The notes beneath the pieces were generated by a model. That model was not told the DNA's origin, did no database searches, and saw nothing but the letters and a program-made list of their open reading frames with translations. This document shows positions 1-26,605 of a stretch of 26,605 bases of DNA, piece after piece. The stretch is from a virus, in the IMG/VR virus record IMGVR_UViG_3300043425_000517, positions 1 to 26,605 of that record, one strand, 5' to 3'. Positions within the stretch are counted from its first letter, which is position 1. Every line of letters begins with the position of its first letter. Made by a program: the position numbers and the translations under genes.

Positions 1-8
1 GGAGAACA

Positions 9-236
9 TTGAAAAGGACAAGTATCGAGGCCATAGCGCGGTGGATGCGCGAGGTGGCCTTACAGAAAGACGGCTACGCGATCCTGACTAATAAGGATCT
101 AGCTGAACATCACGAAAAACTAATCAAGATCTACTATCACGCCGGCCGTTACGCCGGCGGCGCTAGGGATAAGACAGCAACAATGGCATACCGAACATTT
201 GAAAGGACAACCAATGGAAACAAAAACCCCAGGTGA
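9..236 (+). CDS. Hypothetical small early protein
   Basis: This encodes about 75 residues and I do not recognise a family. The protein is helical and charged, with a Gly/Tyr-rich middle (YYHAGRYAGGARDK). The frame is open to the left edge of the window, so the gene could begin upstream. The first start candidate is TTG at 9, preceded by GGAGA at 1-5; an internal ATG at 45 is the alternative. The stop (234-236) overlaps the next gene's start at 214 by 23 bases, as elsewhere in this early cluster. The overlap supports a real translated gene; the exact start is uncertain. Confidence 0.55.
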   Translation: MKRTSIEAIARWMREVALQKDGYAILTNKDLAEHHEKLIKIYYHAGRYAGGARDKTATMAYRTFERTTNGNKNPR

Positions 237-393
237 AGCAACTCGTGAATACTACCGAACGCAAGGGGCAGAGCGCGAGCGCGAACGGATACTTGCCGAG
301 CTAGAGAAACTACTAAATTATCGCCGCGATGCCTTATGGTCACCGGCTTACCTAATCGCAATAGTAAAGGACACTAAAAATGCTAATTTTTGA
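214..393 (+). CDS. Hypothetical small charged helical protein
   Basis: This 59-residue product has a run of Glu/Arg/Leu (ERERERILAELEKLL) that predicts an amphipathic helix or short coiled coil. I chose ATG 214 because a strong Shine-Dalgarno, GAAAGGACAACC, ends directly before it. A TTG at 199 in the same frame has no such site. The 3' end overlaps the methyltransferase start (380) by 14 bases, so the two are probably translationally coupled. The function is unknown. Confidence 0.6.
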   Translation: METKTPGEATREYYRTQGAERERERILAELEKLLNYRRDALWSPAYLIAIVKDTKNANF

Positions 394-1069
394 TTTCTTT
401 AGCGGAACTGGTTCGAGCACCGCTGGATTCGAGGAAGCAGGCGATACTGTGATTCGTTTCGAATTAGACACTTTTTTTGAGGCTGATGAACATTGCGACA
501 TTATGGACTTGACCCCAGAATACTTAGTCGCAAAGTATGGTCGGCCTGACTTTATTTGGGCATCTCCACCCTGTACGGCCTTTAGCGTAGCAAGTATCGG
601 CCATCATTGGGATAATTCGACCGGTCAGCCTTTACCGAAAACCTACGAGGCTAATTACAATCAACAGATAGTTTGGCACACTCGAAAACTAATAGAAGCC
701 CTGACCCCACGCTTCGGATTCCTTATAGAAAATCCACGAGGAATGTTGAGAAAGTTACCCCCAGTTCAGGGATTGGATAGAGTCACAATAACTTACTGCC
801 AATATGGCGATACGCGCCAAAAGCCGACTGATTTATGGGGAACTGTCCCTAATTGGAAACCTAGATCAGTTTGCTCACCCGGATCCGATTGCCACGAAGC
901 GGCTCCACGTGGTAGTCGAACAGGAACACAGGGATTACGAAACGCTAAAGAGCGTAGCCGTATTGCGCCGGAGTTATCAAGAGAATTACGAGAAGCGGTT
1001 TATAAGGAGTATCAAAAAATGGAAAGGACAACCAATGCCGATAATCAGAGGCAATCACTCATTCGATAG
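380..1069 (+). CDS. C5-cytosine DNA methyltransferase (Dcm-type, phage)
   Basis: This 229-residue protein has the core motifs of SAM-dependent 5-methylcytosine methyltransferases. Motif I (DFFSGTGS) is at residues 5-12 and binds SAM. The catalytic motif IV, ASPPC, is at 61-65 with nucleophile Cys65. An ENPRG motif VI equivalent is at 117-121. A QKPTDLWG segment follows at 137-144, and the C-terminal helix RSRIAPELSREL matches motif X. It is shorter than restriction-linked enzymes and has little room for a target recognition domain, which is usual for small phage enzymes. There is no adjacent restriction endonuclease, so it is a solitary modification enzyme. AAAGGA lies upstream of ATG 380. 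It probably supplies 5-methylcytosine for the TET-like dioxygenase at 7771; its sequence context cannot be read from the gene. Confidence 0.92.
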   Translation: MLIFDFFSGTGSSTAGFEEAGDTVIRFELDTFFEADEHCDIMDLTPEYLVAKYGRPDFIWASPPCTAFSVASIGHHWDNSTGQPLPKTYEANYNQQIVWHTRKLIEALTPRFGFLIENPRGMLRKLPPVQGLDRVTITYCQYGDTRQKPTDLWGTVPNWKPRSVCSPGSDCHEAAPRGSRTGTQGLRNAKERSRIAPELSRELREAVYKEYQKMERTTNADNQRQSLIR

Positions 1070-1832
1070 TCAATTCACCCAGATCCCGAACTCTTGGCTA
1101 AGAGATAGTCGGCTGAGCCTGAAGGCAATCGGGCTACTAGCTCAGTTGCTAAGTCACAGTCCAGGTTGGTCAGTTTCGATTAGTCAGCTAGCCAAGGCCA
1201 ATGATTGCGGCTCGGATTTAATCCGGTCAGCGGTCAAAGAACTAGAAAGTTCCGGCTATTTAGAGCGCTCCCAAAGCCGGATCGAGAACCGCTTTGGCGA
1301 GGCCGTTTGGCGGACTACCGACCCATCGGATTTTCCGTCATCGGCTTTTCCGTCATCGGGAAACCCGATACATAAGAATACTAATTCAAAGAATACTGAA
1401 AGAAAGAAAGTATATGACGATTGGTTCGACCAGTTCTGGGATGCCTATCCACGCAAAGTGGGCAAGGCTACGGCTAGAAAGGTCTTTCTAAAGCTAGGCG
1501 AGGACGGATGCCACGCGGTAGCCGGCGCTCGCCGGTTCGCTAACGACCCTAACCTGCCGCCAGTTCAGTTCATACCCCATCCGACCACTTGGCTAAACCG
1601 CGAGGGATGGCTAGACGAGGATCTGCCGGCTCGGGAAAAGACGCCTGAGGATCTGGTAGCAATTAGGGCTGAAAAGGCCGCTAAAGAGCGCCTAGCCTCT
1701 GAACAGTACCTAAGAGAGCAAGAGGCCATAGCGAAAATGGCCGTACCAGCGCCTAGATGCGCTCACGGATCTAATCCGGCGCTTTGCCTAAGGTGTTTTG
1801 CTAAGTCTAAAGCGGTGGAAAATGATAGCTAG
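1035..1832 (+). CDS. Winged-helix replication initiator / replisome organiser
   Basis: This 265-residue protein has an N-terminal winged-helix domain (about residues 11-82), including IPNSWLRDSRLSLKAIGLL and a recognition-helix region near SDLIRSAVKELESSGYLER. A Ser/Pro/Asn-rich linker (about 95-117) follows, then the conserved FWDAYPRKVGKATARKVF block (124-141) and HPTTWLNREGW found in phage replication proteins. The C-terminus carries a possible zinc knuckle (C232, H234, C241, C244). ATG 1035 is preferred over upstream TTG starts in the same frame because GGAAAGGACAACC precedes it, matching the site at 201-213. It overlaps the methyltransferase by 35 bases. Its role is probably origin binding and helicase loading, with SSB and RusA genes downstream. 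The linker DNA contains tandem repeats (separate entry). Confidence 0.8.
   Translation: MPIIRGNHSFDSQFTQIPNSWLRDSRLSLKAIGLLAQLLSHSPGWSVSISQLAKANDCGSDLIRSAVKELESSGYLERSQSRIENRFGEAVWRTTDPSDFPSSAFPSSGNPIHKNTNSKNTERKKVYDDWFDQFWDAYPRKVGKATARKVFLKLGEDGCHAVAGARRFANDPNLPPVQFIPHPTTWLNREGWLDEDLPAREKTPEDLVAIRAEKAAKERLASEQYLREQEAIAKMAVPAPRCAHGSNPALCLRCFAKSKAVENDS
1331..1402. repeat. Tandem 15-bp repeats plus A-rich tract; candidate origin inside initiator gene
   Basis: TTTTCCGTCATCGG occurs at 1331-1344 and again at 1346-1359, giving a 15-base period. It is followed by AAGAATACT at 1374-1382 and 1389-1397, also 15 bases apart, in an A-rich stretch running to about 1410. All of this lies in the low-complexity linker of the initiator gene. 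Lambdoid O genes carry their origin iterons and AT-rich unwinding region in the same position. That this is the origin here is inference. In-frame duplication of a flexible linker (period of five codons) is the simple alternative. Confidence 0.4.
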
Positions 1833-1850
1833 TAGCACTAGTCTAGATTT

Positions 1851-2138
1851 GTGGAAGAACGCGTATGTTTCCGTTGTGGAATCAACCGCGATCTCCCCAC
1901 GAAGCGATCGGGCAAGCGTGATCTTTGTAGGGATTGTCGCGTGAGGGTTGAGCACATAATTCGCTATGGAAAAGGCGAAGTGTGCTTAGCTTGGCGCGGC
2001 GATTTTGACGAAAATGACAACCCGATACACGATGGCAAGTTATTTATGCCCGGTGAGCGCACCTGCAATCATCGTGACTGTATAAACCCTGAACACATAA
2101 AACAGAGAGGACGAACCCAAGATGGCTATTCAAATTGA
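1851..2138 (+). CDS. Small zinc-binding, HNH-like protein
   Basis: This 95-residue protein has a first CxxC at C6/C9 and a second at C26/C29, forming a zinc ribbon. The C-terminal half ends with CNHRDCINPEH (residues 72-82). That resembles the second half of HNH endonucleases of the CxNPxH type. The first catalytic His of an HNH core is not evident, so it may be a non-catalytic DNA-binding relative. GTG 1851 is the only reasonable start, since a stop at 1839-1841 lies in frame; no clear Shine-Dalgarno is seen. It overlaps the SSB start at 2122 by 17 bases. Confidence 0.65.
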   Translation: MEERVCFRCGINRDLPTKRSGKRDLCRDCRVRVEHIIRYGKGEVCLAWRGDFDENDNPIHDGKLFMPGERTCNHRDCINPEHIKQRGRTQDGYSN

Positions 2139-2427
2139 GTTCTCAGGTTACATCAACGAAGTAAAGAAGTTCGAGTGGGGAACTGTTTATGACATCTCCC
2201 ACGCTCAGCGCCAGCAATCCGAAAGCGGAGAATGGACAACGGCTGGCTACGATTACTTTTCGGTTATCGGAGATCCAGGCTTTGAAAAGGATCAGCGCGT
2301 AACCGTAAAAGGCCGGCTAAAAACCAAGAAATACGACAAGCGTGACGGATCTAAGGGCATAACCCTAGAAGTTCGCGCCGAAACTATTGAGCTATACAAA
2401 AACGCTAAGGCAGACGCGCCGTTCTAA
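2122..2427 (+). CDS. ssb: Single-stranded DNA-binding protein
   Basis: This 101-residue OB-fold-like protein has alternating beta-strand segments (IEFSGYINEV, YDYFSVIGD, QRVTVKGRLKTKKY, ITLEVRAETIEL). It ends in DAPF, resembling the DDIPF-type SSB tail that recruits replication and repair partners. It is much shorter than bacterial SSB (about 170 residues) because the long disordered linker is missing, as in some phage SSBs. AGAGAGGA upstream of ATG 2122 is the ribosome binding site. It sits between the replication initiator and the RusA-like resolvase, and its stop overlaps the latter's start (TAATG). The role is inferred from fold pattern, tail and context. Confidence 0.75.
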   Translation: MAIQIEFSGYINEVKKFEWGTVYDISHAQRQQSESGEWTTAGYDYFSVIGDPGFEKDQRVTVKGRLKTKKYDKRDGSKGITLEVRAETIELYKNAKADAPF

Positions 2428-2861
2428 TGGACGAGTTCGTAGTTCCAGGGCAACCCATACCGCAAGGATCTATGCGGCACGTCGGCGGCGGCCGGATCGT
2501 GAGCAAAAATCCCAAGCTAAAGAAGTGGCGTGAGCGGATCGCCAAGGTCGTAAATGATCAAGTGGGTAGCCCTGGACTTACGGATCCGGTGAGCGTAACA
2601 GTCTTATTTCAGCTCCAAAAGCCCGAAAGCGCTAAAAGGGATTACCCGACTGTTCCACCCGACCTAGACAAGCTCCAGAGAGCTATTGGGGACGCTTTGA
2701 GCATAGACGCCGGCTATCTAAAGGACGATGCCCAGATCATAGAGTGGCACGCGACTAAGCAATACGGCGAACCCAGCGTAATTATTCGGGTCGTTCCGTT
2801 ATCAAAAAGTTATACAGAAAAGCCGACTAAAAGTAGCCGAAAAGGATCTAAACCGCGCTAA
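2427..2861 (+). CDS. rusA: RusA-family Holliday junction resolvase
   Basis: This 144-residue protein matches RusA in length and layout. It begins with FVVPGQPIPQGSMRH, where the family often has PxPKGRPR. The acidic catalytic patch is PPDLDKLQRAIGDAL (residues 77-90) followed by YLKDDAQI (97-104), so D79, D81, K82, D100 and D101 are candidates for metal binding and catalysis. RusA dimers resolve Holliday junctions formed during phage recombination and replication, which would help remove branches before packaging. The start overlaps the SSB stop as TAATG. The C-terminus is a basic tail (KPTKSSRKGSKPR). Confidence 0.88.
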   Translation: MDEFVVPGQPIPQGSMRHVGGGRIVSKNPKLKKWRERIAKVVNDQVGSPGLTDPVSVTVLFQLQKPESAKRDYPTVPPDLDKLQRAIGDALSIDAGYLKDDAQIIEWHATKQYGEPSVIIRVVPLSKSYTEKPTKSSRKGSKPR

Positions 2862-2902
2862 AGTAGTTACAAGCTAAAAAAGCTAAAACGAAAGGACTAA
2901 AG

Positions 2903-3064
2903 ATGAACAAGGCAAAGAGAACTATGGCCGGCGGCGGATCGTATAACTACCGAGGCTACCAAATCGAAAAGATTGACGGCCGCTGGATTTCGCTACGAAA
3001 CCTAACCGGCACCAAAACCCTAAAAGATGCGAAGTTTCTAATTGACCAAAGATTGGACGCCTAA
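2903..3064 (+). CDS. Hypothetical 53-residue protein
   Basis: ATG 2903 follows GAAAGGACTAAAG, the standard ribosome binding site of this phage. The product begins MNKAKRTMAGGGSYNYRG and continues with a YQIEKIDGRWISLR segment, then KTLKDAKFLIDQRLDA. The pattern (short beta hairpin plus one helix) is common in tiny actinophage proteins, but I assign no function. Its TAA overlaps the next ATG (TAATG at 3062-3066), indicating translational coupling. Confidence 0.7.
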   Translation: MNKAKRTMAGGGSYNYRGYQIEKIDGRWISLRNLTGTKTLKDAKFLIDQRLDA

Positions 3065-3195
3065 TGAAGATCTGGCTAACAATCCGCAGGCCGGTTGGGA
3101 TCGTACTAATGGCCGGTGTGTTATTTCTAGTATTAGTAGCACTTCACGCGATCCCGGAACTGTTAGTTCGACTAATGTTCGGGATGCCGCTATGA
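3064..3195 (+). CDS. Small single-pass membrane protein
   Basis: The 43-residue product starts MKIWLTIRRPVG, followed by a hydrophobic segment (about residues 12-29, IVLMAGVLFLVLVALHAI) and a second mildly hydrophobic tail. Positive residues precede the segment, suggesting the N-terminus is cytoplasmic. It is coupled on both sides: TAATG with the gene before and ATGA with the gene after (3192). These overlaps make it more likely to be real than its length alone would. The function is unknown; small phage membrane proteins can act in superinfection exclusion or lysis. Confidence 0.65.
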   Translation: MKIWLTIRRPVGIVLMAGVLFLVLVALHAIPELLVRLMFGMPL

Positions 3196-3431
3196 AAACC
3201 CTGGCCGATCTAATGGAACACGAATGGTTAGTTGGTAGTTTTGATGGCCACGCGATCTTTTGGAACCATAGCTCGACTTTTACTACTTACCGGATCTTCG
3301 ATGACGGCAAAGCCGAACCAGTAACAACTAACACCGCATACTGCCCTGATCACTTAGCAGAACCTAAAAGGATCAGATGGGCAATCTTCACCGGTCGCGA
3401 ACTAGCGGCCGAATACGCAAAGGACAACTAA
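3192..3431 (+). CDS. Hypothetical 79-residue protein
   Basis: The protein begins MKTLADLMEHEWLVGSFDGH and contains a predicted beta-rich middle (AIFWNHSSTFTTYRIFDDG). It ends RELAAEYAKDN. I recognise no family. ATG 3192 overlaps the membrane protein stop as ATGA; a TTG at 3042 in the same frame would bury two upstream genes and is not favoured. Its stop overlaps the next gene as TAATG. Confidence 0.6.
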   Translation: MKTLADLMEHEWLVGSFDGHAIFWNHSSTFTTYRIFDDGKAEPVTTNTAYCPDHLAEPKRIRWAIFTGRELAAEYAKDN

Positions 3432-3634
3432 TGAGAAAACTAGAGCAAGCAAAATCCATACTAGAACTTAGCCAACTTTCAGGCCGGCTAGCTAATGAGG
3501 TAGATGAAGCGTTAGAACGCGCTAAGCACGATCTAAATGTCGAAAATCTACAAGAGAGTTACCTAAAGCTACAAGAGTGGCTAATGTGCCGCAACGAACT
3601 AAAAGAAAGGCTAGACGCGTGGGAAACCAACTAA
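3431..3634 (+). CDS. Hypothetical helical protein (coiled-coil-like)
   Basis: This 67-residue product is almost all helical, with regular Leu spacing (LEQAKSILELSQLSGRLANE and later LKLQEWLMCRNELKERL). A short coiled coil or helical hairpin is likely. AAAGGACAACTA precedes ATG 3431, and the start overlaps the previous stop. Its 3' end overlaps the HTH gene start at 3619. The function is unknown. Confidence 0.6.
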   Translation: MRKLEQAKSILELSQLSGRLANEVDEALERAKHDLNVENLQESYLKLQEWLMCRNELKERLDAWETN

Positions 3635-3822
3635 CAAAAGATTTATACACACCTAAAGAAGCCGCAGAGCTAACTGGCGCACACCTAAACACGGTGTATC
3701 GCTGGATCCGCACCGGCTACTTACCGGCGATCGTAAAAGGCCCACGCCGGATCTTTGTAACAAAAGAAAGCATTGAAACCGTACTAACAGGAGAGGACTA
3801 TGCCACACGCAAGAACGACTGA
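3619..3822 (+). CDS. Excisionase/MerR-like helix-turn-helix DNA-binding protein
   Basis: This 67-residue protein matches the compact helix-turn-helix domain of excisionases and MerR-like regulators. The core reads LYTPKEAAELTGAHLNTVYR (residues 9-28), then WIRTGYLPAIVKGPRRIFV, a recognition helix followed by the beta wing. I prefer GTG 3619 over GTG 3577 because AGAAAGG lies eight bases upstream. No integrase is visible in the window, so a role as transcription regulator is as likely as recombination directionality factor. It overlaps the next gene at ATG 3800. Confidence 0.75.
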   Translation: MGNQLTKDLYTPKEAAELTGAHLNTVYRWIRTGYLPAIVKGPRRIFVTKESIETVLTGEDYATRKND

Positions 3823-4123
3823 TCCGATTACGAGCCACGAAGCGGCCGCCTCGGTCACCAATCTAACCGCAACAAAGCGATTTATTCTCTGGCTATTCGA
3901 CAAGTTCGGATACCTAACGGACGAAGAACTTTACGCGCAATACTGCCGGTATATGTCTAGTGGTGACGCACCAATGGCTAGCTCATCCGGCGTAAGATCG
4001 CGCCGCGCTGAACTAACCCAAGAGCACTATCTATTCAACTCCGGCCGCCTAGCTAAAACAGCAAGCGGACGGAATGCGATTATTTGGACGAACGTGAACA
4101 GACTAGGGATAAGCGATGAGTGA
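3800..4123 (+). CDS. Winged-helix-like phage protein (DPxTSHEAA type)
   Basis: This 107-residue protein opens with TTDPITSHEAAASV and ends with GRLAKTASGRNAIIWTNVNR, around a central SGVRSRRAELTQEHYLF segment. Proteins of this layout are common in actinophage early regions and look like winged-helix DNA-binding proteins, but the biological role is not established. GAGAGGACT lies directly before ATG 3800. It overlaps its neighbours on both sides (23 and 8 bases). Confidence 0.65.
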   Translation: MPHARTTDPITSHEAAASVTNLTATKRFILWLFDKFGYLTDEELYAQYCRYMSSGDAPMASSSGVRSRRAELTQEHYLFNSGRLAKTASGRNAIIWTNVNRLGISDE

Positions 4124-4307
4124 ATTGAACGACCTAATTGCCCGGTCTAGCGTGGTCGCTTTCAATAGCGGCGTAGACGCCGGCAAGCGTGACGCAGAGA
4201 AAAGAGTAATGCGGATCCTAGACGAATTAGCTATGGATTCTGAACACGGCGAATACGCTTACATCGGCGACATCAAAGACTACATAAAGGACGAAACGAT
4301 CAAATGA
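4116..4307 (+). CDS. Hypothetical 63-residue protein with GxxAGKRDA motif
   Basis: The product is helical and acidic, and contains NSGVDAGKRDAEKRVMRIL. The same GxxAGKRDA motif recurs in the gene at 4437, and 17 bases of the DNA are identical (4179-4195 and 4494-4510). ATG 4116 overlaps the previous stop; its own TGA overlaps the next ATG at 4304 (ATGA). The function is unknown. Confidence 0.6.
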   Translation: MSELNDLIARSSVVAFNSGVDAGKRDAEKRVMRILDELAMDSEHGEYAYIGDIKDYIKDETIK

Positions 4308-4453
4308 TTTTTGAATACGCAATAGCAATCTTGGTAGCGCTAGGCCTTATCTTCGCCGGCATAATCGGACTGACGGTAATTTACTTAGTCTTTGCCGAGT
4401 GGCACTTCATCTACAAGAAATGGCAGGTACGCAAAAATGGAACAACCGAATAA
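4304..4453 (+). CDS. Small single-pass membrane protein
   Basis: The 49-residue product has a long hydrophobic stretch starting near residue 5 (AIAILVALGLIFAGIIGLTV), followed by YLVF and a basic tail (YKKWQVRKNGTTE). This suggests a membrane anchor with a cytoplasmic C-terminus. It starts in an ATGA overlap with the gene before and overlaps the gene at 4437 by 17 bases. The function is unknown. Confidence 0.65.
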   Translation: MIFEYAIAILVALGLIFAGIIGLTVIYLVFAEWHFIYKKWQVRKNGTTE

Positions 4454-4766
4454 TGACTGTAACTGTATTGAACACTTTTGCTGTGGCTATGAAGCCGGCA
4501 AGCGTGACGCGACGCGAAAGCCAGTTATGCGGATGAGCCATAGCGCGATCTGGGACATCTCGGCTTTCAATCTAGACCGGCGATACGAGGGCAACTACGC
4601 GGTGACTATCTATCACCGCGAGGGTAATGGCGTGTTTAGCGGATCTAAAACCTGGATGCTGGCGCTAGAGATCCTTACGGAGAGGTGTGGCACGAACATT
4701 ACGCGCCTAACTTTTGCGCCAGACGAAAATGTAAAAACTTACGAATACGAACTAACCGAGGACTAA
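4437..4766 (+). CDS. Hypothetical 109-residue Cys-rich protein with GxxAGKRDA motif
   Basis: The N-terminus carries five Cys in a short span (CNCIEHFCCGY), a possible metal site, followed by GYEAGKRDATRKPVMRM, which resembles the gene at 4116. The remainder is mixed alpha/beta (NYAVTIYHREG, KTWMLALEILTERCG). I chose ATG 4437 because it gives a modest 17-base overlap; the upstream in-frame start at 4392 would overlap the membrane protein much more. No clear Shine-Dalgarno is present, suggesting coupling. The function is unknown. Confidence 0.55.
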   Translation: MEQPNNDCNCIEHFCCGYEAGKRDATRKPVMRMSHSAIWDISAFNLDRRYEGNYAVTIYHREGNGVFSGSKTWMLALEILTERCGTNITRLTFAPDENVKTYEYELTED

Positions 4767-4888
4767 TGGAGATCTTGATTTGGTTGGGCGTGTTTGCTTT
4801 GCTAGTAGCTTCCTATGTTTACATTGGCTATTGGGTTCTATTAGTTCTAATTAGATGGATCAACGAAAAGGGCAAAGATGAGTATTGA
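4766..4888 (+). CDS. Tiny membrane protein
   Basis: The 40-residue product is mostly one hydrophobic segment (ILIWLGVFALLVASYVYIGY, then WVLLVLI), ending in a charged tail (RWINEKGKDEY). The start is the TAATG overlap with the previous stop. The 3' end overlaps the next membrane protein at 4878 by 11 bases. The function is unknown. Confidence 0.6.
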   Translation: MEILIWLGVFALLVASYVYIGYWVLLVLIRWINEKGKDEY

Positions 4889-5111
4889 AATTTGGTTCGC
4901 GCTCGCTATGGGCGTGTTGTTAGGCTTCGCCTTAGGCTTCGGCGTAATGCTAGCTATACATAAAAACAATCAAGAACAGGAACTAGAGGATTACTATATG
5001 GCCGGTTATCAAACCGGTCTAAGACGCGGCAAGTTCAAAGCGGAACAAGAGCGGAGTAAAGAAAATGCTAGAAGATCTAACACCACCACCACACAGACTA
5101 CTAACCTGTAA
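4878..5111 (+). CDS. Membrane-anchored hypothetical protein
   Basis: This 77-residue protein has an N-terminal Gly-rich hydrophobic segment (about residues 5-27, including GVLLGFALGFGVML), then a charged helical domain with YMAGYQTGLRRGKFKAEQER. That stretch again has the G-x3-G-x-R style seen in the genes at 4116 and 4437. AAGGGCAAAG precedes ATG 4878. It overlaps the next gene by 47 bases. The function is unknown. Confidence 0.6.
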   Translation: MSIEIWFALAMGVLLGFALGFGVMLAIHKNNQEQELEDYYMAGYQTGLRRGKFKAEQERSKENARRSNTTTTQTTNL

Positions 5112-5292
5112 GGTCGCAACAGTGCTGGCCGATCTAGAAGTCAAAGACCAAAAAATACTTCTAGAAGCTCTAGACGATACGGACAAGTGGGGTCACAGCC
5201 CACTATCTAGAGCCTTACGATCTAAAGGAATACAGATCGCTGATACGACAATAGCTAGGCACAGAGCCGGCGAATGTCGGTGTGAGAATTAG
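5065..5292 (+). CDS. Small helix-turn-helix-like phage protein
   Basis: This 75-residue protein has the pattern CKVATVLADLEVKDQKILLEAL, then SPLSRALRSKGIQIADTTIA and RHRAGECRC. Similar small proteins recur in actinophages, usually near HNH and metallophosphoesterase genes, and look like helix-turn-helix proteins with Cys residues at both ends. GGAGTAAAG precedes ATG 5065. Eight of its eleven Leu codons are CTA, illustrating the codon bias of this genome. Confidence 0.65.
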   Translation: MLEDLTPPPHRLLTCKVATVLADLEVKDQKILLEALDDTDKWGHSPLSRALRSKGIQIADTTIARHRAGECRCEN

Positions 5293-5301
5293 ACTGAGCT
5301 A

Positions 5302-6426
5302 ATGCTAGAAAATCTAGAACCAGCGCCAAAGATCGAGCAACAACCATTCGGCAAACCAGCAGTTGAGTTTGACGGAACTGAGGGAACGGCCGTAACCCCT
5401 GGCCTGACCAGCTCAGCTAACTTTACGGAGTTTCTAACCGAGGCTGGATTTGACGCGGATCTATACGAAGTCGTAGGAACACCGCGCACTAGCAAATGGC
5501 AACGATACGATGGCGAGTGGCTAACTAGCTACCGCTTTCACTTTCGCCTAAAGGTTGGCGGCGGCGAGGATCTAAAGCTACTTTGGTCACGCGCCAAGGC
5601 TCATAAGCCGGCCGATCTAAAACCTAACAAATGTACGATTGTGGTCGGGTGGTCAGATACCCAGACCGGCAAGACCGGATCGCGAGGCAACACTACGGAT
5701 CTAATCGCTAGGATCCAAAGCAAACAGCAAGCACTAGAGGCTTTCATCAAGCAACATAAACCGGAAGCCGCGGTGTTCCTAAATGTTGGCGACAGTATCG
5801 AGGGATTCGAGAATGTGGCTAGCCAAATGTTTACGAACGATCTATCCGTAATGGAGCAGGTAGATCTAGAGGCAACTTTTCAATGGGAAACCCTAAAGCT
5901 CCTAGCCAAGCTAACCGGTAATGTTACGGCCGCGGCAGTCGGATCTAATCACTGTCAATGGCGGCGCGGCAAGGATAAGTTAGGGAACGCCCTAGACGAT
6001 TGGGGTATCCACATACAGCGCCAGCTAGCTAGGTTAGCTAAGGAAACTAACACGCCAATCAAGTTCTTTGAGCCACAGCCCTACGATGAGTCACTAGCAA
6101 TCCCTGTCTATGACGAGGTGCTAGGTCTGGCTCACGGTCATCAGGTCAATAGGCCAGAGAACATACCTAACTGGTGGCGCGGTCAAAGCCACGGCGATCA
6201 GGCCGTAGGCGAGGCCACAATCCTAAACACCGGCCACTACCATCACCTACGAGTTACGGAAACCGGCCGCAAGGCTGGCCGATCTAAATGGTGGATTCAA
6301 ATGCCAACCTTAGACAACGGCTCAGACTGGTACCGACAGAACTTCGGTGACGATAGCGATCCCGGACTGGTTGTCTATCTGCTATACCCAGACCAGAGAT
6401 TTAGCGGAACAGTCTATAAACTCTAG
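5302..6426 (+). CDS. Calcineurin-like metallophosphoesterase
   Basis: This 374-residue protein has the motif series of the dimetal phosphoesterase fold. It contains WSD (D119), NVGDSIEG (D164), VGSNHCQWR (N216-H217), LAHGHQV (H278, H280) and TGHYHH (H302, H304, H305). The first 90 residues are a separate N-terminal segment with SKWQRYDGEWLTSYRFHF. Phage enzymes of this group may process DNA or nucleotides, but the substrate is unknown. No good Shine-Dalgarno is visible before ATG 5302. It is followed three bases later by the FmdB-like gene and then HNH, consistent with a DNA-metabolism cluster. Confidence 0.8.
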   Translation: MLENLEPAPKIEQQPFGKPAVEFDGTEGTAVTPGLTSSANFTEFLTEAGFDADLYEVVGTPRTSKWQRYDGEWLTSYRFHFRLKVGGGEDLKLLWSRAKAHKPADLKPNKCTIVVGWSDTQTGKTGSRGNTTDLIARIQSKQQALEAFIKQHKPEAAVFLNVGDSIEGFENVASQMFTNDLSVMEQVDLEATFQWETLKLLAKLTGNVTAAAVGSNHCQWRRGKDKLGNALDDWGIHIQRQLARLAKETNTPIKFFEPQPYDESLAIPVYDEVLGLAHGHQVNRPENIPNWWRGQSHGDQAVGEATILNTGHYHHLRVTETGRKAGRSKWWIQMPTLDNGSDWYRQNFGDDSDPGLVVYLLYPDQRFSGTVYKL

Positions 6427-6428
6427 GT

Positions 6429-6596
6429 ATGCCTGTTTATACCTATGGGGATAGTGCCCAACACACTAAGCAAGTCGCACACTCAATCAAGGACGATCCG
6501 GAGATCCTATGCCCCGAATGTGGAGAACGGATGAGGCGAGTACCCCAAGCCACCACAATCCAATTCAACGGCAAGGGATGGGCAAGTAAGGAATGA
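6429..6596 (+). CDS. FmdB-like zinc ribbon protein
   Basis: This 55-residue product begins MPVYTYGD, contains ILCPECGERMRRVPQ, and ends IQFNGKGWASKE. The tail and the CPxCG knuckle match FmdB-type zinc ribbons, which normally read YxYxCxxC at the start. Here the first CxxC is replaced (YTYGDSAQHT), so only two Cys remain and zinc binding may be lost or rely on His. It starts almost immediately after the phosphoesterase stop, and its TGA overlaps the HNH ATG (6593). The role is unknown; similar genes are common in actinophages. Confidence 0.7.
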   Translation: MPVYTYGDSAQHTKQVAHSIKDDPEILCPECGERMRRVPQATTIQFNGKGWASKE

Positions 6597-6940
6597 GCGG
6601 CGTCCGGTTTCCCCGACCCTGCTTAGAATGCGGCACGCTAACCACTAACGCCAGTCGGTGCGATGAACACCAAGCTGAGCGGTCAAGGGTTATCGAGGCA
6701 ACTAGACCAAAAAGAAAATACAAGACCAAACCAAAACGCTTGTTGTATTCAGGTGATTATGTCAAGCTCGCAAAGAAAGTTAGAGAGAACGCTACCTACT
6801 GCCACTTGTGCGGCGATGGCCCCAGGCATAACGACCCCTGGACAGCTGATCACCTAATTCCCGGAGATCCGCGCTCGCCTTTGCTTGCCGCACATAGATC
6901 CTGTAATAGCAGACGAGGCAACAAACCCCTACCGGAATAA
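6593..6940 (+). CDS. HNH endonuclease
   Basis: This 115-residue protein has an N-terminal zinc knuckle (C10, C13, C23, H26). The HNH core carries CHLCG (C70, C73), then DPWTADHLIPG (D86, H87) and HRSCNSRRGNK (H101, C104, N105, N110). The middle is strongly basic. Small HNH proteins near terminase genes take part in cos cleavage and DNA packaging in HK97-like phages, and this is the likely role here. The small terminase, however, lies 3.5 kb downstream because a ParB-TET-glycosyltransferase-epimerase cassette intervenes. It starts in an ATGA overlap with the FmdB-like gene. Confidence 0.85.
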   Translation: MSGVRFPRPCLECGTLTTNASRCDEHQAERSRVIEATRPKRKYKTKPKRLLYSGDYVKLAKKVRENATYCHLCGDGPRHNDPWTADHLIPGDPRSPLLAAHRSCNSRRGNKPLPE

Positions 6941-7097
6941 CACCGGGAGTGGGGTAATTCCTACACAGGCGGCTAATCTAAACCCCCCAAGCCCTTGGCT
7001 GGACAGGTATAGCCGCGAAACTAACCAATTTTTGGTAGTTAGTGATAGCCTGTTGTAACAGGCCGTAGAACGCCTTTAGAAGCCTCTAGGAGAACGA
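6941..7097. promoter_or_regulatory. Non-coding region with three inverted repeats; candidate cos or operator region
   Basis: This 157-base gap is the first sizeable non-coding region in the window. It holds three inverted repeats: CCAAG-CC-CTTGG (6987-6998), an imperfect hairpin AACTAACCAA/TTGGTAGTT (7019-7040), and GCCTGTT-GT-AACAGGC (7048-7063). The start of the gap is G/C-rich with a CCCCCC run. AGGAGA at 7089-7094 serves the next gene. None of the hairpins has a T-tract, so a standard terminator is not obvious. Position after HNH makes a cos site possible; binding sites for the following ParB-like protein are another option. Confidence 0.4.
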
Positions 7098-7778
7098 ATG
7101 ACCCATTACATCACCCAAGACCTTTTGCCCCTTGCTACGGCCGTTGAGAGCCTAAAGCCGGCCCAAAAAAACCCACGCGTAGGTGACATCGAAGCTATCC
7201 GTAAAAGCTACGAACGCTTTGGCCAGCGCAAGCCGATCATCGCCAACCGCGCCACGCGTGAGGTCATAGCCGGCAATCACCAACTAGCCGCCGCGAAGCA
7301 ACTTGGCTGGGCACAGATCGCGGTCGTGTGGGTAGATGATGACGAAGCTACCGCCACCGCTTATTCCGTTGCCGATAACCGCATTGGTCAGCTAGGCGAG
7401 TGGAATGTTGAGGCGCTAGTAGATGCGCTAGCGGACATTGACCCAATAGATCTAGGCGCGACTGGTTTCAGTCAAAGCGACTATGACGATTTTGTTGCTT
7501 TGCTAGATGAGCAGGTTGGATCTATCGCCGCAACCGCCGCACCAGAAACCGATACCGAGCGAAGCATAGACGCAAACTTACAAGTGAAGAAAGATAGCAG
7601 TTACGCAGAGTTCTTAGAGCGTTACGCCAACCGCGCTGTTCGTGCGATAATTCTCTACTACCCAAACGATGAGTATGGCAAAATGATAGAGGATCTAAAA
7701 ACCCTCGGCAAGAAATACGACACCGAGGACAACGCGGAAACGATCGCCGCGCTAGTGAGGGAGAAACTGAGTGAGTAA
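7098..7778 (+). CDS. ParB-like nuclease-domain protein
   Basis: This 226-residue protein has the ParB/sulfiredoxin N-terminal fold: LKPAQKNPRVGDIEAIRKSY (residues 19-38), then FGQRKPIIANR and EVIAGNHQLAAAKQLGW (the nucleotide-binding GxH/R loop), then VWVDDDEATATAYSVADNR. The C-terminal third has no recognised domain. It is not fused to a methylase and is not paired with ParA, so plasmid-style partitioning is unlikely. ParB-superfamily proteins often accompany phage TET/JBP dioxygenases and terminases, where a role in targeting or processing modified DNA has been suggested but not proved. Its stop overlaps the dioxygenase start by eight bases. AGGAGA lies before ATG 7098. Confidence 0.85.
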   Translation: MTHYITQDLLPLATAVESLKPAQKNPRVGDIEAIRKSYERFGQRKPIIANRATREVIAGNHQLAAAKQLGWAQIAVVWVDDDEATATAYSVADNRIGQLGEWNVEALVDALADIDPIDLGATGFSQSDYDDFVALLDEQVGSIAATAAPETDTERSIDANLQVKKDSSYAEFLERYANRAVRAIILYYPNDEYGKMIEDLKTLGKKYDTEDNAETIAALVREKLSE

Positions 7779-8658
7779 GTTACCAGAGTTTTTTATCAAG
7801 AGGGTCTTGTCTAAGGAAGAAGCCGATAAGGTCGTTGGCGTGACTGTTGAGGATAGCGAAGTCAATGTCAATGAAGCAGGGATCTATCGCGACGCCGATA
7901 CCGGTGAAGCAATCTTGGTTTATGCGCCTTACCCTGCGCCAGTCACAGAACTACGCAAGGCCGTTCTAGAAACTGAATACTCGACCACGCTACGCGCTAG
8001 CGGAACGCGAAACAATAGCCGCGTCTTTGGATTTACTAATCGCTCGGCCGTCTTACAACGCGAAGCCTGCACTCCGACTTCGCTATCTTGGGAAAACCCA
8101 GAAGCGCAAATGACCCTAAATAACACCGCCGAAATTTTAGGGAACTATCTACGCGAACAACTGCCAGAAGTTTTTGAACACGACTACCGCGAAGTTTCTC
8201 AGGTGCTACCAGAGTGGCGTATGACCGAGGACGCGCTATGGACTTCTGGTGTTATCAACCAGAGTTCAGCTTTGCCTTATCACCGCGACGGATCTAACTT
8301 TGACACCTGGTCAGCTATGCCGGTAATTCGTAGAGGTATGGACGGCGGAAACTTACATATGCCGGAATATGACATTACGATCAACTGCCGCGATGGTTAT
8401 GCGCTTTGGTTCAATGGTTATGCGTATGTTCATGGAGTTACGCCGCTAAAGCCTAGAACTAAAGATGGCTACCGCTATTCGATAGTGTTCTACGCTAAGC
8501 GAGGTATGAAAGATTGCCACACTTACGCCGTAGAAGTTGGCGAGGCTCGCAAGCGGCGCGCCGAGCGCGAAGCTGGTATGGTCGAAGATGACCTAACAGC
8601 AATCAAAGAAAAGATCAAGACAGGAAGATCTAACGGCGATACGCGCATTGTAAACTGA
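7771..8658 (+). CDS. TET/JBP-like 2-oxoglutarate/Fe(II) dioxygenase
   Basis: This 295-residue protein shows the metal triad of the double-stranded beta-helix dioxygenases: H171-R-D173 (in LPYHRDGSNF), distal H221 (in YVHGV), and R235 (in YRYSIVFY) to bind 2-oxoglutarate. The segment RVFGFTNRSAVLQRE (85-99) and the layout around the triad resemble phage TET/JBP enzymes, which oxidise the methyl group of 5-methylcytosine or thymine in DNA. GTG 7771 is preceded by AGGGAG and overlaps the ParB-like gene. A glycosyltransferase follows directly, and a C5 methyltransferase occurs in the same genome, so oxidation of 5-methylcytosine is the favoured reaction. A dioxygenase acting on another substrate cannot be excluded from sequence alone. 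Confidence 0.75.
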   Translation: MSKLPEFFIKRVLSKEEADKVVGVTVEDSEVNVNEAGIYRDADTGEAILVYAPYPAPVTELRKAVLETEYSTTLRASGTRNNSRVFGFTNRSAVLQREACTPTSLSWENPEAQMTLNNTAEILGNYLREQLPEVFEHDYREVSQVLPEWRMTEDALWTSGVINQSSALPYHRDGSNFDTWSAMPVIRRGMDGGNLHMPEYDITINCRDGYALWFNGYAYVHGVTPLKPRTKDGYRYSIVFYAKRGMKDCHTYAVEVGEARKRRAEREAGMVEDDLTAIKEKIKTGRSNGDTRIVN

Positions 8659-8678
8659 ACATCGAAAGAACCCACACT

Positions 8679-9470
8679 ATGGATTATCAAATACCCATAC
8701 CTAGCTATAACCGCATTGAAACTTTGCGGAAAGCAACGCTAGCCACGCTCGAAAGACACGATACGGATCCGCGGCGCGTGACTATTTTCGTGGCGAACGA
8801 TGAGCAATACAAAGAGTATCGCGAAGCTATTGACCGCAAATACGAGATAGTGGTGGCCGAGCTAGGACTACTAAATGCCAAGCGCTTCTATCACAATTAC
8901 TATGACTCTGGCACAAAACTATTCAATGTTCTTGATGATGTTTATTCACTAAAGCAAAAAGACGGCGAAAAGATGGCCGATTACTCCGGAACTATTGACG
9001 AGCTAGTCAGCTTAGGCTTCCGCGCCAGCGAGAAAGTCGGCGCGAAGATGTGGGGAATCAACCCAGTTACCAACGGCTTCTTTATGAAAGATCAGATCAC
9101 TATTGGATTGCGTCTAATTTATGGAACAATTTATGGTGATTACGCTGGTAATCCATCTGTTCTAGGGAAAAGAGTTATGGAAAGTCCGAGCGGCGAAGAT
9201 TGGGAAAACTCAATCAGCAGTTTTATTGCCAACGGATCTCTAGTTCGTATCGAATGGATCGCGCCGGTTAGCAAGCTATTTGCTAAAGGCGGTATGTCGG
9301 ACGAACTAAAGCTACGCGGAACTGACCGCAAAACTGAACACGAACTACACCTAAGAGCTATTGCCGCCGCGTATCCGGATCTATGTTCGATCTACTACAA
9401 GGCCGGCGATGTTATCAACCTAAGACTAAAAAACATTACCCACGCTCGCATACCAAAAGGAACAATCTAA
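8679..9470 (+). CDS. GT-A-fold glycosyltransferase, probably DNA-modifying
   Basis: This 263-residue protein opens with a typical nucleotide-sugar binding start: IPIPSYNRIETLRKATLATL (residues 5-24), then VTIFVANDEQYKEYR. The acidic metal-binding site is LFNVLDDVYSL (81-91; D86, D87), the DxD equivalent of GT-A enzymes. SGEDWENS (171-178) resembles the acceptor-side acidic motif. It is compact, has no membrane segment, and follows the TET/JBP-like gene by 20 bases. Phage TET/JBP-associated glycosyltransferases of this kind are thought to glycosylate hydroxymethylated bases. The Shine-Dalgarno is weak (CGAAAGAA) before ATG 8679. Confidence 0.75.
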   Translation: MDYQIPIPSYNRIETLRKATLATLERHDTDPRRVTIFVANDEQYKEYREAIDRKYEIVVAELGLLNAKRFYHNYYDSGTKLFNVLDDVYSLKQKDGEKMADYSGTIDELVSLGFRASEKVGAKMWGINPVTNGFFMKDQITIGLRLIYGTIYGDYAGNPSVLGKRVMESPSGEDWENSISSFIANGSLVRIEWIAPVSKLFAKGGMSDELKLRGTDRKTEHELHLRAIAAAYPDLCSIYYKAGDVINLRLKNITHARIPKGTI

Positions 9471-10478
9471 ATGAAAGTAGTAATTACAGGAGTAGCCGGC
9501 TTTCTTGGCTCACACTTAGCCGATAAGTTTTTGGCCGAGGGTCACGAAGTAGTCGGTATTGACAACCTAATCGGTGGATACGAAAGTAACATTCCGAGCG
9601 GCGTAGAGTTCTATAACCTAGATCTAGCAACCGATTTAGATGCGCTTACGCCAGCTTTTGTCGGATCTGAAATGGTTATTCACGCCGCTTGCACAGCTTA
9701 CGAGGGTCTTAGCGTCTTTAGTCCGAGCCTAGTTGTCGCTAACACTACGCAAGCTACGGTAAATACACTTACCGCGGCGATCCGTAACGGCGCTAAGAAG
9801 TTCGTCTATCTAAGTTCTATGGCGCGATACGGCGATCACGGCGGCAAGCTATTCGATGAAAGCGATGAAGCGCGGCCACAAGATCCTTACGGCATAGCAA
9901 AGTTAGCTAGCGAAAAGCTAGTCCGTAATCTTTGCGAGGTTCATAACTTGGATTGGATTATTTTGGTGCCGCATAACATCATTGGGCCACGCCAGAAGTT
10001 CGATGATCCATTCCGTAATGTTGCTTCGATTATGGTGAATAGAATGCTGTCCGGTGAGCAACCGATTATCTATGGTGACGGAACTCAGCAAAGATGTTTT
10101 AGTTTTATTGAGGATGTTGTTGAGCCACTATGGGTTGCGTGTAACAGTCCAGAAGCCGTAGGCGAAGTTATCAACATTGGCCCAGACGAAGAACACATAA
10201 CTATCAACAAACTAGCGACAACGCTGGCAGAAATTATCGGCTTTGACTTAGATCCGATCTACAAAACTGGCCGGCCGCAAGAAGTAAAGATTGCGTTATG
10301 TTCTTCTAATAAAGCTAGGCGATTGCTGAACTATAAAACCAGCGTAGATCTAAAGACCGGCCTAACTAGATTGGTGGATTGGATCGAAGCGCAAGGATCG
10401 CGTAAGTTCCACTATCACTTGCCAATCGAAATTATCAACGAGAAAACTCCCGAAACCTGGACTAAGAAACTTTTCTAG
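9471..10478 (+). CDS. NAD-dependent nucleotide-sugar epimerase/dehydratase
   Basis: This 335-residue extended short-chain dehydrogenase has TGVAGFLGSH at residues 6-15 for NAD binding and D31 for the ribose hydroxyls. It carries LSSMARYGD with the catalytic Ser region (115-117) and the YxxxK pair Y140/K144 in DPYGIAKLASEKL. The C-terminal half (IIYGDGTQQRCFSFIEDVV, EVINIGPDE) matches UDP-glucose 4-epimerase-like enzymes that bind the sugar. The exact sugar cannot be predicted. It directly abuts the glycosyltransferase (stop 9470, start 9471), so it probably prepares the sugar nucleotide for it. AAAGGA serves ATG 9471. Confidence 0.88.
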   Translation: MKVVITGVAGFLGSHLADKFLAEGHEVVGIDNLIGGYESNIPSGVEFYNLDLATDLDALTPAFVGSEMVIHAACTAYEGLSVFSPSLVVANTTQATVNTLTAAIRNGAKKFVYLSSMARYGDHGGKLFDESDEARPQDPYGIAKLASEKLVRNLCEVHNLDWIILVPHNIIGPRQKFDDPFRNVASIMVNRMLSGEQPIIYGDGTQQRCFSFIEDVVEPLWVACNSPEAVGEVINIGPDEEHITINKLATTLAEIIGFDLDPIYKTGRPQEVKIALCSSNKARRLLNYKTSVDLKTGLTRLVDWIEAQGSRKFHYHLPIEIINEKTPETWTKKLF

Positions 10479-10486
10479 GACTCATA

Positions 10487-10936
10487 ATGCCAGTTGGTAG
10501 ACCGCCGAAACCGCTAGAGGAAAAGCGCAGACTAGGCAATCCAGGCAAACGCGCTTTGCCGGATAGTCGCGAGGTTATTCCGCTAGAGGCGGCTTCTGGC
10601 GTACCCGAACCGCTAAGGCCACTAGGCAAGATGGGTCGTGAATTTTGGGATCGAACTTGGCTAGTTGGTATGAACTGGATAAGCCCTAAAGCCGACATCG
10701 AACTAATGATGATGACCGCAGAGATGATAGACGAAAGAACTATTTTGAGAACTTTAGTTTTCCAGGATCGCAACGCTGACCGGCCAAAACTTAGAGCCGG
10801 TTTGCGCGAACTAGAAAAGCAAATCCAAAGCAACTTAGCGTTACTTGGATTATCGCCAGCCGATCGTGCGCGGCTAGGCCTCGCAGAAGTCAAACGCCAG
10901 AGCAAGCTGGCCGAGCTAAAGCAGATGGGTCAATGA
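10487..10936 (+). CDS. terS: Terminase small subunit, P27 family
   Basis: This 149-residue protein begins MPVGRPPKPLEEKRRLGNPG, typical of P27-type small terminases, with a helical middle. It ends with LGLSPADRARLGLAEVKRQS, the other conserved block. The subunit recognises the phage DNA at the packaging start and recruits the large subunit. CTAGGA precedes ATG 10487. Its stop overlaps the large terminase start (10933) by four bases. A long antisense frame across this gene is taken as a shadow. Confidence 0.88.
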   Translation: MPVGRPPKPLEEKRRLGNPGKRALPDSREVIPLEAASGVPEPLRPLGKMGREFWDRTWLVGMNWISPKADIELMMMTAEMIDERTILRTLVFQDRNADRPKLRAGLRELEKQIQSNLALLGLSPADRARLGLAEVKRQSKLAELKQMGQ

Positions 10937-12450
10937 ATAAAGGATGGCCGCCAAAGTGGGTCACGCCTGTTGAAGATGGCGGCCTAACTCGCGCAGAACA
11001 GGTAATCGCTTTCATAAATAGCTATGGCCTAGTAACTAAAGATACGGTTGCCGGCAGATCCGGTAGCCAGTTAGTTTTACGCGATTGGCAAAAGCAGTTA
11101 CTTCACGATGTCTTTGCGACAGATGAAAACAACAGGCTAATTCATAGAACCGCGCTTATCGGAATGCCTAGAAAGAACGGCAAGAGCGCTTTGGGCTCTA
11201 ACTTGGCGCTGTGGTCGCTGTTTTTAGGCGATGATGGCGGCGAAGTTTATTCTTGTGCGGCGGAAAAGGAACAGGCGCGTATCGTATTTGCTGACGCGAA
11301 GCGAATTGTCGAGAGTAATCCTGACCTAAGCGAACTTACTAGGACTTATCGTGACGCTATCGAAGTAGTATCTACCGGTTCGATCTATCGTGTTTTGTCG
11401 GCGGAAGCCTACTCAAAAGAGGGTTTGTCACCGACTTTCGTGGTGTTTGATGAGTTACACGCGACCCCTAATCGTGACTTGTTCGATGTTATGGCGCTAG
11501 GTATGGGTGCGCGTCGGGAACCGATGTTGCTTTCTATTACGACCGCAGGTGTGAAAACGGATTCGACCGGTCAAGATAGCGTGGCTTACTCGCTCTATCA
11601 GTACGGCCAACGCGTAGCTCGTGGCGAAGCCATAGATCCGAGTTTCTATATGGCGTGGTGGGAAGCGCCAGAAGAAGCCGACCACCTAGATCCTGAAACT
11701 TGGGCAGTTGCTAATCCTGGATACGGCGATCTAAACAATGTCGAAGATTTTGAGAGTATGGCTAGGCGAACTCCCGAAGCTGAGTTCCGAACTAAGCGAT
11801 GTAACCAATGGGTAAGCTCGCAGAACGCTTGGCTAAACCCTACCCATTGGGAAGATTTAGCCGCACCGCGAGAGCTAGATCCTGACGCCGAATACATACT
11901 GGGCTTCGATGGATCTTTCAATGGCGACTGTACAGTTGTTGTCGGAACGACTATCCCCGAAACGCCAGAGGACAAGCCGTATATGTTTATGCTAAAAGTT
12001 TGGGAAAAGCAACCTAGCGATCCCGATACTTGGCGCGTGGATACCCTAGATGTCGAAGCGGCGATCCTAGATTTTTGCTCTAAATACAAAGTCCGCGAAG
12101 TCGCTTGCGATCCGTTCCGCTGGCAAAGATCTATGGCGGTTCTTATGGAAAAGGGTGTGCCGATTGTAGAGTGGCCTAGCACTAGCGCTCGCCGTATGGT
12201 GCCGGCTTGCCAGAAGTTTTATGAAGCCGTAGAAGAAAAGAAAATTGAACACGATGGTAACCCAGTTATGACTAGGCACTTGTCTAATGCGGTTATCAAG
12301 ATTGACCAGTATGGCCCACGCATAGTCAAAGAGCATAAACACAGCCCACGCAAGATTGACGCGGCGGTAGCTGGTATCATAGCTTTAGACCGCGCTTTAC
12401 AGATGAAGGAGATTGTAGAACCGCCAAAAGTGCCGCAGTTCTACATATAG
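10933..12450 (+). CDS. terL: Terminase large subunit
   Basis: This 505-residue motor protein has the ATPase Walker A motif GMPRKNGKS (residues 77-85) and the Walker B motif FVVFDELH (169-176; D173, E174). The RNase H-like nuclease carries candidate metal ligands D326 (YILGFDGSF), D393 (ACDPFRW) and D476 (SPRKIDAAV). Length and motif spacing match HK97/lambda-like Terminase_1 enzymes. It translocates DNA into the prohead and cuts concatemers, working with the small subunit upstream. The ATG overlaps the small subunit stop. Confidence 0.95.
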   Translation: MNKGWPPKWVTPVEDGGLTRAEQVIAFINSYGLVTKDTVAGRSGSQLVLRDWQKQLLHDVFATDENNRLIHRTALIGMPRKNGKSALGSNLALWSLFLGDDGGEVYSCAAEKEQARIVFADAKRIVESNPDLSELTRTYRDAIEVVSTGSIYRVLSAEAYSKEGLSPTFVVFDELHATPNRDLFDVMALGMGARREPMLLSITTAGVKTDSTGQDSVAYSLYQYGQRVARGEAIDPSFYMAWWEAPEEADHLDPETWAVANPGYGDLNNVEDFESMARRTPEAEFRTKRCNQWVSSQNAWLNPTHWEDLAAPRELDPDAEYILGFDGSFNGDCTVVVGTTIPETPEDKPYMFMLKVWEKQPSDPDTWRVDTLDVEAAILDFCSKYKVREVACDPFRWQRSMAVLMEKGVPIVEWPSTSARRMVPACQKFYEAVEEKKIEHDGNPVMTRHLSNAVIKIDQYGPRIVKEHKHSPRKIDAAVAGIIALDRALQMKEIVEPPKVPQFYI

Positions 12451-12455
12451 AGATT

Positions 12456-12590
12456 ATGGTAGCGATGATTTTACAAGCCGCCGGTGCGACAGCAATCGCT
12501 GTGGGTGTCGGTCTTATTTTCCCACCGGCCGGAGTTATTGTTGCCGGTATTTTGACCGTCTTGATTGGGATTAGTTTGGAGCGTAGATAA
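12456..12590 (+). CDS. Small two-helix membrane protein between terminase and portal
   Basis: This 44-residue product has two short hydrophobic segments (VAMILQAAGATAIAVGVG, and PAGVIVAGILTVLIGISL) separated by a FPP turn, and ends in ERR. Similar small membrane proteins are found at this position in many actinophages, with no proved role. Its TAA overlaps the portal ATG (TAATG at 12588-12592). No good Shine-Dalgarno is present, so translation may depend on coupling. Confidence 0.65.
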   Translation: MVAMILQAAGATAIAVGVGLIFPPAGVIVAGILTVLIGISLERR

Positions 12591-13942
12591 TGCTTAGGGA
12601 TTTATTCGAGAAAAGAGCTATCAGCTATCAAACTCTGTTTGCGGCTGGCGATGACATAGATTTTGCTAGCGCCTCGGCAACCAAGATCAACCCCGAAACA
12701 GCTTTCCGCATCAACGCAATCTTTTCTGCCGTATCCCTAATTAGCGATACCATTTCTACTTTGCCGCTAGACGCTTATGTAAGAGCCAACGGCAACCGAT
12801 TCCCGATGAGGCCTCGACCAGATTGGGTGTATAAGCCGGACATTGACACTACTCGCGCTAGCTTCTATGGCCAAGCGATCGTATCGTTACTAATTGACGG
12901 TAATGCTTTCATTCGTGTATTTACTCGCCGCGGCCAGGTTGTAAATCTAACTGTTCTAAACCCTAACAAGGTTGAGATCAAGCGCGAAGCCTACGGCCAA
13001 GTTCGATTTATGGTTGAGGGTGAAAACAAACCGCTAACTCCGGAAGAATGTATCCACATACCAGACGTGGTTCGTCCAGGATACTTGCGCGGACTTAGCC
13101 GCGTAGAGCAACTAAAAGAAAACTTTGGTTTGGCGATGGCGCTAGAAATGTACGCCGCTAAGTTTTTTGGTCAAGGTGCGACAACTCAGGGAATTATAGA
13201 GTTCCCAGATGAGCTAACTGCTGAACAAGCTCGCGAACTAGCGCAGTCTTTCGATTCACGCCACCGCGGTTGGGGTCGCGCTCACAAGACCGGTGTCCTA
13301 ACTAGCGGCGCTAAGTATAAAGAAACCAGCGTCAATAATGATCAGGCTCAGTTCATAGATTCTCGCCGTATGGCAGTTGAAGATGTTGCTCGTGCTTTCA
13401 ATGTTCCGCCGCACCTACTCGGATTGCCCGGAACTAACAGCTACGCCAGCGTAGAGCAGAACAACCTAGCGTGGGTAACTCACGGACTTCGCCCAATTAT
13501 TCAGAAGATCGAAGATGCGCTCTCGCCACTACTAGCACTATCCCCTAACGGCACGGACGCTTTCTTGCGCTTCAACATTGACGGCCTATTACGAGCAGAC
13601 ATAAATAGCCGTATGAGCGCTTACAGCACCGGACTACAAAGCGGCTTCCTAACTATCAACGATGTTCGCCGGCTAGAGGATCTAAGGATCATTCCGGATC
13701 CGTCTGCCGACACAGTTCGTGTTCCGCTAGCTAATGTAAATGTTGAGGCAAGCACAATCAATCAACAAGACAAGCGCGTAAGTATGGCCGCGAAGCTAGT
13801 TCAGGTTGGTTTCAAGCCGGAAGATGTTCTAGCCGCGCTAGACATACCACCAATCGGACACACCGGTATCCCAAGCGTTCAGCTACAAAACTTAGCGAAT
13901 TTAGATCCGGCTGATCCAATCGGATTATACGAGGAGAACTAA
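12590..13942 (+). CDS. Portal protein, HK97 type
   Basis: The 450-residue protein shows the typical HK97-family portal features: an N-terminal AFRINAIFSAVSLISDTISTL helix, SLLIDGNAFI, and CIHIPDVVRPGYLRGLSRVE. VEDVARAFNVPPHLLGLPGT and SYASVEQNNLAWVTHGLRP follow. It forms the dodecameric channel at the capsid vertex through which DNA is pumped. It begins in a TAATG overlap with the small membrane protein and ends in a TAATG overlap with the next gene. The C-terminal extension (about residues 390-450) is polar and low in complexity. Confidence 0.93.
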   Translation: MLRDLFEKRAISYQTLFAAGDDIDFASASATKINPETAFRINAIFSAVSLISDTISTLPLDAYVRANGNRFPMRPRPDWVYKPDIDTTRASFYGQAIVSLLIDGNAFIRVFTRRGQVVNLTVLNPNKVEIKREAYGQVRFMVEGENKPLTPEECIHIPDVVRPGYLRGLSRVEQLKENFGLAMALEMYAAKFFGQGATTQGIIEFPDELTAEQARELAQSFDSRHRGWGRAHKTGVLTSGAKYKETSVNNDQAQFIDSRRMAVEDVARAFNVPPHLLGLPGTNSYASVEQNNLAWVTHGLRPIIQKIEDALSPLLALSPNGTDAFLRFNIDGLLRADINSRMSAYSTGLQSGFLTINDVRRLEDLRIIPDPSADTVRVPLANVNVEASTINQQDKRVSMAAKLVQVGFKPEDVLAALDIPPIGHTGIPSVQLQNLANLDPADPIGLYEEN

Positions 13943-14655
13943 TGGCTATTACTACACAGCTAGTCACAGTTGGCACAGCTAGCGCAACGCTTTCAGCACC
14001 AACGGTAGATGCGCAACTCTTATGGATAGAAAACTTAGAACCGTCTAATAATTTAGCCGATTATTCTCGCGAGGGTCACACCTACGTCTATACCCAATAC
14101 TTTCAGATAGCAAACGGCGGAACAGCTTTATTCTCATTTCAAACTGGCGCGACAGGAGCGCAGTTTGAGTTTTGGCAGTTTGACGCGCAATCCTCTAGCG
14201 TATTGGGCGAGTTGATCGAAAGTCCAACTGTAACTACAACTGGATCGAACTTGCCTGGACGCAACTTGAACAGAAACGTATCCGATAATCACTCCGCGGT
14301 TCTTAGAGCGGCAACAGCCGTAACTGGCGGAACAGTTATTTTTACTGAATTTGTTCCGGCTTCTAATCAAGACGGCGGCGGTGTGCAAAGCAATCAAGTT
14401 ATCACGCTCAAACCAAACACTCAATACGGATTTAGATTTACCGACAAAGGCGGAACTGGCACTTTCTTGCATATTCAAGTCGCTTGGGCAGAACAATACA
14501 ACGGCTACAACGACGTATGGATCAATGGACCTGCCTATAACGCAATCAGACTACGCGGCGGCGAGAAAATACAGCTCGAATTAGGTCAAGGCGAGGGTCT
14601 AACGGCGGTAGCCTTACGCAATGATGTTCAAGTTGCAGTTATGAGGCAAGACTGA
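13942..14655 (+). CDS. Probable virion structural protein of unknown type
   Basis: This 237-residue protein is beta-rich with many Gly/Thr/Gln/Asn residues and few charges (GTASATLSAPTVDAQLLWIE, YFQIANGGTALFSF, GGTGTFLHIQVAW, GEKIQLELGQGEGLTAVALR). That composition fits a jelly-roll or Ig-like surface protein. It occupies the place between portal and protease where no gene is required in HK97-like phages, so a decoration or head-associated protein is plausible. It starts within TAATG after the portal with GAGGAGA upstream, and ends in overlap with the protease fusion. I do not recognise a named family. Confidence 0.6.
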   Translation: MAITTQLVTVGTASATLSAPTVDAQLLWIENLEPSNNLADYSREGHTYVYTQYFQIANGGTALFSFQTGATGAQFEFWQFDAQSSSVLGELIESPTVTTTGSNLPGRNLNRNVSDNHSAVLRAATAVTGGTVIFTEFVPASNQDGGGVQSNQVITLKPNTQYGFRFTDKGGTGTFLHIQVAWAEQYNGYNDVWINGPAYNAIRLRGGEKIQLELGQGEGLTAVALRNDVQVAVMRQD

Positions 14656-16235
14656 TGCCGTACTACATAACCGATAGTCACCCTGATTGCTCGGCTTGGG
14701 CAACTATCAAAGAAGATGGGGAACTGCTAGCTTGTCACGCTACAAAGCAAGGAGCTATTGACCAGATGATCGCTGTATCTATTAGTGAGGGATTAGAGCC
14801 TGGTGGCGAAAGAGCTAAGCCAGGAGATCTAAGAGTTGGCGATTATGTTTCTTGGAACTCGTCAGGTGGCCGCGCTAGAGGTGAAATACAACGGATTGTT
14901 ACCAATGGCACGATAGATGTACCAAACAGTTCAGTATCCGTTACTGGAACTCCTGACGATCCGGCCGCACTTATTCAGGTTTACAGACCTGTTGAGGGTG
15001 GCGGTTGGGAAGATACCGATGTGTTTGTGGCTCATAAGTTTTCCACGCTAACAAGAATTGACGAATTACCAGAACCAATGGACGAACCGGACGACGAAGA
15101 TGACGACGATTTTGAGGAAACTCGCCAAGTCGATCTAACGCCGCCGGCGTATATGAGAGCGGCCGCTAGACAAGGCTTGCGCTATTACGAAGAAGGACTA
15201 GGTGGAGATGGATTGGTTGCGCGCACAATTAGCGAGGCTAGGGCTATGGCAAGCGGTTCTGTTACTGCTGATAAGTGGGTTCGCCTTAGGGCTTGGATTG
15301 CTCGCCATTTGGTTGATCTGGACAGTCCCGATGCCGATCCTAATTCAGACAATTATCCTAGCGCTGGTGTCGTAGCACATTTGCTCTGGGGAAGTGGGCC
15401 AAGTAAGAGAGCCGCGCAACGCGCACTTGATTACGCAGACGGAGTTGTTACTAGACTAGAAGAACAAAATCGCGCACTAATTAGCGCGAAAGGAGAGAGT
15501 ATGTCGAAAATTGAGATCCGCACCACGCCTGGATCTTTCGAGATCCGCGAGGACGGAAGCGGTATGACCTTTGAGGGATACGCCGCTGTATTCAATTCGG
15601 ATTCTGAGCCGCTACCCTTTATTGAGCGTATTGCCCCTGGTGCTTTTACGAGATCGCTAAAGCGTGGCCGTAATGACATAAAGCTACTTTGGAACCACGA
15701 AACCGGTGAGGTTCTAGGATCTACTCGTGCTGGAACGCTAACCTTGGAAGAAGATAACTATGGGCTAAGGGTGCGAGCAATCTTGCCTGATACTTCGACT
15801 GGTCGCGACGCGGCAGTTCTCCTAAAGCGCGGCGACATTGACTCAATGTCTTTCGGCTTCTCGGTGCCAGATGGCGGAGATGAGTGGAGTTCGGACGGCC
15901 GCACGCGTACCCTAAAGTCGGTAAGGCTTCACGAAGTAAGTATTGTGGCATTCCCAGCGTATTCCGCTACTGCCGGCACTACTTCTGTTCGTGGCCTAGA
16001 TAAGGTTGCCGCTCGCGCCGCCGTAGATAGTGACCAGTTGGCAGATGCTGTCTTGAAACTAGAAAGCGGTTCTGAACTAACTACCGATGATGCGCAACTA
16101 CTAAGAAAAGTAATTGACGAACTAGCACCGCTTCAAACCGCTAAGGCAGAAGAACAAGCCGCAAACGGAGATGTGGAAATGCTAGAACTAATGAAAGCAA
16201 AGCTAAAACTGATTGGCGGAAACAATGGCAACTAA
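14655..16235 (+). CDS. Fusion protein: N-terminal extension plus HK97-type prohead protease
   Basis: The 526-residue product has four parts. Residues 1-53 (MPYYITDSHPDCSAWATIKE onward) form a small conserved actinophage domain. Residues 55-135 resemble a TUDOR-like DUF2945 domain (VGDYVSWNSSGGRARGEI, VFVAHKFSTL). An acidic linker (EPDDEDDDDFEE) precedes a helical domain (about 160-275, AARQGLRYYEEGLGGDGLVA and later SAGVVAHLLWGSGPSKRA). From residue 283 on is the prohead protease. Its catalytic His is in LLWNHETGEVLGS and its Ser in IDSMSFGFSV, with HEVSIVAFPAYS after. The protease processes capsid and scaffold during maturation. A strong internal start at 15501 suggests a separate short form. 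The ATG overlaps the previous stop. Confidence 0.85.
   Translation: MPYYITDSHPDCSAWATIKEDGELLACHATKQGAIDQMIAVSISEGLEPGGERAKPGDLRVGDYVSWNSSGGRARGEIQRIVTNGTIDVPNSSVSVTGTPDDPAALIQVYRPVEGGGWEDTDVFVAHKFSTLTRIDELPEPMDEPDDEDDDDFEETRQVDLTPPAYMRAAARQGLRYYEEGLGGDGLVARTISEARAMASGSVTADKWVRLRAWIARHLVDLDSPDADPNSDNYPSAGVVAHLLWGSGPSKRAAQRALDYADGVVTRLEEQNRALISAKGESMSKIEIRTTPGSFEIREDGSGMTFEGYAAVFNSDSEPLPFIERIAPGAFTRSLKRGRNDIKLLWNHETGEVLGSTRAGTLTLEEDNYGLRVRAILPDTSTGRDAAVLLKRGDIDSMSFGFSVPDGGDEWSSDGRTRTLKSVRLHEVSIVAFPAYSATAGTTSVRGLDKVAARAAVDSDQLADAVLKLESGSELTTDDAQLLRKVIDELAPLQTAKAEEQAANGDVEMLELMKAKLKLIGGNNGN
15501..16235 (+). CDS. Nested prohead protease from an internal in-frame start
   Basis: ATG 15501 lies in frame within the long fusion, and AAAGGAGA (15489-15496) stands at ideal spacing upstream. 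That is better than the site of the long form, whose start merely overlaps the previous stop. The 244-residue product (MSKIEIRTTPGSFEIREDGS onward) is exactly a standalone HK97-type protease domain, ending with a helical scaffold-like tail. The long and short forms could therefore coexist, as nested protease and scaffold genes do in other phages. Whether both are made is inference from the ribosome binding site. Confidence 0.6.
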   Translation: MSKIEIRTTPGSFEIREDGSGMTFEGYAAVFNSDSEPLPFIERIAPGAFTRSLKRGRNDIKLLWNHETGEVLGSTRAGTLTLEEDNYGLRVRAILPDTSTGRDAAVLLKRGDIDSMSFGFSVPDGGDEWSSDGRTRTLKSVRLHEVSIVAFPAYSATAGTTSVRGLDKVAARAAVDSDQLADAVLKLESGSELTTDDAQLLRKVIDELAPLQTAKAEEQAANGDVEMLELMKAKLKLIGGNNGN

Positions 16236-16431
16236 AGAACAAATCAAAGCAACTATTCTCGCCGTAGCTGGCAACCCTGAAACTGGTTTCGTGGTTGAGC
16301 TAGCGGATGAGTGGGCAACTGCGATCGCAAAGCTAGACGAAAAGTCCTCAGATGAGGGCAAGGCCACTTCGACCAACGAGCCGCGATCAGCTAATGAAAC
16401 GCGAGTAACCAAGGCTAGCGAAACCCGCTAA
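16225..16431 (+). CDS. Small hypothetical protein following the protease
   Basis: The 68-residue product (MATKEQIKATILAVAGNPET onward) has a helical N-terminal half, then a Ser/Thr/Glu-rich disordered tail ending VTKASETR. Similar small proteins occur just before the capsid gene in actinophages; a role in head assembly is possible but unproved. I chose ATG 16225 over TTG 16213; GGCGGAAACA lies upstream. It overlaps the protease stop by 11 bases and is the last gene before a terminator. Confidence 0.65.
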   Translation: MATKEQIKATILAVAGNPETGFVVELADEWATAIAKLDEKSSDEGKATSTNEPRSANETRVTKASETR

Positions 16432-16447
16432 AAGAAAACAGCTCGCG

Positions 16448-16485
16448 ACCCGACCGGATCTTATTCCTTTCTGCCGGTCGGGTTT
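16448..16485 (+). terminator. Intrinsic terminator after the protease block
   Basis: ACCCGACCGG (16448-16457) pairs with CCGGTCGGGT (16474-16483) in a ten-base stem with a 16-base loop, followed by TTAG rather than a full T-run. It separates the terminase-protease operon from the cargo genes. Confidence 0.75.
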
Positions 16486-16551
16486 AGCTTTGCCGGCCTC
16501 TAAATACGAGGGATCCGTAAAAATAACGATTTGATAACTTATGCCAAAAAG

Positions 16552-16587
16552 TAGTGAAAACTAGATAAAAGCGCTATAATAGGTGTA
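16552..16587 (+). promoter_or_regulatory. Promoter for the two-gene cargo island
   Basis: A perfect TATAAT -10 box lies at 16575-16580, within AAAGCGCTATAAT, a motif shared with two other late-region sites. The best -35 at 17-base spacing (TAGTGA, 16552-16557) matches the consensus at only three positions. Transcription would start near 16587, leaving a short leader that includes the AGAAAGG ribosome binding site of the gene at 16605. Confidence 0.7.
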
Positions 16588-16604
16588 AGGAAGAAAGGCA
16601 AAAA

Positions 16605-16895
16605 ATGAAGAAAGTAAAAATCTCCGCCACGATAGCAAACGAGATTTACCTACGAGAACTATGGTCACGCGACATAGAAGAAGCTGAGGGTATGGGTATT
16701 TACCGGAAAATAAGCGAGGCGAAATCTACGCGTAAAGACGGCGCGATAATTATCGAAGCAACAGAAGCAGAAATCCAAGAACTCTACGAGGAAGCTGATA
16801 GTTGGTCAGGCAATTTCGATGAGTATATGATGGGCCGAGGCGAATGGATGGCCTGGAAATCACTAAAGAAACAATGCCGAGCGCTACTTAGCTAG
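16605..16895 (+). CDS. Hypothetical acidic cargo protein 1
   Basis: This 96-residue, charged, mostly helical protein begins MKKVKISATIANEIYLREL and later has AIIIEATEAEIQELYEEADS and SGNFDEYMMGRGEWMAWKSL. I recognise no family. AAGGAAGAAAGG precedes ATG 16605. It has its own promoter and lies behind a terminator, between protease and capsid genes, which suggests a moron-type accessory gene. A defence-related or host-takeover role is a guess from this placement and size. Confidence 0.7.
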   Translation: MKKVKISATIANEIYLRELWSRDIEEAEGMGIYRKISEAKSTRKDGAIIIEATEAEIQELYEEADSWSGNFDEYMMGRGEWMAWKSLKKQCRALLS

Positions 16896-16917
16896 GCCAA
16901 AAGAAAGGACAAAAACA

Positions 16918-17214
16918 ATGAACGGAAAAGTAGTAGAGCTACACGAAGTATTAGAAAATGCCCCGGAATGGGCAAAGCCGCTGGCCGATCTAGTTAGCTG
17001 GTCACAAAATTACAACTATCAAAGCGGAACTCCGTATTGGGCATTCCTAGACCTAATCGGATACAGCGAAGAATACATTGGCTATAACATAAACGCCGAC
17101 CACTTCATCCTAGATTACGCGAGCGCTGATTCTTTCGCGGCGGCGCTAAGGATCTGGGCAGTTCGGCCTTACGATGTTTACGACTTCATCGAGAAAGTCC
17201 AAAATGCGGACTAA
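16918..17214 (+). CDS. Hypothetical acidic cargo protein 2 (antirestriction-like composition)
   Basis: This 98-residue acidic and aromatic-rich protein includes LADLVSWSQNYNYQSGTPYW, FLDLIGYSEEYIGY and ADHFILDYASADSFAAALRI. The high Asp/Glu and Tyr/Trp content is reminiscent of ArdA-like DNA-mimic proteins (phrases such as GYSEEYIGY fit loosely), but similarity is too weak for a firm name. GAAAGGACA precedes ATG 16918. It is co-transcribed with the gene at 16605 and followed by a terminator. Confidence 0.7.
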   Translation: MNGKVVELHEVLENAPEWAKPLADLVSWSQNYNYQSGTPYWAFLDLIGYSEEYIGYNINADHFILDYASADSFAAALRIWAVRPYDVYDFIEKVQNAD

Positions 17215-17221
17215 AGATCTA

Positions 17222-17304
17222 GGCGGTCTTTCTTCCCCCAACTAAAACCGCCAGCCCGAAGCGAGAGCCACCGGAATTGTCTCCCCGGTGGCTTTCGTGC
17301 TTTT
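17222..17304 (+). terminator. Double hairpin terminator after the cargo island
   Basis: GGCGGT (17222-17227) can pair with ACCGCC (17247-17252). A stronger second stem pairs AGCCACCGG (17266-17274) with CCGGTGGCT (17285-17293), followed by TTCGTGCTTTT. The second hairpin is the more likely terminator, closing the unit that starts at 16587. Confidence 0.75.
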
Positions 17305-17316
17305 ACTATCAACTAC

Positions 17317-17327
17317 TCTGATACACT
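17317..17327 (+). promoter_or_regulatory. Extended -10 promoter for the major capsid gene
   Basis: TCTGATACACT carries an extended -10 (TG, one base, TACACT at 17322-17327), four of six matches to TATAAT. The octamer TCTGATAC recurs at 21958-21965 before the tail chaperone gene. A start near 17334 would give an 80-base leader with a possible CCGA/TCGG hairpin (from 17338) and a GC-rich CGCT/AGCG stem before AAGGAG and ATG 17415. No -35 is convincing. Confidence 0.5.
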
Positions 17328-17414
17328 AAAAGACAGCCGAAAGTGAGTTAGCTCTGTCGGTGTTCGCTTGCGTCAGCGCGGCGGCAAATCACAAATAATC
17401 ACTAAGGAGAATGT

Positions 17415-18572
17415 ATGTCTTTTGTAAAGGCACAGCAGGAACTCCGCGCAAACCTGACTTCGCAGATCCGCGAAGTTATCGACCTCGCTGAGGGAGAGAA
17501 GCGCGGACTTCGTGCGGATGAAGTTGAGAAAATTCAACGCATCGAAGCTGACATTACTGCCGCTGATGAGGCGATCGCAGTAGCACAGCGTAACGAGGAG
17601 CGCTCACGCGCTCTAGCTGAGGCAAGCGCAACCGCTACCCCAGCACCACAGCAGGTTCGTTCCGACTCGGAGATCCTACGCGCAATCGCAACTGGCGAAA
17701 TGCGTAGCGCAACTTTCGAGAAGCGCACACTAGTACCAAGCGACAACACAGTACCAAAGTCCTTCTATGACCAAGTATTCGCTGTTGCTCGTCTAGTTGG
17801 TCCAATGCTAGACACCTCTGAGATCATCAACACGACCTCTGGAGAATCTCTAACAATCCCAACTTTGACTGCTTACTCAACCGCAACCATCAAGGGTGCT
17901 GGTTCAGCAATCGCAGAGTCCGAGCCAACTTTCAGCTCGATCACTCTCGGAGCATACAAGTACTCATTCCTAGTCCAGGTAGCAAACGAACTGATCGCAG
18001 ATGCCGGCTTCGACATCTCCGCTCTAATTGCTGAGCAAGCTGGTAACGGACTTGGCTACGCTGTAAACACCGGCCTAACTCTAGGAACTGGAACAGTTGA
18101 GCCAACCGGTCTTGTTACTGCCGCTGGTTCTGCTCTAGTTGGTGGCACTGGTGTTGCTGGTGCTTTCACCGCTGACAACCTGATTGACCTTGCTTACTCT
18201 CTAGACGGAGCCGCTCGCAGACTGCCAGGTGTTGGCTACATGCTGAACGGATCTTCACTAGGCAAGATGCGCAAGCTAAAAGACACCGCTGGTAACTACC
18301 TATACCAGGTCGGAGTTGGACAGCCAGATACTTTCGCTGGCTTCCGCGTAGTAGAAAACCCAGCAATGGCAGACACCGCGACAAACGCAAAGTCTGTTAT
18401 TTTCGGTCACCTACCAAGCTACAAGGTACGTATGGCTGGCGGCCTACAAATCGCTCAGTCCGCGGACTACGCTTTCAACGCTGACACCACTACCTTCCGC
18501 GTGCTAATGCGCGTTGATGGAAACCTGACCCACAGCGGTCACGTCAAGTTCTTCAAGGGTGCGGCTAGCTAA
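17415..18572 (+). CDS. Major capsid protein, HK97 fold
   Basis: This 385-residue protein has an N-terminal helical, charged segment (residues 1 to about 75, coiled-coil-like, the delta/scaffold domain). An Ala/Pro linker follows, then the coat domain beginning near SEILRAIATGEMRSATFEKR. PKSFYDQVFAVARLVGPML, SESEPTFSSITLGAYKYSFL-type strands and VANELIADAGFDISALIAEQ follow the HK97 family pattern. The delta domain is probably removed by the protease encoded upstream. AAGGAGA lies before ATG 17415. It forms its own transcription unit between two terminators, as expected for the most highly expressed gene. Confidence 0.92.
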   Translation: MSFVKAQQELRANLTSQIREVIDLAEGEKRGLRADEVEKIQRIEADITAADEAIAVAQRNEERSRALAEASATATPAPQQVRSDSEILRAIATGEMRSATFEKRTLVPSDNTVPKSFYDQVFAVARLVGPMLDTSEIINTTSGESLTIPTLTAYSTATIKGAGSAIAESEPTFSSITLGAYKYSFLVQVANELIADAGFDISALIAEQAGNGLGYAVNTGLTLGTGTVEPTGLVTAAGSALVGGTGVAGAFTADNLIDLAYSLDGAARRLPGVGYMLNGSSLGKMRKLKDTAGNYLYQVGVGQPDTFAGFRVVENPAMADTATNAKSVIFGHLPSYKVRMAGGLQIAQSADYAFNADTTTFRVLMRVDGNLTHSGHVKFFKGAAS

Positions 18573-18589
18573 TCCCTAAAGAATAAATT

Positions 18590-18635
18590 CCCGGAGAGAG
18601 CTTGTGTGTGGGTAGCTCTCTCCGGGTTTCTTTTT
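18590..18635 (+). terminator. Strong intrinsic terminator after the capsid gene
   Basis: CCCGGAGAGAGCT (18590-18602) and AGCTCTCTCCGGG (18614-18626) form a perfect 13-base stem with an 11-base loop, followed by TTTCTTTTT. This is the clearest rho-independent terminator in the window. Confidence 0.93.
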
Positions 18636-18637
18636 GC

Positions 18638-18649
18638 TATGCTTTGGCT
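18638..18649 (+). promoter_or_regulatory. Leaderless-type promoter for the GT4 glycosyltransferase
   Basis: TATGCT (18638-18643) sits six bases before ATG 18650, the spacing at which transcription would start on the A of the start codon. No Shine-Dalgarno exists between the terminator and the ATG. No convincing -35 is visible because that region is the terminator stem. Confidence 0.5.
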
Positions 18650-19858
18650 ATGCCCACAAATGACCCACGCAAAACTGAGAAACTATCCGGCGCTGTAACC
18701 TTTTGGTCTAACAGCCCAGGAGTACCTACTGGCTACGGAGTTCAAGCGAAGCTCGTAGTCGATCGCCTAAAGCGCCACGGCCTAGATGTTGCCGCACTAA
18801 GCAACTATGGATTAGATGGCCGCTTTGAGGATCTAAATACGCCTTACGGCAAAGTACCGCATTACCCTCGCGGCTACGATGGTTATAGCAACGATGTAGC
18901 ACCAGGAGATCACTTACATTGGGCCAAGTTACATCCCGATCTAAAAGACCTAATGATTACCCTGTTCGATGTTTGGGTATTCAACTCACCTAAATTTGCC
19001 GATGTTAGAAAGATCGCTAGTTGGGTGCCGATTGACCACATAACAATCCCACCGCTAGTCGAGGCTTGGCTAAGACGTGAGAATGTTCATCCGATAACTA
19101 TGGCCCCAAACGGATCTAAACTGCTAACCCAAAAAGGTATAGAACACTCTTACGTTCCGCACAGCATAGATACCAAAGCGTTCAAACCGCGAACTGAGTT
19201 GCCAGATGGCCAGAAAATAGAAGATTACTTTAGTTCTAAAAACAAGTTCGTAGTCGGGATGGTAGCCGCTAATAAGGCCAGCGGACTTGTTCACAGAAAG
19301 TCTTATAGCGAGAACATTCTTGCTTTCTCAATCTTCAAGCAAAAGCACCCAGACGCAGTTCTCTATTTACACACCGAGCCGCTTGGCTACGCTTCGGGCT
19401 GGAACTTGCTAGAACTAATTACGGCGTGCGGACTATCTAAAGATGATGTAATGTTCCCTGATCCTCGCGATTATCGCTACGGCGTGAGCGATGAGATGAT
19501 GGCAACACTTTATTCCGGTATGGATGTTTTGCTAGCGCCAAGTATGGGTGAGGGGTTTGGCGTACCGACTATGGAAGCGCAAGCCTGTGGCACTAGGGTT
19601 ATTGGCTCAGGTTGGGCGGCTAGCGAGGATCTAATCTCTAGTGATGGCTGGTTAGTGGATGGGCAACCTCAATGGGATAGTGCTCAAAAAGCGTGGTGGC
19701 AGATCCCCAAAGTTCCGTCAATAGTCAATGCTCTAGAAGAAGCCTACGCCAAAGGTAAAGGCAGAAGCGAAGTTGCGCGTGAGTTCGCTAAGGACTTCGA
19801 TGTCGAAAAGGTTTGGTTTGATAATTGGATGCCGACCCTAAAAAAACTACTTGCCTAA
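18650..19858 (+). CDS. GT4-like glycosyltransferase (GT-B fold)
   Basis: This 402-residue protein opens with AVTFWSNSPGVPTGYGVQAK, the Gly-rich acceptor-side loop of GT-B enzymes. It has the donor-binding signature LLAPSMGEGFGVPTMEAQAC followed by GTRVIGSGW, where the EGFG...E element contacts the nucleotide sugar. No membrane segment is present. ATG 18650 (MPTNDPRK) is preferred over a GTG or TTG further upstream, which would lie inside the terminator. It has a leaderless-type promoter directly after the capsid terminator and is followed two bases later by a second glycosyltransferase. Targets could be virion proteins or modified phage DNA. Confidence 0.85.
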   Translation: MPTNDPRKTEKLSGAVTFWSNSPGVPTGYGVQAKLVVDRLKRHGLDVAALSNYGLDGRFEDLNTPYGKVPHYPRGYDGYSNDVAPGDHLHWAKLHPDLKDLMITLFDVWVFNSPKFADVRKIASWVPIDHITIPPLVEAWLRRENVHPITMAPNGSKLLTQKGIEHSYVPHSIDTKAFKPRTELPDGQKIEDYFSSKNKFVVGMVAANKASGLVHRKSYSENILAFSIFKQKHPDAVLYLHTEPLGYASGWNLLELITACGLSKDDVMFPDPRDYRYGVSDEMMATLYSGMDVLLAPSMGEGFGVPTMEAQACGTRVIGSGWAASEDLISSDGWLVDGQPQWDSAQKAWWQIPKVPSIVNALEEAYAKGKGRSEVAREFAKDFDVEKVWFDNWMPTLKKLLA

Positions 19859-19859
19859 A

Positions 19860-20492
19860 ATGAAACTAATTGTCCCGGTTCTAAATCGCTACGATCTGCT
19901 AAACAGGATGGTAGCCAGCATAGATTATCCAATCGAGATGTTGCTAGTCATAGACAACGGCAATGCCGACACCGAGATTATAGAAAATCCAAACATCAAA
20001 GAAGTTCGCAGATTACATATGCCAACTAATCAAGGCGTAGCCGGTAGCTGGAACTTAGGTATAAAACTCCTACCCTTTGAGCCGGTTTGGTTCTTTAGTT
20101 CGGCTGATACCGAATACAAGCCTGGAGCGTTAGCTAAATTAGCCGAGGCCAGCCCTAGCGCTGTGACCTTATGTAAAGAATTTCCTTACTGGCAGACTTT
20201 CGCTATCGGTGAGCAAGTGGTCAGGCAAATTGGCTTATTCGATGAGAACCTATACCCGATCTACTTTGAGGACAATGACTATATGAGGCGCTGTATTCAA
20301 GCGCAAATTGCGATAGTCTATGCCGATGTAGTGGTTCATCACGACAATAGTTCCACAATAAATAGCGACCCCAACCTACACAATCAGAACCGCAGAACTT
20401 TTGCCGACAATGAAAACTATTTCAAACAAAAATACGCCGGACTTTGGCATTGGTCTTTAGATCGCCGCCGGCAAAATTACTGGCAACTTTAG
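19860..20492 (+). CDS. GT2-like glycosyltransferase (GT-A fold)
   Basis: This 210-residue protein begins MKLIVPVLNRYDLLNRMVAS, with LLVIDNGNADTEII, NQGVAGSWNLGIK, and FFSSADTEYKPGALAKL (the DxD equivalent is ADTE). The acceptor-side motif is FEDNDYMRRC. It is like the rhamnosyltransferase-type GT2 enzymes but shorter than most. ATG 19860 follows the GT4 stop by one base, so the pair is probably coupled; TTG 19851 would give three more residues. No Shine-Dalgarno is obvious. It works with the preceding GT4 gene, target unknown. Confidence 0.83.
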   Translation: MKLIVPVLNRYDLLNRMVASIDYPIEMLLVIDNGNADTEIIENPNIKEVRRLHMPTNQGVAGSWNLGIKLLPFEPVWFFSSADTEYKPGALAKLAEASPSAVTLCKEFPYWQTFAIGEQVVRQIGLFDENLYPIYFEDNDYMRRCIQAQIAIVYADVVVHHDNSSTINSDPNLHNQNRRTFADNENYFKQKYAGLWHWSLDRRRQNYWQL

Positions 20493-20501
20493 CCAGACAG
20501 A

Positions 20502-20514
20502 CTAGCGCTACAAT
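20502..20514 (+). promoter_or_regulatory. Promoter for head-tail connector unit (AGCGCTACAAT motif)
   Basis: CTAGCGCTACAAT is identical over 13 bases to 22386-22398 and very close to AAAGCGCTATAAT at 16568-16580. TACAAT (20509-20514) serves as -10 and predicts a start near 20521, just before AAGGAG (20523-20528) and ATG 20535. No -35 is clear. Confidence 0.6.
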
Positions 20515-20534
20515 GGATACCTAAGGAGATCCCA

Positions 20535-21128
20535 ATGGCAATTACTAATGGTTACGCAACCCTCGCTCAGGTCAAGGCCGCTATGCGTATTTCGGACAAT
20601 GTTGATGACACTTTGATTGAAACGGCGATTGAGTCAGCGTCACGCCAGATAGACGGACATTGTCAGCGCCGCTTCTATACAACAACCACCACTAGGGTTT
20701 ATACACCGAACGATAGCTACATCACCGAGATTGACGATCTAGTAAGCCTTACTACTCTTAGAACTCAAAGCGACATTGACGGAACTTACGACACAACTTG
20801 GGCGGCTACCGATTATCAGCTAGAACCGCTAAATGGTATTGCCGGCGGACTAAATGTTAGCTACACCCAGATCCGCGCTGTTGGCGATTTTCTTTTCCCA
20901 ACTTTCGGCGGTGAAGCGACTGTTCAAGTCACCGGAACTTTTGGCTGGGCAACTGTTCCTAGCGAAATAAAGCAAGCCTGTATCATTCTCAGTCAGCGTC
21001 AATACAAGCGCTATGACTCACCGCTAGGCGTAGCCGGTGTCGGAGAAATCGGTGTGATTAGAGTTAGCCGTATAGATCCGGACGTTGCTTCGATCCTCGC
21101 GCCGTATCGCCGGATTAGGATGGCGTAA
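20535..21128 (+). CDS. Head-tail connector protein (gp6/gp15-like)
   Basis: This 197-residue protein begins with the typical connector helix pattern: YATLAQVKAAMRI, then DDTLIETAIESASRQIDGHC and QRRFYTTTTTRVYTPNDSY. It continues with VSLTTLRTQSDIDG, DYQLEPLN and VQVTGTFGWATVPSEIKQAC, and ends ILAPYRRIRMA. These match adaptor proteins that bind below the portal in HK97-like phages. AAGGAG precedes ATG 20535. It leads the head-tail joining block and abuts the next gene at 21129. Confidence 0.85.
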   Translation: MAITNGYATLAQVKAAMRISDNVDDTLIETAIESASRQIDGHCQRRFYTTTTTRVYTPNDSYITEIDDLVSLTTLRTQSDIDGTYDTTWAATDYQLEPLNGIAGGLNVSYTQIRAVGDFLFPTFGGEATVQVTGTFGWATVPSEIKQACIILSQRQYKRYDSPLGVAGVGEIGVIRVSRIDPDVASILAPYRRIRMA

Positions 21129-21530
21129 ATGGCAGATCTGTCCGCGATTAGAGATGGGTTAGGCGCTAACTTAGCCACTATTTCAGGATTGCGCGTGGCC
21201 GAAGAAGTCATAGACAATCCTCAACCGCCAATGGCTATGATCGCGCTCAGTAGCATTGACTACCATACAGATATGCGCTTCGGTGCTAAATACAACTTCA
21301 CTGTTCAGGTGATAGTTGGCCGCGCTAGTGAAAGACACGCTCAAAGAACCCTAGATCTGTATGTAAACCCAGTCGGCAGTTCAAGCGTCAAAGTGGGTGT
21401 AGAATCGAACAGAACCCTCAGCGGAGTAGTTAGCGATGTAGTCTGCGAATCTATGCCAAACGTGGGAGCAATAACTATAAATGACCAAACTTACCTGGCG
21501 GCAGATTTTCAAGTCGCTGTTTATGTATAA
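21129..21530 (+). CDS. Probable tail terminator / head-tail joining protein
   Basis: This 133-residue protein shows the small alpha/beta pattern of tail terminator proteins: LSAIRDGLGANLATISGLRV at the start, a Pro-containing VIDNPQPPMAMIAL, then YNFTVQVIVGRASERHAQRT and a final YLAADFQVAVYV strand. It lies between connector and major tail protein, the expected position. It starts immediately at the previous stop. The family match is by layout and context, not by a catalytic motif. Confidence 0.7.
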   Translation: MADLSAIRDGLGANLATISGLRVAEEVIDNPQPPMAMIALSSIDYHTDMRFGAKYNFTVQVIVGRASERHAQRTLDLYVNPVGSSSVKVGVESNRTLSGVVSDVVCESMPNVGAITINDQTYLAADFQVAVYV

Positions 21531-21542
21531 GGAGAAAACCAT

Positions 21543-21956
21543 ATGCCAAAGTTCGTAGCGACAGGAACAACTGTCACTTTCAACGGCACAGACATTAGCG
21601 GATCCGTAGCTAGAGCAGAGCTAGTTATCAACGCCGCTGAAGTTGATGTTACTGACTTCGGAAGCTCAGGCTGGACCGAAGTTATCGGTGGGCTAAAGTC
21701 GGGAACAGTTTCCCTAGACTTCCACCACGATTACGGTGTTGGTGCTGTATCTAGAACTTTCCAGGATCTAGTTGGCACAATCGGAACTGTAACCCTGATC
21801 GCGGCGAACGGTACTGCGGCTAGCTCAGCGACGCCTAAATACACCGCAACTGTTCTAGTAAATAGCTTTACCCCTATTTCTGGTGCCGTTGGCGACCTAG
21901 CCACTTTCTCGGTGACTTTCCCAACAACTGGCCCAGTTACCTACGTCACCGCGTAA
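21543..21956 (+). CDS. Major tail protein (tail tube)
   Basis: This 137-residue, beta-rich protein contains FVATGTTVTFNGTDISGSVA, VDVTDFGSSGWTEVIGGLKS, GTVSLDFHHDYG and a final FSVTFPTTGPV. This fits short tail tube proteins of actinophages with the gpV-like beta sandwich. AAGGAG precedes ATG 21543. It stands directly before the frameshifted tail chaperone genes, the usual order. It is shorter than many tail tube proteins and lacks an added Ig-like domain. Confidence 0.85.
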   Translation: MPKFVATGTTVTFNGTDISGSVARAELVINAAEVDVTDFGSSGWTEVIGGLKSGTVSLDFHHDYGVGAVSRTFQDLVGTIGTVTLIAANGTAASSATPKYTATVLVNSFTPISGAVGDLATFSVTFPTTGPVTYVTA

Positions 21957-21957
21957 A

Positions 21958-21974
21958 TCTGATACGATACTCGT
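21958..21974 (+). promoter_or_regulatory. Leaderless-type promoter for the tail assembly chaperone
   Basis: TCTGATACGAT contains an extended -10 (TG, A, TACGAT at 21963-21968) six bases before ATG 21975, and no Shine-Dalgarno. TCTGATAC is shared with the capsid promoter candidate at 17317. Reinitiation after the tail gene stop at 21956 is an alternative. Confidence 0.5.
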
Positions 21975-22235
21975 ATGAGAATAAACCTACACATTGACTA
22001 TGACGGTGGTGTTGGCAAGGACATTATTGCCAACGCCGCCGACATGGTTGCATTTGAAGAAAAATTTGGTGTTTCTATCGCTTCTTTGGGCAACGATCCC
22101 AAAGTAAGTTACCTGTATTTCCTAGCTTGGCACTCAGAGAAAAGAACTGGTGCTACTACCGATCCTTTTGAGAAGTGGCTAGAAAAGATTGAAACAGTTG
22201 GCGCTGGTGATGCTGACCCAAAATCAAAGGGCTAG
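21975..22235 (+). CDS. Tail assembly chaperone, short form (gpG-like)
   Basis: The 86-residue product begins MRINLHIDYDGGVGKDIIAN and includes DMVAFEEKFGVSIASL and SYLYFLAWHSEKRTG. FEKWLEKIETVG lies near the end. This matches the N-terminal chaperone of the gpG/gpT pair that holds the tape measure in an assembly-ready state. It lies between major tail and tape measure genes. It ends at TAG 22233-22235, after the slippery site at 22217-22223. Confidence 0.85.
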   Translation: MRINLHIDYDGGVGKDIIANAADMVAFEEKFGVSIASLGNDPKVSYLYFLAWHSEKRTGATTDPFEKWLEKIETVGAGDADPKSKG

Positions 22236-22378
22236 GCGATAGTTCAGCGCACTGGTATATCGCCAGTATCGCCGTAGAAACCGGCATCAGCCCACGCGAA
22301 CTACTTGCGCTAGATGATCGTATGCTTTGGACTATTTACCGTTACCTAGTTGCTAGAGCTTTACCGCCAAAAAACTAA
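21975..22378 (+). CDS. Tail assembly chaperone, frameshifted long form (gpGT-like)
   Basis: The ribosome would read 83 codons in the first frame, slip back one base on CCCAAAA, and continue from 22223 for 51 codons to TAA 22376-22378. The result is about 134 residues. The second part begins IKGLGDSSAHWYIAS and continues AVETGISPRELLALDDRMLW and TIYRYLVARA, which is the typical gpT-like sequence. This downstream frame has no start codon of its own nearby, which supports the frameshift. The long form is expected at a lower level and bridges the tape measure and tail tube. Confidence 0.82.
22217..22223 (+). promoter_or_regulatory. -1 programmed ribosomal frameshift site CCCAAAA
   Basis: C CCA AAA fits the X XXY YYZ rule in the frame of the upstream gene (CCA 22218-22220, AAA 22221-22223). 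Slippage by one base leads into the gpT-like frame, and the original frame stops ten bases later at TAG. Confidence 0.88.
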
Positions 22379-22385
22379 TTTTTTG

Positions 22386-22404
22386 CTAGCGCTACAATAG
22401 TTTT
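22386..22404 (+). promoter_or_regulatory. Leaderless-type promoter with AGCGCTACAAT motif
   Basis: CTAGCGCTACAAT (22386-22398) repeats the 13 bases at 20502-20514. The hexamer TACAAT (22393-22398) stands six bases before ATG 22405, and no Shine-Dalgarno is present, so a leaderless message is likely. Confidence 0.6.
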
Positions 22405-23010
22405 ATGGAACAGCAACTAGATACGAAAATTGAGATTATCGGCCTACAAGCGGCCGTTCGCGAACTCAACAAGTTCGATAAGTCGCTAGTTCCCAGGCTC
22501 CGTAATCGTATGCGAGCCGCCACAGAAGAAGATCGCGCCAAGGTTGTTCGGGTTATTCAGGAAACCACGCCGTTACTAAAGCAGGCTAGAAATACCGGTT
22601 TCTTTCACTTTGGCCGTTCTGCTTGGAACGAGGCAACTGTGGACATTGACAAGTTATCCGGCGGCAAGAACCTACTAATCGCTATCAAGGCTACTGGCCG
22701 TAATCAAAAGTTCGGTTTCGATTACGCCGAATTAGCTGGTATCAACGCGCCTAGAGTGGGCGGTGTTTCTAGAACTTTCACACGCGTCAATAGTTCTAAG
22801 AACAACATTGTTACTCCGCAACGCGGTCAAGGCGCGGCTTTCGTGAAAATGCTAAATAATCACCTACCGGCTAATCACACTCCTAAGCCAGGTCGTTACG
22901 CTTTTCAGGCATTGGTTCGCCGTATGCCGTATATTCAAAAGAAAATTATTCGGATCATTGAAGAATTTGGTCAAGAAACTTCCACTTACATAGCGCAGAA
23001 AGATAACTAA
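22405..23010 (+). CDS. Tail-associated protein, possibly gp10-like
   Basis: This 201-residue protein begins TKIEIIGLQAAVRELNKFDK (residues 7-26), and has RAATEEDRAKVVRVIQETTP with a basic, helix-rich N-terminal half. The rest is mixed (GRNQKFGFDYAELAGI, PKPGRYAFQALVRRMPYIQK). The opening resembles HK97 gp10-type head-tail joining proteins, but those usually lie before the tail terminator. Here the gene lies between tail chaperones and tape measure. It could be a displaced gp10 homologue or a minor tail protein. Its stop overlaps the tape measure start (TAATG). Confidence 0.6.
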   Translation: MEQQLDTKIEIIGLQAAVRELNKFDKSLVPRLRNRMRAATEEDRAKVVRVIQETTPLLKQARNTGFFHFGRSAWNEATVDIDKLSGGKNLLIAIKATGRNQKFGFDYAELAGINAPRVGGVSRTFTRVNSSKNNIVTPQRGQGAAFVKMLNNHLPANHTPKPGRYAFQALVRRMPYIQKKIIRIIEEFGQETSTYIAQKDN

Positions 23011-25619
23011 TGGCTATACGCATAAAGATCGCGGCCGAGTATGACCAGAGAGGCCTCAAAAAGGCACAACAAGAACTGGCTAACTTTGGTGACAAAGCTA
23101 AGAAAGCGCTAGCCGCGGTTGGTGTTGCTACTGCCGCAGTCGGTATCGGACTAATCAAGTTCGGCTCTGACTCAATCTCTGCCGCTGAAAATGTCGCACA
23201 AGCTAATAGACGTCTAGAACAAGTCGCTAAGTCTATGAACCTATTTGGTGCCGAAACCGAAAAGGTTAGCCAGCGACTAATCGACTTTGCTGAAAAGAAC
23301 GAAGTTCTAGTTGGTGTTGATGGTGAAGTTATCAAGGCAACTCAGGCGAAACTACTTACTTTCAAAGAGCTAGCTAAGACAGCCGACAATGTTGGTGGTT
23401 CTTTTGACCGCGCAACTATGGCGGCACTAGATCTAGCGGCCGCCGGTTTCGGATCCGCTGAAAGCAACGCCACTCAGCTCGGTAAAGCGCTACAAGACCC
23501 AATCAAGGGAATTACTGCCCTAGCGCGATCCGGCGTAACTTTCACAGCACAAGAAAAAGAAAAGATCAAGGTTCTAGTTGAATCCGGAAAGATCTTAGAG
23601 GCTCAGAATCTAATCCTCGGCGCGATCGAAACACAGGTTGGCGGAACTGCCCAGGCCACGGCTAAGGCTAGTGATCGGATGAAGCTAGCTTTCGAGAACA
23701 TTCTAGAAACTGTTGGCGCACAACTTTTGCCGGTGTTTGAAGATTTTACAGATGAAATCATAAAGATTACCCCTGAGCTAGAACAAGGCTTAGGCGCGGC
23801 CGCTGAACAAGTCGCAATTATTTTGCGTGAGTCAGTATTACCGGCAATCCAAGACTTTACTAATTGGCTAGCTTCGCCACAAGGAACTCAAACCATCAAG
23901 GATCTAGCTCAGGCTCTAGTAGATCTAGTCAAAGGCTTTGTTGATTTTGTCGGCTTTGTGGTTGCTAATCGTGAGGCGATCGCCAACCTTGTTATCGCGA
24001 TTGGTGGTTTCGTTGTCGTTACTAAAGTCGCGACAACTACCACGGCGCTATACAACGCGGCCTTACAGATTATGGCGGCCAAGACTGCCGGTGTTACCGT
24101 AGCCACGACCGGACTAACAACAGCTCTAAGACTTCTGCCCTGGGCGGCGCTCGCTATTGGTGCGGCTTCTTTTGTTCAATCGCTATCCGATTATTCAAAT
24201 GAGGTTTATGGATCTAAGGTCAATACTGAGGGTCTAACCGAAGCCCAGATCAAGCAAGCTCGCCGCGTAGAAGATCTAAAACGACTACTCGGCCAATACC
24301 AATACGCGCTAGAAAATGGCACCGAGGCCAATAAAGAACTAGCTCGTGATGGTATCGCTAGCGTAACCGCTCAGCTAGAGAGTATGGGCATAATGGCCGC
24401 CGGTACTAACGGCGAGATCAACCGGTTCAACAACATCAAGCTAACCGGCCTAAAGAATGAAATTTCTAGCACCGCTGGCGAACTCAACCGCTTTAGAAAT
24501 GCCGCTATGGGCTTTACGGCTCCTAACGCTAAAACAACGACTACCACTACGACCCCCAATCTATTTGGTGGCGGCGGCGAAAGCGCGGCGGCTAAGGCTA
24601 AGCGTGAGCGTGAAGAAGCGTTCAAAAAGGTTCAAGATCTAATCAAGCGTGCCCAAAAAGATCTAACGGCCGCGCAAAAACAATACAACGATACGACTAC
24701 CAAGCTACGCCTAGATAACACCAAAACGGTAGAGAAGATCGAATTAGACTTCGGCAAGCGCCTGGCAGACATAGCTGAGCAGTCACGTAGGCGGCTTACA
24801 GACGCTTTCAGAAGCGCTGGGACTATTTCCCTCACCGACCTATTTCAGGTCGAGGATACGCGTTCTGTGGGCAATCTGGTCAAAGGACTTACAGAAAAGC
24901 TAAAAGGTCAGCGCGAACTACTAACTAACGCTGGCGCTCTAAATGCCGCTGGTTTTACGCAAACATTTATTGAGCAAATTGTTCAAGCCGGCACCACTAC
25001 CGGAAACGAACTTGCGGCGGCGATCCTAAAGAGCACCCCGGAAACCCAAGCCGAGCTAAAGAAACTTTTCTTAGAGGTAGAAACTACCGCCAATACCGGT
25101 ATGGATACCCTTTCAGCAGCAATCTATGGCAAGCAAGGTCTAGCCACACAAGAGCTAAAGGATCTTTACGCCACTACGCAAATTGAGCTTACCGAGGCGC
25201 TAATAGATCAACAAGAAAAGTTCGATCTAGCGCTAACAGAAGCCAATGACGCGTTAGTGGCCTCGCTAGAAAAGATCAAAGAAACCCTGAAAGAAGATCT
25301 AGCAGAATTTGATGGTATTTATGGTGCGATGGGTACTACGGTAGATAAGTTTATGTTGAAGCTAGACGAGCTAATCGCTAAATACAAAGAAGTAGCACTA
25401 GCGGCTCAGTTGCCTACACCGGAAATACCAACACCAGTAGTACCAACTACGCCGGTTGGCCCAATAACACCACAACAGCCAAAGCAAGTTATCATCTACC
25501 AATATGTGAAAACGGATCAAACCCAATCCGACGCACAGGTAGGCCGCAACATTTCTAAGGCTATTAGCCAGTACGTAGGTGCCGGTGGCTCTATCAGGAC
25601 TCAGAGAGCCGCCATCTAA
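23010..25619 (+). CDS. Tail tape measure protein
   Basis: This 869-residue protein is the longest in the window, as expected. It has helical N-terminal repeats (YDQRGLKKAQQELANFGDKA), a phage tail tape measure-type core (KALQDPIKGITALARSGVTF) and hydrophobic segments (about residues 315-390, such as AIANLVIAIGGFVVV and LPWAALAIGAASF). A Thr-rich linker (TTTTTTTP, about residue 509) leads to a long coiled-coil region (AKAKREREEAFKKVQDLIKR) and a Pro-rich stretch (PTPEIPTPVVPTTPVGP) near the end. By the usual rule of about 1.5 angstroms per residue, tail length would be near 130 nm. The start overlaps the preceding stop. Confidence 0.93.
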   Translation: MAIRIKIAAEYDQRGLKKAQQELANFGDKAKKALAAVGVATAAVGIGLIKFGSDSISAAENVAQANRRLEQVAKSMNLFGAETEKVSQRLIDFAEKNEVLVGVDGEVIKATQAKLLTFKELAKTADNVGGSFDRATMAALDLAAAGFGSAESNATQLGKALQDPIKGITALARSGVTFTAQEKEKIKVLVESGKILEAQNLILGAIETQVGGTAQATAKASDRMKLAFENILETVGAQLLPVFEDFTDEIIKITPELEQGLGAAAEQVAIILRESVLPAIQDFTNWLASPQGTQTIKDLAQALVDLVKGFVDFVGFVVANREAIANLVIAIGGFVVVTKVATTTTALYNAALQIMAAKTAGVTVATTGLTTALRLLPWAALAIGAASFVQSLSDYSNEVYGSKVNTEGLTEAQIKQARRVEDLKRLLGQYQYALENGTEANKELARDGIASVTAQLESMGIMAAGTNGEINRFNNIKLTGLKNEISSTAGELNRFRNAAMGFTAPNAKTTTTTTTPNLFGGGGESAAAKAKREREEAFKKVQDLIKRAQKDLTAAQKQYNDTTTKLRLDNTKTVEKIELDFGKRLADIAEQSRRRLTDAFRSAGTISLTDLFQVEDTRSVGNLVKGLTEKLKGQRELLTNAGALNAAGFTQTFIEQIVQAGTTTGNELAAAILKSTPETQAELKKLFLEVETTANTGMDTLSAAIYGKQGLATQELKDLYATTQIELTEALIDQQEKFDLALTEANDALVASLEKIKETLKEDLAEFDGIYGAMGTTVDKFMLKLDELIAKYKEVALAAQLPTPEIPTPVVPTTPVGPITPQQPKQVIIYQYVKTDQTQSDAQVGRNISKAISQYVGAGGSIRTQRAAI

Positions 25620-26605
25620 TGCCAGTACCACAGCCGTTAGTAGAAATTGGTTTCGATCTGACTGATACTGGTCGTGGCCCATTTTTGCGTTTAGACGATC
25701 CAGTATCGGGCAAACTAGACGATCCAAATTGGGTATTGGCCGGAACGCTTTTTTATGACGTCACTAGTAAGGTCAAGTCCATAAGTATTGCGCGAGGCAA
25801 GAACCGCGAATTAGATACTTATGAAACAGGATTGGCAAATGTCGTTTTCAATAATCAAGACCGCACTTTCGATCCCGAATATGAGGCCAGTCCTTATTAC
25901 GGCCAGATTATTCCTCGCCGATCTATACGCATAAGCTCTGCTGGTAATTACATTTTCTGGGGAGTGGTTGATGACTGGAACCTCAACTATGACCCGAACA
26001 ATGACAATACCGCTAGCGCCGCTTGTTCAGATGCTTTTAGCTTCTTTACTACGCAAACTCTAACCGGCGGCACAGCCACACCGCAAAAGACCGGTGAGCG
26101 TATCAACGTCATCCTTTCTAGCGCCGATGTAGCCTGGCCGATCTCAGAAAGATCTATTGAAACTGGTATTCAAGATCTAGGCGCTGATGTTATACCGGAC
26201 GCAACCAATGTTTTAGATTACCTAAAAACTGTTGAGGCTAGCGAACCTGGTTCGTTGTTCGTAGGCGGTAATGGCCATGTGGTGTTCCGCGATCGCCGCA
26301 CCGCACCAACTAGTGGTGGGGTGACCCTAGCTGACGATGGCACCGGTATCCCTTACTACGGTATGAAAGTTGTTTATGGATCTGAGCTTCTATACAACGA
26401 AATAGAAATTGGTTCAGTAGCCGCCGGAACAGCTTTGTCGGTTGATACTGATTCCGCCGGCGAGTATGGTGTTAGAAACCTGACTGTGACCGGCTTGCTA
26501 ATGAGCGATCCAGATGCGGTAACTGAGCTATCTATTTATTACGCTCAGAAATACAGCAAACCTGAATACCGATTTGAAGAAGTCAGTATCCAATTAGACC
26601 AATTA
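25619..26605 (+). CDS. Minor tail protein, 3' end outside the window
   Basis: The gene starts at ATG 25619 in a TAATG overlap with the tape measure gene and runs open to the window end (329 codons seen). It begins MPVPQPLVEIGFDLTDTGRG, and continues with VTSKVKSISIARGKNRELDT, FNNQDRTFDPEYEASPYYG and FWGVVDDWNLNYDPN. That is the pattern of actinophage minor tail proteins just after the tape measure, often distal tail or baseplate hub parts. It is beta-rich with no enzyme motif. A 109-residue antisense frame across its start is a shadow. Confidence 0.85.
   Translation, partial: MPVPQPLVEIGFDLTDTGRGPFLRLDDPVSGKLDDPNWVLAGTLFYDVTSKVKSISIARGKNRELDTYETGLANVVFNNQDRTFDPEYEASPYYGQIIPRRSIRISSAGNYIFWGVVDDWNLNYDPNNDNTASAACSDAFSFFTTQTLTGGTATPQKTGERINVILSSADVAWPISERSIETGIQDLGADVIPDATNVLDYLKTVEASEPGSLFVGGNGHVVFRDRRTAPTSGGVTLADDGTGIPYYGMKVVYGSELLYNEIEIGSVAAGTALSVDTDSAGEYGVRNLTVTGLLMSDPDAVTELSIYYAQKYSKPEYRFEEVSIQLDQL

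Follow-up and report, generated by a model that had tools for sequence, protein, structure and literature searches.

A probable moron-like accessory cassette and a conserved leader RNA beside the capsid gene in an actinophage lineage

Are small genes that lie between the protease and the major capsid genes of a phage parts of the head, or are they cargo carried at that place? This question is raised by a viral DNA of 26,605 bases (IMGVR_UViG_3300043425_000517, positions 1 to 26,605; hereafter the window), in which two small genes, F1 and F2, are inserted into the late gene block. The order of this block is terminase, portal, a variable gene, protease, P3, the island with F1 and F2, major capsid protein (MCP), glycosyltransferases, neck, tail and tape measure. 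Of the phages in the annotated collection, the closest is Pontimonas phage phiPsal1, with an MCP identity of 60.5%, and relatives of the MCP in the genome collection were found only on two short contigs of one uncultured Microbacteriaceae MAG. From these relatives, we infer that a Microbacteriaceae host is likely. The positions of the relevant features and the cargo of related phages are listed in Table 1.

The variable gene between portal and protease marks a second variable spot in the head block (13942-14655): it codes for 237 aa in the window, whereas the same spot holds an 86-aa gene in L005 (4736-4996) and a 92-aa gene in L116. The window also carries a likely DNA hypermodification set (380-1069, 7098-7778, 7771-8658, 8679-9470 and 9471-10478), consisting of a C5 methyltransferase (Pfam E 9e-8), a ParB-like protein assigned by eye, a TET/JBP oxygenase and a TET-associated glycosyltransferase, both below the Pfam cut-offs, and an epimerase.

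Table 1 Features of the slot in the window and cargo at the same site in related phages.
Feature	Positions	Strand	Description or basis
P3, small ORF of 68 aa that follows the prohead protease and borders the slot on the left	16225-16431	+	translation; tblastn survey
Terminator-like hairpin after P3	16447-16484	+	fold z -3.7; alignment; hairpin scan
Candidate island promoter	16552-16580	+	TATAAT 16575-16580; weak -35 TAGTGA 16552-16557; spacer 17 nt
Ribosome site AAGGAAGAAAGG	16587-16598	+	common to L005, serving a different first gene there
F1 (P0001), 96 aa, ATG start, predicted alpha/beta	16605-16895	+	ORF, conservation, dN/dS
F2 (P0002), 98 aa, ATG start, predicted all-helical, PHROG 33275	16918-17214	+	ORF, conservation, dN/dS
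First hairpin after F2, no U tract	17222-17252	+	fold z -2.6; also in L008, where the stem sequence differs
Second hairpin, island terminator candidate, tail UUUCGUGCUUUU	17266-17293	+	fold z -4.0
Presumed -10 (TACACT) of the capsid-gene promoter	17322-17327	+	relatives have a similar TAAAAT/TAAACT in this position
Capsid-gene leader RNA, tandem hairpins 17336-17361 and 17364-17384, UYAR loops	17321-17392	+	covariation, conservation
MCP, right neighbour of the slot	17415-18572	+	60.5% to annotated MCP, phiPsal1
L005 cargo			five or six small genes; extra small genes and F3 ahead of F1-F2
L007 cargo			F4-F3-F2
L008 cargo			F4-F1-F3-F2
L050 cargo			another gene, F3, F2
L009 cargo			F3 and another gene
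L011 cargo			three unrelated genes
L256 cargo			three small genes
L237 cargo			GNAT-like protein
L035 cargo		-	pyrimidine-dimer glycosylase (Pfam E 1.3e-24) and phrog_3754 protein

Occupancy and anatomy of the slot

Contigs of related phages were found either via the capsid protein or via the DNA pattern of the capsid leader; the two surveys overlap in contigs and their counts are not to be added. The slot was empty, and the two neighbouring genes thus adjacent, in 60 of the 71 loci of the capsid-protein survey and, among the matches listed, in 95 of the 107 loci of the leader-pattern survey. Four loci with gaps of about 450 nt lacking a convincing gene (L217, L250, L210 and L263) were counted as occupied, and the loci taken as empty include L257 and L206 and, in addition, three that were measured from the protease or had a partial P3 match (L075, L052 and L073). 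P3 was recognisable by tblastn between protease and MCP in most relatives, and in the empty ones it is followed by an interval of 131-290 nt, containing the terminator hairpin, the presumed promoter and the leader RNA, and then by the MCP gene. The preliminary description of this locus had asked for such a comparison and had named universal conservation of the gene pair as a head component as the outcome that would speak against cargo; instead, most relatives have nothing at this site and others have different genes.

The occupied slots differ in gene content, number and strand (Table 1), L004 and L005 being two near-identical contigs with the same island and hence not independent. In L115 and L116, an F2 homologue lies inverted at the same site. 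The five island copies of F2 form one clade in the F2 tree, and the L115 copy groups, with modest support, with copies of other phages. Mapped on the MCP tree, occupancy of the slot requires five changes, of which three or more are forced by well-supported branches, so that independent gains, losses or both are needed. Among the minus-strand cargo, the phrog_3754 protein of L035 (5168-5578) has similar proteins in L054 (3935-4345) and L013 (1321-1719), the three sharing the pattern NDGGRxAAGYKG...DCVVRA.

The signals around the cargo were compared in the same relatives. The terminator at 16448 that had been noticed in the preliminary description was recovered as a hairpin of -21.9 kcal/mol that beats all 200 shuffles; it recurs, with its stem sequence changed, in relatives with and without cargo, a few of them having a weaker or different hairpin after P3. 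The perfect TATAAT noticed there also stood up, being kept in L005 ahead of a different first gene, with TATAGT at its place in L008, L009 and L050. As the best -35 element at 17 nt matches the consensus at only 3 of 6 positions, the candidate promoter is missed by a plain consensus scan. The double hairpin described at 17222-17304 was likewise confirmed by folding and by its recurrence with changed stems: both hairpins are kept in L008 with other stem sequences (z -7.7), and the stem of the second one, which alone is followed by a U-rich tail, is compensated in L007, L008, L009 and L050. A search of the flanks for direct repeats as traces of insertion gave short matches and a repeated ribosome-site motif and no convincing target duplication.

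The terminator loops after P3, in the window (16447-16484) as in relatives, are long and rich in pyrimidines. Of 87 distinct loops, 57 contain CTTTC, against 11 on average and at most 21 after shuffling, although the loops come from related sequences and do not represent 57 separate events. The motif looks like the anti-Shine-Dalgarno end of 16S rRNA, and its complement is found in ribosome sites such as AGAAAGG.

From these comparisons, the stretch 16485-17304 is very probably a removable accessory cassette of the moron-like kind, placed at an insertion hotspot that has the P3 terminator on one side and the promoter and leader of the capsid gene on the other. It resembles the morons defined in lambdoid and Mu-like phages (PMC4378225) in being a small unit with its own promoter and terminator, as judged from sequence signals, between genes that are adjacent in relatives, and in being absent from most of these. 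It differs from them in showing no clear shift in base composition (GC content of F1 plus F2 45.9% versus 48.8% for the genome) and no sign of lysogeny; moreover, the slot is a single site that takes up several genes, of mosaic content and on either strand. The moron organisation put forward in the preliminary description can therefore be retained for cargo that is, by its sequence signals, insulated in a gap between otherwise adjacent genes, but not for a GC shift or a lysogenic context. A cassette of this kind is a known sort of element, here in a cargo slot next to a capsid gene.

That an insertion within the head genes is uncommon, as had been stated, was too strong: gpD of lambda and gene h of PaMx73 are both located between protease-scaffold and major head genes (PMC4378225), which is also the placement of F1 and F2. 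In the Mu-like phages of Pseudomonas, RGP G, with anti-CRISPRs, and RGP H, with gene h, similarly hold variable short ORFs at fixed sites, and RGP H also lies between protease and major head gene. Gene h, however, codes for a virion protein, the cargo of the window is not known to have anti-CRISPR activity, and no sequence relation between these regions and the cargo was seen.

The cargo proteins F1 and F2

By their dN/dS values between the window and L005 (0.11 for F1 and 0.14 for F2), both genes are under purifying selection. The dS of F2 in this comparison is 1.33, i.e. near saturation, compared to 0.16-0.80 in the other genes compared, and since it exceeds these values it suggests that F2 alleles have been exchanged between relatives. 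The two proteins had been described as small, acidic and of unknown family. The acidity applies to F2, which, with a net charge of -10 in 98 aa, ranks first in acidity per residue among 37 window genes checked, whereas F1, with a net charge of -3, is only mildly acidic. The family assignment had to be revised for F2: the protein matches the PHROG 33275 profile (E 1.1e-5, residues 24-94), as do all 38 aligned F2 members (best E 6e-38).

The F2 family has a conserved core, WSxN...P...FLD[LI]IGYS, and 61 viral loci were found. The AlphaFold2 model of F2 is all-helical (pLDDT 92.8) and matches the model of the protein M1T3K1 of Prochlorococcus phage P-SSP10 (TM 0.73) and one other viral model. Against the PDB, Foldseek and VIA gave no match above Z 3.5, and sequence and profile searches gave nothing convincing. 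A search of the 84,980-species genomes with one short exact peptide pattern yielded 20 matches, none of which was confirmed, and among the collections searched the family appears to be restricted to viruses. In P-SSP10, the F2 homologue belongs to a small-gene block that lies between the genes for maturase and RNA polymerase, before the latter, whereas F2 of the window lies beside the capsid gene. In T7-like phages, this small-gene block is the first region to be entered and transcribed. Around the F2 loci outside the lineage (L093-L145), the commonest named neighbour was a C5 DNA methyltransferase (10 of 106 proteins scanned, a raw count without a base rate).

Relatives of F1 were found only in L004/L005 (91%) and L008 (43%), and its alpha/beta model (pLDDT 84.8) was built from three sequences. 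Its viral matches, all with E above 0.007, included no convincing relative. The best PDB match by sequence and profile, DosT, was isolated and unconvincing (E 0.008), and the best fold match, BIRC6 (Z 6.3, 3.3 Å over 87 residues), was within the range that the tool calls common; both were rejected.

Possible functions of the cassette

Since its TATAAT promoter would be read by the host RNA polymerase, the cargo could be produced independently of the head genes, and the terminators on both sides would insulate the neighbouring genes. Our best guess for F2 is an early host-directed protein, possibly acting in counter-defence, whose conserved helical surface might bind a host or defence protein, with F1 as co-cargo alongside. 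What suggests this early, host-directed role to us is the setting of the homologues elsewhere, namely small-gene regions, which in P-SSP10 directly precede the gene for RNA polymerase; this position outside the lineage is read from gene order and is clearest in P-SSP10, many of the other loci being unannotated fragments. Taken for itself, a host-directed function of F2 is a tentative assignment that we consider quite possible; the combination of an insulated, moron-like cassette with a host-directed F2 is the best explanation of the locus as a whole and a reasonably probable one.

A narrower version of this explanation, in which F2 or F1 blocks a specific defence other than restriction, in the manner of anti-CRISPR, anti-CBASS or anti-toxin proteins, is conceivable but rather unlikely. 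The variability of the small cargo and the unusual divergence of F2 between close relatives would fit it, as would the anti-CRISPRs in the accessory clusters of Pseudomonas Mu-like phages (PMC4378225), but neither F1 nor F2 had a match in PADLOC, which lists defence and not counter-defence proteins.

The position shared with gpD and gene h (PMC4378225) raises the alternative that F1, F2 or both serve as optional decoration of the capsid, and their similar size and optional distribution would fit such proteins. We regard this as improbable: the cassette has signals for its own promoter and terminators, F2 runs opposite to the head genes in L115 and L116, its homologues lie away from head genes in other phages, and it is predicted to be all-helical, F1 being the less well tested of the two.

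Likewise, F2 is very unlikely to be a DNA-mimic anti-restriction protein like ArdA or Ocr, as the preliminary description had proposed. It shares with these proteins its small size and acidity, the family having a median charge of -11.4 per 100 aa, and the methyltransferases among its neighbours elsewhere could be taken in the same sense. Its content of Asp and Glu is, however, an ordinary 15.3%, some family members are near neutral, and the conserved residues (W, S, N, F, L, D, I, G and Y) form a hydrophobic and aromatic core motif rather than an acidic pattern. The structure prediction and fold comparison that had been recommended returned no ArdA or Ocr chain among the Foldseek and VIA-align results, nor did sequence or profile searches, and the likely hypermodification genes of the window would offer another route to restriction resistance. 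Very unlikely, too, is a lysogenic moron in the full sense, which a repressed prophage would express to the benefit of its host; this reading would share the independent promoter and terminator but is opposed by the lack of any recognised integrase, repressor or other lysogeny gene within the 26.6-kb window, by the description of phiPsal1, the only named relative, as lytic and without integration (PMC6106888), and by the restriction of MCP relatives in the genome collection to the two MAG contigs.

The leader RNA of the capsid gene

On its right, the slot is bordered by the promoter and leader of the capsid gene, and the more novel observation at this locus is not the cargo but the RNA that follows. 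The leader carries a single motif, GNG-UYAR-CNC, twice, each time on an outer stem of its own, and is conserved in island-bearing and empty relatives alike. In an alignment of 41 sequences, 96.1% of the pair cells are standard pairs and 9 of the 13 pairs have changed on both sides; not one of the five measures is attained by any shuffle out of 500, and pairing in slid controls amounts to 22-59%. Folding of the single sequence is not unusual (z -0.07), so that the support is limited to covariation and conservation. With the model, a single site was detected in each genome, at the MCP gene, and a scan of viral contigs gave at least 112 testable sites, all within 120 nt of the MCP start, with two more running off the contig. 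Comparison with Rfam gave no match except chance-level ones far below the family cut-offs, and no paper describing the element was found in an incomplete coverage of the literature. The capsid message thus begins with a conserved RNA structure that has apparently not been described before.

Directly behind the capsid gene, a perfect 13-bp inverted repeat followed by TTTCTTTTT (18590-18626, z -4.8) is a strong terminator candidate. Because it has this repeat and a presumed promoter of its own, the MCP gene may be a separate transcription unit. We think it somewhat more probable than not that the leader represents a new class of structured RNA controlling the output of the capsid gene, be it by binding a protein, by protecting the 5' end of the mRNA or by acting on RNA polymerase. 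The put RNA of phage HK022 acts on RNA polymerase, and the leader would resemble it in the last of these three options.

For a large group of actinobacterial phages that are mostly uncultured, these results define a cargo slot within the head genes, the contents of which can be listed by reading a single interval between two conserved landmarks. They also offer a convenient entry to PHROG 33275, a widespread family seen only in viruses, for which we found neither an assigned function nor a solved fold, and which here spans actinophage-like contigs and cyanophages. Finally, they bring to light an RNA element with covarying stems that precedes the capsid gene throughout this actinophage lineage.

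Follow-up and report, generated by a model that had tools for sequence, protein, structure and literature searches.

Two glycosyltransferase genes, of GT4 and GT2 type, lie between the capsid and head-tail adaptor genes of a freshwater bacterial virus whose 26,605-base record we call the window, and comparison with relatives indicates that they are this phage's form of a modular, rapidly swapped capsid glycan cassette. Glycosylation of the virion is their likely role, in preference to glycosylation of DNA. More tentatively, and a little short of even in our judgment, we propose that one nucleotide-sugar epimerase supplies a single sugar both to the capsid through GT2 and to hydroxymethylated DNA through a TET-associated glycosyltransferase (TAGT). 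The features concerned are:

380 to 1,069, + strand: C5-cytosine methyltransferase-like protein (Pfam PF00145, E 9.4e-8)
7,098 to 7,778, + strand: ParB-like protein, before TET (PHROGs, E 7e-37)
7,771 to 8,658, + strand: TET/JBP 2OG-Fe dioxygenase (Pfam PF12851, E 1.3e-7, just under the cut-off)
8,679 to 9,470, + strand: TAGT, a TET-associated (DNA) glycosyltransferase (Pfam PF20691, E 1.8e-4, under the cut-off)
9,471 to 10,478, + strand: nucleotide-sugar epimerase, extended SDR (Pfam PF01370, E 3.9e-50)
17,415 to 18,572, + strand: major capsid protein, HK97 fold, Phage_capsid (Pfam PF05065, E 1.5e-53)
18,590 to 18,626, + strand: predicted intrinsic terminator hairpin 3′ of capsid, then a T run (-27 kcal/mol, z -4.4)
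18,638 to 18,643, + strand: -10-like TATGCT of a putative leaderless promoter (TANNNT-N6-ATG comparison across relatives)
18,650 to 19,858, + strand: GT4-type glycosyltransferase, 402 aa (Pfam Glyco_trans_1_4, E 5.9e-9; PHROG glycosyltransferase, E 5.2e-38)
19,860 to 20,492, + strand: GT2-type glycosyltransferase, clade alpha, 210 aa from ATG (Pfam Glycos_transf_2, E 3e-8; PHROG galactosyl transferase, E 1.4e-48)
20,535 to 21,128, + strand: head-tail adaptor (PHROG head-tail adaptor, E 1.9e-26)

The GT4/GT2 transcription unit

Gene order in the window runs from the C5-methyltransferase-like, ParB-like, TET/JBP, TAGT, and epimerase genes through terminase, portal, protease, capsid, GT4, GT2, and adaptor to the tail genes, the terminase, portal, and tail names having been assigned from position and by eye. 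The same phage is represented by L002/L021 (IMGVR 3300047476_000189), which is 99.95-100% identical across the overlap and extends past the window's right end. The portal-protease interval holds a 237-aa gene (13,942-14,655; PHROG of unknown function) that is absent at the same place in siblings L005 and L155 and found again in several relatives, and the prohead protease (14,655-16,235) carries an Hva1_TUDOR domain at its N-terminus.

Both glycosyltransferases are maintained by purifying selection (GT4, dN 0.047 and dS 0.80 versus L003; GT2, pN 0.19 and pS 0.86 versus L142, dS being saturated). GT4 has an EX7E motif by eye, and D83, E137-D138, and H161 of GT2 are invariant in 14 aligned rows. 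No transmembrane stretch was found in either protein (highest 19-aa hydropathy 0.97 for GT4 and 1.26 for GT2). The predicted GT2 structure has a mean pLDDT of 72 and best PDB matches at TM about 0.5 or less, and we call its fold only GT-A-like, nothing finer. Neither protein matches the TAGT family; their Pfam matches are to the general group 1 and group 2 glycosyltransferase models.

The earlier note had placed this pair between a capsid terminator and the head-tail connector, under its own leaderless-type promoter, and both parts of that description hold up: the two reading frames, terminator, and adaptor all lie as described, and the promoter is conserved across relatives. The hairpin has a 13-bp stem and an 11-nt loop; TATGCT is separated from the GT4 ATG by 6 nt, no good Shine-Dalgarno is seen there by eye, and the transcript is predicted to start at the ATG itself. 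Of 95 distinct capsid-GT4 intergenic regions, 69 contain TANNNT-N6-ATG, far above 200 mononucleotide shuffles (mean 3.0, maximum 8); a hairpin followed by a T run is present in 73 of 96 (a count without shuffle control). A generic promoter/terminator scan of the window missed both signals, returning 1 promoter-like site versus 3.4 expected, and it missed the hairpin because its loop limit is 8 nt; we dropped the scan as a basis in favor of the comparison of relatives. Upstream of the adaptor, TACAAT (20,509-20,514) and AAGGAG (20,523-20,528) were noted by eye only.

Cassette exchange and GT2 clades

The usual cassette consists of GT4, GT2, and then mostly a donor-making gene. Among 118 capsid-adaptor loci, a redundant set that takes in loci picked by other scans, we found GT4-GT2-epimerase in 50, GT4-GT2-cytidylyltransferase in 25, no gene at all in 10, GT4-GT2-epimerase-methyltransferase in 7, and GT4-GT2 alone in 6 (five from the window's own phage, plus L078), the other 20 falling into thirteen rarer orders. 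Capsid-scan contigs, drawn from 80 kept of 371 relatives with near-identical ones collapsed, give 43 non-redundant cases with both ends visible: 21 GT4-GT2-cytidylyltransferase, 6 with no gene, 2 GT4-GT2-epimerase, 2 GT4-GT2 (the window's phage and L078), and 12 others. In 36 of these 43, GT4 occupies the capsid-adaptor interval, a position among the head genes that we take as a mark of a virion-glycosylation locus. Among solved structures, the TagD-like cytidylyltransferase (Pfam PF01467) matches cytidylyltransferases for glycerol-3-phosphate (E 1e-19) and ethanolamine-phosphate (E 5.5e-24). On an 89-row capsid tree, 16 changes are needed to account for cassette type (epimerase, cytidylyltransferase, other, or none), and near-identical capsids can carry different cassettes, as in L041 (epimerase) versus L070 (cytidylyltransferase). 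One capsid column, S239 of the window, is S or T in 76 of 80 capsids with glycosyltransferases versus 0 of 9 without; the comparison is post hoc, concerns 1 column of about 390, and is confounded by kinship (the 9 rows represent about 3 clades), and we treat the column as a lead only.

The GT2s fall into three clades that differ in their neighbors: alpha adjoins a nucleotide-sugar epimerase, beta adjoins the TagD-like cytidylyltransferase (beta partners were assigned from the capsid-adaptor gene orders), and gamma adjoins neither. In the first GT2 scan an epimerase lay directly 3′ of GT2 in all 10 contigs besides the window's own, and in the first tree (98 rows, fragments below 150 aa such as the 50-aa piece of L101 left out) the window fell in a 15-row clade (support 100/97) whose 13 other distinct phages are all epimerase-adjacent, the last row, L154, being the window's own phage. 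Since an epimerase scan had shaped that set, we rescanned with GT2 only (80 relatives kept, out of at least 575). In the second tree (114 rows, identical sequences collapsed, fragments below 180 aa and minus-strand matches such as L231, L232, and L234 left out) there are 42 alpha, 41 gamma, and 29 beta rows. Alpha comprises 39 epimerase-adjacent GT2s, 2 cut at the contig end, and the window; after removal of 5 rows that came from the epimerase scan alone, all 34 with a visible downstream gene have an adjacent epimerase, the window being the exception. The adaptor directly follows 32 of the 41 gamma GT2s, none of which is followed by an epimerase; the following gene is not visible in the other 9, 8 of which lie in another context. 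The window's GT2 lies deep within alpha in both trees, yet lacks the adjacent epimerase. The basal branches of alpha and gamma have moderate support (SH-aLRT 84 and 86), the epimerase-adjacent L163 branches basally in beta, and neither L207 nor L011 belongs to any of the three groups, so that over the whole tree the match of clade to partner gene is strong, not perfect. Away from the capsid region, a gamma-like GT2 is paired with an MptE-like protein at L292:3650-4959, L296:5336-6645, and six like loci; in the two loci inspected, the pairs adjoin DNA-methyltransferase-like or HNH-like genes by eye.

The DNA-modification cassette and its epimerase

The window's TET protein is about 39-49% identical to actinophage proteins, some annotated as Tet-like. 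TAGT is 48% identical to an L116 protein that is itself above the Pfam cut-off, and its predicted structure (pLDDT 90) resembles viral models named TAGT (TM about 0.7) and a beta-glucosyl-HMC-alpha-glucosyltransferase model (TM 0.69). We therefore read 7,771-9,470 as a TET/JBP gene with an adjacent TAGT, under the Pfam cut-offs and with support from PHROGs, actinophage homologs, and fold; the C5-methyltransferase-like protein presumably carries out the first step of the modification.

The epimerase, about 9.4 kb upstream of GT2, is the sole representative of its family identified in the record and appears constrained (dN 0.026, dS 0.66 versus L155). Of 81 epimerases in a tree, 65 come from capsid cassettes, and those of five DNA cassettes (the window, L155, L156, L105, and L103) form one clade (SH-aLRT 93) nested among them, the branch just outside being moderately supported (83); the sixth epimerase from a DNA cassette, in L112, is a distant enzyme with 25% identity. 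Because the five DNA-cassette copies nest among the capsid ones, they are most simply explained by a single derivation from a capsid cassette. Each TAGT of the type seen in the window, four in all (in the window's phage, L156, L105, and L155), has the epimerase as its next gene. Elsewhere among 43 TET-scan loci, which include the window's phage, TAGT is more distant (40-60% identity) in 14 that have a visible TerS and no epimerase and in one that carries the distant epimerase; 7 with a TAGT below 40% carry none. At L112:2520, TAGT is followed in the same slot by an unrelated epimerase (25%), as if sugars were swapped there too, and the TET-epimerase interval of L103 encodes a protein (1743-2564) that has no Pfam or NCBIfam match and is possibly another type of DNA glycosyltransferase.

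We attempted to name the sugar from the epimerase and abandoned the attempt: the closest enzymes of solved structure, UDP-glucose 4-epimerases and the like, share little identity with it, NCBIfam matches are all far under cut-off, and cellular neighbors are mixed. The nearest cellular relative, at 71%, is a lone chromosomal gene of Candidatus Aquiluna (L315:5992-7005), and a Luna-1 host would fit such a source.

Two sibling contigs, L005 spanning TET to GT2 and L003 spanning capsid to tail, are 83-96% identical to the window in DNA, with three breaks: i) at 8,694-10,496, where the window has TAGT and epimerase, L005 carries a TAGT 30% identical to the window's (above the Pfam cut-off) and no epimerase; ii) at 13,953-14,652, the window has an extra gene; and iii) at 19,851-20,505, where the window has its GT2, L003 has a beta GT2 and cytidylyltransferase. 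Both sugar loci are thus replaced together relative to the sibling; the break at 13,953-14,652 means that replacement extends beyond them, and the window's GT2 and epimerase need not share an arrival.

A proposed shared donor, rival readings, and known systems

We envisage GT4 and GT2 as soluble enzymes of the cytosol, expressed from the pair's own leaderless promoter. On a virion protein, the capsid being the probable one, they would build a short glycan: GT4 would attach the first or inner sugar and GT2 the next, using a nucleotide sugar from the epimerase at 9,471-10,478. This epimerase would once have been part of a GT4-GT2-epimerase capsid cassette; in the window's lineage it lies within the TET-TAGT cassette, and there TAGT would probably transfer the same sugar to 5-hydroxymethylcytosine, one donor enzyme feeding both systems. 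These steps are not equally secure. That the acceptor is a virion protein seems quite probable; that GT2 draws its donor from this epimerase, and that TAGT uses the same donor, each has somewhat more for it than against. The account as a whole, with a virion glycan and a donor enzyme common to the capsid side and TAGT, we consider about evenly poised between right and wrong, and it is a tentative suggestion that capsid and DNA glycosyltransferases were exchanged together in this lineage so as to leave the same sugar on shell and genome. The argument for a shared donor is that each GT2 clade swaps together with a donor-type gene, suggesting that the gene after GT2 supplies its donor; since the window's GT2-partner gene sits in the DNA cassette, the donor would be shared. 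The earlier note's interpretation is partly borne out: virion glycosylation through the capsid-side genes is supported by gene context and precedent, and the sharing of the epimerase product, which it had called unusual, becomes the reading that gene order best favors: every other visible member of the GT2's clade is epimerase-adjacent, and the only epimerase in the window lies in the DNA cassette.

It is rather unlikely, but worth weighing, that the two systems are separate: GT4 and GT2 would glycosylate the virion using a donor from the host, and the epimerase would serve TAGT alone. Aquiluna, the likely host group, encodes its own 71% identical epimerase that could feed GT2, and the 32 gamma GT2s that adjoin the adaptor, like L078 with no partner gene, indicate that GT2s of this superfamily can manage without an epimerase. 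Also against the shared-donor reading, the five records with a capsid-derived epimerase in the DNA cassette include the window and four that end before capsid, so that both sides are visible in one phage only. Against separate systems stand the 34 of 34 other visible alpha cases and the joint change of both loci versus the sibling.

The earlier note had also suggested that GT4 and GT2 extend a sugar on hydroxymethylated DNA, for which the TET-TAGT cassette in the same genome, and an epimerase connecting both loci, could be cited; we consider this very improbable. The DNA cassette has its own TET-associated glycosyltransferase, and a search of 51 whole records (picked among the longer contigs, not all of them, and some perhaps fragments) found TET in 11, epimerase in 23, and GT4 in 43, with TET and epimerase together in the window's own phage alone. 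As for INDEPENDENCE from DNA modification, 37 of the 51, complete phiPsal1 among them, have GT4 and lack TET; conversely, 5 records have TET without GT4, the capsid running directly into the adaptor in 4 of them (of the 11 with TET) and G025 ending within the capsid gene. The other six TET-positive records with a readable capsid GT2 include four beta (G026, G034, L005, and L006), no alpha, and two without epimerase that are gamma-like, G029 by identity and order and G033/L125 by tree. Presence of GT4/GT2 is therefore not tied to TET in either direction, and we rejected DNA as their target. Modification of host surface glycans to block superinfection is also quite improbable. Such a surface role, or else a DNA-protective one, has been proposed for glycosyltransferases of the freshwater Nanopelagicales actinophages E7/F5 (PMC10202952), and a relative of the epimerase adjoins GT2-like genes in a Lachnospiraceae genome (L317, by eye); against this, GT4 and GT2 lie inside the head gene block, lack membrane segments, and have no flippase-like gene beside them in the cassette loci seen.

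Phage DNA hypermodification and virion glycosylation are studied separately; in this phage, the sibling comparison and the order of genes point to one sugar supply. The capsid cassette is, in addition, a swap site at which alpha and beta GT2s each travel with their own donor-making gene. Gene order there allows sugar chemistry to be predicted and offers pairs for testing among freshwater actinophages, which are abundant and for the most part uncultured.

Gtr-type serotype conversion employs a membrane glycosyltransferase with a flippase, features that GT4 and GT2 do not share: neither protein contains a hydrophobic stretch, and nothing like a flippase gene was seen in the cassette. The window's upstream cassette is of the same kind as the TET-TAGT hypermodification systems of actinophages; GT4 and GT2 are outside the TAGT family and unlinked to TET. 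Synechococcus phage S-CBS4 has a GT4-GT2-methyltransferase run of the same enzyme classes near portal, but is distant (GT2 29%) with different head genes; the methyltransferases of S-CBS4 and phiPsal1 are 53% alike. In the mycobacteriophages Corndog, Che8, and Myrna, virions are reported to be glycosylated, and phage-encoded glycosyltransferases of Che8 and Corndog are stated to be needed for capsid glycosylation (PMC12363180, citing Freeman 2023). Corndog has an O-methyltransferase and glycosyltransferases in its portal-protease interval, for which capsid modification was suggested (PMC4351075). With tblastn we found no mycobacteriophage homologs of GT4 or GT2 (matches were to 6 phage records for GT4 and 3 for GT2). 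A donor enzyme shared with a DNA cassette is absent from the descriptions of those systems in the sections consulted, and titles, abstract beginnings, and selected passages of the literature yielded no report of an epimerase shared by capsid and DNA systems. The closest comparison is the Pontimonas phage phiPsal1 (MG835450), recovered from a culture of Pontimonas as a minor circular contig and left without further study (PMC6106888). Neither TET nor epimerase was found in its complete genome. Its order, capsid-GT4-methyltransferase-GT2-neck, is otherwise that of the window, with GT4 51% and GT2 49% identical and the same terminator and leaderless promoter; unlike the window, it has a methyltransferase (on the opposite strand) in place of epimerase, and its GT2 belongs to the gamma set.
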